In this document: positions 1 to 64,000 of the stretch, piece by piece | How positions within the stretch are numbered: position 1 is the stretch's first letter | Layout: each line of letters begins with the position of its first letter | Origin: Candidatus Bathyarchaeota archaeon | Lineage (GTDB): Archaea; Thermoproteota; CALKCG01; B24 | Direction of reading: 5' to 3' | Assembly: GCA_018396755.1 (NCBI GenBank) | Contig: JAGTQM010000001.1 | Location: 62,001-126,000, forward strand | DNA: 64,000 nucleotides | Program-made: the position numbers and the translations under genes | Notes under the pieces: generated by a model | Databases searched by the model: none | Told to the model about the DNA's origin: nothing | Seen by the model: only the letters and a program-made list of their open reading frames with translations

Positions 1-341
1 GTTATAGCGATTATTAAATCTCCTTCAAATGACACAAGGCCTTTATGACCTGATACAGGTAGGAAGAGGCTACACGTAAACGCTACAGCAAGTGCAAATA
101 CGGGCACACATTGGAAAATGAGTGTATCCGCTCCTTCGGGGGTTATATCTTCTTTGGTCAGAAGTTTTATGAAGTCTGCGATTGGTTGAAGAAACCCTGA
201 CGGACCTGTAACCCACGGGCCAACCCTATTTTGAAAAGTAGCGTATAATTTACGGTCTATCCACTCATAAAGAAAGGCTATGAGGATTATGAATAGAAAG
301 CCTGGAAAAGTAAAGACGCTTAAAAGATGTTCAAGCCACAT
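1..341 (-). CDS. fpoH: F420H2 dehydrogenase / complex I subunit H, partial
   Basis: Membrane subunit H of the complex I family, which links the electron-input arm to the proton-pumping arm and helps form the quinone or methanophenazine pocket. About 113 N-terminal residues are visible; the rest lies beyond position 1. Reading from the ATG at 341-339, an N-terminal membrane helix is followed by the family signature YEWIDRKLYATFQNRVGP and then LQPIADFIKLLTKED, both highly typical of NuoH/FpoH. The start is supported by an AGGTG Shine-Dalgarno six bases upstream. It lies 84 bases downstream of fpoA in the same orientation, so the two are probably one transcript. Subunits B, C and D are not between them, unlike the usual A-B-C-D-H order. 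Confidence 0.9.
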   Translation of the reverse strand, partial: MWLEHLLSVFTFPGFLFIILIAFLYEWIDRKLYATFQNRVGPWVTGPSGFLQPIADFIKLLTKEDITPEGADTLIFQCVPVFALAVAFTCSLFLPVSGHKGLVSFEGDLIIAI

Positions 342-425
342 GAATAACACCTGCTTCAACAGCTATTCTTAGTTGTAAAGCGAGCCTAATAATTAAATTC
401 ACAGCCACGGTTCTTTTCACTTAAA

Positions 426-764
426 TCACCTTCTCATAATGGTAATCAAGGCTATTAACGCTACAACGCTGTACACTATAATCAACTCTCTTACAGGGCT
501 TATGAAGGGAGCTCCCATGCTTAGGATGAATAAGTATGCTACCACGTCGATTACCAGGAAAGCAGTTGCAAATTTAAAAAGCCATATAACGACTGGGGTC
601 CTTTCAGCAGGTACATCTTGACCACAAGCATATGGTTTAAATTTATTTAGGCCACGTTTAGATTTGACAGCTATCAAGCCACCTATAGCATATAGGATCC
701 CAGCTACTACGAGTGAAAGTATGAATGCTGTTATGGGACCCCCTATTAATTCGCTGATAGCCAT
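426..764 (-). CDS. fpoA: F420H2 dehydrogenase / complex I subunit A
   Basis: Small membrane subunit A of complex I/Fpo, 112 residues, the usual length for NuoA/FpoA. Three membrane helices are visible (about residues 8-30, 60-82 and 88-108). The conserved loop FKPYACGQDVP carries the NuoA-type Cys (YxCG). It helps build the membrane arm interface near the quinone-reducing site. It heads the leftward operon with fpoH and is divergent from the fpoF-like gene at 867; the roughly 100-base gap must hold both promoters. Subunit identity is clear. Whether the complex uses F420H2, ferredoxin or NADH cannot be read from this subunit alone, but the neighbouring FpoF-like gene favours F420H2. Confidence 0.88.
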   Translation of the reverse strand: MAISELIGGPITAFILSLVVAGILYAIGGLIAVKSKRGLNKFKPYACGQDVPAERTPVVIWLFKFATAFLVIDVVAYLFILSMGAPFISPVRELIIVYSVVALIALITIMRR

Positions 765-833
765 AACAAATATAGGAAAACGGTTTCTTAATTTAAGATT
801 TTCCCCCCTTTAAAATGAGGGACGATTCCTTAA

Positions 834-842
834 TCTTTAAAT
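834..842 (+). promoter_or_regulatory. TATA box of the fpoF-like gene
   Basis: CTTTAAATC lies 25-33 bases upstream of the ATG at 867 and no Shine-Dalgarno sequence follows. This is the arrangement of an archaeal leaderless promoter, with transcription starting at or just before the start codon. Confidence 0.4.
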
Positions 843-866
843 CTTTTTCCACCTTAGAATAAAACT

Positions 867-1943
867 ATGGTGGTTTCAACAGAAACTAAGACGCTTAAAG
901 TTTTTAGCCAACTTGTTAGAGAAGTGGTTAAACCGGAGAAATGTACATTCTGTGGTGCCTGTATATCAGTTTGCCCAGTTAGAGCTATAGGTGTAAAAGA
1001 TGGGTGGCCGACACTTACTGGCAGATGCATACTATGCCAACTATGCTACTATCAGTGTCCTAAGGTTGAGCCGACTTTAGAAGAGTTGGAGAAAGAACTC
1101 TTTAAAAATGAGGGGGGTATTGGAAACCCATTAGGCTTTTATAAAGCCATATATATGGCTGAAAGCACTGATGAGAAGATTAAATTTAAAGCCGCGAATG
1201 GAGGGGTGGTCACAACTCTACTTAAGATAGCCTTAGAAGATAGACTGGTAGACTGTGCTACAGTAGCTGTGGCAGATGGATCGGAGGGTTGGATGCCTGA
1301 GGCTAAAGTGGCTTCTACTTTTCAAGAAGTGTTGGAGGCAGCTGGATCTAAATACACGTATTGCCCCATGGTTACGGCTTTAGCTTCGGCGTTCTATGAG
1401 TATATGCGTAGTAGTGTTGCCTTTGTAGGGACACCATGTCAAGTTTTAAGCGTGAGGAAGATGCAGTTGACAAGTATGGGGCATCGTAAACTTGGAGAGG
1501 CAGCTAAGCTCATCATAGGACTATTCTGTATGGAGAACTTCAATTACAGTCTTATATCCGAGTTTTTACCTAGCATAGGGGTTAAACCGGAGGCTGTATT
1601 TAAATTTGACATATCCAGTGGGAAATTTAACGCATATAGTGAAAACGGTGAGAACATTGTATCGATTAGCGTTAAAGAGCTTGAAAAGTATAGTAGAAGC
1701 GGATGTAAAACGTGTCCAGATTTAACCGCTAGGTTGTCAGATGTATCTGTTGGAAGTATAGGGTCTAAACCCGGATTCTCAACTGTTATAATCAGAACGG
1801 ATGTCGGTGAGGCGATTTTCAAGAAGGCTTTGGAATTAAAGGCTATAAGGGCTGAGGAGATCAGTGAGCAAGGCTTGAAAAGCCTGATTAGAGTAGCTAA
1901 GGTAAAATGGGATAGAGCTGAGAGAGTTAGAGAAAAAGTTTAA
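867..1943 (+). CDS. fpoF: F420H2 dehydrogenase subunit F-like / FrhB-family protein
   Basis: 358 residues. An N-terminal double ferredoxin domain carries CTFCGACISVCP (about residues 27-38) and CILCQLCYYQCP (about 54-65). It is followed by the coenzyme F420 hydrogenase beta-subunit domain with VGTPCQVLSVRKM and the cysteine motif SGCKTCPDLTA. FrhB/FpoF proteins hold FAD and [4Fe-4S] clusters and transfer hydride between F420 and the iron-sulfur chain. Two ferredoxin clusters ahead of FrhB match FpoF/FqoF and some free-standing F420:ferredoxin oxidoreductases. Its position divergent from fpoA-fpoH supports a role as the F420H2 input module of that complex. An F420-dependent sulfite reductase-type or glutamate synthase-type relative is possible but less likely, because no such extra domain is present. 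Confidence 0.82.
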   Translation: MVVSTETKTLKVFSQLVREVVKPEKCTFCGACISVCPVRAIGVKDGWPTLTGRCILCQLCYYQCPKVEPTLEELEKELFKNEGGIGNPLGFYKAIYMAESTDEKIKFKAANGGVVTTLLKIALEDRLVDCATVAVADGSEGWMPEAKVASTFQEVLEAAGSKYTYCPMVTALASAFYEYMRSSVAFVGTPCQVLSVRKMQLTSMGHRKLGEAAKLIIGLFCMENFNYSLISEFLPSIGVKPEAVFKFDISSGKFNAYSENGENIVSISVKELEKYSRSGCKTCPDLTARLSDVSVGSIGSKPGFSTVIIRTDVGEAIFKKALELKAIRAEEISEQGLKSLIRVAKVKWDRAERVREKV

Positions 1944-2001
1944 AAACATTTTTATCCGCTTCCTCTAAGATTTTTGATAAGTCAAGTAGGGAGAAGCATC
2001 G

Positions 2002-4773
2002 TTGAGCTTTCAATTGCATCCATCAATGCCGAAGTTATTTGACACATATACAGCAGTTCAGGAGAAAAGCATACCGTTAATTTTGCAGGGTGAAAATCTT
2101 CTCATAGTGGCACCTACGGGTTCTGGTAAAACAGAGGCCGCCTTCCTACCAGTCTTAAGCATGTACTTGAGGCTTAGAGAAGACGGTGTTTCTAAGGGAA
2201 TATACATAGTTTACGTTACTCCGCTTAGAGCATTAAACAGAGACATATATAAGAGGCTTATAGCGCTTTGTCGTGAAGTCGGAGTTTCAGTCGATGTAAG
2301 ACATGGAGATACTCCAAGAAGCGTTAGACGAATTCAAAGTAGAGAACCGCCCGAAGTACTTATAACAACGCCTGAAACGCTACAGGCAATCCTCGTATCT
2401 TCCGGGATGAGAAAATGGTTGAGTAAAGCCCGCTGGATTATAATAGATGAAGTTCACAGTCTTCTAGAAAGCAAACGTGGTGTTCAACTTACAGTTGGTC
2501 TTGAAAGACTGAAAAATATTGCAAATAACCCGCAGATAATAGGACTCTCTGCAACCGTTCAAAATCCTGCGCTCGCAGTCAAATTTCTCTCAGGTTCAAG
2601 TAGACTGATGAAGATAGTAATCGATGAAGCACCTAAACCCTACGAATTTAAAGTTGAAGCACCTAAACCCACGTCTGAAGATTCAGAGCTCGCCGTGAAG
2701 CTTCAAACGAAACCTGAAACTGCCGCCAGAATTAAGCTTATAGCAGAGCTTATGGATAAAAACAAGCCAACTTTAGTCTTTACAAACTGTCGAGAGTATG
2801 CTGAGTATTTGAGTAGTAGGTTTAGACTTATGGGGTTTGAAACTTCAACCCATCATAGTTCACTTTCTAAAACGGTTAGAGAACAGGCAGAAATGCTACT
2901 TAAACAGGGATTGATACCAGCCGTGATATGTACGAGCAGTTTAGAATTGGGAATCGATGTGGGACGTATAAACCTAACCATTCAATACCTGTCTCCTAGA
3001 CAGGTAACGGCCTTTATACAGAGGACTGGTAGAAGCGGTCATAGTTTAGATAAGACTTCTAAAGGCCTCATAGTTTCAGCTGGTTTAGACGATCTGTTGG
3101 AAAGCCTAGCGATCCAAACGCTTGCGATTAAGCGGAAGCTTGAAGAAGTAAAAATTCATAGTGAGGCTTTAGATGTTTTAGCGCATCAAGTAGCAGGTAT
3201 AGTGTTGGATAACGGAGGTGGAATTAAGCAAGACGAAGCATTAATAATTATAAGGCGAAGCTACCCATACAGAAGTTTAAGCCAGCGATCGTTCAAAAGA
3301 CTTTTAACATATATGGATAGACTAGGATTATTAAAGCTTCAAAATGACTACATAGCTTTCAGTAGGAGAACTAGAGCATACTACTACAGACATTTATCTA
3401 CGATACCTGAAGAGCTTAAGTTCCCAGTTTACAACTTAGAGAATGGAGAGGAAATCGCTTATCTAGGGGAAGACTTTTTCTCGGAGTATGGAAAGCCAGG
3501 TGTTAAAGTAATCCTTAGAGGGAAGCCGTGGATAATTAAGTCGGTAGAAGGGGATAGAGTCTACGTTAAACCTACAGACGATTTTACAGCGGCCATACCT
3601 GGATGGGAGGGGGAGGTTCTACCTACAAGTCATCAAGTTGCATTAACCGTTGGCATGTTTAGACGACGTATAGCTGAGCAACTCAGCAGAGGCAATATTG
3701 AAGAATTGGCTACTAAACTTGCCGAGGAATTTAACATAGAGAAAGCCCCTATTGTAGATCTTTTAAAGGTTTTTGAAGAACATCTTAAAGTTGCTGTAAT
3801 ACCATCTGATAGAGTTCTTTTAGTAGAGGGGTTTGACCGCTACGTGGTAGTTCATTCTTGTTTTGGCCATGGGGTTAACAGGATTTTAGCAAAGGTTTTA
3901 ACGGAGAAGATCAAGCAGAAGTTTAAAGAGGAATGTATAGCTAGGTGTGATGCATATAGAATTTTGTTTATTCTCTCTAACCCGGTAAACCCATTGTCGA
4001 TCGCCGATATGCTTAAACAATTGAGCTTTAATGAGTCTTTAAAAATACTTAAAGAGCATACAGATCCCTACATAATTAGACATGTAGCCGTTAAATTCGA
4101 CGCAATCCCTAAGAATCTCTATTATAAGTCTGCAAGTTTCCTGACGACTCTGTCGGAGCGATTTAAAGATACACCTGTGTATGAAGAAGCTTTTCGGTTT
4201 CAATTGACTACACACTACGATTTGAAGCATTTTTCCAAGCTTTTAAATAAGCTTAAAAACGGAGCCATTAAAATATCGATTTATAGAGGTGAAAAACCTA
4301 CGCCAATAGCTATGCCTATAGTAGAAGTGGGAGAAATACCAGTCACAGAGCGCATAGACTTCTTTGAAGATAGGATTATGAATAGAACGATAACACTCCT
4401 ATGCCTCGACTGTTTAAATATACGTAGAGCCGTTATCAAAGAATTACCGGAATATGTAAATTGTGATAAGTGTAGCTCGAGAAGAACGACGATAGTGAAG
4501 TGGCGTATAGATGAAACTTTAGATGCCATTAGGAAGTTGAAACGGGGGTTGAGTTTAACTGAAGAAGAGGAAGATTTGATTACTCGCGTTGAAATGAGTT
4601 CAAACCTATTATCGATATATGGGAAAAGGGCAGCCGTAGCTTTAGCCGTCAAGGGAATTGGACCTCTAACTGCCCATCAAATATTAGCTAAACCTCATAA
4701 AGACCATAAAAGTTTCATGCAAAGTCTTCAAGAAGCTATGAAGGAGTATCTTGAAACGAGAGATTACTGGTGA
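2002..4773 (+). CDS. Lhr-like ATP-dependent helicase
   Basis: 923-residue superfamily 2 DEAD/DEAH-box helicase of the Lhr type. Walker A APTGSGKTEA is at about residues 37-46, DEVH at 149-152, and the helicase C-terminal motif QRTGRSGH marks motif VI. The winged-helix and Lhr-core regions follow. The C-terminus has a probable zinc ribbon (CxxC pairs near residues 799 and 821) and a helix-hairpin-helix-like stretch (VKGIGPLTAHQIL). Lhr helicases unwind DNA and RNA-DNA hybrids with 3'-5' polarity and act in repair or replication restart. The start is TTG, preceded by a short purine-rich stretch; the conserved Q-motif region begins a few residues later. It stands alone between the fpoF-like gene and the PhoU/TrkA pair. 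Confidence 0.88.
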   Translation: MSFQLHPSMPKLFDTYTAVQEKSIPLILQGENLLIVAPTGSGKTEAAFLPVLSMYLRLREDGVSKGIYIVYVTPLRALNRDIYKRLIALCREVGVSVDVRHGDTPRSVRRIQSREPPEVLITTPETLQAILVSSGMRKWLSKARWIIIDEVHSLLESKRGVQLTVGLERLKNIANNPQIIGLSATVQNPALAVKFLSGSSRLMKIVIDEAPKPYEFKVEAPKPTSEDSELAVKLQTKPETAARIKLIAELMDKNKPTLVFTNCREYAEYLSSRFRLMGFETSTHHSSLSKTVREQAEMLLKQGLIPAVICTSSLELGIDVGRINLTIQYLSPRQVTAFIQRTGRSGHSLDKTSKGLIVSAGLDDLLESLAIQTLAIKRKLEEVKIHSEALDVLAHQVAGIVLDNGGGIKQDEALIIIRRSYPYRSLSQRSFKRLLTYMDRLGLLKLQNDYIAFSRRTRAYYYRHLSTIPEELKFPVYNLENGEEIAYLGEDFFSEYGKPGVKVILRGKPWIIKSVEGDRVYVKPTDDFTAAIPGWEGEVLPTSHQVALTVGMFRRRIAEQLSRGNIEELATKLAEEFNIEKAPIVDLLKVFEEHLKVAVIPSDRVLLVEGFDRYVVVHSCFGHGVNRILAKVLTEKIKQKFKEECIARCDAYRILFILSNPVNPLSIADMLKQLSFNESLKILKEHTDPYIIRHVAVKFDAIPKNLYYKSASFLTTLSERFKDTPVYEEAFRFQLTTHYDLKHFSKLLNKLKNGAIKISIYRGEKPTPIAMPIVEVGEIPVTERIDFFEDRIMNRTITLLCLDCLNIRRAVIKELPEYVNCDKCSSRRTTIVKWRIDETLDAIRKLKRGLSLTEEEEDLITRVEMSSNLLSIYGKRAAVALAVKGIGPLTAHQILAKPHKDHKSFMQSLQEAMKEYLETRDYW

Positions 4774-4899
4774 ATATTTCAAGGGAAATTGAAGTAAGAT
4801 CGATGGAAAAATTCCCGTCTAAAGTACACCTGCGATTTATATTTTTGATGTGCCCTTAGAAATTTTTAATAGCTGGAGTAATCACAATTACTATGTAAT

Positions 4900-5499
4900 T
4901 TGGAACGTAGATTGAGGCAGTTAGAGGAAGCTATTCAACCGAGAAGTGTTAAAGAGTCGCTGAAAGACCTTATAAATCTTTCAAGTCTAATGTTGGATTT
5001 AGCCTACGCTTCGATAGTACATGACGATGAGGAAATCGCGAGACAGGTTTTAGATTTAGAGCAAAATATAAACGATTTGAAAAAGTTGATTATCATCCAT
5101 ATGAGCCTTGCCGTTAGAAACCTTACTAATGCTGAAAAAGCAATATCAGTTTTTAAGACCGCGGATGCAGCTACTATGGTAGCCTATGAAGCTATTGAAA
5201 TCGCTAAAATTGTCTTGAAGAAGATGAAGATCCACCCAAGGATTAAAGAAGGATTTATGAAGACGGATGAGAGCGTTAGCGTAATTCAAATAGCAGAGGG
5301 AAGTCGTCTTGAAGGATTGACCATTGAAAATGCCTTGATAAGAAGTAGCGTGGGGTTTGACGTCATGTGTATCAAGAGGAACAACAAATGGGTGATAAAT
5401 CCAAGTAATGAGTTTGAGGTGAAGGCGGGTGACATATTAGTCGTTAGAGGAACGACGGATGCTTTAACTTGTTTAAAATCCTATGCAGGAGGAGTATAA
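4900..5499 (+). CDS. PhoU / TrkA-C domain protein 1
   Basis: 199 residues. The N-terminal about 115 residues are helical with a PhoU-like pattern; the C-terminal about 75 residues form a TrkA-C (RCK-C) domain (SVIQIAEGSRLEGLTIE through AGDILVVRGT), a small ligand-binding fold that gates ion channels and transporters. The start is TTG; a TATA-like TTTTTAATA lies about 30 bases upstream, which suggests a leaderless transcript. It directly abuts a paralogue at 5500, so the two are one operon and possibly form a heteromer. They face an MgtE-type transporter gene at 6081, and archaeal PhoU-TrkA-C proteins are recurrently next to such transporters, so a role in sensing a cation or nucleotide to regulate transport is inferred. 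Confidence 0.75.
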   Translation: MERRLRQLEEAIQPRSVKESLKDLINLSSLMLDLAYASIVHDDEEIARQVLDLEQNINDLKKLIIIHMSLAVRNLTNAEKAISVFKTADAATMVAYEAIEIAKIVLKKMKIHPRIKEGFMKTDESVSVIQIAEGSRLEGLTIENALIRSSVGFDVMCIKRNNKWVINPSNEFEVKAGDILVVRGTTDALTCLKSYAGGV

Positions 5500-6078
5500 T
5501 TGTCTATATACCAAGAAATTAGTGAAAAACTTAGAGAAATTAAAGATAAAAGCGAGATCGCATTGTACTTAGCATACTCAAGTATTTTATATGAATCAAA
5601 ATCTATAGCTAAAGGTGTTTTAAAATTTGAGGAAGAGATAGATGAGCTGAGAGCTGAGCTTCAAAAGCTTCTAATTGAAGAAGGGGAGGAGATTGGAACA
5701 GAAACGGCTATAGCCGTTATGCTTCTCACAGAATCTATGGAGAGAATTAGCGATTTCGCTAAAGACCTAGCGTTCACTGTTTTAAGGGGGGAGGAGATTC
5801 ACCCAGTTTTAGAGCTTGCTGGAGAGGAAACAAATGAACAGGTCTTAATCGTTAAAGTAGACGAGGATTCCATATTCTTAGGGAAACGTATAGGCGACTT
5901 AACATTTGACGATAGTATAGGTGTTAGAATCATAGCTGTTAGACATAAGGACGTTTGGGTTTACGATCCCAATGAGAGTATTCAATTGGAAAAAGGCGAT
6001 TTATTGCTTCTATCAGGATATAGAGAAGGCATAGAAATACTGGAAGAAGCTGAAGAAGAAGCCAAGGATATAGAATAA
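5500..6078 (+). CDS. PhoU / TrkA-C domain protein 2
   Basis: 192 residues, a paralogue of the preceding protein with the same architecture: helical PhoU-like N-terminus (about 1-105) and TrkA-C domain (about 120-190, VLIVKVDEDSIFLGKRIGDL through EKGDLLLLSGY). The start is TTG immediately after the stop codon of the upstream gene, whose end supplies the SD (GGAGG at about 5489). The tight coupling implies matched expression. The C-terminus ends in an acidic tail (EEAEEEAKDIE). The gene ends 2 bases before the convergent end of the MgtE-like gene. A regulatory subunit of a cation transporter is the best inference; the ligand is not known from sequence. Confidence 0.75.
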   Translation: MSIYQEISEKLREIKDKSEIALYLAYSSILYESKSIAKGVLKFEEEIDELRAELQKLLIEEGEEIGTETAIAVMLLTESMERISDFAKDLAFTVLRGEEIHPVLELAGEETNEQVLIVKVDEDSIFLGKRIGDLTFDDSIGVRIIAVRHKDVWVYDPNESIQLEKGDLLLLSGYREGIEILEEAEEEAKDIE

Positions 6079-6080
6079 TG

Positions 6081-7256
6081 TTAAATAACCCCCAAGAAAA
6101 AGCTTAAGAGAATGGTGCCTAGAAAATCACTAAGTGTTGTTTCAAATGGTATTACAAAGTTATCCGGATCTAGATTCCTTTTGAAGATCCCTATAGCAGA
6201 AAGCTTACAAACGAATAAAATTATTGGAGAAGATAATATGAAGCATAGCATTATTGCATGAATACCTTGAAAGCCATTTACGAAAGCTATACAAGCATAG
6301 ACTATGAAATACATTAGAGCTGAAAGCCACATTTGAATGGCTTCATAAAGTTCTAAGAGGTTTAAAGAAAGCTTAGGACTAATAGATCCCTCTGAAAGTC
6401 TTGTCGTAAGAATGGAGCCTATGGAAGCGCCGAAGTCGCCAAGCGTATCTATGATAGCCGGGTAAATAATCATAATACTGGGATACATTTCTAATTTAGA
6501 TCTAACGCTTGATAAAGCTAAACCTGAAAGCCAACCGATGAATAAACTGAGGATCAGGGAAGCTAAAGCCTGTTTTATAGACTCTATGAATTCCTCTTTT
6601 CCATAATTCTTTACGAAGAATAGAACGACTAAGAGGCATAATATACATATAAATAGTAGTGTAATAAGTCCAATTAGACTTTTCACCATAATGATGGCGA
6701 CGATATAGGTGAAGGATTCTATGATGTCTGTAACAGTAGACATTATCGGATATATTATGATGTCTGGATCTATGTTGTGTTTAAAGCTTACAAAGCCCAG
6801 AATACATGTGATTGGGATGGCAATAGACATTGAAATCGTCTGAACACCTAAAGCAGTTAAAAGTATAACCCCTAAGAGCCACGGTTTAAATCCTACAATG
6901 ATTATTTGCGCGGAGAACACAATTAATCCTGAGAGAAAACTCAGGAGAAAAGAGACGGAGTTCACAGCTGAAACGAGTATCATGAAGAGTGGAGTGTTTC
7001 TTCTGAAAGACGGCCTAATGGTACCTAGGTTTAAACTTGTAGACAATCTGGCTGAAAAAATCCCACCTATATTTCCTCTAAGCGTCATCATAATGGGGTA
7101 TAGCATTACAATCCAAGGTTCACTTAGGAAGGGCTCTAATTGGAGGAAAACTATCAGTCCAGCTATGAGTCCACCTAGGTCTGTCGAGTAGGCTATGAGT
7201 GATTCTTTAAATCTTTTGAACCCTTCCTCTTTGACAAGATCCGTTAAATTCTCCAG
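6081..7256 (-). CDS. MgtE-like divalent cation transporter, noncanonical start
   Basis: Integral membrane protein with two MgtE/SLC41-type transport domains in tandem. Each has a glycine-rich LRGN(I)GG-like or LGDFGASIGS-like segment, and a conserved pattern PDIIIYPIMSTVTDI in the first half and PDNFVIPFETTLSDF in the second. About ten membrane helices are visible. No CBS or N domain is present, as in archaeal two-domain forms. The first in-frame ATG (7104-7106) would leave out a good helix and the conserved segment before LRGNIGG. The frame continues to a TAA at about 7312 without any ATG, GTG or TTG. I place the start tentatively at a CTG (7254-7256), giving about 391 residues. Mg2+ or a related divalent ion is the likely substrate. 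Confidence 0.72.
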   Translation of the reverse strand: MENLTDLVKEEGFKRFKESLIAYSTDLGGLIAGLIVFLQLEPFLSEPWIVMLYPIMMTLRGNIGGIFSARLSTSLNLGTIRPSFRRNTPLFMILVSAVNSVSFLLSFLSGLIVFSAQIIIVGFKPWLLGVILLTALGVQTISMSIAIPITCILGFVSFKHNIDPDIIIYPIMSTVTDIIESFTYIVAIIMVKSLIGLITLLFICILCLLVVLFFVKNYGKEEFIESIKQALASLILSLFIGWLSGLALSSVRSKLEMYPSIMIIYPAIIDTLGDFGASIGSILTTRLSEGSISPKLSLNLLELYEAIQMWLSALMYFIVYACIAFVNGFQGIHAIMLCFILSSPIILFVCKLSAIGIFKRNLDPDNFVIPFETTLSDFLGTILLSFFLGVI

Positions 7257-7632
7257 TGCTTCCCAAAGCTTTAACTCCCCATGTAGATGCGCCCCTAACT
7301 TTAGGGCTTACGGGTTTTTAAGGATTTTCACATATTTTATGGAAAATTGTTACTAACCTCTCCCTGCAAGAAGCTAATTAGATACTAGATTTGCTCAAAA
7401 ACGCATTAAAAGCAATAGAGAGCCTGAGAGTAAAATACATAAGTTTCACAAGAGAGCAGCACCAAGAGTTCAGTATCAGAGTTTGTAAACTAATTAAACA
7501 GATATCTCTAATAGAGAGGTGAAAAGTCATTCTGTTGAAAATAGAGGTTCCATTTAGTCCTGACAATAATGGTAAGTGATTCCACGATGATATGTGAAGA
7601 TAATCTTTAACTATTACGAAAGACAGACTTTT
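7257..7632. other. Intergenic region with gene remnant
   Basis: Contains a short inverted repeat GCCC(C)TAA / TTAGGGC at 7291-7307, which lies in the presumed leader of the MgtE-like gene. It also contains a short open stretch on the + strand (7391-7522, TTG start, 43 codons, reading MLKNALKAIESLRVKYISFT and onward) whose codon use looks natural but which I cannot assign. No RNA gene is recognisable here. Confidence 0.3.
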
Positions 7633-7708
7633 AAATGCCGATGACGAAAGTCACCTAAGAACGACCCTGTTAAATGGATGAGTTTAACCTGGGGTATCTG
7701 AGGCATTT
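7633..7708 (+). promoter_or_regulatory. Structured leader upstream of hydrolase gene
   Basis: Three nested helices can be drawn directly from the sequence. P1 pairs AAATGCC (7633-7639) with GGCATTT (7702-7708). P2 is TGAC-GAAA-GTCA (7642-7653), closed by a GNRA tetraloop. P3 pairs ACCC...GTTAAA (7664-7674) with TTTAAC...GGGT (7683-7695). The 3' strand of P1 overlaps the probable Shine-Dalgarno TGAGG (7699-7703) eight bases before the ATG at 7712, so forming P1 could hide it. I do not recognise a known riboswitch class. The 5' arm overlaps a TATA-like TTTTAAAT (7629-7636); if that is the promoter, P1 would not be transcribed and the model fails. Confidence 0.4.
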
Positions 7709-7711
7709 CCC

Positions 7712-9529
7712 ATGGAGAAAGTATACAATTCTAACAGACAGAGCCATGTAAGGATTAGAGGAATAGTTGACTTTCTAAAAATACTACTTGCGGTAGGATT
7801 TTCAATAGCATCAGTTTTACTGGTAACTGGACTTACAATTCAAAATCCTAGAAGGTTTTCCAATCCTCCGACGGACCCGAGCATAGATTTCTGGAATTTA
7901 ACAAGAGCCTTTGAAGAGCCTTTAAACGTGGAATTCAAAGGAAGCGAACATAGAATTGAAGATGACTATAGTGTCAGCATTCAGTGGTTGGAATATACAA
8001 GTGAGCACTACGGTGGTTGGAATGTCAGGATAAACGGATTTATAGTTCGACCAGTAAATCAGACTGAGCCTCTACCAGCGATTGTAATACTTCATGGGAC
8101 TAATGGCTCTTCTAGAGACTTTTTAAGCATTGCCGTCCATATTGCTTCGAAAGACTATATTGTCATGAGCATTGATGCTCCAGGATGCGGCGAATCTTCC
8201 AGAGAACCTACGTGTAAAGCCAGCAACATAGTTAACATATCCGATGGGCCTGAGGGCGCTTACTACTATCATGCGGCATGGTCTGCCATAAGAGCGGTGA
8301 CACTTCTAACATCTATGGAAGATGTAGATAGGGAGCGCATCGCAGTAGCTGGTGCCTCTATGGGAGGGGTGGAAACATACATTGTTGCAGCCGTAGATCC
8401 AAGGGTTAAAGCGGCCATACCTATAGTGGCATCTGGAAACTATAGAGATTTAATAATGTCCGGTGGTTTGGCGAACCATATGGTTCCGAAGAACTTCGAC
8501 GTAAAGTCTGAGCTTGCTAATTCCATGATTAAGTATTTCGACGTGTACTTCTACGCATCTAAGATGGATAAACCGATACTTGTGCTAGTATCTACAAACG
8601 ATGAATTCTTCACATTACACTCCATAAACGATACTTTCACAGCAATACCTTATCGAGGTAAAGTTATGAATTTAGCTCCGAATTGGACTCATTCAAAGGC
8701 ATATCCAGGTTGGATAGCTACGGCGGTTCTATGGTTGAATAGTGTGTTTAAGAATGGAAGTAGTATTTCAAGCCCTAAAGTAGACTATAGAGTTAAACTA
8801 TGGACTGTAGAAGTTGAAAGTGAACCTGTTGAAGGCTATAGTTTGTCTATTGTTTGGAGGAGGAGTATTCCGGGTAGTCTCTGGGTTAGAAAGCCCATGA
8901 AGCTTATAAACGGTAGGTGGATTGCTGAAATAGAGCCTGCAATACCTTGCAAAGTATTCTTCTACGTTGCTTTAGAGTCTAATGGAGTGCAACTGTCTAC
9001 GAGCCCAGTGTATGAAGTAGTGTTGAATCCACCATATCTACCAGCTTTAATAGTAACAGTTGTTTGCCTGGGTTTAATCTACCGACAGCGGATTAAAAGA
9101 ATCTCTAAGAAGATTTTTCTAGAGAGAGCCATAGCCGGAATTGGATGGATTTTGACATTTTTAGGATTTTTAAACTCACACATCATGATTATTGGGAGAA
9201 CCGAGCTCACGGTATGGGATCTATTAGAAAGATATGGTTTGATCGTTGGATTAAATCCATGGATGACCATTGTTACGTTGATTATCTTGGCTTTTCAATT
9301 ATCTACCGTTTTCACAAAACCTAGATTATGCTGGGTAACTGCTCTTATAAATTGTCTGATAGTTCTAGCAATTTTCAACGTGGCAAAAAACAGCGTCTTT
9401 AAAACGTTTGATGTGGCTATGGGTTATGGCATGTACATACTCATAGCTTCTTTAATTATCCATTTAACTTATTCATATTTAGGTCTATTTATTAAAAGAT
9501 TTAAAACACATTTAATGAAGAACAGATAA
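7712..9529 (+). CDS. Membrane-anchored alpha/beta hydrolase
   Basis: 605 residues. An N-terminal signal-anchor helix (about 21-43) is followed by an extracytoplasmic alpha/beta-hydrolase domain: HGTNGSS oxyanion region (about 128-134), nucleophile elbow GASMGG with Ser216, acid Asp297 (STNDEFF) and His327 (NWTHSKA). A beta-rich region (about 350-440) precedes about four C-terminal membrane helices (about 445-600). The fold resembles acetyl-xylan esterase, dienelactone hydrolase and prolyl-oligopeptidase-type enzymes, so an esterase or peptidase acting outside the cell is likely; the substrate is unknown. It starts at ATG 7712 behind a structured leader. No operon partners. Confidence 0.75.
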   Translation: MEKVYNSNRQSHVRIRGIVDFLKILLAVGFSIASVLLVTGLTIQNPRRFSNPPTDPSIDFWNLTRAFEEPLNVEFKGSEHRIEDDYSVSIQWLEYTSEHYGGWNVRINGFIVRPVNQTEPLPAIVILHGTNGSSRDFLSIAVHIASKDYIVMSIDAPGCGESSREPTCKASNIVNISDGPEGAYYYHAAWSAIRAVTLLTSMEDVDRERIAVAGASMGGVETYIVAAVDPRVKAAIPIVASGNYRDLIMSGGLANHMVPKNFDVKSELANSMIKYFDVYFYASKMDKPILVLVSTNDEFFTLHSINDTFTAIPYRGKVMNLAPNWTHSKAYPGWIATAVLWLNSVFKNGSSISSPKVDYRVKLWTVEVESEPVEGYSLSIVWRRSIPGSLWVRKPMKLINGRWIAEIEPAIPCKVFFYVALESNGVQLSTSPVYEVVLNPPYLPALIVTVVCLGLIYRQRIKRISKKIFLERAIAGIGWILTFLGFLNSHIMIIGRTELTVWDLLERYGLIVGLNPWMTIVTLIILAFQLSTVFTKPRLCWVTALINCLIVLAIFNVAKNSVFKTFDVAMGYGMYILIASLIIHLTYSYLGLFIKRFKTHLMKNR

Positions 9530-9983
9530 AGTTGATGCTTAATAGGTAGGAATTGAAAAGTTTTACTTCATGGCTTAAAAATCACTACATGTTATGCTCA
9601 ACTAGAGCAGAAGTGTGACTATAAAACTAATGGTACACTATGGTGATGTTATTAAGGGAAATTATATTTGTCCTGCTTATGATATTGGCTTTACTTGTCA
9701 TTATTTTCATAGTCTTCCGTAAAAACTCCTCCTCGGATAGAGTTTTTAAGGATTGTTGATAGTGGGCGATTCCGGTGAGCCATATGAGGAGCTCAGAATG
9801 CGAGAAATAGCAACGAATGAACCCCGGATTTTCAAACATCAATGCGATCATCCCTTAACTTCCGACTAGTACATATTAGCATAACTGTTGAGCCAGAGCC
9901 AAAGAAAATTGAAGAGAAAGATGAATTGGATGAATACGATGGGAAAATATAAAAAGCCCTAGTTAAGATTTTAGAATATAAAA
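9530..9983. other. Intergenic region with fragments
   Basis: A weakly coding stretch. Besides the 39-codon ORF at 9640, a short acidic frame on the + strand around 9880-9951 (reading ITVEPEPKKIEEKDELDEY and ending in TAA) has coding character but no start codon. I see no RNA gene, repeat or terminator that I can defend. Confidence 0.3.
9640..9759 (+). CDS. Possible small membrane protein
   Basis: A 39-codon ORF beginning ATG GTG ATG. The first about 26 residues form one strongly hydrophobic helix (IIFVLLMILALLVIIFIVF), followed by a short basic and polar tail with a final Cys. Nothing identifies it by family, and ORFs of this length are common by chance; the coherent membrane helix is the only support. 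It could instead be the N-terminal remnant of a longer gene whose acidic tail survives at about 9880-9951. Confidence 0.25.
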   Translation: MVMLLREIIFVLLMILALLVIIFIVFRKNSSSDRVFKDC

Positions 9984-10268
9984 GTGGTGATAATGCTTTA
10001 TTTATTAAGGGTTTGTACGCCTGTTAGAGATTGGAATAGAGTTTCTAGCTTATTGAATAGTATTGAAAACGGTCAAGTTGTAAAGCATAATGTTGATAAA
10101 CTCTTTCCCAACAGACCGGATTTAGATGCAGTAGAGTTTATCATGATAATAGATTGCGGTATAGATTACGTGAAAATGCTTAGGAAGGAGCTGGCGGCGA
10201 GATTAAGTGGCACTATAGGCTTCTTCATACTATATAGGGTTAAAAATACAAAGGTCTTAAACGTCTAA
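9984..10268 (+). CDS. Hypothetical small protein
   Basis: 94 residues, start GTG at 9984 (GTG GTG ATA ATG; the ATG at 9993 is an alternative). The sequence alternates hydrophobic strands and helices (LLRVCTPV, EFIMIIDCGI, IGFFILYRV) like a small soluble alpha/beta domain. I do not recognise the family. It overlaps the convergent Gfo-type gene by 4 bases. Codon use resembles its neighbours. Confidence 0.5.
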   Translation: MVIMLYLLRVCTPVRDWNRVSSLLNSIENGQVVKHNVDKLFPNRPDLDAVEFIMIIDCGIDYVKMLRKELAARLSGTIGFFILYRVKNTKVLNV

Positions 10269-11296
10269 ATTTTCACAGGTCTTCCTTCAGTGGCTGATTT
10301 TAAAGCAGCTTCAATTATCCTCGTCACGGCTAATCCATCTTCACCTGCAGATAGCGGTGTTTTGTCTCCAACAAGGCATTCGACGAAGTGCCAGACCGTT
10401 CTCACATTGAACCCTGTTAAGTGTTCATGTATTTCAAGGGGGCCGCCGAATAAATCTGGATTCTCAGCTTTCATGGAAGTATACACTCTCATGGCTTGAC
10501 TGTGATGAGTATCTACGTAAATACAGCCCTTAGTGAAGACGAACTTACTTGCAAAATCCACTACGGATGGAAGTGTTTCCGGGAGAACCCAACTATTTTC
10601 AAACAAGGCCACAGCACCGTCTTGAAATTCGACTATATAGTGGAAGAGATCTTCAGTCTCTATGTTCATACTTCTAAGAACGTAGTCTCTCTTAATACAG
10701 TAGACTTTTTCCGCCTCTTTTTTAAAAATCCATCTTACAAGGTCTACCACATGGCTTCCTAGGAACCATATGACGGATGTCTTAGAAGACCAGCTTATCA
10801 TTCTTGTTGGAACGTATATTGTATCGCAGAGGCGCATATATGCGTATAGGGGAGAACCCAATTCACCTGAATCCGCTCTAGACTTTAGGATAGCGTATGG
10901 AGGACTCCATCTATTGTGGAACGCAACCATAAGTTTAACACCCGCGTTTCTTGCAGTTTTAACCATTTCCTCAGCATCAGATGTTGAGGTAGCTAGAGGC
11001 TTCTCACATAAGACGTCTTTGCCAGCCTTAGCAAAGGTAATTACAGGCTCTTTATGTAAAAAGTCCGGCGTGGTTACTGAAACTGCTTCAAGCTCAGAGT
11101 CCTCAGCCATCTCCCTAAAATCCATGTAAACTTTTGCAATTGAAAATTCTCTGGCAAAAGATTTAGCCCTATTCTCATCTATATCACAGACCGCTACGAC
11201 TTCAGCATTAGGATGACTCTTATAGGCTCTTGTATGCACTCTACCCATTATACCCAAACCTACGACCCCAACCTTAACTTTCCTCATAAACATCAA
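10265..11296 (-). CDS. Gfo/Idh/MocA-family oxidoreductase 1
   Basis: 343-residue NAD(P)-dependent sugar or inositol dehydrogenase family member. The N-terminal Rossmann fold has VGVVGLGIMGRVHTRAY and the family EKP motif CEKPLATS, where Lys binds cofactor and substrate. The C-terminal alpha/beta dimerisation domain includes GSHVVDLVRW, with the expected Asp/His region. The family oxidises or reduces ring hydroxyls of sugars, cyclitols and their acids; the substrate cannot be predicted. Start MMFMRKVKVG allows ATG at 11296 or 11287; the latter leaves the usual short N-terminus. Two related genes lie at 15993 and 25922, each an independent leftward unit. Confidence 0.85.
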   Translation of the reverse strand: MMFMRKVKVGVVGLGIMGRVHTRAYKSHPNAEVVAVCDIDENRAKSFAREFSIAKVYMDFREMAEDSELEAVSVTTPDFLHKEPVITFAKAGKDVLCEKPLATSTSDAEEMVKTARNAGVKLMVAFHNRWSPPYAILKSRADSGELGSPLYAYMRLCDTIYVPTRMISWSSKTSVIWFLGSHVVDLVRWIFKKEAEKVYCIKRDYVLRSMNIETEDLFHYIVEFQDGAVALFENSWVLPETLPSVVDFASKFVFTKGCIYVDTHHSQAMRVYTSMKAENPDLFGGPLEIHEHLTGFNVRTVWHFVECLVGDKTPLSAGEDGLAVTRIIEAALKSATEGRPVKI

Positions 11297-11413
11297 AGCA
11301 ATTATGCTTATTCAAAGTGATAAGAGTTTTGAAGAAGACTTCGAAAAATCGTAGAAACCCTACGAAAATGTAGAAGTTAGGAATTAAAGGAAGTATAGAA
11401 GACATCTTTTCAG

Positions 11414-12499
11414 ATGAAGACTGGTGAACTGGTATTCGTAGGTTTTGGTCTGGGAGAAAATGGAATAACTCTGAAAGGTCTTGAAGCAGTTAGAGACGCC
11501 GATGAAGTATACGTTGAAACATATACCAATTATACACCTGAACACGTCTTAAGAAGGCTTGAAAGGATTTCAGGCAGAGCTTTTAGAAATGTTTCTAGGG
11601 AAGACCTTGAAAACTTAGGAGGAAAACTCATTCTAGACAAGGCTACTGAATCTACAATTGTACTACTAACTCCGGGCGACCCATTTACCGCTACGACGCA
11701 TATAGCTTTGAGGCTTGAAGCTGAAAAACGTGGAATAAAAACTAGAGTTGTAGGTTCATCCTCTGTCGTCACAAGTGCTGCTGGAGCCTGTGGACTGCAA
11801 ATCTATAAGTTTGGCGAGAGTGCAACTATCTGTTTTCCAGATGGAGGTATGGTTTCAACTAAGCCTTATGAGGCAACGTTCTACAATCTTACACGTAGAT
11901 TGCATACTCTTCTTCTACTAGATTATAGGATTTATGAGAATAAAGCTATGACTATCAACGAAGGATTGAAGTTGCTTAGAGAAGTTGAAGACATAAAGCA
12001 AATGGGTGTTTTTACAGAAGATAGGCTTGTAGTTGGATTAGCTAGACTGGGCTATGACAACTCTAAAGTTAAAGGTGGGAGACTGGATGAGCTGATCTAT
12101 GAGGATTTCGGTGAGCCACCTCACTGTATAATTGTCCCAGGAATGCTTCATTTTCTTGAGGCTGAAGCTCTCATAAAGCTAGCTAATGTTAGGAGAAGTC
12201 TTGTTGAGAATATTCCGCGTTTTAGAGGTTTTATAGAAGTTGATACGCTGGATAAGTACATACTCGGTGTTAAAAACGTTTTTAGGGAGATGAAGACTCT
12301 AGGAGAAACTAGAGAAATGTCTATTGAAAAACTTAATCTAGCATTGGAATGGGCTAGAAACTATTACGATGATTCTATAGCGTTTAAACATAAAGGCGAT
12401 TTGGTTAGCAGTCTTATAGCAATCGCTTACTGTGAAGGTATACTAGAAGGATTACGTCTTCTAAAACTCGTAGACTTTAAATGGGAGGGAGAACATTAA
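11414..12499 (+). CDS. dphB: Diphthine synthase fused to DUF357
   Basis: 361 residues. The first about 265 form the tetrapyrrole-methylase-type SAM methyltransferase of DphB (VFVGFGLGENGITLKGLEA, LLTPGDPFTATTH, VVGSSSVVTSAAGACGLQIYKFG in part). It methylates the modified EF-2 histidine during diphthamide synthesis. The last about 85 residues (from DTLDKYILGVKNVFREM to the IAYCEGILEGLRLL helix) match DUF357, a small helical domain usually encoded separately beside ribL. DphB is normally about 260 residues, so this is a fusion. It heads a four-gene operon with ribL, ribK and nfi and overlaps ribL by TAATG. The substrate, EF-2, is encoded at 49740-51963. Confidence 0.9.
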   Translation: MKTGELVFVGFGLGENGITLKGLEAVRDADEVYVETYTNYTPEHVLRRLERISGRAFRNVSREDLENLGGKLILDKATESTIVLLTPGDPFTATTHIALRLEAEKRGIKTRVVGSSSVVTSAAGACGLQIYKFGESATICFPDGGMVSTKPYEATFYNLTRRLHTLLLLDYRIYENKAMTINEGLKLLREVEDIKQMGVFTEDRLVVGLARLGYDNSKVKGGRLDELIYEDFGEPPHCIIVPGMLHFLEAEALIKLANVRRSLVENIPRFRGFIEVDTLDKYILGVKNVFREMKTLGETREMSIEKLNLALEWARNYYDDSIAFKHKGDLVSSLIAIAYCEGILEGLRLLKLVDFKWEGEH

Positions 12500-12951
12500 T
12501 GGGTAGAACAGTTCTTGTTGGAGGAGTCTTCGACGTAATACATCCTGGACATATAGAGCTTCTTAAACGCGCTAAATCGCTGGCTGGTGAAGAAGGGAAG
12601 CTTGTTGTCCTAATAGCCAGAGATGAAACCGTAGAAAAGACGCGAGGAAAACCGCCTATTATTCCCGAGGATGCTAGGAAATTCATAGTTGAAAATCTTA
12701 AACCAGTTGACGAAGCCATATTAGGGTTTAAACCCCCATCTATTGAGAAGGTTTTAGCTACAGTTAAACCGGATGTTGTTGTCTTAGGCTATGATCAAGA
12801 GTATTTGAAGAAAATGTTGGAGGAAGCGGTTAGACGGCTTGGAATTAAAGTGGAAATTGTTAAAATGGATAAGTTTAAAGATTACACACCTAACAGTTCT
12901 TCCATTATCAAGCAACGTATAGTTGAATACTTTATGGAGAGAGGGATTTGA
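12499..12951 (+). CDS. ribL: FAD synthetase (RibL), archaeal type
   Basis: 150-residue nucleotidyltransferase transferring AMP to FMN to make FAD. Motifs: GGVFDVIHPGHIE (HxGH type), ARDETVEKTRG, LGYDQ and SSSIIKQR near the C-terminus, the cytidylyltransferase-like signature set. I start it at ATG 12499 because that ATG overlaps the upstream stop (TAATG), is preceded by GGGAGGGAG, and gives MGRTVLVGGVFD; the in-frame ATG at 12481 lies inside the dphB end. It is followed by ribK with a 4-base overlap, so flavin kinase and FAD synthetase are made together. Confidence 0.9.
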   Translation: MGRTVLVGGVFDVIHPGHIELLKRAKSLAGEEGKLVVLIARDETVEKTRGKPPIIPEDARKFIVENLKPVDEAILGFKPPSIEKVLATVKPDVVVLGYDQEYLKKMLEEAVRRLGIKVEIVKMDKFKDYTPNSSSIIKQRIVEYFMERGI

Positions 12952-13628
12952 AAGAGGAGAAAATCCTCTGGAGGAATACTCCACTCATTTTAAAGCTTAT
13001 AGAGTTGGGTGCTTGGAAGGATTGGATATACGTGTCTACTACGAATTTAGCCTCAGAGGTTGGACTCCCACAGCAGACTGTTTCAAGAGTTTTAAAAGAG
13101 TTGAAACTTAACGAGTTTATTGAGAAGAAGAAAGTGGGAAGGAATATCGCTATTAGATTAACGGATAATTGTTTGAATATTTTGAGGTTTACCTATGAGA
13201 AGCTTATGCCCGTCTTCGAAGAGCATAGAACATTCAGGTTTTCAGGTGTAGTGTTAAGTGGATTTGGAGATGGAGAACACTACGTGAAAATATACATGGA
13301 TAAATTCGAAGACGCTTTGAAGTTTAAACCGTATCCTGGCACTTTAAACCTTAAAATCGTCGACCTAAATGACCTAAAAACACTGTTCACTATAAGGGGA
13401 TCACCTGGTGTAAAAATAGAGAAGTTTACTAAAAACGGTAGAATCTATGGTGCTGTAAAGTGCTATCCAGCTTTAATAGGTAGTGAAGTAAACGGTGCCA
13501 TAGTAATGCCTGAGAGGACGCATTATGGATTCGATGTAGTTGAACTCATAGCTCCTGAAAACCTTAGGAAACGGTTTAATCTTAAGAATGGGGATAGAAT
13601 TTCAGTTGAAGTTAAGGTGAATACTTAG
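12948..13628 (+). CDS. ribK: CTP-dependent riboflavin kinase with HTH domain
   Basis: 226 residues. Residues about 1-85 are a winged helix-turn-helix (TTNLASEVGLPQQTVSRVLKEL in part). Residues about 95-225 are the archaeal RibK cradle-loop barrel (GFGDGEHYVKIY, PYPGTLNLKI, HYGFDVVELIAPE). It phosphorylates riboflavin to FMN using CTP. The HTH fusion suggests that it may also autoregulate flavin genes, as known for some archaeal RibK/RbkR proteins. Start TTG at 12948 overlaps the ribL stop. Its product FMN is the RibL substrate. Confidence 0.9.
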   Translation: MKEEKILWRNTPLILKLIELGAWKDWIYVSTTNLASEVGLPQQTVSRVLKELKLNEFIEKKKVGRNIAIRLTDNCLNILRFTYEKLMPVFEEHRTFRFSGVVLSGFGDGEHYVKIYMDKFEDALKFKPYPGTLNLKIVDLNDLKTLFTIRGSPGVKIEKFTKNGRIYGAVKCYPALIGSEVNGAIVMPERTHYGFDVVELIAPENLRKRFNLKNGDRISVEVKVNT

Positions 13629-14296
13629 TGGCTGAGTTTAATGAAAAGCTCATTGAAAGGCTTAGGAAAGTTCAGAGGACTATAGCATTAAAAGCTGTCA
13701 TAGAAGATCGTTTTGAAAAACCTATCTGCAGGATTGCTGGTGCAGATATTGCATACAACGGTTTAAACGCGTATGTTGCGGTGGTCGTGTTAAAGCTTTC
13801 AGATTTCAGAGTAATCGAGAAGGTTGCTTATAGGGGTAAAGCGGCAATACCCTACATACCAAGCCTTCTCTGTTTCAGAGAAGGCCCGTTAATACTTAGA
13901 GCATTGAGAAACGTTAGAGAAGAATTTCAAGTACTTATGGTTGGGGGACATGGTATAGCGCATCCTTTTAAATGTGGATTAGCCACATATGTTGGAGTAT
14001 TATCAGGTAGACCTTCTATTGGAGTATCGAGAAGATTATTGGCGGGTTGTACATGTGAAGCCCCTAAGGGTCCTTTAGAGCATAAGCCTATACTGTTAAA
14101 TGGAGAGGTTGTAGGCTACTGTCTCAAACCGAGGAACCGTGCTAATCCAGTATATGTGTCGCCTGGAAGCTTCATATCTTTAGAAACCACGTTGGAAGTC
14201 TCTATTAGATCCCTAGGATATTATAGAATACCTGAGCCTCTTAGACTAGCGCATTTAGCGGCCAACGACGCTAAGAAGCTTCACGTTTTCGAATAG
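13628..14296 (+). CDS. nfi: Endonuclease V
   Basis: 222 residues, a full-length EndoV. It carries the family motifs AGADIAYNG (metal Asp), FREGPLILRAL, VGGHGIAHP and the C-terminal GVSRRLL region. EndoV cuts DNA, or RNA in some lineages, one base 3' of deaminated adenine (inosine). GTG start at 13628 overlaps the ribK stop (TAGTG), so it is the last gene of the dphB-ribL-ribK-nfi operon. Its 3' end overlaps the convergent translin gene by 26 bases. Confidence 0.9.
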   Translation: MAEFNEKLIERLRKVQRTIALKAVIEDRFEKPICRIAGADIAYNGLNAYVAVVVLKLSDFRVIEKVAYRGKAAIPYIPSLLCFREGPLILRALRNVREEFQVLMVGGHGIAHPFKCGLATYVGVLSGRPSIGVSRRLLAGCTCEAPKGPLEHKPILLNGEVVGYCLKPRNRANPVYVSPGSFISLETTLEVSIRSLGYYRIPEPLRLAHLAANDAKKLHVFE

Positions 14297-14915
14297 TTTC
14301 CTCTAAATTTCTCAACGCCTGCTCCAGCTTACTCCTTCTAATCTCAAACACAAGATCACCCCGTGTAGTCTCTGTTATTCTTCTAGCTATGTCGAGCTTA
14401 CGTCTCAATCCAGCGGATGACGCATACGGGGAGTCTATCTTCATAGACTCATAACATATATCATCCATGATCTTTAAAAATCGCTCAGCCATATTTATAT
14501 CACCGCGTCGAATACACTCTAAAGTTAAACGTCTAAGCTCACCCACCATATCTAGTAGACCTAGAAGATACGGTACTGGCGGAGCGCGGAGCTCCTCCCA
14601 GCCAGGTATTCTATTTTCACAAATATACGTCAGAAGAACCTTAGCTTCACAATACTCCTGATAAGCATCTGCTATTAAATTCGAAAAGTAGAACTCTTCG
14701 TGAAGACTTCTAAGTTTTTCCAACGTTTCAAGAAGATCTGAAAATTGATCGGCTGCCAACTTCGCCTTTTCAAGAAGCCCTCTATGGATTAACCCTATGA
14801 CTGTTTTAGAGAGTCTTATAATGCCTTTAACATTTTCCTGAATAGAGTCACGGACAGAATCCTTCTCAGATAGAATGCTCTCAAACTTTAGAAAAATTTC
14901 CACCAACCCACTCAC
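14271..14915 (-). CDS. Translin-family protein
   Basis: 214 residues, entirely helical, matching archaeal translin homologues: FLKFESILSEKDSVRDSIQ at the N-terminus, and the middle SNLIADAYQEYCEAKVLLTY with the family's acidic and aromatic pattern. YLLGLLDMVGELRRLTLECIR is typical of translin/TRAX. Translin proteins form ring octamers that bind single-stranded nucleic acid, with RNase activity in some. It is transcribed convergently with nfi and overlaps it by 26 bases. The cellular role in archaea is unknown. Confidence 0.8.
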   Translation of the reverse strand: MSGLVEIFLKFESILSEKDSVRDSIQENVKGIIRLSKTVIGLIHRGLLEKAKLAADQFSDLLETLEKLRSLHEEFYFSNLIADAYQEYCEAKVLLTYICENRIPGWEELRAPPVPYLLGLLDMVGELRRLTLECIRRGDINMAERFLKIMDDICYESMKIDSPYASSAGLRRKLDIARRITETTRGDLVFEIRRSKLEQALRNLEETIRKREAS

Positions 14916-15024
14916 AAATATGCACCATTAGATACTATCATAGGGAGTAATTTTAACTTATAGTCTTCCACCGCTATTTTTGATGAGGGTCTACTGAAAA
15001 TAACTTTATCTATTGAAAAGTGAA

Positions 15025-15978
15025 ATGGTAAAATATAGTGATTTAATGGCAAACCTGGAAAATACTTTAGAATCATTTAAGCAAACCCTCTTGAAGCAAG
15101 GTTATAGGATTGTTGGAAACCATAGCGGTGTTAAAGTATGTGAATGGACTAGGAAAAGCCTTACACAGAGTAGATATTGTTACAAGCAGAAGTGGTATGG
15201 TATTGAAAGCCATAGATGTCTCCAGTGCAGTTTAGCGTTATTCTGGTGTCTTAATAGATGTCTCTACTGCTGGAGAAGCTTCAAAATATTTCTAGGGGCT
15301 GAAATGAACGTTAAACCGGATGAGCCTGAATGGTTACTTGACGGCTTGATAGAAGCGCAGAGAAATCTTTTGGTGGGCTATAAGGGGAATGTTAAAATTA
15401 AGCGGAGTAAGTGGGAGGAGGCACAGAATCCCACTAATATCGCTATAAGCCTTATAGGTGAAAGCGTTTTATACCCACATCTATCGGAGTTTATAGAGTT
15501 GGCTGAAAAACGAAGGATGAAGAGCTTCCTCGTCACTAAAGGCACGTATCCTGAGGGGCTTGAAAAACTACGGGTTGAACCGTCAAATCTATATATAAGC
15601 GTATGTGCGCCGGATGAAGAAACGTTTAACCAGCTTGAAAAACCGATTAAACGAAATGGGTGGGAAGCACAGATGGAAAGCCTAGAGCTTATGAGAAGTT
15701 TCAATTGCCGTAAAGTAGTAAGAATAACTCTAGTTAAAGGGCATAATATGCATAATATAGATGGATATGTCAAACTCATAGATAGAGCCGAGCCTGACTA
15801 CATAGAGCCTAAAGCCTATATGAGGGTGGGAGAATCTATAAAAAGACTGCCAGAGACAGCAATGCCAAGTTGTGAAGACGTTTTAGAATTTGCTGAGAGA
15901 TTGGCTGATAAAACAGGATATGTTGTTAAAGACTTCTTTAAACCTAGTAGGGTAGCCTTGCTTTCGAGGAAAAATTGA
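15025..15978 (+). CDS. taw1: tRNA 4-demethylwyosine synthase (Taw1/TYW1)
   Basis: Radical SAM enzyme that condenses N1-methylguanosine-37 of tRNA-Phe with pyruvate to make the tricyclic 4-demethylwyosine. Several clustered cysteines are visible, including CLQCSLALFWCLNRCLYC, which contains the radical SAM cluster, and an upstream Cys set (CEW, YCY) consistent with the second [4Fe-4S] cluster of Taw1. Later signature: ISLIGESVLYPHLSEFIELA. Length about 317 residues is normal. No SD is evident; ATG 15025 is preferred over TTG 15013, and ATG 15046 is possible. It stands alone. Confidence 0.9.
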   Translation: MVKYSDLMANLENTLESFKQTLLKQGYRIVGNHSGVKVCEWTRKSLTQSRYCYKQKWYGIESHRCLQCSLALFWCLNRCLYCWRSFKIFLGAEMNVKPDEPEWLLDGLIEAQRNLLVGYKGNVKIKRSKWEEAQNPTNIAISLIGESVLYPHLSEFIELAEKRRMKSFLVTKGTYPEGLEKLRVEPSNLYISVCAPDEETFNQLEKPIKRNGWEAQMESLELMRSFNCRKVVRITLVKGHNMHNIDGYVKLIDRAEPDYIEPKAYMRVGESIKRLPETAMPSCEDVLEFAERLADKTGYVVKDFFKPSRVALLSRKN

Positions 15979-15992
15979 AGATAGATACTCTT

Positions 15993-17093
15993 CTAATTTC
16001 TCCATGGCTTTTCAACTTCAACCTCTCTACCTAGGTTCGCAGACTTATATATTGCATCTAAGATCGATTGAACAATTATACCTTCATCAGCCGATGAGAA
16101 TAGAGGTTTTCCAATCTTTACAGACTCTATGAAGTTTGCTATACGCATATAGTATATGTCTACGTTTGGAAAGTGGTCAATAGGTTTAGCTGCTAAATTG
16201 AGTGGCCCATATGCTCGTTTATTAAATTCTTCGAGCTCTAAACCCTTGTAGATTTCAGGCGGATCCATCTGAGCCCCTCCTTCGTCCCCAAGTAATACTA
16301 AGTTGAAGACCCCTGGGCTGTTTATGTAGCTCGCCCAACTAGTTTCCATAATCATAGAAAGCCCTCCTTCAAATTTAATGAAGCCTATAGCCATATCCTC
16401 AACTTGGAAATCTTCAGGCCTCCACTTAGACCCCCAGCAACCCATTTCAGCATATTTCTTATTCCTACCAAATCTGGCGTATGTGACACCGGCAACTGTT
16501 TTAGGCTCTGGAAAACCTAGAACATACATAGCAGTATCTACTGCATAGCATCCTATGTCAAGCAGAGCACCTCCACCGGATAACTTCACGTCTATGAATG
16601 TTGGACTCGGTGGAATACCCCAACGTCTTAAATGTAGAGCTCTAGCATAGTATATGGAGCCGAGCTCACCAGATGCAACAATGCTCTTAAGCAATACTAT
16701 GGATGGGCTGAATCTCGTTTGGAAACCGACTATAAGTATGCGGTTTGTTTTCTTAGAAGTCTCCCACATTTCGACGGAGTCCTTTAGTGAGGCAGCCATA
16801 GGTTTTTCAACAAGTACATGTGCTCCAGCTTTCATAGCCGCTACAGACGGGCCTTTATGTGCTACATTAGGTGTACATACACTTACAGCATCCAAGCTTT
16901 CTTTATCAAGCATATCTTGGTAGTCTCCATAGTAAGCTGGGATGTTGAACCTTTTTGCAAAGTCTCTTGCTCTAGATGCCTCTATATCAGCGCAAGCAAC
17001 TACAGACACATCCTGCAGTTTGAGATAGTTTGGAACATGTGTACTTGAAGCAATGCCTCCACATCCTATTATACCAACTCTAACTTTATCCAT
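15993..17093 (-). CDS. Gfo/Idh/MocA-family oxidoreductase 2
   Basis: 366 residues. Rossmann motif VGIIGCGGIASSTHVPNY, EKP motif VEKPMAAS and the substrate-domain motif GGALLDIGCYAVDTAMYVLG, with the Asp and helix typical of glucose-fructose oxidoreductase-like members. It reads left from a short gap and ends 14 bases after the convergent taw1 gene. No sugar transporter or kinase is adjacent, so the substrate is open. Sequence differs clearly from the two other family members in the window, so these are old paralogues rather than a recent duplication. Confidence 0.85.
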   Translation of the reverse strand: MDKVRVGIIGCGGIASSTHVPNYLKLQDVSVVACADIEASRARDFAKRFNIPAYYGDYQDMLDKESLDAVSVCTPNVAHKGPSVAAMKAGAHVLVEKPMAASLKDSVEMWETSKKTNRILIVGFQTRFSPSIVLLKSIVASGELGSIYYARALHLRRWGIPPSPTFIDVKLSGGGALLDIGCYAVDTAMYVLGFPEPKTVAGVTYARFGRNKKYAEMGCWGSKWRPEDFQVEDMAIGFIKFEGGLSMIMETSWASYINSPGVFNLVLLGDEGGAQMDPPEIYKGLELEEFNKRAYGPLNLAAKPIDHFPNVDIYYMRIANFIESVKIGKPLFSSADEGIIVQSILDAIYKSANLGREVEVEKPWRN

Positions 17094-17128
17094 AATAGAT
17101 CAGCAGTATTTGAAAGCAGATAATAGAT

Positions 17129-18493
17129 TTAACTGTTTCTTCTTACAAGCTTAGCTATAAAAAAGCCGTTACACATATGTTTATACGGGTAAAGCCTTTT
17201 ACATTCTTTAAAACCTCTTAAGCCAGGATCTCCAATAGCACAATTTACCTGTTCAACGTCAAAGTCGGTGTTTAAATTTAGAAATTTCTCAACAACCATT
17301 TCATTTTCCTCAACCATTACGCTACATGTGGCGTAGACGATGCACCCATCCGGTTTAACAAAGTCTGCAGAGGAGAGGAGTATAGATAGTTGAAGTTCAG
17401 AAAACCTTCTAATCTGCTCGGGATAAATTTTCCATTTTAACGATGGATCCTTATGGAAAGCTCCAGTGTTAGAACATGGGGGATCTATAAGGACGATATC
17501 CGCTTCGAGCTTTAGTGGGTAAGTTTTAGATGCGTCCGCTAACACTATTTGAGCAATTGAAACACCCATCCTAGAGGTTTCTTTAAGCCATGTTTTAACA
17601 CGACTTTTTGAAAGCTCAATTGAGATTATACGGCCTTTATTCTCCATCAATTGAGCAAGGTGAGTTGTCTTAGACCCCGGTGCGGCGCATACATCTAATA
17701 CTGTAAAACCTGGTTTAGGTTCAGACGCTTCTACTGCTAAACAGCTCGATAAATCCTGAACATATAACCAGCCCAACTTATAGGCTTTCGATGCAACTAT
17801 AGGCTTTTTAGACTTGGTAACTTTGAAAACATAATTTAAACATTCAATTTTCTCAAATTCGAACCCTTCATTTGACAGTAGACTTAAAACAACATCTTCA
17901 GAAGCTTTAAGTGTATTCACTCTAAAATACGTTGGAGGAGGAACAGTTAAACTCTTTAAAAGTTTTAAACCGCTGATGAGGCCGAAATTTTTAACGGAGT
18001 ATTTTACAAACCAATCTGGACTTGAATATGAAAGTGATAAGTATTTTACCGGATCTTCCGTTAGGAGAAGTTCATTTATAGACGTTCTTTCAAGCCAAGA
18101 AAAGAGGCGAATGCATGAAGTGTACTCTTCTTTTTTAAGGATGTCTTTTAAAGCTTCGAAGAAAACATCGGTTTTTATAGAGGGATTATTATTTAATTTA
18201 AATTCATACGTTAAAATTTGAGAAGCATATTTAGCTGATTCTGAAAGCATTTTCAAAAATTCACCGTAAAATTCACTAAGAATGTAATCGATAAGTAGTC
18301 TATACTTTATAGTTTCAAATACTAAACGGTGAGATAATCCTATTACCTGACGATCTTCTTCAGAAAGAATATTTCTAGCTCTACTAGTAGCAGATTTTAA
18401 ACCCACACCTTCTTTCTCTTCAAGCTGGAAAATCTTAAATGCGAGTTTAAGAGCTCTCTCAACTATCATGAGCATTAGCCAGTGTATGCTCAT
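17129..18493 (-). CDS. RNA m5C methyltransferase (NOL1/NOP2/Sun family)
   Basis: 454 residues. N-terminal NusB/RsmB-like helical domain (about 1-170) and a PUA-proximal fold (FRVNTLKAS) precede a SAM-dependent methyltransferase domain: VLDVCAAPGSKTTHLAQL (SAM loop), DPPCSNTGAFHKDP (Cys in motif IV) and YATCSVMVEENE (catalytic Cys in motif VI). Both cysteines of m5C enzymes are present. The target is rRNA or tRNA cytosine-5; the NusB-like N-terminus resembles RsmB, so rRNA is plausible. Starts such as the internal ATGs near residues 7 and 9 are possible. It is divergent from polB. Confidence 0.88.
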   Translation of the reverse strand: MSIHWLMLMIVERALKLAFKIFQLEEKEGVGLKSATSRARNILSEEDRQVIGLSHRLVFETIKYRLLIDYILSEFYGEFLKMLSESAKYASQILTYEFKLNNNPSIKTDVFFEALKDILKKEEYTSCIRLFSWLERTSINELLLTEDPVKYLSLSYSSPDWFVKYSVKNFGLISGLKLLKSLTVPPPTYFRVNTLKASEDVVLSLLSNEGFEFEKIECLNYVFKVTKSKKPIVASKAYKLGWLYVQDLSSCLAVEASEPKPGFTVLDVCAAPGSKTTHLAQLMENKGRIISIELSKSRVKTWLKETSRMGVSIAQIVLADASKTYPLKLEADIVLIDPPCSNTGAFHKDPSLKWKIYPEQIRRFSELQLSILLSSADFVKPDGCIVYATCSVMVEENEMVVEKFLNLNTDFDVEQVNCAIGDPGLRGFKECKRLYPYKHMCNGFFIAKLVRRNS

Positions 18494-18584
18494 TTATTTT
18501 AAACTTGCTTAAAAATATTGGTTTAATTGGATATTTGATGCATTGTATTGACTGTTTTGCAAAGAATAATACAAATATCTAAGG

Positions 18585-21251
18585 TTGTCATTAGTTTTTA
18601 ATGAGAAGAAGATGCCTTCTAAAACCCATACTCTTATGGATTTTCTAGCTAAGAAAACAAATGAAGGGAAAATAGCAGTGGAAGAAGAGCACGTTGAAGA
18701 GATACAACCTTCAAAAGTTAAAACTAGTAGAGGCGAGGAAGTGAAAGATATACCTCTAAGCTACTTAATATCAGCAACTTATGATGGAGAGAGGGGGGCC
18801 GTTTGCTTAAAACTATACAATGAAACTGAGCAAAAAATATACCTATGGTATGATAATACGGACTACAAACCCTATTGTTTAAGCGATTTGCCACCTGAAG
18901 AAGTGAAAGAGGTCCCCGGAATTATAAATCATCCTGGATTTCAACGGTTGGAAATTGTCGAAAAATATGATTCATTGAATTACAGGGGAAAACTGATGAC
19001 TAAGATAGTGGCTAAAGACCCGCTTTCTATAGGTGGGAGGATTGGAAATTCCATAAGAGATATTCTCCCTAAGGCTTGGGAGGCTGATATAAAGTTTCAT
19101 GAAAACTACGTTTTTGACAGAAGATTAAAAGTTGGCATGCCATATAAAGTTGAAGATAGCAAGCTTATACCAGTTGAATACGAGCTTCCGGATGAAGTAC
19201 TGAGAATAATTAAAAGTATTTTTAAAGACGAGCCTGAAGAGTATGTGGAATACGTTATTAGATGGCTTAGTTTATTGGAGCTCAAAGTCCCGAAGATATC
19301 TAGATTAGCAGTAGACATAGAGGTTGCAGGTGAAGTGATTACAAGGGTTCCGAATCCTAAGGAGGCAAAAGATCCAATTGTTGCTGTTTCTCTAATAGGG
19401 TCTGATGGATTACGTAAAGTCATATTATTGAAGAGGAAGGGAGTGGAGGAAGGAGTGGAAGATGTCGATGCTGAAATTGAATATTTTGATAGCGAAAAAG
19501 AGCTTATACTGAAGGTTTTCAATTATCTGGAGAAATATCCTTTCATCTTAACATTTAATGGTGATGACTTCGACCTACCATATCTCTATTACAGAGCAAG
19601 GAGGCTTGGTGTAGAAGTGGATAAGATACCTATAGAACGTGGTAGAGATTCCACCTTGATAAAAAATGGAGTACACATAGACCTTTACAAGTTTTTCTTC
19701 AACAAGTCTATACAGGTTTACGCTTTCGGTCAGAAATACCGTGAAAATACGCTCGACGAAATAGGTGACGCCTTACTTGGAATGGGAAAGGTAGATATTG
19801 AAATACCTATTAGCGAGCTTACATACATGGAGCTTGCCAAATATTGTCTTAGGGATTCTGAGATAGTCTACGGATTAACATCGATGAACAATGATTTAGT
19901 CATGAAGCTTATACTTGTTCTCGCAAGGATAACCTCTACTCCAGTTGAAGATTTAACTAGACAAGGCATATCAAACTGGATAAGGAATATGATGCTTTAT
20001 GAACACCGCGTACGAGGATGGCTAATACCTAGAAAGGAAGACCTCTTAGCGATAAAAGGTAAGATCACGACGAAAGCCATTATAGAAGGGAAGAAGTATA
20101 GAGGTGGAGAAGTTATAACACCTAAACCAGGTGTTCACTTCAACGTAGCGGTTTTAGACTTTCAATCCATGTATCCCTCCATAGTTAGACAGTACAATAT
20201 AAGCTATGAAACGTTGAATTGCAACCATCAAGAGTGTAGATCCAACATCGTTCCTGGAACAACTCACTGGATTTGCACGAAGGATAGGGGATTGACAAGC
20301 CTACTTATAGGCTCTCTTAAGGATGTTAGAGTTAAATGGTATAAACCCAGGTCAAAAGATAAAAGCCTATCCTCCGAAGTTAGAGAATGGTATAACGTTG
20401 TTCAAAGCAGTCTAAAGGTTATTTTAAATGCCTCTTATGGAGTGTTTGGAGCTGAGAACTTTGCACTCTATTGTCCAACAGTTGCAGAGGCAATAACATC
20501 TATAGGGAGATATGTTATAACAAGAACGGTTGAAAAAGCAGAATCTCTAGGAGTTGAAGTGATATATGGCGATACGGATTCACTATTCTTAAAGTCTCCG
20601 ACAAAGAGCCAGATTGAAGCGCTTATGAACTGGGCTGAAAAAGAGCTTGGCATGGAGCTTGACATAGACAGAATCTACAGATACGTTGTGTTAAGCTCTA
20701 GAAAAAAGAACTATCTTGGTGTTTACCAAGATGGCACAGTAGATGTTAAAGGATTAACTGGCAAAAAACGCCACATTCCAGATTTCATTAAAGACGCATT
20801 CATGGAGATGATGAAGATTCTCGGCTCCGTTAACAGCTTTGAAGACTTTGAAAAAGCCAAGGAAAGCATAATAGAGCTTTACAAAGAAAGCTACAATAGG
20901 ATAAAACGTGGAAATGTACCGATAGATAAACTTGCATTTAAAGTCATGCTTAGTAGATCCCCCGAGGGATATGTGAAAACGACGCCTCAACACGTTAAAG
21001 CCGCATTACTTTTAAAACAGAAAGGGATTGATGTAAGAGCAGGAGATATTATATCTTTCGTTAAAGTTGCAACAGACCCCGGTGTCAAACCGATACAACT
21101 CATAAGAAGCACAAGTGAGATAGATACAGACAAGTATATTGAGTATCTTGAAAGTACGTTTGAACAAGTTCTTGACGCTTTAGATATAGACCTCATAAGC
21201 ATGGCCGGTAGCAGATCACTATGGAGCTTTATGCCCTCGAAAAAGCAGTAG
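18585..21251 (+). CDS. polB: B-family DNA polymerase
   Basis: 888 residues with all proofreading and polymerase motifs. Exo I LAVDIEV (Asp244, Glu246), Exo II LTFNGDDFDLPY (about 322-333), Exo III YCLRDSEIVYG (about 420-430). Polymerase A LDFQSMYPSI (about 524-533), motif B KVILNASYGVFG (about 611-622), motif C YGDTDSLF (661-668, catalytic Asp663 and Asp665). These show an active polymerase with 3'-5' exonuclease. The start is TTG with AAGG just upstream; ATG 18612 is an alternative. Single gene, divergent from the m5C methylase. Confidence 0.93.
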   Translation: MSLVFNEKKMPSKTHTLMDFLAKKTNEGKIAVEEEHVEEIQPSKVKTSRGEEVKDIPLSYLISATYDGERGAVCLKLYNETEQKIYLWYDNTDYKPYCLSDLPPEEVKEVPGIINHPGFQRLEIVEKYDSLNYRGKLMTKIVAKDPLSIGGRIGNSIRDILPKAWEADIKFHENYVFDRRLKVGMPYKVEDSKLIPVEYELPDEVLRIIKSIFKDEPEEYVEYVIRWLSLLELKVPKISRLAVDIEVAGEVITRVPNPKEAKDPIVAVSLIGSDGLRKVILLKRKGVEEGVEDVDAEIEYFDSEKELILKVFNYLEKYPFILTFNGDDFDLPYLYYRARRLGVEVDKIPIERGRDSTLIKNGVHIDLYKFFFNKSIQVYAFGQKYRENTLDEIGDALLGMGKVDIEIPISELTYMELAKYCLRDSEIVYGLTSMNNDLVMKLILVLARITSTPVEDLTRQGISNWIRNMMLYEHRVRGWLIPRKEDLLAIKGKITTKAIIEGKKYRGGEVITPKPGVHFNVAVLDFQSMYPSIVRQYNISYETLNCNHQECRSNIVPGTTHWICTKDRGLTSLLIGSLKDVRVKWYKPRSKDKSLSSEVREWYNVVQSSLKVILNASYGVFGAENFALYCPTVAEAITSIGRYVITRTVEKAESLGVEVIYGDTDSLFLKSPTKSQIEALMNWAEKELGMELDIDRIYRYVVLSSRKKNYLGVYQDGTVDVKGLTGKKRHIPDFIKDAFMEMMKILGSVNSFEDFEKAKESIIELYKESYNRIKRGNVPIDKLAFKVMLSRSPEGYVKTTPQHVKAALLLKQKGIDVRAGDIISFVKVATDPGVKPIQLIRSTSEIDTDKYIEYLESTFEQVLDALDIDLISMAGSRSLWSFMPSKKQ

Positions 21252-21343
21252 CTTAAAGCGGAAAAATGATATCAATCAACATAACGTATAGTCAAAAAAT
21301 GGTTTCGATGAAATCAAACATGCATACGAAGCTACTTTAGGTT

Positions 21344-22222
21344 TCAAAAATCATTTCTTAACTTTAAAACCTTTGCTATATTTGCATTTGAATCTATTAA
21401 CGGCTTTATCTTCCCTTCACCTGATGTCATTATAGTTGTTACTCCAGGACCATGCCCTGCTAATACACAGTCTGTATGAACGACAATACCTATGGAAACA
21501 GCTCCACTACGATAAATTCGCCCATATGTATGGTCTGCATCCATTATCGCTACAAGATCTCCTAGTCTAAGATCTTCTAAATGATATTCATTTACAATAG
21601 CTTTATCGAAGAGCTGAATGTCGTAATCGCCACTATACACCTGTATATCTCCTAAGCCTGAACCCATTATCGATGCAGGTACTAAATGGGTGACCGGAAC
21701 CGCTAAACAGCCATCTTCAAACCTTAAATTCAATAGATTCAATACTTTAGGGTCTAGATTCATAACTCTAACGCTTGGAATATTCAGTATTTTTAAGCCA
21801 ACGCCGTAGGCTTTAACCAGAACATTATCACCTATGTTAAGTTTGTCTAAAACCTCTGACGGAAAGTCTACCATAACGTGTTCAATTCCTCCATGCTTAC
21901 CGACGACTGTACCCCTAGAACCTTTAGCATCACCTGAAACTACTATGGCTTCATTTCCTATACATGATAGGGTATTTAGAGCTCTATTGGCGTCATTATT
22001 TGCATTTTTAATACTTACACCTGGTTCAACGTGATCCGCCATCCATCCGGTTGCATAGTCTCCAGCACGTAAATTATACCGGATCCCTCCTACGCTCGGT
22101 AAAACCATTGGCTCACCGAAGGCAGATATTTGATACGGATAGTGTATAGTAGGGCTTGAAACAGCTCCAGTAACTGAAACTTTAATAAGCCTATTCTCGT
22201 TCGTCTCCAAGATTTGAGACAT
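21344..22222 (-). CDS. DUF4438 family protein
   Basis: 292 residues, matching the DUF4438 family by overall pattern: ISAFGEPMVLPSVGGIRYN, the GDAKGSRGTVVGKHGGIEH loop, and a C-terminal half with GDLVAIMDADHTYGRIYR followed by GHGPGVTTIMTSGEG. The family has solved structures but no established activity. Start ATG at 22222; ATs-rich upstream DNA carries the promoter. It is convergent with polB and has no operon partner. I infer only a soluble cytoplasmic enzyme-like fold. Confidence 0.7.
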   Translation of the reverse strand: MSQILETNENRLIKVSVTGAVSSPTIHYPYQISAFGEPMVLPSVGGIRYNLRAGDYATGWMADHVEPGVSIKNANNDANRALNTLSCIGNEAIVVSGDAKGSRGTVVGKHGGIEHVMVDFPSEVLDKLNIGDNVLVKAYGVGLKILNIPSVRVMNLDPKVLNLLNLRFEDGCLAVPVTHLVPASIMGSGLGDIQVYSGDYDIQLFDKAIVNEYHLEDLRLGDLVAIMDADHTYGRIYRSGAVSIGIVVHTDCVLAGHGPGVTTIMTSGEGKIKPLIDSNANIAKVLKLRNDF

Positions 22223-22326
22223 GAAACATTATTTCTAGAATATACTATTTAAGTTAAACCCTTTAGCATTCATTCAAAGACCTCTATATATAACCTTCAG
22301 AATTGCAAGTAGAAGTTGATCAATGG

Positions 22327-22782
22327 TTAATATGGAATAGCGTTTAATTTACTAAGCGAAGAAATTGCGTAAAACGTATCTTCTAACGTTGAAATCCCTA
22401 GATTTATTGACCTTCTAAAACCACCCTTAGGGTTATAACAGCTGTAGATAAAGTTGCCATGCATGTTTGAAAACAGCGGTTTAATGTTTAGTAAATCCAT
22501 CACTTGGAGACCATAGTAGGTATACTCTAGAGAATATGAATGTGGAACATCCGGTTTGATTTTAAAACCTCCTGAGCGATTATCACATTCATATATCCAC
22601 TTTATAGTATTCTATAAATCTAGATTATCAATATCAAGAGGACTCTTTAGATTTATTAAAACAGATAGCGTGTGAAAAGTCTCATCTACATATGATTCAT
22701 TCAATCCAAAACCACCATCTTTATTTTTGAGCTTTAAAACGAGCCCGATTATATACCAAGCTTTCACTATGTATAATACCTG
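22327..22782 (-). pseudogene. Prenyltransferase/squalene-cyclase repeat protein remnant
   Basis: Reading leftward from 22782 to the TAA at 22327-22329 gives about 150 codons interrupted once by TAG at 22612-22614. The translation shows three alpha-alpha-toroid repeats of the prenyltransferase/terpene cyclase type: NKDGGFGLNESYVDETFHTL, then NRSGGFKIKPDVPHSYSLEY, then NPKGGFRRSINLGISTLEDT. No start codon other than a GTG at 22767 is available and full proteins of this fold exceed 250 residues, so this is a truncated, decayed gene. Its 5' edge meets the decayed ChrB-like gene. Confidence 0.6.
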
Positions 22783-23161
22783 TTAGTGAAACATTAAACA
22801 AGGAGATTTTAAAAGCCTTAGAAGAATTAAGAGAGGTAGAGTTTACAGTTTTCATATCAAAACCATTAAGGGATGAGGATTTAAAAATATCTTTCAAAAA
22901 TTTAAAGAGAACAGAGAAAGAGAATACATGGAGATAGTTGAAGAGTGTAGAGAGTTTCTAGAAGAAATAGAGAAGAGTATAAACTTAGATAATCTTACCG
23001 AAGAAGAATATGAAGAATTAGAAGCATTAAATAAATGGTACAAGAGAGTGATGGAAAGAGACCTATGGGGAACACCTACGAAGAAGGAAGTAGAATCTTA
23101 TCTTGAAAAATGTAAAGAAGCATTATTTTCATTTGTAGAAAAAATACTTGAGAAAAAATAA
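22773..23161 (+). pseudogene. ChrB-like regulator, N-truncated and frameshifted
   Basis: Two frames join into one protein. The first (22773 to about 22900) reads IIPVSETLNKEILKALEELR, then VEFTVFISKPLRDEDLKI; the second, open to 23161, reads KFKENREREYMEIVEECREF and onward. The N-terminal about 50-60 residues expected of ChrB-type (chromate-resistance regulator-like) proteins are missing. The frames would be joined by adding one A in the run CAAAAATTT near 22903, so a single-base deletion explains the break. An ORF of 77 codons (ATG 22928) survives and might still be translated. ChrB assignment rests on the pattern of basic and acidic helices, so it is moderate. Confidence 0.5.
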
Positions 23162-23284
23162 GCTGATTAACATAGGAACAATTTACGTTAGAAATATAAA
23201 AATCCGACTGAAGATTGGACACACATTATGGTGTAAAGTTTATCAGCTTGGATGGTGTTTCTTTCTTATACGAGTGGTCCATAA

Positions 23285-24526
23285 ATGTCAAAAGTCTACG
23301 AAAAAGCTCCCGAGTGCAATATAGGTACTGCAGGGCACGTCGACCATGGCAAAACTACGCTCGTAGAAGCGCTTACTGGCATTTGGACAAGTAGACATAG
23401 CGAGGAAATAAAGCGAGGTATAACTATTAAATTAGGGTATGCTGATGCGGGGTTTTATAAGTGTCCAGTTTGCCCACCTCCAAAATGCTACTCAACTCAA
23501 CCAGTATGCGCAAACTGTGGATCTAAAACGGAGCTTCTGAGGGTTGTAAGTTTTGTGGATGCTCCGGGTCATGAAGTGCTTATGGCGACTATGCTTTCAG
23601 GTGCAGCGGTTATGGATGGTGCTATGCTTGTTATAGCTGCTAATGAGACGTGCCCCCAACCTCAGACAAAGGAGCATCTAGCTGCTTTAGAAGTAGCTGG
23701 AGTTAAGAATATTGTAATTGTTCAAAATAAGATTGAGCTTGTGACTTCGCAGGAGGCGCTGAAAAACTATCAGCAGATTAAGGAGTTCGTTAAAGGTACG
23801 ATAGCTGAGAATGCTCCTATAATACCCGTATCTGCTCAGAACAAGGTTAACATAGATTATTTAATAGAAGCCATTGAAAAGCATATACCTACACCTAAAC
23901 GGGACCTAGCAAAACCACCTATAATGTACATTGTAAGGTCATTTGACGTTAATAAACCTGGGACAAGAGCTATAGAGCTTTCCGGAGGGGTAGTCGGAGG
24001 GACTATAGTTCAAGGCGTACTTAGAGTTGGAGATGAGGTTGAAATACGTCCAGGAATAATATCAACCGACGATTCTGGTCGAAGTATAGCCCAACCTCTA
24101 ATAACTAGGATCGTTTCATTGAAACATGGAGGTTTAAATGTTGATGAAGCTAGATGTGGTGGATTGGTGGGTGTGGGTACAAGTTTAGATCCAAGTTTAA
24201 CTAAAGCCGATAATCTTGCTGGAAACTTAATTGGTAAGCCAAGTATGCTACCTGATATAGTTAATGAGATAACATTGGATACTTCACTTTTTGAAACAGT
24301 AGTTGGAGCCGTGAAACAGCTTAAAGTAGAGAAGATCAAGCCTAAAGAGCCTCTACTTTTAAATATTTTAACAGCCATAACGCTTGGTGTCGTGAAAGAC
24401 GTTAGAGAAAACCGTGTAATGGTAAACCTTAAAAAGCCAGTATGTACTTCAAAAGGGCAAAGAGTTGCTGTAAGCCGTAGAATAAATGATAGATGGAGGC
24501 TTATAGGATACGGTGTAATCATTTGA
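23285..24526 (+). CDS. eif2g: Translation initiation factor 2 gamma subunit
   Basis: 413 residues, the GTPase subunit of archaeal IF2 that carries Met-tRNAi to the ribosome. G1 [12 protein letters not shown] (about 14-25), the ITIKLGYAD switch I region, a zinc-binding knuckle (CPVCPPPKC then CANCG) typical of a/eIF2-gamma, DAPGH (G3) and NKIELV (G4). Domains II and III follow with the expected length. ATG 23285; a promoter must lie in the about 120 bases after the ChrB remnant. It overlaps the next gene by the TTGA start/stop junction, so aIF2-gamma and the PIN protein are cotranscribed, a common archaeal pairing. Confidence 0.95.
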
Positions 24527-24960
24527 CGGTTAAATTGGTTGTAGATGCAAGCTTTCTCCTTGAGTGTATCCGAAGAAAGATCGACATAATCGAGAAGCTA
24601 GAAGAGAAATTGAATTCACGAGTTAGAATAGTTGTTTTAAAGCCCGTTTATGATGAAATGCTTAGATTAAGCATGGGCTCTGATAGGAAAAGCCGTTATG
24701 CTAGGCTTGCAATTCAGCTACTAAGTAGAGTTGAAATGGAGCTGGTAGAGGTAGATGGTAAAGAACCTGTGGATACAATCATAGAGCAGTATGCTTACAA
24801 ATTGAAGACCCCTGTGGCTACCAATGATTTAAATCTTAAAAAACGGTTAGTAAAGTTAAAAATACCAGTTTTATACGTTAGAGGGCTTTCAAGAATAGAT
24901 ATCGACTGGGGAGAATACCTAGGCATAGTTAAGGAATCACCAGGTCAGCAATGTCGATAG
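24523..24960 (+). CDS. PIN-domain RNase-like protein
   Basis: 145 residues. PIN nuclease fold with conserved acidic residues VVDASFLLE (first Asp), VYDEMLRLS (Glu/Asp) and ATNDLNLKK (third Asp, TNDxxL). I start it at TTG 24523, which overlaps the aIF2-gamma stop (TTGA) and begins [11 protein letters not shown]; the longer frame from 24493 lies inside the upstream gene. PIN proteins next to aIF2-gamma are frequent in archaea and are thought to act on rRNA or mRNA rather than as toxins. No antitoxin is adjacent. The 3' end overlaps the convergent PhoU-type gene by 32 bases. Confidence 0.82.
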   Translation: MTVKLVVDASFLLECIRRKIDIIEKLEEKLNSRVRIVVLKPVYDEMLRLSMGSDRKSRYARLAIQLLSRVEMELVEVDGKEPVDTIIEQYAYKLKTPVATNDLNLKKRLVKLKIPVLYVRGLSRIDIDWGEYLGIVKESPGQQCR

Positions 24961-25858
24961 AGATATTGCAGATTCTTGTGAATTCAGGGATTAGGAAGCT
25001 CATCTTCTCTAGGTTGATTGAAGATATGGCACGGTTAAACTGCTCTTTTTCAACTCTAGCAAACTCTGCTTTTCTGAAGTCTTTAGTTAGAAAAGCCTCC
25101 ATAGATTTCACGTATATGCTTGTTAACGTTTCTAGTATTGCCTTAACATTTTCAACCGCCATATCATTAAAATTCTGCTCTCCAAGAAGCTTTTCAGATA
25201 TTGAAACTATACAGTCAGCTATAGACTCTATAAAGAAGGCAACTAGACGATAATCCATACAGTCTAACGGAGAAATGCCAAGCTTACTACTTAGTGAGGG
25301 ATTTTGAATAGCCATTCTTAAAATACGTACTAGCAGGAAGTATAACTTGTCGACCTCATCATCCCTTATTACTATCGATTCGAGTAAACTATGATCTGTT
25401 AAGGCATCTTTAAGGTCTTTAAGCATTGCTACTGTAAGCAGATACTCTCTACGTAGAACTTTTATAGGTGGAACTGAGGCTGGTTCTATAAAACATTGAA
25501 GCTCTATTGACGACGCAGATTCTTCAACTATCTCTAAACCTATAAGTCTCCTCGCCAAGCTTTTAATTCTCTCCCTATCCGTAAGAGTTATTCTACCGCT
25601 TGAAGATCTTACAATAATCGAATCGTATCCAAGCCAATAACGACTTGTAATCTTTTTCTCAACATCTGGAGAAATCTCGATAAGAACACTTTTAGACGTG
25701 TTTTTAACCCTTTCAACTGGGTAGAGGATTAAAGCACCATCCTCTCTCTCCTCTATGAAAAGGGGAGAGCCTTTCCTTAAACCGTGACGTGAAGCCCACG
25801 GCTTAGGAAGCGATATGAAAAGAGAGCCCGAGCTAAATTGAACCTTTCTGATTTCCAC
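24929..25858 (-). CDS. AbrB/SpoVT-PhoU phosphate regulator-like protein
   Basis: 309 residues. The N-terminal about 50 residues form a SpoVT/AbrB DNA-binding swapped hairpin (VQFSSGSLFISLPKPWASRH, with LRKGSPL). The rest (about 120-305) is helical with two PhoU-like repeats (VIRDDEVDKLYFLLVRIL is the conserved acidic E/D-xxD helix that binds metal). This architecture is common in archaea and is annotated as phosphate uptake regulator. No pst genes are adjacent. ATG at 25858 is well placed for the AbrB domain. Confidence 0.8.
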   Translation of the reverse strand: MEIRKVQFSSGSLFISLPKPWASRHGLRKGSPLFIEEREDGALILYPVERVKNTSKSVLIEISPDVEKKITSRYWLGYDSIIVRSSSGRITLTDRERIKSLARRLIGLEIVEESASSIELQCFIEPASVPPIKVLRREYLLTVAMLKDLKDALTDHSLLESIVIRDDEVDKLYFLLVRILRMAIQNPSLSSKLGISPLDCMDYRLVAFFIESIADCIVSISEKLLGEQNFNDMAVENVKAILETLTSIYVKSMEAFLTKDFRKAEFARVEKEQFNRAISSINLEKMSFLIPEFTRICNISIDIADLVIP

Positions 25859-25921
25859 AGAAAAAATAATAGAGAAACTACCTTAAAATCTTAAATGACA
25901 CTTTTAGATATTTTAAAGACC

Positions 25922-27121
25922 TTAACACCGGATTAAAATACGTTTACCCGTTTCAGCAGATTCTAGTATGGCATCGCACACCATATCTACCTTCCAACCG
26001 TCTTCAAACGTAGCAGCATATGGAGCTACAGATTTATCATTGACCACGCAGTCTAGGAAATGGCATAGCTCATTCTTAAAAGTATCCTCCCATCCGCCTA
26101 TATGTCCATGAGGCCAGTAGTACCTGTAGAATGGATGATAGCTCTCTGTTACAAGAACCTCATGCCAACCCATTATATCCCTGACTGGCTCCTCTCTCCA
26201 ATATACTCTTAACTCGTTTAAACGCTCAAGGTTAAACTCTACGGAGGCTTTTTCACCGTTTATTTCGAAACTATTGTAGTTTTTACGTCCGCCTGCAAAC
26301 CTAGTGGCTTCAAGTGTTCCAATAGCACCGTTGTCGAATTCAACTACAGATGCGAAAGCATCTTCAACAGTCACTAGCCCCTTTTTACTTGGATCTTCAA
26401 GTAGAGGTCTCTCTTTTATGAACGTCCGTGTAACGGCAGCCACAGCTTTGATGTCGCCTACGAGGAATCTAGCTAAATCTATTATATGTGATCCTAAATC
26501 TCCTAAGGGACCCGACCCCGCTACATCTCTCCTCAAACGCCACACTAGTGGGAAGTTGGGGTCCATAATCCACTCTTGAAGATAACGGGCTCTGAAATGG
26601 TAAATTCTACCCAGTAAACCATCCTCTATGAGTTTCTTGGCAAGTCTGACAGCCGGTACAAATCGATAATTGTAAGCACACATGTGTTTAACATCAGCTT
26701 TTCTAACAGCTTCAAGCATTCTTCTAGATTCTTCAGCATTTCTACCGAGTGGTTTTTCACATACGATATGCTTACCAGCCTCAGCAGCAGCTATACATGG
26801 TTCAGCATGCATATTGTTAGGCCCGCAATTGTCGAAAATTTCAATATCGGGGTTTTTAATGAGTAGATTCCAATCCGTATAATATTGTTCAAACCCAAAT
26901 CTTCTAGCGGCTTCAGAAACAGCCTCTTTAGTTCTGCCGCATATTGCTACAAGCCTAGGGAGTGCTGGTGGAGGCCAGAAGTACGTCGGGATGGATTTCC
27001 ATGCATGTGCATGGGCTTTACCCATAAAAGCGTAGCCGAGGATGCCGATTCCCATGCTTTTAATTTCTTCAACTTTCCGTTCAACTTTAGCCATTGCGAC
27101 AAATCCTACTTCTTCACTCAC
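25922..27121 (-). CDS. Gfo/Idh/MocA-family oxidoreductase 3
   Basis: 399 residues, the longest of three family members here. The Rossmann motif is GIGILGYAFMGKAHAHAW, the EKP motif CEKPLGRNAEES, and the substrate domain has GPLGDLGSHIIDLARFLVGD. The N-terminus extends about 25 residues before the Rossmann fold; a later start is possible. It is divergent from a sugar phosphate isomerase/epimerase-like gene at 27224, with about 100 bases between, which is the classic pairing for catabolism of an inositol or keto-sugar. Both promoters sit in that gap. Confidence 0.87.
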   Translation of the reverse strand: MSEEVGFVAMAKVERKVEEIKSMGIGILGYAFMGKAHAHAWKSIPTYFWPPPALPRLVAICGRTKEAVSEAARRFGFEQYYTDWNLLIKNPDIEIFDNCGPNNMHAEPCIAAAEAGKHIVCEKPLGRNAEESRRMLEAVRKADVKHMCAYNYRFVPAVRLAKKLIEDGLLGRIYHFRARYLQEWIMDPNFPLVWRLRRDVAGSGPLGDLGSHIIDLARFLVGDIKAVAAVTRTFIKERPLLEDPSKKGLVTVEDAFASVVEFDNGAIGTLEATRFAGGRKNYNSFEINGEKASVEFNLERLNELRVYWREEPVRDIMGWHEVLVTESYHPFYRYYWPHGHIGGWEDTFKNELCHFLDCVVNDKSVAPYAATFEDGWKVDMVCDAILESAETGKRILIRC

Positions 27122-27223
27122 GTATCACACCATTAAAAACTATAGCCTGAATTAATTTAAATTTTAGCAAGTAAAAGGATAAATTTAAAATTTCAATTTG
27201 AGATAAGAGATTAATGGGAGAAT

Positions 27224-28189
27224 ATGAAAATTGGAATCTTCACCGTGCTATACAATGATAAACCGCTGGATGACGTCTTGAAATTCGTTTCAGAGCTAGG
27301 TTATGAAGCAGTTGAAATAGCTGCTTGGAAGGGGAGTAGCCACATAGACGTTGAGAAAATATTGAAAGGCGGAGCATCTGAGTATAAGAAAACAGTTGAG
27401 AGGTATGGATTAATAATTTCTGCTTTAAGCAATCATCTTGAGGGGCAGCTTATACTGGGTCCTTTAGATGAAAGTACAGATGATTGGTTTAAAGGATCCC
27501 CTGATGAAAAAGTCAAATATGGGATAGCTAGACTGAGAAAGACTATAGAGGCTGCAGCAGCCCTAGATGTACCTGTGGTTAATGCGTTCACCGGATGCCC
27601 AGACTGGGCGAAGTGGTACGTGTTCCCACCAGCAAATGAAAAAATTTGGGAGAATTATTGGAGCATCTTTAAGGATAGATGGCTTCCAATCTTGGATCAA
27701 GCTAAGGATCAGGGTATTAAAATATCTTATGAAACCCATCCGCAGGAAATGAACTATAACCTAGAGACGGCTAAAAAACTTCTAGAAGTATCGGGAAACC
27801 ATCCGTCAGCTGGATTCAACTATGATCCAAGTCATCTAATGTGGCAGGGGATGGATCCTGTTCAATTCATCTACGAGGTAAAAGATCGAATATTCCACTG
27901 TCATGCAAAGGATTCTGAGAGGGTTGTTCATAGTGTTTTAGCGTCTGGAGTTCTGTCGGTAGGTCCGTGGAATAAGATTGCAAGAGGATTTAGATTTAGA
28001 ACCGTTGGATGGGGTGAAATGCCGTGGAGACGCATAATAACTGCTCTTCTTGAAATCGGTTATAACTATGTTCTCTCAGTTGAACATGAAGATCCATGTA
28101 TGAGTAGGGATTCAGGTGTGAAGCAAGCAGTAGCATATCTTAAACCTCTACTTACAGTTGAACCTCCAGAAGTTAAACCATGGTGGTAG
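27224..28189 (+). CDS. Sugar phosphate isomerase/epimerase (TIM barrel)
   Basis: 321-residue xylose isomerase-like TIM barrel (AP endonuclease 2 family). Seen: KIGIFTVLYNDKPLDDVLKF, ELGYEAVEIAAW, SYETHPQEMNYN (metal Glu and His), NYDPSHLMWQGMDP (Asp, His), FHCHAKDSE (His, Asp) and SVEHEDP (Glu). All expected metal ligands are present. Relatives isomerise inosose, tagatose or hydroxypyruvate-type substrates. It probably works with the divergent Gfo oxidoreductase. ATG start with a GGGAG SD six bases upstream. Confidence 0.85.
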   Translation: MKIGIFTVLYNDKPLDDVLKFVSELGYEAVEIAAWKGSSHIDVEKILKGGASEYKKTVERYGLIISALSNHLEGQLILGPLDESTDDWFKGSPDEKVKYGIARLRKTIEAAAALDVPVVNAFTGCPDWAKWYVFPPANEKIWENYWSIFKDRWLPILDQAKDQGIKISYETHPQEMNYNLETAKKLLEVSGNHPSAGFNYDPSHLMWQGMDPVQFIYEVKDRIFHCHAKDSERVVHSVLASGVLSVGPWNKIARGFRFRTVGWGEMPWRRIITALLEIGYNYVLSVEHEDPCMSRDSGVKQAVAYLKPLLTVEPPEVKPWW

Positions 28190-28329
28190 CCGACCTTCAA
28201 CCATACTATTTCCTTCGGCGGGTTTTTCAATCGCCCATTATTTTTTATTACTTTGAACCCCCAATCAAAAATAGAGGGGCAAGTTTTATTTCATCCTTTC
28301 AATAAAATATAGGTTAACACCGCCAATTT

Positions 28330-28950
28330 GTGATTTTCATGTCTTACGGTATTCCTTCAGGAGAAGCTATTAGACGGCTTAGGAGAACCGTTGGATTAAC
28401 TCAGAAGGAACTTGCCAAAAGAGCAGGGTTAAGTCAGTCTCTAATTTCTAGAATTGAAAGGGGCGATGTGGACCCCCGTCTCTCAACGGTTAAAAGAATA
28501 ATGCATGTCATAGAGGAGTCGACCGTTAAAGAGTGGCAAGTGGCAAGTTACATAATGCATAGACCAGTGATATGTGTTAACGCTAAACAGCCTGTTGAGG
28601 TTGCCGTTAAACTTATGAAGAAGAATGATATTTCCCAACTTCCAGTTGTAGATGACAACAATACTCCCATTGGAGCAATTCAAGAGTCAACAATCATCCA
28701 TCATATGGTGAGAGAAAGAGACTTTAAGAGGCTTTTTAAAATGACCATCCGAGACATTATGGAGGGCCCTTTTCCGGAAATCGCTCCTAATACGCCTGTT
28801 CATGAAATACTTCAAATATTTTTGAAAGGAGCTCCAGCCGTTTTAGTTATTGAAAACAGTAAAATTCTTGGAATAATAGCTAAAATTGATCTAATAACGA
28901 CTTTTCTTAATGTGGAAGCGGGGAAAGTCTTGGAGCAGAATTTAAGCTAG
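28330..28950 (+). CDS. HTH-CBS transcriptional regulator
   Basis: 206 residues. N-terminal XRE-type helix-turn-helix (about 10-60: RRLRRTVGLTQKELAKRAGL in part) followed by two CBS domains (about 70-125, IMHRPVICVNAKQPVEVAVK; 135-190, IMEGPFPEIAPNTPVHEI). The CBS pair usually binds adenine nucleotides or SAM, so this is a metabolite-sensing DNA-binding protein. The ATG at 28339 (MSYGIPSGEAI) is likely the true start. It overlaps the convergent HTH gene by 4 bases. Its neighbour on that side abuts the putative origin. Confidence 0.85.
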   Translation: MIFMSYGIPSGEAIRRLRRTVGLTQKELAKRAGLSQSLISRIERGDVDPRLSTVKRIMHVIEESTVKEWQVASYIMHRPVICVNAKQPVEVAVKLMKKNDISQLPVVDDNNTPIGAIQESTIIHHMVRERDFKRLFKMTIRDIMEGPFPEIAPNTPVHEILQIFLKGAPAVLVIENSKILGIIAKIDLITTFLNVEAGKVLEQNLS

Positions 28951-29357
28951 GTAGAATCTGAAACACGGGACAGACTCATCTTGTTAAGCTTGTAATTCCG
29001 CATAGCCCGAGAACCAGATCTTAAGAGGAGACCACTATTGTGAAGCCTTTGAAGATAAGTGGAGATTGTGCTTAGTCTTATCTGTTCATTATAAACTAAT
29101 TCATATTCTGCTTGAACATCCCTAGATGAAAACCAACCTACTGCAAGCTTATCCATTATTATTTTCTTAATTCTTTCAAGTTTAGTAGAGGATTCAGATT
29201 CATCATTATGCTGCTTACCGTTAGATAATCCTCCCATAAGTTCTACGAGGTCCAATATTTGGAGGATCTTATTCCTAGATATAGCTCCTTCTAAAGTTAT
29301 GGTCAATTTTCCGCCGGATTCATCCTCAGCTTCAAACTTTAGCTTTGACCTAGGCAT
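28947..29357 (-). CDS. Winged-helix protein beside the origin
   Basis: 136 residues. The C-terminal about 75 residues form a winged helix (ERIKKIIMDKL, WFSSRDVQAEYELVYNEQ, STISTYLQRLHNSGLLLRSG), very likely DNA-binding. The N-terminal about 40 residues are acidic and low in structure (FEAEDESGGKLTITLEGA). I do not know the family name. Its start lies next to the candidate origin, with its promoter inside it. Role in origin control is only a positional inference. Confidence 0.6.
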   Translation of the reverse strand: MPRSKLKFEAEDESGGKLTITLEGAISRNKILQILDLVELMGGLSNGKQHNDESESSTKLERIKKIIMDKLAVGWFSSRDVQAEYELVYNEQIRLSTISTYLQRLHNSGLLLRSGSRAMRNYKLNKMSLSRVSDST

Positions 29358-29532
29358 CTGTTAATAGATTCACAAGATAAGAGTAAAAAAGTTACTGGAG
29401 AAACTGTGAAAAGAAAAGCTAAAAATCATAGTTATTTTTAGAAAAAGATTGCAGTTTTCAAATTTTCTTCTTCTACAGATTCACAAAAGAGGAGATTTAA
29501 TAAAAGAGATTTCTAGGACCTTTCTTCAAAAA

Positions 29533-29552
29533 CTCCAGTAGAAAAGAGGGGG
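29533..29552 (+). promoter_or_regulatory. ORB-like site with G-tail
   Basis: CTCCAGTAGAAAAGAGGGGG, resembling the archaeal origin recognition box: CTCCAGT core, A-rich middle and G-string. The best of the ORB candidates in the interval, about 440 bases upstream of the Orc1 start. Confidence 0.5.
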
Positions 29553-29700
29553 TTCCTCATTCACAGTAAAAGTGAATGTTTAAAGAATGAGAATAGCTAA
29601 ATTTTAACAAGAAAAGGTTCATTTTTCTTATGGAGTTAACTTGAGAATGAAAATGTGAAATATATAAGCTATTTACACGGCAACCTCAGACCCCTAGATT

Positions 29701-29722
29701 TCAACTGGAACAGGAGGAGGGG
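29701..29722 (+). promoter_or_regulatory. ORB-like site 2
   Basis: An ACTGGAAC half-palindrome followed by a GGAGGAGGGG tail, beside the AT-rich block that starts at about 29725. Same orientation as the site at 29533. Confidence 0.4.
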
Positions 29723-29724
29723 AA

Positions 29725-29850
29725 AAGGTATTAAAAATTCTTCTAATAATATAGAAATTTTAGAAAAATTCTCCCCCAGTTTTATTACCAAAATTTAAAT
29801 ATAAATTTTTCAGTTTAACTATTTTAACAAATAAGTTTACATAATATTCA
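29725..29850. other. Putative DNA-unwinding element
   Basis: An exceptionally AT-rich block (long runs such as AAATTTAAATATAAATTTTT) lying between the ORB-like sites and orc1. A C-run at about 29772 interrupts it. Inferred unwinding element of the origin. Confidence 0.45.
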
Positions 29851-29994
29851 CAGTTTTTCTCACGTTGTGAAGCAAGTTTGGAGGAGAAATATTAGGGGGA
29901 GGGTGGTTGTTTAATTAAAGAAACTTGAAGATACATTTTCCTCTACTAATAAGTTTTTATCATTATTCTCTCCAGTAAAATTTCAGGTGGAAAT

Positions 29995-31224
29995 CTGGAG
30001 AACTCTCCCCTCTCCAATATCTTTGACAGGTATATTGAGGGGTCTACAATTTTTAAAAATAGAGAATGTCTTAGACATGATTATGTTCCCGATTTTCTAC
30101 CCCATAGGGAAGATCAAATAGCAAGACTTGGGTTAATCCTTGCACCAACACTTAAGGGAAGCAGATGTTCAAACATATTTATCTATGGAAAACCTGGCAC
30201 CGGTAAAACAGCTGTAGCTAGATATGTTCTTAAACATCTTTCAAAGAAAAGTGTTGAAATCGACAATCCATTAAAAATTTGTTATATAAACTGTAGGACT
30301 GACGGCTCAGACTATAGAATTTTAACACATTTATGTGAGAGCATTGGAGTTAATGTTCCCTTCACTGGTCTTTCAACAAGCGAAGTCTTCAAACGATTTA
30401 AGAATGGGTTAAAGACGCTTGGGGCTATACTCATAATAGTCCTCGATGAAGTCGATATTTTAGTTAAAAACTATGGAGATGAATTACTTTACAAACTCAC
30501 GAGGATAAATGAAGAATCTGAGTATGGCAAACTTGTGATAATAGGTATATCCAACGACCTTCAATTTAAAGACTACTTAGACCCCAGGGTTTTAAGCTGT
30601 TTAAGTGAAGAAGAACTTGTCTTTAGACCCTATACCGCTGACGAACTTTACGATATCCTACAAGATAGAGCTAAACTTGCACTTAAACCCAATACTTATA
30701 CTGAAGCTGCTTTAAGACTTTGCGCGGCTTTAGCTGCGTCCGAGCATGGAGATGCTAGAAGAGCTTTAGACCTTTTAAGAGTTTCAACTGAAATAGCTGA
30801 AAGAGAAGGAGCAAACAGTGTTCTTGAAGATCACGTTAGAACCGCTCAAAGTAAAATCGAGGAGGATAGAGTGCTTGAAGTTTTAAAAACGCTTCCGCTC
30901 CATTCTAAACTTCTCCTATCGAGTATTTTTCTTTTGAAAAAACGTGAGTTGGGGAATCGTATGATGACAGGTACAATATATGAGATTTACACGGAACTTT
31001 GCTCTGAGATTGGTTTAGAGCCTTTAACACAGAGAAGGGTAAGCGGATTGCTAGCTGAGCTTGATGCATTAGGAATAATAAATGCTAAAGTTGTGAGTCT
31101 TGGACGGCATGGGCGCTCTAAACAAATAAAGCTTAATATACCGCTAAAGACTGTGAGATCCTTCTTGACTGGGGATACAAGATTAACTTTTGTCTTAGAG
31201 TATTCTCCTAGGTCTCTAATTTAA
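29995..31224 (+). CDS. orc1: Orc1/Cdc6 origin-binding initiator, CTG start
   Basis: 409 residues. AAA+ ATPase: FIYGKPGTGKTAVARYV (Walker A, about 62-78), VLDEVDILV (Walker B), GISNDLQFKDYLDPRV (sensor 1 region), DARRALDLLR (sensor 2), then the C-terminal winged helix (about 300-400). The N-terminal EGSTIFKNRECLRHDYVP matches the usual Orc1 start. The frame contains no ATG, GTG or TTG between a TAA at about 29949 and GTG 30535, yet homology begins at about 30004. CTG 29995 has a GGTGG Shine-Dalgarno 5 bases upstream and a TATA-like TTTTTATC about 40 bases upstream, so I take it as the start. The gene faces away from the candidate origin. Confidence 0.85.
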   Translation: MENSPLSNIFDRYIEGSTIFKNRECLRHDYVPDFLPHREDQIARLGLILAPTLKGSRCSNIFIYGKPGTGKTAVARYVLKHLSKKSVEIDNPLKICYINCRTDGSDYRILTHLCESIGVNVPFTGLSTSEVFKRFKNGLKTLGAILIIVLDEVDILVKNYGDELLYKLTRINEESEYGKLVIIGISNDLQFKDYLDPRVLSCLSEEELVFRPYTADELYDILQDRAKLALKPNTYTEAALRLCAALAASEHGDARRALDLLRVSTEIAEREGANSVLEDHVRTAQSKIEEDRVLEVLKTLPLHSKLLLSSIFLLKKRELGNRMMTGTIYEIYTELCSEIGLEPLTQRRVSGLLAELDALGIINAKVVSLGRHGRSKQIKLNIPLKTVRSFLTGDTRLTFVLEYSPRSLI

Positions 31225-31272
31225 GAGATGATAAGAATTATCTAGTAGGTCGATCAGACTTTTCAATGAAAG

Positions 31273-31827
31273 TTGTATAGGAAAGCCCTAGCAATAGAAG
31301 ATGGATGTTTTACTGTTGAAAAACGTTTGTTAGATGAAGCTATCCTCATAGGTGTTGTTATGGATGGCTTCACACTGAAAGATATTTTCATAGATACGGT
31401 TAAAGTCGATGGGCTAGACGCCACCGATAAAGCCTTAACATTCATATCGGAGGCAGACATATTAGACCTAATTCTTCTTCATGGAGTGCCGTATGCAGGT
31501 TTCAACCTAATAGACGCACGTAGGATATATGAGAAGACGTCATATCCAGTCATATGTATACTTGACCGTAAGCCAGACATCCACCGTGTTGAGAGGGCTT
31601 TAAGGTTAAAGTTCTCAGATTGGCAAGAACGCCTCCAGATAATAAGGAAAAGTACCCCAGTGGAGCTCTCTCTAGGTTGCATAAAGCTTATCGTAGCGGT
31701 CCAAGGCTTAACTTTAGATGAAGCGTCTAAATTGTTAAGAGAGATTACGCTTCTAGGAAAATTACCAGAACCGTTAAGAGTTGCAAAGCTTATAGCTAAA
31801 GGGCTTCCGCCCTTGCTTCTAAGTTAG
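31273..31827 (+). CDS. DUF99 family protein (endonuclease dU-like)
   Basis: 184 residues of the DUF99/UPF0215 family: KALAIEDGCF, the GVVMDGFTLKDIFIDTVKVDG core, LLHGVPYAGFNLIDARRIYE and SYPVICILDRKPD. Members have an RNase H-like EndoV-related fold and at least one has been reported to cut deoxyuridine-containing DNA. TTG start (MYRKALAIED). It follows orc1 by 48 bases, suggesting cotranscription, and overlaps the convergent PolD small-subunit gene by 32 bases. Confidence 0.8.
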   Translation: MYRKALAIEDGCFTVEKRLLDEAILIGVVMDGFTLKDIFIDTVKVDGLDATDKALTFISEADILDLILLHGVPYAGFNLIDARRIYEKTSYPVICILDRKPDIHRVERALRLKFSDWQERLQIIRKSTPVELSLGCIKLIVAVQGLTLDEASKLLREITLLGKLPEPLRVAKLIAKGLPPLLLS

Positions 31828-33313
31828 CTTCTCTAAAATCGATGTAGATTACTTGGAGAGTTTTTAAATTTACAATTGGGACAATACCGGGTAATGGTTT
31901 TAGACCATTTCTCTTCTGGTACTCCGTTTGATTCTGCCAAGCACCAGAGTTCACGATTAAACTATTTCTGTAAAATCTATGTCTGGCAACATGAATGTGT
32001 CCTGAGTGAAAAATGGTCGGTTCTCTTTCGATTACGAGATAGTCTTCTGCTTCAGGAGCTATCGCCGTTCTCAATCCATATATGGGTGTTAGATGTCTCG
32101 CTTTAAGTAGAATCTCCATGGCTTTATCTGGCTCTTGAAAGGTTAATCCAGGTACATATGCTATCACATCGTCTAAACTTCTACCGTGATGCATAAGTAC
32201 ATCTACACCATGTATGGATATCCAACATGGATTCCCAAGGATTCTGACATTATCTAAATCGTAAAGCGGTTCTGAATATTTCCTAAAAATCGCAGGTTGA
32301 GGAAGCGCCTGTCTAGAAGCATCGTGGTTTCCAGGTATAACTACTGTCTCTATGTGTTCTGGAATTTTAGCGAAATACTCTGCAATAAGCTTATACTGTT
32401 GCGTTAAGGAATCTACGGCAAGTTCTCTATCCTGACCTGGGTAGACTCCTACACCATCAACTAAATCTCCACATACTAGAAGATACTTAACTTTACCAGC
32501 CAATTCTCTAAATGGCTTAGATCCTTCTAAGCCATTTAACCACCTTAAAAATTTTTCAAAGCATTTTTCCATGAAAAGCTTACTTCCAATATGAATGTCT
32601 GATGTTAAGACAGCGTAAACTTCTTCATCACTTCTTCTAGGTTTATGATCTGGTACATCTGGAAATATAATGTCATCTGCTAAAACAACGTCCTTCGCTA
32701 CTTTAACGCCAGATACGCAGATAACTTGATCCTGCAAAACCATAAGTGCTTTCTCAATCAATTTTCTATCCGAATTTTCAGAAATTATGACGGTTATTGA
32801 AGATTCAAGGTCCTCAAGTTGAATTTTGAACCCTCTTCGCTTGATTTTCTCAGTTACCATCCCTATGAACTTTACATGGCTTTTCAAACTGGCTTTTAAC
32901 GCGTTGGATATCGTCGTACTGCCTCCAACGTCTATTCTTCTCCGCAGTATTTTCTCAAGTTTCTTAAACCTGCTTTTAAAATATCTGTAGAAGTCATCTA
33001 TACTGTTTCCACCGTGAATTTTATCCGTAGGGTCAAATAAAACCTCAAGTTTAGACTCTACTTCTCTAGCTGACATCTGCTTAACAGACACAGACGCCTC
33101 TACTTGTTCTCTTTTTATTCCACAATATTCCTCAACATCGTTAAGCGTTATGATGAACCCTCCCCTCTCCATAACTTTATCTAGAATCTCATTTATGACC
33201 GTATCTAGTACGCTTTGATCAAGTTTACTAAGCTTTTCTAAAGCTTTCGGCTCTATTTGTAAACCATGTGCTACAATCATTCGCACAATGTTTTTCAACC
33301 CTTCAGAATCCAT
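31796..33313 (-). CDS. polB2: DNA polymerase D small subunit (DP1)
   Basis: 505 residues. N-terminal helical region (about 1-120), OB-fold region, then a calcineurin-like phosphoesterase domain with SDIHIGS, CGDLVDGVGVYPGQD, VIPGNHDASRQ, MHHGRS and SGHIHVARH. These are the 3'-5' proofreading exonuclease metal ligands of archaeal DP1, all present. DP1 pairs with the large subunit DP2, which is not in this window. ATG at 33313. Its neighbourhood with Orc1 and PolB marks a replication gene cluster. Confidence 0.92.
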   Translation of the reverse strand: MDSEGLKNIVRMIVAHGLQIEPKALEKLSKLDQSVLDTVINEILDKVMERGGFIITLNDVEEYCGIKREQVEASVSVKQMSAREVESKLEVLFDPTDKIHGGNSIDDFYRYFKSRFKKLEKILRRRIDVGGSTTISNALKASLKSHVKFIGMVTEKIKRRGFKIQLEDLESSITVIISENSDRKLIEKALMVLQDQVICVSGVKVAKDVVLADDIIFPDVPDHKPRRSDEEVYAVLTSDIHIGSKLFMEKCFEKFLRWLNGLEGSKPFRELAGKVKYLLVCGDLVDGVGVYPGQDRELAVDSLTQQYKLIAEYFAKIPEHIETVVIPGNHDASRQALPQPAIFRKYSEPLYDLDNVRILGNPCWISIHGVDVLMHHGRSLDDVIAYVPGLTFQEPDKAMEILLKARHLTPIYGLRTAIAPEAEDYLVIEREPTIFHSGHIHVARHRFYRNSLIVNSGAWQNQTEYQKRNGLKPLPGIVPIVNLKTLQVIYIDFREANLEARAEAL

Positions 33314-33447
33314 CTATACAATAAACGTTTAACGCGCTATCTAATTTTAACAGTTTTACTATTTTCTAGTTAACACGCCCATAACTTACCATCAATATTT
33401 TAGAAATATGTTTAAGTCGATGTATTTCCATAAATTTTTAGATCTAA

Positions 33448-34626
33448 GTGTCCCTTATCTTCAAATCCAAGCACACGGGAAAATGCAAAATATGCAGGTT
33501 AGAATCGCCGCTAATATCGAACTACCTAGGAGTTTGCATAAGGTGTATACGCAAAGACCCTGAAGAAAGCCTGAAAGTAGTTTTGAATTCACATGAAAAA
33601 GCTAGGGCACAATATAAATTACCGCCGCAACCATGTAAAACGCAAAACGGTATTAAATGCAATATATGTTCAAATGAATGTGTAATGAGTGATGGCGATG
33701 TGAGCTTCTGCGGTTTAAGATGGGTTGAAAATGGACAATTAAAATCATATGTAGATGATAATAAAGCACTATTGTACTACTATCTTGATCCACATGTGAC
33801 AAATTGTTGTAGCGCATGGTTTTGCCCAGCTGGAACGGGCGTAGGCTATCCACGGTATGCATATGTTAAAGGACCGGAGTATAACTACTATAATCTAGCT
33901 ATCTTCTTCTATGGATGTAATTTTGACTGCTTATTCTGTCAGAATTACTCTCATAAAAGGTTTGAAGAAGCACAGGTTGTAACGATTAAAGAACTTATTC
34001 ATATGACTTTATCGAATACACGTATATCATGTTGGTGCTTTTTCGGAGGCTCTCCAGAACCGCAATTACCCTTTGCCATAAACGCTTCAAAACGTGTTCT
34101 TGAACATCTTCATGCAGAGAGAATTTTGAGGATTTGTTTTGAATGGAATGGTTGCGGTAATAAAGCCCTAGTCGATGAAGCAGGTAAACTATCTCTTAAA
34201 ACAGGTGGGAATATAAAGTTTGATCTTAAAGCATACTCCAACTCTTTAAGTATTGCCTTAAGTGGAGTCTCAAATAGAAGGGCTTTTGAGAATTTCGAAT
34301 TCCTTTATAATCGTTTTTACATGGAACGTCCCAATCTGCCCTTTTTAACTGCTACTACGCTTCTTGTACCTGGCTACGTAGACTCAGAAGAAGTAGAAGG
34401 CATAGCTATGTTTCTAGCTGACTTAAACCCTGAAATCCCATACTCTCTCCTTGTTTTCCATCCTAATTACTTGATGAGAGATTTACCAGTTACTCCCATA
34501 GAGCAAGTCGTAGAATGCTACAGAGTAGCTAAAAGTCATCTTAAAAATGTCCACATTGGAAACCTGCATCTTATAGGGTTCTATTCAATGGAAGATTTTG
34601 AAAACGTCTACGGAAGATCAAATTGA
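33448..34626 (+). CDS. Radical SAM protein, AmmeMemoRadiSam-type
   Basis: 392 residues. The radical SAM motif CNFDCLFC (about 157-164) is preceded by about 150 residues with many extra Cys: CKICRLE...CIRCI (about 12-35), CNICSNEC, FCGLR and CCSAWFCPAG. The early four-Cys set looks like a rubredoxin-like zinc site. Downstream GGSPEPQLPFAINASKR resembles pyruvate-formate-lyase-activase-type and AmmeMemoRadiSam enzymes. The substrate is unknown. GTG start at 33448 with AT-rich upstream sequence. It overlaps the convergent nicotinamidase gene by 19 bases. Confidence 0.78.
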   Translation: MSLIFKSKHTGKCKICRLESPLISNYLGVCIRCIRKDPEESLKVVLNSHEKARAQYKLPPQPCKTQNGIKCNICSNECVMSDGDVSFCGLRWVENGQLKSYVDDNKALLYYYLDPHVTNCCSAWFCPAGTGVGYPRYAYVKGPEYNYYNLAIFFYGCNFDCLFCQNYSHKRFEEAQVVTIKELIHMTLSNTRISCWCFFGGSPEPQLPFAINASKRVLEHLHAERILRICFEWNGCGNKALVDEAGKLSLKTGGNIKFDLKAYSNSLSIALSGVSNRRAFENFEFLYNRFYMERPNLPFLTATTLLVPGYVDSEEVEGIAMFLADLNPEIPYSLLVFHPNYLMRDLPVTPIEQVVECYRVAKSHLKNVHIGNLHLIGFYSMEDFENVYGRSN

Positions 34627-35234
34627 CTCAAAGATTTAGAGGAATCAAATGATATTAGTTCACTTGATGTTATTATCCCCCTATACAAGAATGAGACTTG
34701 CCTTATGGTAAGTTTAAGATCGAAATCATTTAAAGCAGCAATACAATCTACTGGTAGAATAACTTTAAACCCTCTTAAAGCAGCACTTCCAGCCGTATGA
34801 AGTACACATATATTTGCAACGACACCTGTTAAGATAACGTTTTCAACTCCAACTCTATTGAGAATATCTTCAAGCTCCGTATTAAAGAAAGCGTCGTAGG
34901 TTTCCTTCTTAACTATAAATTCGTCTGGGTTTGGCTTTAACTCATCTATTATTTCAGCACCTTGAGTTCCTGCAACACAATGTTTCGGCCATATTCTAAA
35001 TTCTGGGGCATCTTCTGGATGCCAATCTTGTGTAAAAACTACGGTTAATCCATTTGCTCTGCACCTGTTTAAAAAAGCCTTTAAAGGAGCTACTATTTTT
35101 TCAGAATCAGTCACGTAAAGTCTGCCCTCAGTGTATATAAAATCCTTCTGCATATCTACTATTATAAGGGATGTTTTATTGGCTGCTAAAACACACTGCT
35201 CCATAGCGTCTCTAAACATCATTATACGTTTCAA
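34608..35234 (-). CDS. pncA: Nicotinamidase / isochorismatase-family hydrolase
   Basis: 208 residues. Catalytic Asp in LIIVDMQKDF (Asp27), metal/oxyanion region TQDWHPEDAPEF and WPKHCVAGTQGAEI, catalytic Lys in VKKETYDAFF and nucleophilic Cys in VANICVLHTA. The DWHP histidine pattern fits nicotinamidase better than isochorismatase. It would convert nicotinamide to nicotinate for NAD salvage. Alternative starts at the nearby Met residues (M5, M6) are possible; the domain begins at about residue 20. Confidence 0.82.
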   Translation of the reverse strand: MKRIMMFRDAMEQCVLAANKTSLIIVDMQKDFIYTEGRLYVTDSEKIVAPLKAFLNRCRANGLTVVFTQDWHPEDAPEFRIWPKHCVAGTQGAEIIDELKPNPDEFIVKKETYDAFFNTELEDILNRVGVENVILTGVVANICVLHTAGSAALRGFKVILPVDCIAALNDFDLKLTIRQVSFLYRGIITSSELISFDSSKSLSQFDLP

Positions 35235-35497
35235 AAACTTACCTATATATCTTTTAAGAAAACCCTTAGATGGAAAAGTTTACAATTCTCCCATGAATTT
35301 TGAGGCGTAAGTATGGGAGGCCCTCATAAAAATATAATGTTGAATTCTAGAGGAGGGCTTCCATGGGGGAATCCTTAAGTAATGTTTGCATCTATAGAAT
35401 AGCAATTCCTTTAAACGTTATATTATTGGTATTCTACTTCCGAATAGATACCTTTATTTGCTATTTCATTTTTAATTTTATGTGGAGCTGATTTCCC
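35235..35497. other. Intergenic region with competing hairpins
   Basis: Contains the two alternative hairpins listed at 35288-35366 and a TATA-like stretch before the gene at 35498. No ORF or RNA gene is supported. Confidence 0.4.
35288..35366 (+). promoter_or_regulatory. Two mutually exclusive hairpins
   Basis: CTCCCAT (35288-35294) can pair with ATGGGAG (35313-35319). The same right arm lies inside a second stem, TATGGGAGGCCCTC (35312-35325) with GAGGGCTTCCATGG (35353-35366), 14 bases with three or four wobbles or mismatches. The two cannot form together. It could be an attenuator-like leader of the gene at 35498, a terminator-like element for the divergent side, or a decayed inverted-repeat element. 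Confidence 0.35.
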
Positions 35498-36133
35498 GTG
35501 GAATTAAAAGGACAGCCAAGCAATAGAGCCATTTCAATAGCTGGAGCATTGATGATTGTATCACTTCTAATACCTTGGACCATGATAATAGGAGTAACAA
35601 ACTACTATGTTCCTGGTTCTTCAGTAGAAGAAACGTTTGCAGTTTTAGAGTTTCCTCTAGTAGGCTACGCCTACTCTAATATGAATGGGGAGGTTTTCCA
35701 AGGATGGATTGAAATATTTCCAGTTAGATCCATAGCAGCTCTAATGGTTCTTATAAGTGGAGTAATATTGCTGAAAGAATCTAAACGGAGAGAAATAAAC
35801 GTACGCTCTATCACGATTGCCATCACAATGGGTTTGGCTGCACCAACGATCTTTAGCACTATAGATAGTGTTTACGTATCCTTTCCACAGGCTTCAAACC
35901 TCTCTCAGTCGTATTGGATAATACCAATAGGCGTGGTTTTACCCATAATAGCAGGTGCGTTATCCGTTTACAACCTGTTTAAGAAATCTCTAACCATCAG
36001 CATAACCCCGTCTCCACGCATAGAAGGAGTTTATACCATCTACAAATGTCCATTCTGCGGGCATTCTATAACTGCAAACTACATGTATTGTCCAAATTGC
36101 GGCGCTAAGTTAACACGCAACTCCATACGTTAA
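35498..36133 (+). CDS. Membrane protein with C-terminal zinc ribbon
   Basis: 211 residues. Four likely membrane helices (about 10-32, 80-95, 103-122, 141-162) followed by a soluble tail ending in a zinc ribbon (CPFCGHSITANYMYCPNCG, about 180-200). I do not recognise a family. GTG start at 35498. Zinc-ribbon tails on archaeal membrane proteins often mediate protein contacts. A hairpin region lies 130 bases upstream. Confidence 0.65.
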   Translation: MELKGQPSNRAISIAGALMIVSLLIPWTMIIGVTNYYVPGSSVEETFAVLEFPLVGYAYSNMNGEVFQGWIEIFPVRSIAALMVLISGVILLKESKRREINVRSITIAITMGLAAPTIFSTIDSVYVSFPQASNLSQSYWIIPIGVVLPIIAGALSVYNLFKKSLTISITPSPRIEGVYTIYKCPFCGHSITANYMYCPNCGAKLTRNSIR

Positions 36134-36160
36134 ATTAAAATCGTATTTTTCTACTTTTAA

Positions 36161-36505
36161 TTATATTATCGAAGTTTGCCTCTTTTTCTCTTCCTCTTCC
36201 TTCCTCCTCTTCATCTCTTTCTGTTCTCTCTCAAGCCACATCATGGTTATATCTCTATCATATTTAAGAAGTTCAAAACCTATGTTCATAAGGTTTGTAA
36301 CAATTTCTCGTACCAATTCAGGCTCCATCTTCTCCATGATCCCGTAATTCGTAAACCATTCGTCAAAGCCTTGAAGGCTCTGCTGGTAGGTCGCTATAAG
36401 CTGTCTACCAAATCTTATAACCTCTGCTTTATCTAAAGTCTTAAGTTTCTCCTCGAGGTTCTTCCTCTCTTTAAGCAAATAATCTATGTATCTATAAAAC
36501 GACAT
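36161..36505 (-). CDS. Small helical protein (DUF2153-like)
   Basis: 114 residues, strongly helical and charged: YIDYLLKERKNLEEKLKTL at the N-terminus, a middle helix pair, and a basic/acidic C-terminal tail (EREQKEMKRRKEEEEKKRQ). The pattern fits archaeal DUF2153; the assignment is from memory and moderate. No function is known. It is convergent with the preceding membrane protein gene. Confidence 0.6.
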   Translation of the reverse strand: MSFYRYIDYLLKERKNLEEKLKTLDKAEVIRFGRQLIATYQQSLQGFDEWFTNYGIMEKMEPELVREIVTNLMNIGFELLKYDRDITMMWLEREQKEMKRRKEEEEKKRQTSII

Positions 36506-36784
36506 TAAACCTCACACCTGATTAGATTGAAACCTTGGGTTCTACTTAAAGTTTAGGATAACATTTTTATGGCTGATAAAAACACTCCAGAACTTAATCA
36601 CCATAAAAAAATCCAATCCTATGTTTGATTATGGGTTTAAAATTTATGTTTTCCCTCTCAGAGTTTTTCAATACTTAAAATTCTAAGTCTTCTTAGAAAG
36701 CTCAACACTTCAGCCTATCCAAACCGAATAAAAGAAGTCTTCAGAAGAAAGAGTTTTTACGTAGATGTGAAAACAATACTTATA
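36506..36784. other. Intergenic region upstream of tRNA-Arg
   Basis: AT-rich. It holds the tRNA promoter, with a plausible TATA around 36751-36757. A leftward frame across the tRNA is an ordinary shadow. No further gene seen. Confidence 0.5.
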
Positions 36785-36874
36785 GGGCCCGTCGTCTAGT
36801 ACGGATAGGACACCCGCCTGCGGAGAAAATGCGTAGAGAGCGGGAAGTCCCGGGTTCGAGTCCCGGCGGGCCCA
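36785..36874 (+). tRNA. tRNA-Arg (GCG) with 15-nt intron
   Basis: Acceptor GGGCCCG/CGGGCCC, D arm, anticodon stem CCCGC/GCGGG (36813-36817 with 36840-36844), T arm CCGGG-TTCGAGT-CCCGG and discriminator A at 36874. The anticodon loop is CUGCGGA after removing a 15-base intron at 36824-36838 between positions 37 and 38. The precursor forms a BHB: CUGC pairs with GUAG, with bulges GGA and AGA cut after the second base. The anticodon GCG reads CGC and CGU. CCA is not encoded. Confidence 0.92.
36824..36838 (+). other. tRNA-Arg intron (BHB)
   Basis: AGAAAATGCGTAGAG, the canonical 37/38 intron position, excised by the splicing endonuclease at the two 3-base bulges described for the tRNA. It gives a local control for the EF-2 intron, which has the same cut geometry. 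Confidence 0.85.
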
Positions 36875-36885
36875 TAGGTGTCTGA

Positions 36886-37785
36886 ATGGATATTTTCGAA
36901 CCATACTTTAAAGCTGGGGAAATCGCACGGAAGACAAGAGCTTTCGCTACATCCCTCATTAAAAGTGGAGTTAGCGTTTTAGATTTATGTGAAAAAATCG
37001 AGGGTTTTATAAAAAGTCAAGGTGGAGAGCCTGCCTTTCCATGTAATATCTGTATAAATGAAGTTGCTGCTCACTATACTGCTGAGTATATGGATTCATT
37101 GAGGATTCCAGAGCAGTCTATAGTTAAGATGGATCTAGGCGTGCATATAGATGGTTTCATAGTTGATACTGCTATTACTGTGGCTTTAGATGAGAAATAT
37201 ATGCTTCTCAAGGAGGCGGCTGAGGAGGCATTGAGAAAAGCCTTAAAAAGCATAAGAGCCTCGGTCAGCGTATACGATATTGGTGAAACGATTTCCAAGG
37301 TAGCTAGTACATACAACTTAAAACCGATAAGAAACCTATCTGGTCATGAAATTGCTCGGTATAATCTACATGCTGGTATTTCAATACCAAATATTCCATT
37401 GCAGGGAGGTAAGTTTAAACTCTATGGAGTTTACGCGGTCGAGCCGTTTATAACAGAACATTGGGCTAGTGGTACAGTTATCGAGTCTACTAAACCAGTG
37501 ATCTACAGATGTCTATCTTATAAAAAAATTAGGGATACCGAGGCAAACGTTCTCTTAAAAACATTGTGGAGTAGATTTAAGGGATTACCTTTCGCTGAAA
37601 GATGGATACATAATATGAATCTTAAATGCAATGTTCAAAACGCGTGGTTTAAACTGAAAAACTCTAATCTCATAAAAAGCTATAGGCCCCTCGTAGAGAT
37701 TAGCAAAGGATCTGTAGCTCAAGCCGAGGAAACGATATTAGTCGTAGAAGACGGTGTAATAGAGCTTACGGGATTTCCACTTTAA
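36886..37785 (+). CDS. map: Methionine aminopeptidase, type II
   Basis: 299 residues. Metal ligands in KMDLGVHIDGFIVDTA (two Asp), SGHEIARYNLHAG (His), YAVEPFITEH (Glu) and a final Glu in the VAQAEETILV stretch. The type II insertion and the archaeal length of about 295 are as expected. It removes initiator Met from nascent proteins. ATG at 36886, 11 bases after the tRNA; the two may share a promoter region or transcript. It overlaps the convergent gene by 4 bases. Confidence 0.92.
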   Translation: MDIFEPYFKAGEIARKTRAFATSLIKSGVSVLDLCEKIEGFIKSQGGEPAFPCNICINEVAAHYTAEYMDSLRIPEQSIVKMDLGVHIDGFIVDTAITVALDEKYMLLKEAAEEALRKALKSIRASVSVYDIGETISKVASTYNLKPIRNLSGHEIARYNLHAGISIPNIPLQGGKFKLYGVYAVEPFITEHWASGTVIESTKPVIYRCLSYKKIRDTEANVLLKTLWSRFKGLPFAERWIHNMNLKCNVQNAWFKLKNSNLIKSYRPLVEISKGSVAQAEETILVVEDGVIELTGFPL

Positions 37786-38192
37786 CGTTCTTTCTTCTTG
37801 GAAGTAGTTTTATAAATTGCAAGTATAACCATAAGCGATGAACAGTGAGGGCACTTGTCACTAAAGCTCAACACGTAATCCCCGTTGATAAAACTTCTAG
37901 TATTTGAAAATCCACACTTTAAACATTGTAGAAATGTTCGAACTTCGTAATCTAAAACTGTGGAAATTGAAGGTTTTCTTAGAATCATCCTTGCCAAAGT
38001 ATATGTAGACAATATCAAACCCATCAATCCAGCCATAGAATAGTACAAGGCTGTTCCTTTAAACCCTTGAGAATAGGCATTAACCGCTAGAAAGAAGAAG
38101 AATATGCTGAACATGATTAGAGCAATCATTAGGAGAAAGGCAATGAGAAAACCTGTACTGTTTTTCACGGGCATAGTGACCCCCTCCGCCAT
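37782..38192 (-). CDS. Small membrane protein with zinc-ribbon tail
   Basis: 136 residues. Two N-terminal membrane helices (about 12-38 and 45-66) and a C-terminal zinc ribbon with CLKCGF and CPHCSS. Start GTG/ATG at 38192 overlaps the DUF1512 stop, so the two are translationally coupled. It resembles in layout the protein at 35498 but not in sequence. Function unknown. Confidence 0.6.
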   Translation of the reverse strand: MAEGVTMPVKNSTGFLIAFLLMIALIMFSIFFFFLAVNAYSQGFKGTALYYSMAGLMGLILSTYTLARMILRKPSISTVLDYEVRTFLQCLKCGFSNTRSFINGDYVLSFSDKCPHCSSLMVILAIYKTTSKKKER

Positions 38193-39310
38193 TATTGTCC
38201 TATGCCTATCGTATTGCCTACACCTACCAATACTACAGTATCTCCAACATTTGTCTTCTCCCTTATAAGCCGTCTAATTCTATTGATCGCCTTCTCAACA
38301 CCAACATATACCTCCCATTTCATCGTAGATAAAGCATCAGACATAGACTCTTTAATAACTACTGCGTAGAGCGGCACGTTGAATTTTTTAGCCTCCTCCT
38401 CTATTTTAAACTTGTCAACACCTATGCCTCCAATAGCTGCACCCACCCCTTCTGCAACTTCACCAACTTCTTCACCTTCAAGTTTTAAAGCAGCATCCAC
38501 CATTATTACGGCGGCGGCTCCTCTACTATCTAAGATTTTTTCAACGGCTTCACCTGGCTTACCAACATTCCCTCCCGGTCCAAGCGCTTTAACAACTATG
38601 AGTTTTCTCCCCTCAAATTCAACTTCTGCCATAACAGTATCTTCTGATATGAGTTTTTTCTCAGCGCCATACATGAACCGTGCAGCTACAAGGCTTCCAA
38701 CACCATCTCCTATAGGTTGACCTGTACTGAAAGATTTAATAGCATCTGTTAATGCTTCAGCCTCCTGAAGAACTGTTGGCATGAGGGCTTCTGCTTGGTA
38801 TATTAAGAAGAGACTCATGGTTTTCTTACCTAAGAGATAGTAATGTCTCATCACTCGGTATATCTGATCTAGGGAAATACCTATTTCAATAAGATTTTCA
38901 AGGTTTCTAAGTCTGCTATCGTCAATATTTGGCACTATGCTTTTAAGTTCCCATCTGAATCTTCCCTCTCTCACGTTAAGAAGATGGTCAATTTTACCGA
39001 CGATGCCAAATGGATCTATAGAAGTAGGAGGAATCCAAAAGTATTCAAGCAGCCTATCAACTGCGCTGTCTAAACTGGGATCGTTATTAAAATGTCTTAA
39101 TGAATCTAATATTGCTTGTCTAGCGTTATCCCTCATCCTCTTAATTCTATTGAGTCCAACCTCAACATTCTTAAGCATCATCCAAATTTGGAACCGCTGT
39201 CCATAAAATATGCTGAATAGGAATAGTGCTATAAATATGGCTTGAAAAATGAGCCCTACACTATCCCCTTCAGAAGATAAGATTTGCTGCAATGCTACAT
39301 CTGAATTCAT
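38192..39310 (-). CDS. DUF1512 family protein
   Basis: 372 residues. One N-terminal membrane helix (about 18-38), a helical middle, and a C-terminal alpha/beta domain rich in conserved glycine motifs (VVKALGPGGNVGKPGEAV, GAAIGGIGVDKFKIEEEA). This matches archaeal DUF1512. The family is universal in many archaea but uncharacterised. It is cotranscribed with the downstream membrane protein at 37782. ATG at 39310. Confidence 0.75.
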   Translation of the reverse strand: MNSDVALQQILSSEGDSVGLIFQAIFIALFLFSIFYGQRFQIWMMLKNVEVGLNRIKRMRDNARQAILDSLRHFNNDPSLDSAVDRLLEYFWIPPTSIDPFGIVGKIDHLLNVREGRFRWELKSIVPNIDDSRLRNLENLIEIGISLDQIYRVMRHYYLLGKKTMSLFLIYQAEALMPTVLQEAEALTDAIKSFSTGQPIGDGVGSLVAARFMYGAEKKLISEDTVMAEVEFEGRKLIVVKALGPGGNVGKPGEAVEKILDSRGAAAVIMVDAALKLEGEEVGEVAEGVGAAIGGIGVDKFKIEEEAKKFNVPLYAVVIKESMSDALSTMKWEVYVGVEKAINRIRRLIREKTNVGDTVVLVGVGNTIGIGQ

Positions 39311-39364
39311 AAGCGATTCCTAAACTATCAATGAACTCATTGAAATATAAACATTCACTATGAT

Positions 39365-39485
39365 GGTTGCCAGCATCTCCCTCCTCTCCTAGGGTCTCCC
39401 ACTAGGGAGGGGAGAGACGTAGTGTGGTTTGACTTCCGTGTTCGGAATGGGAACGGGTCGGACCCACACCCTATGGCCGGCAACC
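39365..39485 (-). rRNA. rrf: 5S ribosomal RNA
   Basis: On the minus strand, GGTTGCCGGCCATAGGGTGT opens the molecule, with the conserved CCGTTCCCATTCCGAACACG loop in the middle and a closing TGCTGGCAACC that pairs with the 5' end. Length 121 bases. A TATA box sits 22-31 bases upstream. No 16S, 23S or tRNA is adjacent, so it is a free-standing gene. Confidence 0.95.
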
Positions 39486-39506
39486 AAATTAGTAGGTTGT
39501 TAAATC

Positions 39507-39516
39507 TATATATAAA
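39507..39516 (-). promoter_or_regulatory. TATA box of 5S rRNA
   Basis: Minus-strand TTTATATATA, 22-31 bases upstream of the 5S 5' end, at the standard archaeal distance. Confidence 0.75.
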
Positions 39517-39635
39517 CTTTAGTGGACGCGTGATTATGCGTTTTCCCCGTAGGCTTCTCTCTGTCCTCGACTTTAGTGCCGATTTTTATTGTTGTCCTCA
39601 TAAGGGTTCATCCAGTCGCTGACTATGGTACTTCA

Positions 39636-40316
39636 TCACGTTTTTGGAAGTAATTCCCTAAGCGCATCCCATCCGCCCTTCTGCTTGACAAGTATTATTG
39701 AAAGCGACTCTTTTACCGTTAGCGTTTTAGGTTCTTCTCCTATCGTGATTTTAACCAGGTTCTTAGCAGCTTTTAAAATTCTATCGCATAGTGTTGAATC
39801 AACTTGATCCGCTAGATGAGCTATTAATGCTTCAACGGTCTTTGGAGTTATGGGACCATATTGTCCATGAATTGCCAAAACGGCATGAATGACTTCCAGT
39901 GGAAAACCGCGTCTTATAAGTTCTGAAACTACGAGTGTATGATGGTCTATTTTCTCGCCTAATCGACTTAAGCCTGTTGGCGATTTTTCATCGTAAACAA
40001 CGATCTTATATACATCGTGAATAAGAGTTGCCGCTAAAACCCAGTCACTGTTCACCTTAGAACCATATACCTCTTCAACTATTTGACAGATCGCTAAGCC
40101 TATTTTACTACATGACACCGTATGCTCCAGTAATCCACCTTTATAGGAATGATGGAAGCCTATAGAGCCTAAACCGTCCTCAAAAACGGTTGTTGCAAAT
40201 CCTCCTTCTGGAAGCTTAAAACTTGGATTTTTAAAAAGTTCTAACACGAGTATTCTCAGCTTTTCATCGTTTATCATGTTTATAAGCTTTAAAAGTTCTT
40301 CGTTAAGTTCCACCAA
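39636..40316 (-). CDS. HD-domain phosphohydrolase
   Basis: 226 residues. HD motifs: FHHSYKGGLLEHT (first His), LAATLIHDVYKI (HD pair), EKIDHHTLV and HLADQVDS (Asp). The arrangement resembles YhaM/CBF1-type 3'-5' exoribonuclease HD domains without the OB-fold. Substrate not certain. Starts ATG/GTG at 40316 with AT-rich promoter upstream. It reads leftward toward the 5S gene as a single-gene unit. Confidence 0.75.
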   Translation of the reverse strand: MVELNEELLKLINMINDEKLRILVLELFKNPSFKLPEGGFATTVFEDGLGSIGFHHSYKGGLLEHTVSCSKIGLAICQIVEEVYGSKVNSDWVLAATLIHDVYKIVVYDEKSPTGLSRLGEKIDHHTLVVSELIRRGFPLEVIHAVLAIHGQYGPITPKTVEALIAHLADQVDSTLCDRILKAAKNLVKITIGEEPKTLTVKESLSIILVKQKGGWDALRELLPKT

Positions 40317-40395
40317 AATTTACACCACATTTCACTTAGAAAGTTCCCCTTCTTAAGTTTAAATTAAATTATAAAGTTAATTGATTTAATATTTT

Positions 40396-41184
40396 CTATC
40401 TTCCAAACCTTCTCTGTCTATTCTGGTAGACTCTAATTGCCCTAAGCAAATCTATTTCACGAAACTCAGGCCAGTATACTTCTAGAAAGCACAGTTCACT
40501 GTATGCGCTTTGCCATAGTAGGAAACCACTTAATCTTTCCTCACCGCTTGTCCTTATTATTAGATCGGGCTCTGGATTTGGTAGATGGGCTGTATATAAG
40601 AATTTTTGTAGAAGCTCTTCATTTATCTCTTCAGGTTTAAGGGAACCGTCTTTTACAAGTTTGGCTATTTTCCTAACGGCATCCACTATTTCTCTTCTCC
40701 CTCCATACGCTAAAGCTATGTTAAGCCAATGTTCTTCATAGTTAATGGTTTTAGCTTCAATTTCCTCAACGAGTCTTCTGAGTTTTTCAGGCACCAATTC
40801 CAATGAACCTATAAACTTAACTCTAACATGATAGTCGTGTATTTCACGGCTGGAGAGAAGCTTGAACAGCTTCTCCTCAAAAAGTTTAAACAACTCTTCA
40901 ACCTCATGTGGAGTCCTCTTAAAGTTTTCAGTTGAGAATGCGTAAAGTGTAACCGTTTTAACTCCAAGATTGAGACACCATTTAAGAACTTCTTCAACTT
41001 TCTCCGCACCAAATCTATGTCCCAACCATGGGGGATAACCGTGTTTGTAAGCCCACCGTCTATTACCGTCAAGAATTATCCCAACATGACTTGGAATACT
41101 TCCATTTTTAATCTCTCTCCTTAACCACCATAAGTAAAACCGGTAGATCCCCAATACCTTAAGTAGGCGTCTCGTCAGGCTCAT
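40396..41184 (-). CDS. uppS: Cis-prenyltransferase (undecaprenyl diphosphate synthase type)
   Basis: 262 residues. It condenses isopentenyl diphosphates with Z stereochemistry to make the lipid carrier for glycosylation. Signature: GIILDGNRRWAYKHG (catalytic Asp), LYAFSTENFKRTPHEVEEL in part, and the C-terminal RTSGEERLSGFLLWQSAYSE. All substrate-binding Arg are present. The HMG-CoA reductase at 54730 supplies the same pathway. It is 22 bases from the downstream-oriented SAM hydrolase, so they form one operon. Confidence 0.93.
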   Translation of the reverse strand: MSLTRRLLKVLGIYRFYLWWLRREIKNGSIPSHVGIILDGNRRWAYKHGYPPWLGHRFGAEKVEEVLKWCLNLGVKTVTLYAFSTENFKRTPHEVEELFKLFEEKLFKLLSSREIHDYHVRVKFIGSLELVPEKLRRLVEEIEAKTINYEEHWLNIALAYGGRREIVDAVRKIAKLVKDGSLKPEEINEELLQKFLYTAHLPNPEPDLIIRTSGEERLSGFLLWQSAYSELCFLEVYWPEFREIDLLRAIRVYQNRQRRFGR

Positions 41185-41206
41185 GGAGTTTAAGTAAACT
41201 ATTCCC

Positions 41207-42019
41207 TCAGTATGATATATTGTTTACTATACTTATATTTATGGAATCGCCCGTTTTCAATTGGAAGAACTTGCTTCCATCGCTCAAATTTACAGCCAGT
41301 TCAAGTCTTCTAAAACTATTGATTATCGCCAGCGGGGATCCCGGTTTAACAGCTCCATAGGCATTTACAAATTTAACTTTGAAACTACCATGAGTCGTCT
41401 CAATGAGCAGAGAGTCTCCAGTTTTAATATTTAAAGCTTTAACCATCGATTCATCTACGTTTGTTACCACATTTCCGAAACCGTTTACATAAAGAACTTC
41501 TCCCAAAATACATTCATCTAGTATCTTAGGCTCTGGTAGAGTAAGTTTAACATAGTCGTTATATGGCTTTCCAAGTAAATCTGGCTCCTCGCCATTAGAT
41601 ATCCTGGCGGCTGCTGGGGCGAAAACATCTCTACCATGGAAGGTCTGAGAGGTACGACCGATCGAAACTTTATCGACATCTATCTCATAGACCTCTCTTA
41701 AACCGAGTTTTTCAGCAGCTGGTATTAAGAGACCATTGTCAGGACCTATTAGATAACCTTTACTGCATTTTACAATTAACGGTTTTCTAGCTGTTCCAAC
41801 ACCTGGATCCACTACGGCTACGTGAATACTGTTCTCTGGAAAATAGTCAACAGTATACGCTAATATGAATGCTCCCATTTTGACGTTAAACTTGTCTATG
41901 GAGTGGGAAAGATCAACAATAGTCGCTTCAGGGTTTATGTTCAATATGACTCCTTTCATAAGAGCTGGATATGGGTCTGATAATCCAAAATCAGTTAGAA
42001 GTGTTATGACTTTCCGCAT
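41207..42019 (-). CDS. SAM hydrolase (DUF62 family)
   Basis: 270 residues. VITLLTDFGLSDPYPALMKG and VAVVDPGVGTARKP are the family hallmarks; the C-terminal RNA-binding-like domain starts at FGNVVTNVDES. The enzyme uses hydroxide to cleave SAM to adenosine and methionine. The Asp, Arg and His triad of the family is visible (Asp in TDFG, His in FHGRD). Upstream of uppS on the same strand; divergent from cdvB. Confidence 0.9.
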   Translation of the reverse strand: MRKVITLLTDFGLSDPYPALMKGVILNINPEATIVDLSHSIDKFNVKMGAFILAYTVDYFPENSIHVAVVDPGVGTARKPLIVKCSKGYLIGPDNGLLIPAAEKLGLREVYEIDVDKVSIGRTSQTFHGRDVFAPAAARISNGEEPDLLGKPYNDYVKLTLPEPKILDECILGEVLYVNGFGNVVTNVDESMVKALNIKTGDSLLIETTHGSFKVKFVNAYGAVKPGSPLAIINSFRRLELAVNLSDGSKFFQLKTGDSINISIVNNISY

Positions 42020-42089
42020 ACAAGATTTCTCTAGAAAAACTATCTTAAAAATAAAGCTGATAATACTTGCGTAATGCTACAGGTGTTAT

Positions 42090-42836
42090 ATGTTTCCAAA
42101 ACCAATGTTGTGGAAATATATTGAAACGATTAAACTTCATGTAATTTCAAATATTTATTCTACAGTTTCCTTTAAACAATTCATTAAAGAACGTTTGCCT
42201 CGGTGTATTTACGAGGCGTTTAAAATGTCCATGAAGAAATGGGATAAAGGCGGAAGAATATTTGAAAGAACTCCTCTAAAGCAAAAACTTACAATGGCTA
42301 TTCATAGGCTTAAAGTGCAATATTCGAGGGTTGAAGGGGCAGCCATGAGAATGGAGCGTCATGAGAAAGAACTCTTCGAAAAATGTGTTAACGCTCATAT
42401 GAAAAGTGACGCAGCTAGAGCAGCGCTTTACGCTAATGAATGTGCGGAAGCTCGTAAAATGGCTAAAGTTGTCTTAGGAGCACAACTAGCTCTTGAAAAA
42501 GCTCTACTGAGGTTGGAGACCGTCCATCAGCTAGGTGAAACAGCGGCTGCTATAATACCTGTAGCTGGCATACTTAAGGCTATTCAGAAAGACTTGGCTG
42601 GTGTCATACCTGAAGTTAGTTATGAAATAGGAGTTATAAGCGATGAAATCGGTAAAATGGTTGTTGAAGTTGGTGAAGCAACTGGCATGAGTATTGATAT
42701 GGAGGCTGCTAACGAAGAAGCTAGGAAAGTACTTGAGGAGGCTGCAGCTGTAGCTGAACATAGACTTAAAGAGAAGCTTCCAGAGCTTCCGACGCTACCA
42801 ACTCCGGATACGTCTACAACCACCACCTCCCGCTAA
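42090..42836 (+). CDS. cdvB: ESCRT-III (CdvB/Snf7-like) division protein
   Basis: 248 residues. The core (about 60-235) has the CdvB pattern: LKQKLTMAIHRLKVQYSRVE, ECAEARKMAKVVLGAQLALE and EVGEATGMSIDMEAANEEAR. It ends with a proline-threonine tail (PELPTLPTPDTSTTTT) that may bind a Vps4/CdvC MIT domain. ESCRT-III polymers constrict membranes during division in TACK archaea. An AGGTG SD five bases before ATG 42090 supports this start, giving an unusual about 45-residue N-terminal extension; ATG 42225 would give a normal N-terminus. No CdvA or CdvC gene is in the window. Confidence 0.82.
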   Translation: MFPKPMLWKYIETIKLHVISNIYSTVSFKQFIKERLPRCIYEAFKMSMKKWDKGGRIFERTPLKQKLTMAIHRLKVQYSRVEGAAMRMERHEKELFEKCVNAHMKSDAARAALYANECAEARKMAKVVLGAQLALEKALLRLETVHQLGETAAAIIPVAGILKAIQKDLAGVIPEVSYEIGVISDEIGKMVVEVGEATGMSIDMEAANEEARKVLEEAAAVAEHRLKEKLPELPTLPTPDTSTTTTSR

Positions 42837-42865
42837 ATCTTTAAGTTTTAAACTCTCTATATTTT

Positions 42866-43717
42866 TTGCAGGTAGAATTGGAACTGGATAAAAGATACAG
42901 CGTTCTAACATCTAAACTAAGAGAACTTTCTTCTAAACGTAGAAGCCTATTGGAAGGTGTTAAACGAGTTAAAGAGAAACGTGATAAATTGAACGTTGAA
43001 ATCGGTGAAACTATTTTAAAAATTAAAATGCTTAGGTCAGAGTATAAAAACTTAAGCTTAGAAATCTCCAATTTAAAAGAAGAACTAAGTTCCAACTATT
43101 CTAAGCTTAGAGAAACTAGACAGCTTATAGGTGAAATCAAACTCAAGATTAACGGTTCTAATATTTCGCTGAAAGAACTCAGAAGACGTATCTCTGACTT
43201 GGAATGGAAACTTCAGACATCTCCAACAGATCTACAGGTTGAAAAGAAAATTGCAAGCGAGGTCGCTAAGCTGGAGAGAGAGGTGAAGCAACAAGAGGAA
43301 ATTTCAAAGCTTAAGGGGATTTTTATGGAGCTTAAAGCGACTAGAGAAGCTATCAAAATAAAAATAGGATCAATCAAGAGTAGAGTTGAAGAAGTAAACG
43401 CTAGAAGAGAAACCATTAAGAAGGCTATTATTCAACTTGATGAAAGAATTAAATCATTAAGAGAAGAAGCTGACAATTACCATAAAGAACTTCTCCAGAA
43501 GGTTAAGGAGGTAGAAGAATTGAGAATGGCAGAGAAATCAATAACAGAAGAACTTAAAACTTTAGAGGCGGAAGAGAAAAAAAGAGTTGAAGATGAAGCT
43601 AAATCAATTTTGATTAAGAATGCTAGAGTTGTTTTAGATAAACTTAAAAAAGGAGAACGGGTTACCGCTGAAGAGCTTAAAATCTTAGCTGAAGCTGAAG
43701 ATATGGGAGTGATTTAA
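42866..43717 (+). CDS. Archaeal coiled-coil protein (COG1340-like)
   Basis: 283 residues of nearly continuous coiled coil (heptads from about 5 to 240), ending in a short globular tail (KGERVTAEELKILAEAEDMG) that is typical of the archaeal COG1340 group. TTG start at 42866 (TTG 42878 possible). It sits 30 bases after cdvB and abuts the DUF373 gene, so the three are one operon. A structural or scaffolding role beside ESCRT-III is inferred from context only. Confidence 0.75.
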   Translation: MQVELELDKRYSVLTSKLRELSSKRRSLLEGVKRVKEKRDKLNVEIGETILKIKMLRSEYKNLSLEISNLKEELSSNYSKLRETRQLIGEIKLKINGSNISLKELRRRISDLEWKLQTSPTDLQVEKKIASEVAKLEREVKQQEEISKLKGIFMELKATREAIKIKIGSIKSRVEEVNARRETIKKAIIQLDERIKSLREEADNYHKELLQKVKEVEELRMAEKSITEELKTLEAEEKKRVEDEAKSILIKNARVVLDKLKKGERVTAEELKILAEAEDMGVI

Positions 43718-44898
43718 TGATGGAAAATGAGAAGAAGTCTATGAGAATTCTTGTTTTATGTATAGATAAAGATGATGATTTAGGTGTTAAAACAGGTGTA
43801 AAATCTCCAGTTATTGGAAAGGAGAAGGTTCTCGAAGCCGCTTTAAAGCTTATAATGAACGACCCTGAAGAGGCTGATGCAAATGCAATGTTTGAAGCCG
43901 TACGTATAATGGATGGTTTAAAATCTAAAGATAAATCTAACGATTATGAGGTGGCGGTTTTAACTGGTTTTAAGAATGGTGGGATCGAAGCAGATAGAAA
44001 GATATCTGAATCTCTAAGAGAAACTCTTAGAATATATCCGGCTGATGCAACAATACTTGTTTCAGATGGATATACAGACCAAGAGATTTCTCCAATAATA
44101 CAGTCTCAAGTTCCGATAATTTCGGTTAGGAGGTTCGCCGTTAAACATAGTGAATTTATTGAAACTAGCTGGTATATACTGACTAGGTATTTAAGTATGC
44201 TTATCCAGGATCCCAGATATACTAAATGGACTCTTGGGATTCCAGGTTTAATAGTTTTATCGCTTTCAATCCTATATATGCTGACTCTCTTCTATCCTGA
44301 AATCCCTCTTATACCTTACACATTAACGGTGATTCTAATGATCACGGGTTTAATCTTATTCATTAAAGGTTTTGGCATAGATAAGTCTATAAATTACGTA
44401 ATATCGGAAGTTTCATCAAAACCATCTATTCTCATACGGGTCTTCGGATATATAGTCTGTCTCATAATGTGTGGATTAGGATTCTCACAAGGCTCCTCCT
44501 CTGTTATTGCAAATGTCCCTATGGAGAAACTTACAGACATTCAAAGTTTCATGAACTTCTTTAACATAATAGTTGCAAGTTTTATTGAAGGTGTATTGGG
44601 CTTCTTCCTAGCAGGCTTCCTAACTTTGCTCATCAGTAAAGCAATATACGATTATATAAACAGGAGCTTAAAATTCCTAGGAGATATCGTAGGAATTGTC
44701 TCAGTAGCCATGATATTTGGAACAATAGCCAATTCAATACCTCTCATAAAAGCTCCCCCCTCATCTATACTACATCCAGCGGTTATAGCTTTCTTCTTCT
44801 GGGTAATGCTGGCAACTGTTCTCATAGTAACTTCTACAATCATAGCTCATAAATCTAGAGATAGACTTTTGAAGATTTGGGGGGCTGAAGAGGCTTGA
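43717..44898 (+). CDS. DUF373 membrane protein
   Basis: 393 residues. A cytoplasmic N-terminal alpha/beta domain (about 1-155: LVLCIDKDDDLGVKTGVKSP, YPADATILVSDGYTDQEISP) is followed by six or seven membrane helices (about 172-385). This is DUF373, an archaeal family of unknown function. ATG overlaps the stop of the coiled-coil gene by one base and its own end overlaps the next gene by 4 bases, so it is in the cdvB-led operon. Confidence 0.82.
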   Translation: MMENEKKSMRILVLCIDKDDDLGVKTGVKSPVIGKEKVLEAALKLIMNDPEEADANAMFEAVRIMDGLKSKDKSNDYEVAVLTGFKNGGIEADRKISESLRETLRIYPADATILVSDGYTDQEISPIIQSQVPIISVRRFAVKHSEFIETSWYILTRYLSMLIQDPRYTKWTLGIPGLIVLSLSILYMLTLFYPEIPLIPYTLTVILMITGLILFIKGFGIDKSINYVISEVSSKPSILIRVFGYIVCLIMCGLGFSQGSSSVIANVPMEKLTDIQSFMNFFNIIVASFIEGVLGFFLAGFLTLLISKAIYDYINRSLKFLGDIVGIVSVAMIFGTIANSIPLIKAPPSSILHPAVIAFFFWVMLATVLIVTSTIIAHKSRDRLLKIWGAEEA

Positions 44899-45692
44899 GA
44901 GATATAAAACATGCGATAATCCTAGGGTCTGGTTTTGAGACGGCTTTACAACCCTTAGAATCAATTAAAGTTGAAACGCCGTTTAATTTTAAGAAAGTCG
45001 TCGTTTATAGAGTCGTCGTAGGTGATGTCAAGACTTTAGCCGTTCTAAGACATGGTGTCGATCATGAAAATCCTCCGCACATGGTAGAGTATAGAGCCAA
45101 TATGTGGTCTTTAAAAGAGCTTGGAGCTAACAGGTTACTAGCCGTTAATACGGTAGGTGCTATAAACCCAATAATGAGACCGGGGGATCTTACGGTTCCG
45201 CATAATATGATAGATTTCACCAAACGCAGACATTATACGTTTTATAATACTCAACCAGTGGTTCATATAGATTTTACAAAACCGTACTGTGAAGAGCTTA
45301 GAAGTCTCTTAATAAAATCGACATGTAAATTGGGTGAAACCGTATGGGATAAGTCTACATATATCTGTACGGAAGGTCCTCGATTTGAAACAGCTGCTGA
45401 AATAAGAGTGTTTAGAATTTTAGGAGCGGATGTCGTAGGTATGACCGGTTGCCCTGAAGCAGCTCTAGCTAGAGAACTTGGATTATGTTACGCTTCTCTA
45501 TGCATAGTGTCGAACATGGCTGCTGGCATGCAGAGTCGGATAACGAGTAAAGAAGTCTCTGATATAGCTCTTAGAAAAAGAGAAGTAGTCATAAAAGTGC
45601 TTGGGGAAACCATTAAAAGTATGCCTGCAGAGAGAAGCTGTTCCTGTTCAATTCAGACGAATTCAGAATTTAAAATTCAACATAAAGCTTAG
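44895..45692 (+). CDS. Purine nucleoside phosphorylase / MTAP family
   Basis: 265 residues. Phosphate-binding IILGSGF (Gly-Ser), RHGVDHENPPHMVEYRAN (His pattern of the MTAP/6-oxopurine group), NTVGAINP, CTEGPRFETAAEIR and VGMTGCPEAALARELG. It cleaves purine nucleosides or 5'-methylthioadenosine. The GM(T)G and NPP patterns leave inosine, guanosine or MTA open. GTG/TTG-type start overlapping DUF373. It ends with a serine- and cysteine-rich tail (SCSCSIQTNS), unusual and perhaps not conserved. Confidence 0.85.
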   Translation: MRDIKHAIILGSGFETALQPLESIKVETPFNFKKVVVYRVVVGDVKTLAVLRHGVDHENPPHMVEYRANMWSLKELGANRLLAVNTVGAINPIMRPGDLTVPHNMIDFTKRRHYTFYNTQPVVHIDFTKPYCEELRSLLIKSTCKLGETVWDKSTYICTEGPRFETAAEIRVFRILGADVVGMTGCPEAALARELGLCYASLCIVSNMAAGMQSRITSKEVSDIALRKREVVIKVLGETIKSMPAERSCSCSIQTNSEFKIQHKA

Positions 45693-45708
45693 AAACGGGA
45701 GATTTCAG

Positions 45709-45927
45709 TCATATCAACGTAAGTTTTATTCCAGATACAATGAATTCAACGGCAACGGCTACCAATAAAAACCCAGTTATCCTTGAAACAGTTAGGAAAA
45801 CTGGTATACTTGAGAAAGGGCTCATTATTATAAATAATAACATGGATGCTTTGAAGACTTCCCCTATCATCTTGCTATTAAGACGCGTTACTAAATTTAA
45901 CACAAATGTGAGCGGGAAATCCCACAT
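45709..45927 (-). pseudogene. MarC-family remnant with internal deletion
   Basis: A 72-codon frame reading leftward joins two separated parts of a MarC membrane protein. FKASMLLFIIMSPFSSIPVF matches the first helix of MarC and RITGFLLVAVAVEFIVSGIK its last helix; about 130 internal residues are missing. The intact family is about 200 residues. The first codons overlap the left-end hairpin of the adjacent insertion element, so the original start is probably the later Met (MIGEVFKAS). Confidence 0.6.
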
Positions 45928-45941
45928 GCTTTAGCGGTGGG
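45921..45941 (+). repeat. Left-end hairpin of the element
   Basis: CCCAC (45921-45925) pairs with GTGGG (45937-45941), with inner GCT/AGC. It closely resembles the right-end hairpin and the fold expected at IS605-type ends. Confidence 0.55.
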
Positions 45942-45960
45942 ATGAAAGCGAATAGAGACA

Positions 45961-45968
45961 TTTATAAA
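45961..45968 (+). promoter_or_regulatory. TATA box of the small ORF-tnpB unit
   Basis: TTTATAAA about 24-31 bases before GTG 45992, at the distance for a leaderless start at that codon. Confidence 0.5.
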
Positions 45969-45991
45969 CCTTTGTGTAATTACTTCTACCT

Positions 45992-46117
45992 GTGTGGAAA
46001 TCCATCAAGGTAAAGGAAGAGACTAAAAAGAAGTTAGATGAGTTGAAAGTCCACCCAAGACAGTCTTACGATGAAGTTATAAATAGGTTGATTGAGAGGT
46101 GGGGGAAATTCAAGTAA
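45992..46117 (+). CDS. Small antitoxin-like (VapB/RHH-type) protein
   Basis: 41 residues, GTG start, leaderless. The sequence WKSIKVKEETKKKLDELK then HPRQSYDEVINRLIE is the strand-helix-helix pattern of a small archaeal ribbon-helix-helix or VapB-like (DUF7557) protein. It overlaps tnpB by 19 bases, so it is translationally linked to it. Such ORFs accompany archaeal tnpB genes and may control them; no toxin gene is adjacent. Confidence 0.6.
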   Translation: MWKSIKVKEETKKKLDELKVHPRQSYDEVINRLIERWGKFK

Positions 46118-47214
46118 CCTACAAGTTTAGGCTGTATCCGAAGAAAGAGCAGGAAGATAAACTGCTCGAGGCTTTGGAGCTGTGCAGGCAGACCTACAAC
46201 TACTTCCTAGCACAGTGGAAGGGTAAAATACCGAGTAGGCTTGAACTCCAAGCCCAACTTCCCAAGCTGAAGGCTGAGAAGCCAGAGTTGGACAAGGTCT
46301 ACTCCAAGGTCCTGCAGATGGTTCTCTACCAGCTGTACTCGAATCTAAAGGCTTTGTCCCAGTTGAAGAAGAACGGCAAGAAAATCGGGAGGCTACGTTT
46401 CAAGGGGAAGGGATGGTATAAAACCTTTGTTTATAACCAGAGAGGTTTCAAGCTGATAAAGACTGGTAAGAGGCTTGATATACTTCATCTTTCAAAGATT
46501 GGAGGCATTCCAATAAGAGTTCACAGACCTATCGAGGGAAAAATAAAGCAGGCTATAATAAAGAGGCATAACTCCGGTAAATGGTTCGCCTGTATATGTG
46601 TTGAAAGGGAAAGCAAGCCATCTCAAAGAAAGCCGAAGAGGATTGTAGGCATAGACGTTGGAATAAAGCACTTCCTCACAGACAGCGATGGAAGACAGAT
46701 AGAGAACCCAAGGTTCTACGGGAGAACGCTTGAAAGGATAATGGTCTTACAACATTGGCTTTCAAGGAAGCGTAAAGGCTCAAAGAACAGGGAAAAGCAG
46801 AGATTAAAGCTTGCCAAAGCCTATGAGAAGCTCGTAAACCAGAGAGACGACTTTTTGCATAAGCTCTCAAGGTTCTACGTGGACAATTATGACGTGGTAT
46901 GCGTTGAAAAGCTGAACATAAAGTGCATGGTTAGAAACCATAATTTAGCTCAAAAAATATTGGATGCCTCTTGGGGAAAGTTCCTTCAACTGCTGGAGTT
47001 CAAGGCTGAGAGAGCTGGGGCTCTAGTAGTGAAGGTGAACCCAAGAGGCACTTCAGAAGGATTGTCCTATGAAAATCCCTTGAGGGATTGGATTTCGGCA
47101 AACAGAATAAAGATGCGGGGCTGGGGCAGTCCTAACGCGCCTGCTGAGACAGAGCCTCTACGGGAGCTTATCCAAGTTCCCGCAAGCTCTATCGTTGAAG
47201 CAGGAAGCCCATAG
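46099..47214 (+). CDS. tnpB: TnpB (IS605 OrfB) RNA-guided nuclease, zinc ribbon absent
   Basis: 371 residues. Seen: N-terminal YKFRLYPKKEQEDKL, RuvC I GIDVGIKHF (Asp186), RuvC II CVEKLNIK (Glu270) and a RuvC III candidate PLRDWISANRI (Asp330). Between RuvC II and III the usual CxxC...CxxC zinc ribbon is missing: the sequence runs NPRGTSEGLSYENPLRDWIS. The C-terminal ASSIVEAGSP matches other archaeal OrfB proteins. TnpB cuts DNA with an omega RNA from the element's 3' end. The right-end hairpin overlaps the stop codon region. Whether the protein without Zn ribbon is active is unknown. Confidence 0.8.
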   Translation: MGEIQVTYKFRLYPKKEQEDKLLEALELCRQTYNYFLAQWKGKIPSRLELQAQLPKLKAEKPELDKVYSKVLQMVLYQLYSNLKALSQLKKNGKKIGRLRFKGKGWYKTFVYNQRGFKLIKTGKRLDILHLSKIGGIPIRVHRPIEGKIKQAIIKRHNSGKWFACICVERESKPSQRKPKRIVGIDVGIKHFLTDSDGRQIENPRFYGRTLERIMVLQHWLSRKRKGSKNREKQRLKLAKAYEKLVNQRDDFLHKLSRFYVDNYDVVCVEKLNIKCMVRNHNLAQKILDASWGKFLQLLEFKAERAGALVVKVNPRGTSEGLSYENPLRDWISANRIKMRGWGSPNAPAETEPLRELIQVPASSIVEAGSP

Positions 47215-47229
47215 GCTTATAGCCGTGGG
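47208..47229 (+). repeat. Right-end hairpin of the element / omega RNA region
   Basis: CCCA-ta-GGCT-tat-AGCC-g-TGGG spanning the tnpB stop. It pairs in the same way as the left hairpin. In IS605 elements this zone gives the guide-bearing end of the omega RNA, so sequence just 3' of it would be the guide. Confidence 0.5.
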
Positions 47230-47285
47230 TAGCTCACCAGTTACTCCAATAAGCCGTTCCGCTTGAACCAACCTAAATACCTCTT

Positions 47286-48326
47286 CTACCTATGAGATGT
47301 TAATACTTTACATCCGTTTTTAAGTACCAAAATTGTATCTTCCACCCTGCATCCAAATTTTTTCTTGATATAAATGCCCGGCTCTATTGTCACCACTTCA
47401 TTTTCCATTAATATGTCTTCGCTAAGCGGATTAAGAGATGGCGGTTCATGTATATCTAAACCTACGCCATGTCCGAGACTATGTATGAAAAGCCCATCAT
47501 AACCTCTACTATTGAGAAAATCTCTTGCAGTTTTATCTATATCTCTACATTGGGCGTCGGCTTTTACATAGTCCATTGCTCTTTCCTGAGCACTAGTTAC
47601 ATCTTTAAGAATAGTTTCATATTCTGGATTTCGACCGACTACAAAACTCCTAGTCATGTCTACACAGTATTCTCCATATTTTAATCCTAAGTCTATCGTC
47701 ACAGGTTCGCCTTCTGAAATGATTTTTAAAGACGGTTTACCATGCGGATTAGACGATTTAAACCCTGAAACAATTATCATTGGAAATGCATATTCAAGTC
47801 CACGTTCCCTTATAAATATGTCCGCCTCCTTTGCAAGGTCATTTTCTCTTATCCCAGGCTTGACGTATTCCATTAAAATTTCCATAAGTTCCTCAGTTAG
47901 CTCAGCCGCCTTACGTATACATTCAATCTCCTCTACGTCTTTCCCCCTCCTGAGATGAGAAATACGATTTGAGCCATCTCTAAGCTTAAAACCCGAAGTT
48001 TCCAGGCTTAAATACTCGGAAACAGGTAGGCTGTCGTAGAGTATTGTACTGGGTTTAAGCGTACTCAAAATCTTTAAACTAAAGTTTTTCATAGATTCGT
48101 TTATTGGTACTTGTTGAACACGTACTCCTTGAGCATTATCTTCAGCCTCTTCAAAACTCAAAGCAGAAACTGTTAGAAGTGGCTTATCGTTCTGAGTTAT
48201 GAAGAGTTTCCCACCTTCAAAACCAGTTAAATACAATATATTTTTCGGATCTGTTACCATAAATAGATCCGCGTTTTCCTTAACTAAGATGTTTTTAACA
48301 CGTTCAATTCTATCCACATAACGCAT
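47286..48326 (-). CDS. pepQ: Xaa-Pro dipeptidase/aminopeptidase (M24B)
   Basis: 346 residues. N-terminal creatinase-like domain (about 1-125) and pita-bread catalytic domain with metal ligands TIDLGLKYGEYCVDMTRS (two Asp), HSLGHGVGLDIHE (His), TIEPGIYI (Glu) and VEDTILV (Glu). It removes residues before proline. ATG at 48326. Reads leftward from the gap shared with the double-SIS gene and toward the insertion element; no operon. Confidence 0.9.
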   Translation of the reverse strand: MRYVDRIERVKNILVKENADLFMVTDPKNILYLTGFEGGKLFITQNDKPLLTVSALSFEEAEDNAQGVRVQQVPINESMKNFSLKILSTLKPSTILYDSLPVSEYLSLETSGFKLRDGSNRISHLRRGKDVEEIECIRKAAELTEELMEILMEYVKPGIRENDLAKEADIFIRERGLEYAFPMIIVSGFKSSNPHGKPSLKIISEGEPVTIDLGLKYGEYCVDMTRSFVVGRNPEYETILKDVTSAQERAMDYVKADAQCRDIDKTARDFLNSRGYDGLFIHSLGHGVGLDIHEPPSLNPLSEDILMENEVVTIEPGIYIKKKFGCRVEDTILVLKNGCKVLTSHR

Positions 48327-48443
48327 AGCAAATAAAAAGTAAAAACTTGAGTAAATGCTTTACTATTCATAGATCTACTTGCCATATGAAAATATGGGTG
48401 TTAGAATGGAAAAGCCTCACTTAACACTACTAAGAAGGAAAAG

Positions 48444-49649
48444 ATTAATACTAATCAGAAAAGTCTATTATCACTCAAATACTGCAAGAGGCGATCTGAG
48501 ATCACAACCGAATCTAATGGGGAAGCTCCACATATATACAACCGGCTTGTAAAACTTGTTGAAAACTTCAAATTCCCAGATGAAGGTAAACTAGAAGCTT
48601 TCAAAGAAATTTTAAAAGCCTCCCATAGAATCATATGCGTAGGAGTTGGAAGATCCGGTGGCAACGCTGAGGTTTTTACGAGATTCATAAGAAACTTAGG
48701 CTTTGAGCAAGTCTATGGACCCGATGATATTCCATACGTGTTGAAAAGTGAAGATGTTCTTATAGCTTTCTCAGGGAGCGGTGTGACTACGTATACACTT
48801 GAAACGGCTAGAATAGCTCACGATGCTAATGCTAAAATCGTATCTTTAACATCAAACGTCAAAAGTCCTTTAGCTGAATTATCTGATCTAGTAATTGAAA
48901 TACCTGGTAAAGAAATTTTAAGCTACCACTTAGAAGACTACTATGCTAGACAGTTACTTGGTGTGCAGTATGCTCCTCTAACCCCAATTGGAACATTATA
49001 TGAGCTTAGAGCAATGCTATTTTCGCTGAGTTTTGCGGGTTCACTTATCGAAAATAATGCATATAGATGGTTCAAGAAACTGGTGGAAGGTTTAAAGGGC
49101 TATATACCATCTCAGAGGGATTTTCAATCCTTGTACTACTCTCTACCCAAGCCTAGGTCTCCCCTAAATCCTTTAACTGGTAAAACTGTAGTCGTTGGAG
49201 AAGGTTTCTCCGGAATAGTCGGGTCCTTTTTCGTAACAAGACTTAGACATTGCTGTAAACCGGATGAAGACCGTGAATGCTATTTTTGGAAGGACAAGGG
49301 CAGTATATCTATTGGATCAAGAGACATGGTTCTAATAATCTCTGGGTCTGGTAGTCATATACCGTCTCTTATGGCTGAAAAAGCAAAAAGTAAAGGTGCT
49401 AGAGTCGTTTCAATAACGTCGTATGTTGAAAGCCCGCTGGCGTTAAATAGTAACTCGGTAATAGTGATACCTGGCAGGATCATTTACAAGATTAAGGGGC
49501 TTAGAAGCAGCTATCTTCCTAAGAACCCACTTGAATCAATCTTTGAACTCAGAACATTATTCTTCCTGGAAAGTTTCATTTACCTGTTAGCTGTTAAAGA
49601 GAATGTAACGGAAGCTGATATGTTACGAAGGCACTCTGAATTTACGTAG
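48444..49649 (+). CDS. Double SIS-domain sugar isomerase-like protein, start unclear
   Basis: Two SIS domains in tandem. First: RIICVGVGRSGGNAEVFTRF and LIAFSGSGVTTYT (about 55-200). Second: KTVVVGEGFSGIVGSFF and LIISGSGSHIPS (about 250-395). SIS folds isomerise phosphosugars or bind them as regulators. Homology clearly extends upstream of GTG 48738, but the frame has no ATG, GTG or TTG back to a TAG at 48402. ATT 48444 follows an AGGA and gives about 401 residues; I use it tentatively. An ATG with a good SD (GGGTG, ATG 48406) lies in a different frame, which suggests that a frameshift or a natural rare start must be considered. Confidence 0.75.
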   Translation: MNTNQKSLLSLKYCKRRSEITTESNGEAPHIYNRLVKLVENFKFPDEGKLEAFKEILKASHRIICVGVGRSGGNAEVFTRFIRNLGFEQVYGPDDIPYVLKSEDVLIAFSGSGVTTYTLETARIAHDANAKIVSLTSNVKSPLAELSDLVIEIPGKEILSYHLEDYYARQLLGVQYAPLTPIGTLYELRAMLFSLSFAGSLIENNAYRWFKKLVEGLKGYIPSQRDFQSLYYSLPKPRSPLNPLTGKTVVVGEGFSGIVGSFFVTRLRHCCKPDEDRECYFWKDKGSISIGSRDMVLIISGSGSHIPSLMAEKAKSKGARVVSITSYVESPLALNSNSVIVIPGRIIYKIKGLRSSYLPKNPLESIFELRTLFFLESFIYLLAVKENVTEADMLRRHSEFT

Positions 49650-49739
49650 CTTTACATGAAGCTAATGAGCATGACTTTGTTATTTCTCAAAAATTCTAGA
49701 TCATTATCATTTCTCCTAATTAATCTATTACTGGGAATG

Positions 49740-51963
49740 TTATTCTCTATCTATGAAGTCTTCTGCTCTCGGAGGCTCTGGAGGCAATCCCTTACGTCTT
49801 CTTATTTCACTTACGAGTTGAGATAGCATAGATGATGGTACTGGGGCCCATCTTGAAAACGGTAAGCTCCAAAAGGCTTTACCAGACGTTGATGACCTTA
49901 TAATGTCTGCTAAGTCAAACGTTTCAGCGGCAGGTAGTTCTCCTTCGACTTGAATGACGTATTCTCTCTGATCTATCGTTAGGATGCGTCCTCTTCTAGA
50001 AGTAATAATTTTGGTTAAAGCACCAACCATTTCAGTCGGAGCTTTACTCACAAGCTTCATTATGGGTTCCAATAGAATTGGGTCTGCTGATAGAAGACAT
50101 GCATAAATTGCTCTGCGAACCATCGGTATTATTTGAGCTGGTCCTCTATGGGCGGGGTCTGAGTGTAGTTCAGCGTTTTCAAGGTTGACTTTCACACCTC
50201 TAACATATTCTCTTGTAAGCGGTCCATCGTCCATAGCTGAGAGAAACCCTGAGATTATGTAATCCTTAACTTCGTTAAGATATTGGATGCCTTTAGTTCT
50301 ATCCACGAGAATACATCCGTGAGGGTCTATACTCCAAACGTTTCTAGCTTCTTCAGCAGACCATTCATGTTCTCTAAGAATATTAGTTATTGTCCTTCGA
50401 TCTAAGGAATCATTAAGTTGACCTGAAGTTATAAGGTCTACTATTTGAGGGTCTAGAGGTTCAACACTTATGAAGACTCTGTTGTGTTTATTGGGAGATT
50501 TACCCATAAATGGACCTGCTGGTCTTCTAATGCTCTCTCTATATATAACTGTTGGTGGAGACGTTACGATTTCCAATCCAGTCTTACCTATCAGTGTTAA
50601 AGCTATTTCAAGATGTACTTGTCCAATTCCTGAGAGTAAGTACTCACCACTCTCTTGATCAATCTTAGTTACATAATTTGGGTCTTCTATTGTAAGCCTA
50701 TTTAGCATATCGACGAGTTTAGGTAGATCTCTACTATACTTAGGCTCAATAGCTATAGTTACAACAGGCTCAGTAACGTATTTGACAGCTTCAAACGGCA
50801 CAATATCTTGTGTCGATGATATTGTTTCACCAGCTCTAGCTTTACCAAGACCTAGTAAAGCCGGTATGTTTCCAGCCGATAGACTACCGACTATCTCTCT
50901 ATTAGGCCCCATGTATATACATACCTGTTGAATTCTACTGCTAGATCTAGCACCTATCAGGTAGACGTTATCACCAGAATTTATGGTTCCTGAGAAAAGT
51001 CTGCCAGTAGCTACTATACCAGCCTGTGGGTCGACAGTTATGTTAGAAACGCACATGACAACAGGACCATTGTCATCGCATTCAAGCATAGCTTTACCAA
51101 CTTCAGAAGATAGATCACCCCGCCAAATCTTAGGTATCCTATACTTCTGAGCAATATGAGGTGGAGGAAGATGTTCAACAACCATTCCCAATATTGCTTC
51201 GTGAAGTGGAACAGTTTTCGCCAAATCTTCTACATTGCCTTCTCCATAGGCGGCTACAACATCGGAAAACTTTACGCCTTTTCTCTGGGCGATTTTAAGT
51301 GTAAAGCCCCACCTATATTTAGCAGAGCCCAATGCTACACTGTTATCTACAAGATTAACCTTCCAAGCATTTCTGTACTCTGGTTCAGCGTACATTTCGA
51401 TTAAGCCGTTAAAATCCTTAACTATTTTAACAATGGTTTCCTGTATCTTTTGCGGGGTAAGCTTAAGCTCATTAATCAACCTATCAATCTTATTAATGTA
51501 TAGTACCGGTCTAACACGCTCTTCTAAAGCCTGCCTCGTTACAGTCTCAGTCTGCGTCATCACACCCTCAACAGCATCTACGACAACCACGGCCCCATCT
51601 ATTGCTCTTAAAGACCTTGTAACCTTCCCAGTAAAGTCTATATGCCCAGGCGTATCTATCAAATTTATAACATACGGCCTATTTTCGTGCTCGTAGTAAA
51701 GACTCACGTTAGCCGCTTTAATAGTCATCTGCCTCTGTTGCTCCTCCTCCATATAGTCTAATGCTAAAGCTTGGCCAGCTACGGACGGTGAAAGTAGTCC
51801 ACAAGCAGCTAAAAGACTATCAGACATTGTAGTTTTACCATGATCTACGTGGGCTATAATACCTATATTTTTCGGGCCTAAGGTTTTAACCTTAAGCCTT
51901 TCGAATGAGCTCCTTATCCCTAATTATTTTAAGGATTTCAGCTGTAGTCTTATACCTAGGCAT
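49740..51963 (-). CDS. fusA: Elongation factor 2 (aEF-2), intron-interrupted
   Basis: GTPase that translocates peptidyl-tRNA. Exon 1 is 51963-51900 (64 bases), exon 2 51868-49740 (2129 bases); joined they give 730 residues. Exon 1 starts at ATG 51963 with a GGGGATGG SD and a TATA-like AATTTAAT about 30 bases upstream, reading MPRYKTTAEILKIIRDKELI. Exon 2 continues [20 protein letters not shown] (G1 at about 27-34), then NLIDTPGH (G3), INKIDRL (G4) and the diphthamide loop HRGPAQIIP. Unspliced, frame 1 ends at TAA 51892-51894. The in-frame ORF from 51827 alone would lack the G1 motif. DphB at 11414 makes its diphthamide. Confidence 0.93.
51869..51899 (-). other. Candidate 31-nt BHB intron in EF-2 mRNA
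   Basis: UUCG (51905-51902) pairs with CGAA (51874-51871). Between them lie a 3-base bulge AAA (51901-51899), a 9-bp stem GGCTTAAGG/CCTTAGGCC (51898-51890 with 51883-51875) with loop TTAAAA, and after CGAA a second bulge AAA (51870-51868). Cutting after base 2 of each bulge removes 31 bases and yields ATT CGA A|AT ATA GG, i.e. IRNIG, the canonical EF-2 junction. The outer exon-exon helix looks weak. Confidence 0.82.
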
Positions 51964-52514
51964 TTCCATCCCCTTTTAAGTAAGAAAACTATTAAATTTC
52001 AATCTTATTAATCTTTGCAAAATTGCTTCACTACACGATTTTATGTTTTCATCTCCTCAAGACCCTTTTCCCCAGTCATTCAAGAGGCTGGGATCTAAGA
52101 GGATTTCACTACTCCCAACCAAAGCCTCATCGTATCTGGTTCGATATCTGTCCATAGTAGACCTAAGAGGCTAAGTAAAAGACCTAAATTTAAGTTAAGT
52201 CGCTTATTTTTTCATTTACGCTATCAATTGACCAATTAAGCGTAGTGCGGCTCTTACATTTTTAGCTTCTTTCGATTGCCCTTGAGTCCCCACAAACAAA
52301 CCCACTAGTCAAATAAACGATGCAAATATTTGGACTTAACTATCCCTAATAACAAAACCGAGTCATGATGTGCACGATCCGTCTGTCCATTAGAATCCCG
52401 AATTCCACTTACTATCCTCGTTCTATTAAAGGCTTTCTGCAGGCCTTCATAGAGACTGAAAGAGAGGTGGTAGAATTATAGATGTTGATCTTTTCCTAGT
52501 GTTGGAAAACTTGT
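51964..52514. other. Non-coding or decayed region
   Basis: Holds the EF-2 promoter and SD near its left end. The rest has short open runs on the minus strand, for example one starting at an ATG near 52156, but none that I can connect to a family. It and the following pseudogene zone probably represent decayed accessory DNA. Confidence 0.4.
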
Positions 52515-52952
52515 TTAAATTAGCGGGTTTAAGGCTTTAAGAAACCCATACTCTTTAAAATCATCGACGTTCTCTGTATAAATCATTTCTATATCGTTTT
52601 CTTTAGCCGTGACTGCTAACACGCAATCGAAGACCTCACCTTTAGATAGATTTAATTCTTTAACTATCTTAAAGACTTCCTTTGGCGCCCTAGTTGTTGG
52701 ATTTATCTTTTCAATTTCCCGACACTCCCACAAGTCTAGACATATCTCCGCGGCCTCCTCCGATGATATTGGATACTCAACCTTTTTCGGATTTGTGACC
52801 ACAGCGAAGAATTCGTATAATACTTGCGGAGATATATAAGCCTCGATTTCTCTACGCATGGCCTTCCTAATAATGTCGCTTGCTTTTTTCTGATACGGCG
52901 ATGTCTTGTTGTGTGAATGCACAAGAATATTCGTATCAAGTAATATCTTCAT
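52515..52952 (-). CDS. vapC: VapC-type PIN toxin
   Basis: 145 residues. PIN fold with KILLDTNILVHSHN (Asp7), Glu and Asp in the middle (VLYEFFAVVTN) and the C-terminal KGEVFDCVLAVTA and TENVDDFKEY acidic sites. Full set of metal residues. It overlaps the upstream AbrB-type antitoxin by 17 bases, the classic toxin-antitoxin layout. Likely an RNase toxin; its target is unknown. Confidence 0.85.
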   Translation of the reverse strand: MKILLDTNILVHSHNKTSPYQKKASDIIRKAMRREIEAYISPQVLYEFFAVVTNPKKVEYPISSEEAAEICLDLWECREIEKINPTTRAPKEVFKIVKELNLSKGEVFDCVLAVTAKENDIEMIYTENVDDFKEYGFLKALNPLI

Positions 52953-53199
52953 ATACCTCCTCCCTCGTGATCCTCCCCCTCAACATTCCAAGATTCGGTG
53001 GATTATCCAATCTATTGAGAATCCTTTTAGTCGCACTGCTTTTACGCATCACAACCAGCCTTGCCGCCCCCCCGCTTAAGACCTCAATGTACAGTCTGTC
53101 ACCGTCGGTCAAACCCAGTTTTTCCCGCACCTTACGAGGAATATATACTTTATCTTTATGATAGGTGGTCTCAGCCACATCAAACACGTATTTACCCAA
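52936..53199 (-). CDS. vapB: AbrB/MazE-type antitoxin (VapB)
   Basis: 87 residues. An N-terminal swapped-hairpin AbrB domain (KVYIPRKVREKLGLTDGDRL) binds operator DNA; the C-terminal about 40 residues (PNLGMLRGRITREEVYEDI) should bind VapC. ATG at 53199. It precedes vapC on the same strand with a 17-base overlap, so the pair is an operon under VapB autoregulation. Confidence 0.8.
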   Translation of the reverse strand: MGKYVFDVAETTYHKDKVYIPRKVREKLGLTDGDRLYIEVLSGGAARLVVMRKSSATKRILNRLDNPPNLGMLRGRITREEVYEDIT

Positions 53200-53312
53200 T
53201 CAATTGGGTAAAATATAAACCTTGTGCTCTAGGCGGGCTTGTATAATAAATCAGTCGTGTAATCAGCACAGCTCACCCAGCGCCTCCTCCCGTAAGTGGT
53301 GGCATCTGATAA

Positions 53313-54521
53313 GTGAGATACATCGTAGATTCCCTTGTTCCATGGCCCCACTCATATACCGCTCTTAATAAGAGATATGAAAATTGGGGATGGGTTATAT
53401 GGATAGCATTTATGATAATCACTCAAGTAGCCTACCACATGGGCTATTACACGGGTGCTTTAAACTATAGCGGTTGTTGTAGAGTGTGGGCAGGCGCGGG
53501 CGCTAAAATGTCACCCCCCTACGGTCCACCACTCTAATGGACTTATGCCGTCATGACTGGTGGTATACTCGCATTTGCCATAATGATACTATGGCATGCT
53601 AAAGATTACCTCAGGGAGGTGTTTGGAGCAGCCATCAAAGTTACTCCTAAGGTTAAAGAATTGGAAGCTGGAGAACCCGTTAGCTATAGGACTGCGTTTA
53701 TAATGCTGGCCATAGGATGCTTATTGCTCATAGCATCCAATCAGATGGACTTTACGCTAGGAATCATATTCTTCATATTTGCAGGGTTCATATATCCATT
53801 GGTCGAAGCATATGCTCAAGGATTCACTGGAATGGTTTACGCTCAAGAACGGGGGAGGTGACCGAGTTGGCCAGCTCACCTGATATACCCTACGCATCCA
53901 GGAACCTACACTCCTGGATGGTGCGCGTTCTTCGGAGAGATATCTCATGGAGTAAACGCCACTTCAAACATAATCACCACGTGGGGCGTTGCCCCTATGC
54001 ACGGCTTTAGAGTGGCAAGCTTGGCGGGCATTCACCCTAGGATCGTGTATAAGATCATGGTCATCACGTCCATAATAGCACTCATCGTGACGTTACCGTT
54101 CAGGGTCTTGTGGTCACACGTATTCGGAGCTAGGTTCCCTAACTGCTGGGGCGGGTTTGACTGCGATGAAATAGGTCCAGGCTCCTTCGAAGTATCTCCA
54201 CCGCCTGGAGAATTTGCAATACCGATTATATGGGGTTTCATAGCGATCGTAGTGCTTTACATGTTTAGAGCTAGGTTCGTATGGTTCCCTCTACATCCGA
54301 TGGGCCTCATAGCATTGTTCGGTGCGTCTACGCTCTGACCAGGAATATGGACTTGTCTCATAGTAACATGGATATGTAAGTGGTTGACCCTAAGAATAGG
54401 GGGAAGTAAAGCTTATGAAGACTACGGCGTACCCTTTGTTTCTGGAATATTGGGAGGAGTCATGATTGTATCAGTCATAGGAGCCATTACAGGGCTCATT
54501 AGACTATTCATACCATTCTAA
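53313..54521 (+). pseudogene. DUF6785-like membrane protein pseudogene
   Basis: One continuous frame of 403 codons with three internal stops: TAA 53535-53537, TGA 53859-53861 and TGA 54336-54338. The text reads through all of them with coherent membrane helices and motifs, such as AEGMVYAQE-like, WSHVFGARF, PPPGEFAIPI, FVWFPLHPMG and LRIGGSKAYEDY, which resemble the DUF6784/6785 oligopeptide-transporter-like family (RFPWWPLHPxG type). Just upstream of GTG 53313 are tandem stops TGA TAA (53307-53312), and the N-terminal part is missing. No frameshift is seen, so the gene died by point mutations or deletion at the 5' end. Confidence 0.7.
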
Positions 54522-54729
54522 CCTCCCTTTTTATTTTTCGCTCATGTCAAATTACAGGGGTGCATAGAGTGTAACGGAATTTTGGAGATAAGTAAAAGTA
54601 TCTTGGGTTATGAGTGAACTCCCTCCAGTTCTCATCGAATCTGATGGGAAGTTAATGGATAAAACTTAAGCAGTCATGGAAAACAAAAATTAGTAGGAGC
54701 GTAGATTTACTCGATGGAATTGCCTATCT
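54522..54729. other. Intergenic region
   Basis: 208 bases between the pseudogene and HMG-CoA reductase gene ends. I see no gene, clear terminator or RNA. Confidence 0.5.
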
Positions 54730-56007
54730 TCACTTCTCCGCAAGAAGACTCTGTAGTATCTCTTTAGCTTTATCTACTCTTATAACCCGTTCTTCTACCA
54801 TTCTTTTTGCGACTTCATCTATCAGTTCGCCAGTAGCACCAGCCATTATGGCTATGTTTCTAGCGTGAAGTTTCATATGCCCTTTTTGAATGCCTTCTGT
54901 CGCTAATGCCTTTAATGCAGCGAGGTTTTGAGCTAATCCTACTGAAGCCATGACTTCTGCTAACTCGCAAGCAGACTTTACGCCTAAAACCTTTAGGCAG
55001 ACTCTTGCTAATGGATTGGATCTAGTCGCTCCGCCGACAATTCCAACTGCTAAAGGTAGTTCTATCGTACCCACCAAATCACCATCACTATTCATCTCCC
55101 AAGCTGTCAGCGGTTGATATTTGCCCGTTCTAGCTGCATAAGCATGAGCACCGGCCTCCAATGCTCTAGTGTCATTACCCGTTGCAAGCGCCACTGCGAT
55201 TATGCCGTTCATAATCCCCTTATTATGTGTCGCACATCTAAACGGGTCGGATTTGGCAAAGTGATATGCATATAGTATTCCTTCAATGGCATCTTCGCCG
55301 CCTAAAGCCTCTTTATCGAATACCGCTTTGGCTCTTGCAAGTCTATAAACAGCTAGGTTTGAAACAATACGCAAGTACACTTTCCCCCCTGTAAGTTTCT
55401 CTATCAGTGGTGCGACGGCTTCAACCATTGTATTAACGGCATTAGCACCCATGGCGTCTCTAACATCTACGAGGAGATGTGTGATAACCATAGGTCCCAA
55501 ATCTGATTCAACAACCCTAACCTCTAAATCTCTCGCACCACCGCCCAATTTGACTAGTACCGGGTCCTGCTCGTTAGCTTTACTTAAAATCTCCTCCTTA
55601 TGAGCTAAGATGGTGTACTTAGCCCCATGTGGATCTGAAATTTTGACGAGCTGTATTTGACCAATCATCACAGGCGGTGTAGTAGACGCTTGAAAACCTC
55701 CTTTAACTCTAGCTATTTTCGCGGCATTGCTTGCTGCAGCTACGACGCTTGGCTCTTCTATAGCCATAGGCACAATGTAATCTTTCCCATTTATAAGGAA
55801 ATTTAAAGCAATACCCAACGGTATGTGCATAACACCTATAACATTCTCAATCATCCTGTCAGCTAAACTAAGCTCTAGACTTCCAGTATTTCTAAGTAAA
55901 GTACACTCCTCCTCCGTTAAATTCGCAAATTCAGCTACTATTCGTAGTCTTTCTTCTAAGCTTAACTTGTAAAAGCCAGTTATGCGGGATGTCCTTTCCA
56001 AGAACAC
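54730..56007 (-). CDS. mvaA: HMG-CoA reductase, class II
   Basis: 425 residues. Class II features: N-terminal ENVIGVMHIPLGIALNF, catalytic Glu in AIEEPSVVAAAS, Lys in CATHNKGIMNG, Asp in DVRDAMGANAVN and His in GHMKLHARN. It makes mevalonate, the isoprenoid-lipid precursor. Many archaea use class I; class II is patchy and bacterial in origin, known from Archaeoglobus and some TACK groups, so it is useful as a lineage hint. ATG at 56007. It is divergent from the fwd cluster, sharing about 117 bases of promoter DNA. Confidence 0.92.
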   Translation of the reverse strand: MFLERTSRITGFYKLSLEERLRIVAEFANLTEEECTLLRNTGSLELSLADRMIENVIGVMHIPLGIALNFLINGKDYIVPMAIEEPSVVAAASNAAKIARVKGGFQASTTPPVMIGQIQLVKISDPHGAKYTILAHKEEILSKANEQDPVLVKLGGGARDLEVRVVESDLGPMVITHLLVDVRDAMGANAVNTMVEAVAPLIEKLTGGKVYLRIVSNLAVYRLARAKAVFDKEALGGEDAIEGILYAYHFAKSDPFRCATHNKGIMNGIIAVALATGNDTRALEAGAHAYAARTGKYQPLTAWEMNSDGDLVGTIELPLAVGIVGGATRSNPLARVCLKVLGVKSACELAEVMASVGLAQNLAALKALATEGIQKGHMKLHARNIAIMAGATGELIDEVAKRMVEERVIRVDKAKEILQSLLAEK

Positions 56008-56124
56008 ACCTATCTAATAATTTCAATATATGACGAATAAATTTTTCTAAGAAGAAAAACAATTTTTAAACTGGTTAAGCATATGAAATTTCTTTCAGAG
56101 TGACTGCTTGAAAGAATTCGGACG

Positions 56125-56487
56125 GTGGTTAACCTGGTTAAAATGATACTTGTATCTGGTAGAAGCCTTGAACAAGGATTGGGAAAGGAGGCGAGTAAAT
56201 TTTCAAAACGTTACATTGATGTTACAGCAGTATGTCAACTAGACCCTGAAGACATGAGTAGGTTGAGCATAGGTGAAGGAGAAAGCCTTAGAATAAGTTC
56301 TCAACATGGAAGTATTATAGTTAAAGCAGTGAAATCTAAGCATGCCCCTCATCCCGGAGTAATCTTCATGGCATACGGTCCCTGGGTTAATAATTTAACG
56401 AGCCCAGAAACACATGGAACTGGAATGCCGAGTTTTAAAGGATTAGAAGTTGAAGTTGAACCTGTTAAAACAGCTGAACGATCTTGA
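56125..56487 (+). CDS. fwdD: Formylmethanofuran dehydrogenase subunit D
   Basis: About 120 residues from GTG 56125; ATG 56143 (MILVSGRSLEQG) aligns better with FwdD starts. It has the molybdopterin-dinucleotide-binding fold: LDPEDMSRLSIGEGESLRI in part, APHPGVIFMAYGPW and THGTGMPSFKG. In other archaea it is the C-terminal half of the FwdB-type enzyme. First gene of fwdD-B-A-C, 12 bases before fwdB. Confidence 0.9.
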   Translation: MVNLVKMILVSGRSLEQGLGKEASKFSKRYIDVTAVCQLDPEDMSRLSIGEGESLRISSQHGSIIVKAVKSKHAPHPGVIFMAYGPWVNNLTSPETHGTGMPSFKGLEVEVEPVKTAERS

Positions 56488-56499
56488 GGAGGGTTAGCT

Positions 56500-57783
56500 T
56501 TGGAGGTTTTTAAAAACGTGTTATGTCCTTTCTGTGGATGTTGTTGTGACGATTTAGAAGTTGAAGTTGACTCTAATAAGATAATCAACGTTAAAAATGC
56601 CTGTGCACTTGGACGTGGTAAATTCTTGAGCATAGGTGAACATAGACTTCTAAAGCCGTTGGTTAAAGTCGATGGTGAGCTTGTAGAGACAGACTTAGAA
56701 AAAGCGGTTGAAAAGACTGTGGAAATGATTAAAAATTCTAGCTACCCTGTTTTTTATGGATTTGGATGTGCCAGTTGTGAAGCTATAAAACTATGCTTAG
56801 AAATGGCTGATCTATCCGGTGGACTTGCAGATAATATATCTGTTGTATGCCATGGACCGACAATTCTGGGCCTGCAGGATATGGGAATTCCTTCAGCAAC
56901 ATTGGGACAGATTAGACATAGAGCTGATTTAATAGTATACTGGGGTTGTAATCCGGTGGAAGCCCATCCTAGACATACGATACGTTACGGTCCACTATCC
57001 AGTGGTAGATTTGTAACGGGGAGAAAAAGCAGACGTATGGTAGTGATAGATGTTAGAAAAACGCCTACCGCTACAATGGCAGATGTGTTTATGCAAGTTA
57101 AACCAAATAGTGATTTTGAAATTTTAACGGCTCTAAGGGCATTGGTAAATGATTTAGATTTAGAAGTTGAAGAAGTTGACGGCGTTCCAGTAGCAAAACT
57201 TGAAGAGTTGGCTGACATGATGATTAATGCGAAGTTTGGAGCATTATTCTTCGGTTTGGGTCTTACGATGAGCTATGGAAAAGAACATAATATTGAAGCT
57301 GCTATAGCCCTTGTTAGAGACTTAAATAAGAAAACCAAGTTTGTAATGATTCCTATGAGAGGGCATTTCAATGTGACTGGAGCTAATGAGGTTTTCACTT
57401 GGCAGACCGGTTATCCGTTCTGTGTAGATTTTTCAATGGGCTATCCAAGGTATAATCCTGGGGAGACGTCGGCTGTAGACGTCATAGCTAGAGGTGAATG
57501 CGATCTGTTATTTATTATAGGTGCAGACCCGTGTAGTCATCTGCCGCATTACATTGTTGAAAGGCTTAAAAACGTAAAACTTGTCGTTTTAGATCCAAGT
57601 ATAACACCAACAGTTAAAATGGCTGATGTTGCAATACCTGTTGCTTATGTTGGGATTGAAGCAAGCGGAACAGCGTATAGAATGGATGGTGTCCCTCTAC
57701 AACTTAGAAAAGTCGTTGACCCCCCTCCGGGGATTCTATCCGATGTTGATGTTTTAAATCGTATAGTTAGGAGGTTGAAGTAG
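56500..57783 (+). CDS. fwdB: Formylmethanofuran dehydrogenase subunit B
   Basis: 427 residues, the Mo/W catalytic subunit that reduces CO2 to formate inside the complex. N-terminal [4Fe-4S] cysteines at LCPFCGCCCDD (Cys9, 12 and others) and NACALG; the Mo/W-ligand Cys is in VVCHGPTILG (Cys117, in the position of Cys118 of methanogen enzymes). The gene therefore encodes a Cys rather than Sec version. TTG start with GAGG SD. It abuts fwdA. Confidence 0.93.
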   Translation: MEVFKNVLCPFCGCCCDDLEVEVDSNKIINVKNACALGRGKFLSIGEHRLLKPLVKVDGELVETDLEKAVEKTVEMIKNSSYPVFYGFGCASCEAIKLCLEMADLSGGLADNISVVCHGPTILGLQDMGIPSATLGQIRHRADLIVYWGCNPVEAHPRHTIRYGPLSSGRFVTGRKSRRMVVIDVRKTPTATMADVFMQVKPNSDFEILTALRALVNDLDLEVEEVDGVPVAKLEELADMMINAKFGALFFGLGLTMSYGKEHNIEAAIALVRDLNKKTKFVMIPMRGHFNVTGANEVFTWQTGYPFCVDFSMGYPRYNPGETSAVDVIARGECDLLFIIGADPCSHLPHYIVERLKNVKLVVLDPSITPTVKMADVAIPVAYVGIEASGTAYRMDGVPLQLRKVVDPPPGILSDVDVLNRIVRRLK

Positions 57784-59487
57784 ATGTCTGGGAAATTGCT
57801 GATAAAAAATGGTTTTGTTTTTGATCCAGTGAACGGTGTAGATGGCGAAATTATGGATGTCGCCGTAGAAAACGGCAGGATAGTGGAAGATGTTAGGGGG
57901 ACCGATGTCAGGGTTATAGATGCAACTGGTATGGTTGTAATGCCTGGAGGAGTAGATGTACATAGTCACATAGCAGGTTCAAAAGTCAATTCAGGTAGAG
58001 CTTTAAGACCAGAAGACCATTATAGAGACTATGAGATACGTAGACCCGGTTTAAGATCTGGCGTAGGATATACCGTTCCATCAACCTTCGTAACTGGCTA
58101 CCGTTATGCTAGAATGGGCTATACAACGGTCATAGAACCTGCAACTCCAATGCTTAAACAAAGACATACAATTGAAGAACTCAACGATATCCCCATAATA
58201 GATAAGGCTTCTTTCCCACTTATGGGAGATTGTTGGTTTGTAATGGAGTACCTTGAAAAGAATATGCTTAAGGAGTGTGCAGCCTACGCGGCTTGGCTTT
58301 TAAAGGCTTTGAAAGGATATGCTTTGAAGATTGTAAATCCAGGTGGTTTAGAATCTTGGGGATGGGGGAGAAACGTCAGAGGCTTAGATGATAACATACC
58401 TGGTTTTAACTTAACACCGAGAGAGATCTTAAGAGGACTATGTAAGGTTAACCAGATGCTGAATATTCCTCACCCAATACATGTGCATGCTAATAGGCTT
58501 GGACAACCTGGAAACTATCAGACGCTTATAGAAACCATGGACTGTGTCAGAGATCTATACAATGGAACTAAACCAGTCATATACTTAACTCACTGTCAGT
58601 TTAACTCTTATCTTGGCGAAAGTTGGATTGAGTTAAGTTCAGGAGCACCAGAAGTAGCTGACTATGTGAATAAGCATCCTCATGTAGTCATAGACATAGG
58701 GCAGGTTATATTTTCAAGCGCTACGACGATGACTGCAGATGGACCATTTCAATTTCAACTCCACCTCTTAACAGATTATAAATGGGTTAATGCAGATGTA
58801 GAATGCGAAACTTCCGCCGGGGTTGTACCCTTCAAGTATAAGAAGCGGAGCTACGTGCATGCGATTCAATGGATCACGGGGCTTGAATTGGCTTTACTTA
58901 TTAAAGACCCATGGAGAGTTTTTCTTACGACAGACCATCCAAATGCTGGGCCATTTACAGAATATCCTAGAGTTGTAGGTTGGCTTATAAGTCGTAAGGC
59001 TAGAGAAGCCACCATGAAAAAGGTTAATGCTAGAGCTTTAAAGAGAACAATGCTCGATAGCATCGACAGAGAATATAACCTTTACGAAATAGCTATAGTT
59101 ACTAGAGCTGGAACTGCTGGCATTTTAGGTTTAAAATCAAAGGGTCATCTCGGTGTTGGAGCTGATGCAGACATGGCAATATATGATTTCAACCCACGTA
59201 ACATTGATTTATCGAGAGATTACAAGCTTGTTAGAAGAGCACTTAGAAGAGCGGCGTATACAATAAAAACCGGAGACATCGTTTGCGTAAACGGTGAAAT
59301 AGTTAAAAGTACTGAGGGGGCGATTTTATGGGTTAATCCATCAGTCTCTCAAGATCTTGAAAATGCCGTAGTTTCAGATATCCGTAGAAGGTTTAGAGAC
59401 AATTATACTGTTGAATTTGAAAATTATCTTATCGATGAAAGTCTCCTTATCAACTCCCGCCCACTAAAAATTAAGGGAGGTGTTTAA
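57784..59487 (+). CDS. fwdA: Formylmethanofuran dehydrogenase subunit A
   Basis: 567 residues, the amidohydrolase-type binuclear-zinc subunit that condenses formate with methanofuran. GGVDVHSHIAGSK (HxH), carboxylated-Lys candidate in GYALKIVNPGG, PHPIHVHANRLG and YLTHCQFNSY (His ligands), and catalytic Asp in FLTTDHPNAGPF. Full length. ATG directly after fwdB. It ends one base before the fwdC start region. Confidence 0.94.
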   Translation: MSGKLLIKNGFVFDPVNGVDGEIMDVAVENGRIVEDVRGTDVRVIDATGMVVMPGGVDVHSHIAGSKVNSGRALRPEDHYRDYEIRRPGLRSGVGYTVPSTFVTGYRYARMGYTTVIEPATPMLKQRHTIEELNDIPIIDKASFPLMGDCWFVMEYLEKNMLKECAAYAAWLLKALKGYALKIVNPGGLESWGWGRNVRGLDDNIPGFNLTPREILRGLCKVNQMLNIPHPIHVHANRLGQPGNYQTLIETMDCVRDLYNGTKPVIYLTHCQFNSYLGESWIELSSGAPEVADYVNKHPHVVIDIGQVIFSSATTMTADGPFQFQLHLLTDYKWVNADVECETSAGVVPFKYKKRSYVHAIQWITGLELALLIKDPWRVFLTTDHPNAGPFTEYPRVVGWLISRKAREATMKKVNARALKRTMLDSIDREYNLYEIAIVTRAGTAGILGLKSKGHLGVGADADMAIYDFNPRNIDLSRDYKLVRRALRRAAYTIKTGDIVCVNGEIVKSTEGAILWVNPSVSQDLENAVVSDIRRRFRDNYTVEFENYLIDESLLINSRPLKIKGGV

Positions 59488-59488
59488 T

Positions 59489-60316
59489 TTGAAAATCTAC
59501 CAGATAACTCCAGCCTACGATTTTAAGCTTCCAATAGTAGCAGACATTGCGAAACCAGAATTATTTGAAGAAAAACAGCTATCTGAAGTCTTAAATGTTG
59601 AAGTTTACGAGGGAAATAGAAGAAAACGTTTTGGAGAATTATTTAAAGTGAAAGAAGCTGGAGAAGCCGAAGAAACTACGCTTGAATTTATCGGAGACTT
59701 TTCCAAAGTTAGGAGAATAGGCAGGAGAATGAGCCGTGGGATAATACGGGTTAAAGGAACAGCGGGTATAGCATTTGGAGAAGCTATGAAGGGCGGTAGA
59801 ATTATAATAGAGGGTTTAGCAGGACCATGGCTGGGAGCTAAGATGAGAGGAGGATCTATAGAAGTCTACGGTGATGCTGAAGGCTTTCTAGGAGGAGCTT
59901 ACAGAGGTGAAAATATCGGCATGAGAGGAGGGTCTATAGTAGTTCATGGTAAAGCTGGTTGGAATGTGGGTTATAAGATGAAAAATGGATTAATCGTTGT
60001 TGAAAGCGATATCGGTGGTTTTCCAGGAGTTCATATGAGCGGTGGAACCGTATACGTGAAAGGAGGATGCGGTAGAGGTGCTGGAGCCTTTATGAAAAAC
60101 GGTAGAATAATCATACTTGGCTATATTCCATCAATCTTAGCAAGCTTCAGCTTTGAAGAGATTAGAGCAAGCATTAGAGTAGAAGCTGAAAGACTAAAGG
60201 GACGCTTCTACACGTTCGTAGGAGACCTAAGTGAGAAAGGTTCTGGAAGACTGTTTGTCAACGCCGACTCCAACAGACATTTATCATTCTATGAGCAGCT
60301 AATAGAAGAACTTTGA
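59489..60316 (+). CDS. fwdC: Formylmethanofuran dehydrogenase subunit C
   Basis: 275 residues with the beta-helix repeat GxxxGxxMxxGxI seen many times, for example KGTAGIAFGEAMKGGRI then LAGPWLGAKMRGGSIEVYG, as in FwdC and the GltB C-terminal domain. It is a structural subunit. I start at TTG 59489 because GGAGGTG lies seven bases upstream; GTG 59480 would have none. No FwdE, F, G or H subunit follows. Confidence 0.9.
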   Translation: MKIYQITPAYDFKLPIVADIAKPELFEEKQLSEVLNVEVYEGNRRKRFGELFKVKEAGEAEETTLEFIGDFSKVRRIGRRMSRGIIRVKGTAGIAFGEAMKGGRIIIEGLAGPWLGAKMRGGSIEVYGDAEGFLGGAYRGENIGMRGGSIVVHGKAGWNVGYKMKNGLIVVESDIGGFPGVHMSGGTVYVKGGCGRGAGAFMKNGRIIILGYIPSILASFSFEEIRASIRVEAERLKGRFYTFVGDLSEKGSGRLFVNADSNRHLSFYEQLIEEL

Positions 60317-60397
60317 TGACATTTATCCCTCCTCTTTTTCAGCAAGAATGATTCTATTATCATGTTATATCACAAGTAGTTATCAGTTATGTAGTGG

Positions 60398-60622
60398 GCG
60401 TCAGTCCGCCCGTCTTACTTCATAGCTTTACGCTCTGTAAATAATCCTGTCTTCATTCGCCAATTGGGTTCATTCTTTACTCTTCTAATTAAGGGTTTCG
60501 GCTATTGCGATATAACCATAACAGATCAACTTACGCCGTCACTTAGAAGCCTCTACAAATCTAAAGCTTATGGGATGATGGAAATAGAGTCGATAGCTAT
60601 TATAGTATTTCTACTATTTTAA
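60398..60622 (+). other. Open frame without start codon
   Basis: From a TAG at about 60395 the + frame stays open for about 75 codons to TAA at 60622, without ATG; it reads WASVRPSYFIALRSVNNPVF, then GFGYCDITITDQLTPSLRSL and so on. It overlaps the 3' end of DUF488 on the other strand by about 20 bases. I cannot name it; it may be a gene remnant. The preceding 60317-60397 holds nothing I can support. Confidence 0.3.
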
Positions 60623-61013
60623 ATCCTTTCTTCTTTAAAACCTCGGCTATGAAACGTCTATGGCAATATCTCTGTTTACGTTCGAGACACATTACACAAA
60701 CCCTTTTCTTAGAGATTTCCCCAATCAATATGTCCAACCCTCTTTTAAAATCACAGGTTTCCATGTATTTTTCAAACCCTCCAGTTCTATACCCTCCCAA
60801 TAGGTCGCCCAACCATAAATAGGCTATGTCTTCACGTTTAAGAAGCTCTATCAGTACATCTTTCCTAAAGGCTTCTACTTTAGATGTGGGGAACCTTCTA
60901 ATATCCACCAGAAGCTCTATACGGTTATCTCTAAGAGAGTCTAGAAAGTCTTTAGGTTTCCTATTGCCATATCCTATAAACCATACTTCCTTCTCTAGAC
61001 TCAAACCACTCAT
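60600..61013 (-). CDS. DUF488 family protein
   Basis: 137 residues. VWFIGYGNRKPKDFLDSLRD, LVDIRRFPTSKVEAFRKD and LGDLLGGYR are the DUF488 pattern, and VCVMCLERKQRYCHRRFIA near the end has the conserved Cys-Arg-His cluster, perhaps a metal site. The family is widespread and of unknown function. ATG at 61013. AT-rich DNA upstream. Confidence 0.85.
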   Translation of the reverse strand: MSGLSLEKEVWFIGYGNRKPKDFLDSLRDNRIELLVDIRRFPTSKVEAFRKDVLIELLKREDIAYLWLGDLLGGYRTGGFEKYMETCDFKRGLDILIGEISKKRVCVMCLERKQRYCHRRFIAEVLKKKGFKIVEIL

Positions 61014-61159
61014 AATATTCTTTTTTTAAGGAATATTAATCTCTAATTTGAGGATAATTCTCTCTTAAAATCGAATAAAGCATTGACCAGTTAGAATTCT
61101 CGTTTATAAAGTCCCTAATTAACGTTTATTTACCTCAATGTATTCTTCTACTTGTAGAG

Positions 61160-61600
61160 ATGTCGATAGAATCTGGAAGCCAAATAGTTAAACGTATAAA
61201 GGATGTCTATGATAGAGATAAACAAGGTTGGAGAGTACTTGCAGGTCTTGACAGCGGGGGCAGACTGGATTTTTACATAGCGCATAGAAATGAATTGCTC
61301 TGGAAGCTTAAATCGAAGCCGGTAAACCCCTACAGTTATATAACAGTAGGGACGGAGATACGGGATTTAAACTTTGAAATATTCATGAAGATTTTAGAAG
61401 AGAGTAGACCCTTCGGTTTTCAAGCATTATTCCCTCAAGACGACTTAAGGTCTATACTCATGCTTGGGTTAGGAAAATACACAGTGAAACATAGAACGCC
61501 AATACTTGAATCTGAAAAACCTATAGACGAAGAATTGGCTAAGAAGGTTGAGGAATTCTTCAGTAAAATGTATCCAGAACGTAAAATGGCATATGTTTAA
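61160..61600 (+). CDS. Hypothetical protein
   Basis: 146 residues with well-formed secondary structure (SQIVKRIKDVYDRDKQGWRV at the N-terminus and a C-terminal helix EELAKKVEEFFSKMYPERK). Codon use matches surrounding genes, so it is probably real. I do not recognise it. ATG at 61160. Convergent with a nuclease-like gene whose end is 21 bases away. Confidence 0.55.
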   Translation: MSIESGSQIVKRIKDVYDRDKQGWRVLAGLDSGGRLDFYIAHRNELLWKLKSKPVNPYSYITVGTEIRDLNFEIFMKILEESRPFGFQALFPQDDLRSILMLGLGKYTVKHRTPILESEKPIDEELAKKVEEFFSKMYPERKMAYV

Positions 61601-61621
61601 ACGTAGAGTTTCCCCACCAAT

Positions 61622-62305
61622 TTAGAGTTGTAAGAATCTCAATGAATCGACGTATAGAGTTAATTCTTCAAGAAAATTTCTAAGCTCAGTTACCTTGATG
61701 ACTGGAATTTTATCGTAAATTTTAAACTTAGGTGTGAGTAATGTTACAATGGCTGGTAGAATTCTCCATCCCTTGGATGGTTCAGGTTGAAGCTTTAACC
61801 CTGGTAGAGCCTGTTTTAAAGCTTCAGCTCTCTCAAGTTCTTCTAAAGCTGCTTTTCTAAGAGAAGTCCAGCTTTGTTTTAAAAAATGTTTACAGTTTAA
61901 ACATAATAAAACTGGTTTTTTAATAGCTAGTATGTCTATCTCCCAACGCCGATCCATACTTTTAAATCTGTAATTCCTGTAAACCATATATCCGTACATA
62001 TTTACAATGGCTGCTGTAAAGTCTTCAAACTCTCTCCAATCTAAATATCTAGAAATATAAGATGGATCTGCGGCTAAATTAAGACATAGTATGGCGATTT
62101 GAACCCTGCCATGTTCAGCTATGCTAATGGTGTCATTTTTCACTGTAACGGCGTCTGTGATTTCCATTAAAGCGTCTTTAATGGTTTCAACCGATATTTT
62201 AGTTTCTTCACTGAGTTTGGTTAAGCTATACTCTTCAGACCGTTTAATTCTTAATAGTGTTTTTAAAATTTCACGCTTTACCCAATTTTCCAAACTCTTC
62301 GGCAA
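61622..62305 (-). CDS. HTH plus restriction endonuclease-like protein
   Basis: 227 residues. N-terminal winged-helix region (LLRIKRSEEYSLTKLSEETK in part, about 1-75) and a PD-(D/E)xK-like nuclease core: a Glu in REFEDFTAAIVNMYGY, Asp in RRWEIDILAIKK and the NCKHF motif (xCK in place of the usual E/QxK). This is an Mrr- or archaeal-nuclease-like arrangement. Substrate unknown; not beside a methyltransferase, so not a restriction system. Confidence 0.6.
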   Translation of the reverse strand: MPKSLENWVKREILKTLLRIKRSEEYSLTKLSEETKISVETIKDALMEITDAVTVKNDTISIAEHGRVQIAILCLNLAADPSYISRYLDWREFEDFTAAIVNMYGYMVYRNYRFKSMDRRWEIDILAIKKPVLLCLNCKHFLKQSWTSLRKAALEELERAEALKQALPGLKLQPEPSKGWRILPAIVTLLTPKFKIYDKIPVIKVTELRNFLEELTLYVDSLRFLQL

Positions 62306-62352
62306 TTAAGACATATATGTAGGGACCTTGAAAAATATTTATCGAGACAATT

Positions 62353-62802
62353 ATGAACCTTAATGACCTAGACAAGAAAATTTTAATTTTTCTCCAGAAT
62401 GATGCTAGATTAAGTTTTGTTAAAATAGCTAAACAGCTAGGTGTAAGCGAAGGTACAGTCCACCTACGGGTGAAAAAACTGATTAAAGAAGGCGTCATAA
62501 AAGGCTTTTACACAGTACTAGATCCAGATAAAATTGGGCTGCCAATTAGAGCTTTCATAGGTTTGCAAGCAGACCCGTCGCTGTATGAAAGCATCTTAAA
62601 GAAGCTCAGTGAAATAGATGGAGTATACGGTATTTACGACATAACGGGTGAATTCTCAGCGTTGATAGATGTTAAAGTCGGAAGTAAGAAAGAGCTTACT
62701 GAAGTAATAGACCAAGTTGGTGCCATACCGGGGGTTAAAAACACGGTGACAATGCTTGTTTTAAGAGTTTTAAAGGAAGAGCTTGGAGTAGCTATACGTT
62801 AA
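62353..62802 (+). CDS. Lrp/AsnC-family transcriptional regulator
   Basis: 149 residues. Winged helix (LNDLDKKILIFLQNDARLSF, then KIAKQLGVSEGTVHLRVKKL) and RAM ligand-binding domain (IRAFIGLQADPSLYESIL, GVYGIYDITGEFSALIDVKV). It is a typical 150-residue feast/famine regulator. ATG at 62353. Divergent from the nuclease-like gene; the roughly 50-base gap probably also carries its own operator. Confidence 0.88.
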   Translation: MNLNDLDKKILIFLQNDARLSFVKIAKQLGVSEGTVHLRVKKLIKEGVIKGFYTVLDPDKIGLPIRAFIGLQADPSLYESILKKLSEIDGVYGIYDITGEFSALIDVKVGSKKELTEVIDQVGAIPGVKNTVTMLVLRVLKEELGVAIR

Positions 62803-62825
62803 TCTAACAATAGAACAACTTCAAG

Positions 62826-64000
62826 TCAAGTAATCGTTTTAATTGGTTTAGGTAACCCTCCTAGTCTACGCTTGACTTCACTAGGCCAATCATCTGGGTT
62901 GAAGCCCTTCTGAGCTAGAAACGCAGTAGTCCATCGGGTTACGCCGAAGCCTGAGCAACCAGTCCAGACGTCTCTACTTTTAACTTCTTTAATCTTAAAG
63001 CTTTTTACATACTTATCTCTATGGCATGAGAAGGCTCCTCCAATTTCAAGCCACTCAGAGTTTTCTCTAGAGCCTCTGTAGGGGAGCCAAGCCTCTAAGT
63101 CAAGTGTAGGAATCTTATCGCTACTCGATATGTCTACATACGTTTTAGAAGCTTCATCGCTACTCATGTAGAATGGTGCACCTACAACCATTCTAACTTC
63201 TAAATCAAGCTTTTTATCTGCAAGCTCCATAGACTTCTCAGCCACTTCATCACGTGTTCTAACGGCATCTTCAGGGTTTGACAACCAGACAGCCTCTATC
63301 CTATAGAACTCAATAGTCCTCTCGAGTCCTCTAGTCGCCTTCCCCTCCCACCTCCACGTCCAACCGCTCTTGTCAAATACCTTAACTGGTAGACTGTCTA
63401 AGTTGACAATTTCACCTGAAAAAAACTGGTAAAAGGGTGTGCATTGAGCAGGTTCTAAGACATAGTTCGGACCGCTAAGCTCCTCCTTCAAAGACTCAAG
63501 GTCTAATTCACCTGTAATCGAAAACTTACGTTTAAAGTCTTTTAAAGCCTCTTCCTCCCGTTCAGGTGTGAAAACATAGAGCATACCTTCTGCGAGATTG
63601 TCAAAATAGCCTGGCATTTTAGCCATAACTTGAAGAGGCGTTAATTTAGGAAGCATCCACTCTACAAAACCCATGGGCTTTAAAACGTCGTTTACTATCA
63701 TGTCTGTTATGAGGTTGATTAAAGCAGTCATTGGAGCCGTTAAAATCCACTGCCCTCTTCCCGGGTACCTTTTAATCCAATTAAGCTTTTCAGCCCATTC
63801 CGAAACATTTCCATTAAATTTCTCCTCTTTCATAGGTGAGGCTTTGATTATATACCCCATTGGAACAAGCTTTTCGCCTCTTACTGCTGAAACTATCGTA
63901 AACGTTTTCTCCACAGTAGTAGGCTCTTTCTTTGTTAAAGGCTCAATCTTCTTTAAAACTCGATCTACAACACCTTTTTCTAAGTCTCTGGTGGAGAGTT
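62826..64000 (-). CDS. serS: Seryl-tRNA synthetase, type 2 (methanogenic type), partial
   Basis: About 391 codons visible; the N-terminus lies past 64000 and the frame stays open to the edge. Class II synthetase motifs: PMTALINLITDMIVNDVLKP (motif 1 region), ERTIEFYRIEAVWLSNP in part (motif 2), and GCSGFGVTRW with GGAFSCHRDKYV near the C-terminus. The zinc-binding Cys/Glu set (AQCTPFYQFF, a Glu in the middle, CHRDK) marks the rare SerRS found in methanogens, which differs from the common type in its N-terminal tRNA-binding domain. Only this form is seen here. Confidence 0.9.
   Translation of the reverse strand, partial: LSTRDLEKGVVDRVLKKIEPLTKKEPTTVEKTFTIVSAVRGEKLVPMGYIIKASPMKEEKFNGNVSEWAEKLNWIKRYPGRGQWILTAPMTALINLITDMIVNDVLKPMGFVEWMLPKLTPLQVMAKMPGYFDNLAEGMLYVFTPEREEEALKDFKRKFSITGELDLESLKEELSGPNYVLEPAQCTPFYQFFSGEIVNLDSLPVKVFDKSGWTWRWEGKATRGLERTIEFYRIEAVWLSNPEDAVRTRDEVAEKSMELADKKLDLEVRMVVGAPFYMSSDEASKTYVDISSSDKIPTLDLEAWLPYRGSRENSEWLEIGGAFSCHRDKYVKSFKIKEVKSRDVWTGCSGFGVTRWTTAFLAQKGFNPDDWPSEVKRRLGGLPKPIKTIT

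Follow-up and report, generated by a model that had tools for sequence, protein, structure and literature searches.

The 637-bp non-coding gap in front of an orc1/cdc6 gene in an uncultured archaeon raises two questions: whether this gap is a replication origin and, if so, which proteins recognize its conserved sequence elements. The window, that is, the whole stretch of 64,000 nucleotides that was analysed (G000:C30:62001-126000), belongs to a 175-kb contig of a Bathyarchaeota-type metagenome-assembled genome that consists of 74 contigs, totals 2 Mb (1.98 Mb searched) and is 89% complete; the nearest named relative by Orc1 is Candidatus Bathyarchaeota archaeon B24 (81% identity). The non-coding gap that the earlier note had described (29358-29994; 29% GC) contains no long ORF; it is flanked by a minus-strand ORF and by orc1, and its ORB and TTCACA content is that of a predicted oriC1-type origin. 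The DP1 gene reported to lie nearby was found at 31796-33313 on the minus strand (PolD small subunit; Pfam DNA_pol_E_B, 3e-18), and a long ORF at 18585-21251 was labelled PolB in the first reading of the letters. The surroundings also include a gene for a regulator with XRE-type HTH and CBS domains (28330-28950), two genes away from orc1, with an orthologue-like ORF at the matching place in L009 (4343-4927), and an endonuclease dU gene (Endo_dU, PF01949; 31273-31827) between orc1 and DP1. Farther downstream are a 90-base tRNA gene (36785-36874) with an Rfam match and no ARAGORN match, which possibly contains an intron, and a solitary minus-strand 5S rRNA gene (39365-39484; Rfam, 72 bits).

Comparisons were made with genomes of a "same phylum" set and with the family labels f1-f68 assigned in it. 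Among its members are single-contig genomes that have several orc1 genes each and are only 42-53% identical in Orc1; the set thus appears to reach well beyond the Bathyarchaeota-type group, and the labels are therefore kept as given.

The initiator encoded next to the gap (29995-31224, plus strand; 409 aa if started at CTG 29995) is the only orc1 product found in the assembly. It passes the NCBIfam cut-off for ORC1-type replication proteins, and among solved structures it is closest to Sulfolobus Orc1-1 (2qby_A, Cdc6 homologue 1; 389 bits, compared with 190 bits for Orc1-3), so that by sequence similarity it is assigned to the Orc1-1/oriC1 type. The start codon is unusual. The ORF is open from 29953, and there is no in-frame ATG, GTG or TTG before 30535, a position beyond the Walker A motif. 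The CTG at 29995, preceded by AGGTG, aligns with a CTG in two genomes of the same family (G002 and G003) and with an ATG in a genome of the same order (G004). Both same-family genomes have an in-frame GTG three codons upstream of the CTG, and the GTG of the genome analysed here is one base out of frame. The CTG is likely to be used, the alternative being a one-base assembly error.

Two convergent ORB sites lie within the gap. ORB1 (CTCCAGTAGAAAAGAGGGGGT; 29533-29553, plus strand), which differs from TCCAGTNGAAANNNNNGGGG by one mismatch and is conserved in relatives, coincides with an ORB-like site placed previously at 29533-29552. The second site that had been proposed, on the plus strand at 29701-29722, has to be replaced: its G-tail is not kept in relatives, and the true ORB2 (TTCCAGTTGAAATCTAGGGGT; 29690-29710) is on the minus strand and faces ORB1. 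This site is conserved in same-family and same-order genomes, and its G-tail, which reads ACCCCT in plus-strand orientation, is retained in G002, G003 and G004. A third, weak site, ORB3 (CTCCAGTAAAATTTCAGGTGG; 29970-29990, plus strand), which the earlier note had not recognized as an ORB, occupies the same place in G002 and G003. It is located between the CTG start and a TATA-like element, TTTTTAT (29954-29960, plus strand), that is conserved in these two genomes and is tentatively assigned to orc1, and its G-tail overlaps the Shine-Dalgarno-like AGGTG, the ribosome-binding site of orc1. ORB motifs are not equally common elsewhere in the genome: with at most one mismatch, the pattern TCCAGTNGAAANNNNNGGGG is found at only three places in the 1.98-Mb assembly, two of them in the gap, and with at most two mismatches there are three occurrences in the window against 0.37 in shuffled sequence, and not one of the 100 shuffles gave as many as three.

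Other parts of the gap fare less uniformly. The three copies of CTCCAGTA in both orientations are indeed present, at 29393 (minus), 29533 (plus) and 29970 (plus), but the first is not conserved in relatives and is rejected as a functional part; on its own, this sequence occurs five times in the window against 1.9 expected, which is not significant. Likewise, the 7-bp inverted repeat CATTCAC/GTGAATG exists at 29558-29578, but its right arm is not conserved, and it is discarded as well. The AT-rich block is real, the most AT-rich of the 60-bp segments tested being 29783-29842 (87% AT). By analogy with the ORB3-DUE-ORB2 arrangement of Sulfolobus oriC1, the candidate unwinding region is the interval between the two ORBs (29554-29689; ~136 bp, 71% AT), which is bracketed by ORB1 on the plus strand and ORB2 on the minus strand.

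The motif comparison with relatives that had been suggested as a check places ORBs at matching positions upstream of orc1-1 orthologues in many families (f1, f2, f3, f4, f13, f24, f33 and others). The plus-strand ORB is located ~450-640 bp before the gene, in most cases followed by the minus-strand ORB 120-260 bp further on, and a third plus-strand ORB closer to the gene is frequent. The gap adjoins orc1, contains inverted ORBs with a G-string around AT-rich DNA and accompanies an Orc1-1-type initiator. With near-unique ORBs that recur upstream of orthologues, the match in position and parts to archaeal origins is borne out, and the gap is very probably a replication origin of the oriC1 type.

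In addition to the ORBs, the gap contains an array of the hexamer TTCACA that the earlier note had not mentioned, with seven copies against 0.42 expected, which makes the gap the densest 640-bp place for this motif in the 175-kb contig (next best, four). The region upstream of orc1-1 in G007 is likewise the densest place in a 332-kb contig (eight; next best, four). Across 43 families, each represented by one genome, TTCACA is the top hexamer upstream of orc1-1 (75 against 18.4 expected); among the relatives, with the genome analysed here excluded, it ranks second, only the ORB tail AGGGGT being above it. Upstream of 20 orc1 paralogues, TTCACA is not enriched (12 against 7.5).

The array sites follow a fixed spacing that becomes apparent when offsets are counted from the first T of TCCAGT in ORB1, with a tolerance of +/-2 bp, in the 22 genomes that could be anchored in this way. 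Recurrent offsets among relatives are -64(+), -54(+), +26(+), +99(+), +110(+) and +120(-). The most conserved site, at -54 (29480-29485, plus strand), is exact in 15 of the 22 genomes, from 11 families (0.5 expected). With one mismatch allowed, the sites at +26 (29560-29565, plus strand), +110 and +120 (29654-29659, minus strand) are found in 17 (~1.4 expected), 14 and 12 (~0.9 expected) genomes, respectively. The background conservation in this region is low, with a median column of only 0.21 bit. The genome analysed here has exact sites at -54, +26 and +120 and lacks the +110 partner, which in many genomes forms with +120 the inverted repeat TTCACA-N3-5-TGTGAA; the sites at -64 and -54 form a direct repeat with a separation of 9-10 bp. 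The remaining copies are located at -165 (29369-29374, plus strand; common to G002 and G003, and at -166 in G006), at -129 (29405-29410, minus strand; not seen in G002 or G003), at +313 (29847-29852, plus strand; G002 and G003 have one at +317) and at +332 (29866-29871, minus strand), the last two forming TTCACA-N13-TGTGAA. Across the anchored genomes, the offsets from ORB1 are fixed while the distance between ORB1 and orc1 differs by over 150 bp, and hence the TTCACA sites track ORB1. The combined pattern TTCACA-N46-50-TCCANTNGAA occurs once each, at the origin, in G000, G002, G003, G004 and G006, with no control matches; in the phylum as a whole, it is present in 83 of 397 genomes, concentrated in f4 and f24, the remainder including chance matches. 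TTCACA-N74-TTCACA alone gives one match in the genome analysed here against two control matches and is therefore rejected as a signature.

In some lineages, the motif itself has changed. Several array positions in f13 read TTAACA in place of TTCACA, and TTAACA is enriched at the origins of f6, f13 and f41, where it replaces or joins TTCACA. Five further f6 origins, examined after TTAACA had been seen in three, carry 8-12 copies each. Such a joint change at many sites of the same origin would be expected if one DNA-binding protein recognized them all. TTCACA is very probably a genuine functional element of the origin. In eight f6 genomes (including L235, L236, L237 and L238), strong TTAACA/GTTAAC arrays (78 against 6.9 expected) are located upstream of a more distant orc1-1, and a relative of the small protein gene discussed below is adjacent.

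The best candidate for a TTCACA-binding factor is the product of the divergent neighbour of orc1 (28947-29357, minus strand), a 136-aa protein with a winged-helix-like C-terminal region. This protein shows no meaningful match among Pfam, NCBIfam or PDB sequences, and a search of a 2026 PDB copy with its profile returned no convincing chain; the predicted structure is of low confidence (pLDDT 63) and gave no matches in a fold search. Its relatives show weak Pfam similarity to Penicillinase_R, MCM_C and Cdc6_C, which indicates only a winged helix. The gene adjoins orc1-1 in 16 families, in each of which TT(C/A)ACA reaches an observed-to-expected ratio of ~1.8 or above, and none of the tested families that are clearly array-positive is without it. 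Conversely, in nine families (f5, f14, f16, f17, f20, f23, f28, f31 and f39) the gene was not found, profile search included, and none of the nine has the array, the f20 genomes tested lacking both. The pattern is not uniform: f7, f25, f27, f32, f34, f38 and f56 encode the gene elsewhere and have no array, and enrichment of the array is weak in f8, f9 and f18. Array enrichment differs between gene-adjacent and gene-absent families (Mann-Whitney p 6e-5); under a strict per-family cut, the link with adjacency is not significant (p 0.27) and that with gene presence has p 0.04. The families share ancestry, so that these p-values overstate independence and the co-occurrence is a lead rather than proof. 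Because all clearly array-positive families have the gene and gene-absent ones have no array, the small protein is the leading candidate binder, and its role as the reader of the array appears somewhat more probable than not.

From the sites, their conservation, spacing and origin specificity, and the co-occurrence of the gene, we infer the following scheme of binding and function. Orc1 produced from the adjacent gene would bind the convergent sites ORB1 and ORB2, between which lies an AT-rich stretch of ~136 bp, and, as homology suggests, ORB-bound Orc1 would load the MCM helicase there. Orc1 bound to the weak ORB3, positioned between the TATA-like box and the start codon, could block transcription of its own gene and so limit its own expression. 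The ORB1-fixed TTCACA array would be bound by another sequence-specific factor, for which the winged-helix-like neighbour is the most likely candidate, and this factor would shape or regulate the origin complex. As a whole, this explanation, an oriC1-type origin with a TTCACA array bound by a second factor that is most likely the small neighbour, is favoured with slightly better than even confidence.

The principal alternative accepts the origin and assigns the array to another reader, for example, Orc1 itself acting on half-sites or a nucleoid protein similar to UBP. ORBs of other archaea do contain TTCAC, namely TT[TA]CACTTGAAAT in Methanobacteriaceae and TT[TC]CACC..GAAAC in Halobacteriaceae (PMC4164010), and UBP demonstrates that origins can require a second factor (PMC12141716). 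However, no remainder of an ORB is detectable in the flanks of the TTCACA sites. Furthermore, Orc1-1 is present in many families without the array, whereas the small protein is missing from the nine array-negative families listed above, and the shift of the array to TTAACA in f6, f13 and f41 also speaks against this alternative, which is possible but clearly less probable than recognition by the neighbour.

Paired winged-helix regulators often bind operators that resemble TTCACA-N-TGTGAA. Since the small protein gene is divergent from orc1, both promoters are within the gap, and the TTCACA sites might be operators through which the small protein regulates its own gene (and orc1) instead of origin elements. 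However, the offsets of the sites follow ORB1 rather than the gene starts. Moreover, the gene has been relocated in f11, f15 and f29; their origins still have the array, and only 0-1 sites are present in the 500 bp in front of the gene itself, contrary to what a simple operator would lead one to expect. This operator reading is not favoured and is considered very unlikely.

Compositional skew, which had been proposed as a check, is uninformative here. Neither GC nor TA or RY skew shows a usable inflection in the 175-kb contig, the 332-kb contig of G007 or the sampled complete genomes G052 and G021; the step at the gap is middling (rank 104 of 950 positions on the contig), and relatives with an orc1-1 orthologue likewise show no clear extreme. 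According to a 2026 study, gene orientation and translation contribute much to the skews of archaea, and replication contributes less than it does in bacteria (PMC12999951). The least likely alternative, that the gap is an ordinary promoter in which ORB-like sites regulate orc1 only and the active origin is elsewhere, could appeal to the missing skew extreme and to a precedent in T. kodakarensis, given that Thermococcus can replicate without its cdc6/origin (PMC5663688), but hardly accounts for convergent ORBs around AT-rich DNA ~300-460 bp from the start codon or for an ORB pair conserved across families despite the varying distance to the gene.

The predicted oriC1-type origin with its putative second factor can be compared with characterized systems. 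In Sulfolobus oriC1, an ORB3-DUE-ORB2 arrangement next to orc1-1 includes the ucm element bound by UBP (PMC12141716). The two origins share an Orc1-1-type initiator beside ORBs that bracket ~130 bp of AT-rich DNA, with an extra non-ORB motif inside; they differ in that the extra motif here is a multi-site array across the gap, whereas that of Sulfolobus is a single 11-bp element. The ucm/UBP pair is the nearest concept to the array and the small protein (PMC12141716). As in Pyrococcus oriC, the origin immediately precedes cdc6 and has DP1 in its vicinity (PMC2643942), but the ORB details differ, and no report of a TTCACA array in Pyrococcus was found in the literature consulted. ORB1 and ORB2 have the TCCAGT-GAAA core and the GGGGT tail of the common archaeal ORB motif of Ori-Finder 2, TCCA[CG]T[TG]GAAA[TC][GA]AAGGGGT (PMC4164010), but deviate from it in the spacer bases and, in ORB1, also in the base after TCCAGT. 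A search of literature containing few of the subscription journals yielded no spacing-locked TT(C/A)ACA array accompanied by a small protein, and no description of origins in this large uncultured archaeal group.

Altogether, the ORB/Orc1 origin type is already known, and the new part is the spacing-locked TTCACA array with its candidate reader. It is an evenly balanced proposition that the TT(C/A)ACA array, with its helical spacing and its fixed position relative to ORB1, is bound by a winged-helix protein that is new to the literature, is dedicated to origins and has its gene next to orc1-1 in Bathyarchaeota-type lineages and in some further ones of the phylum; archaeal origin recognition, or its control, would then include a second conserved component. 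The spacing-locked motif and its candidate reader make this putative origin-binding factor directly testable, and the array offers a strong sequence marker by which origins could be found in genomes whose GC skew is uninformative.
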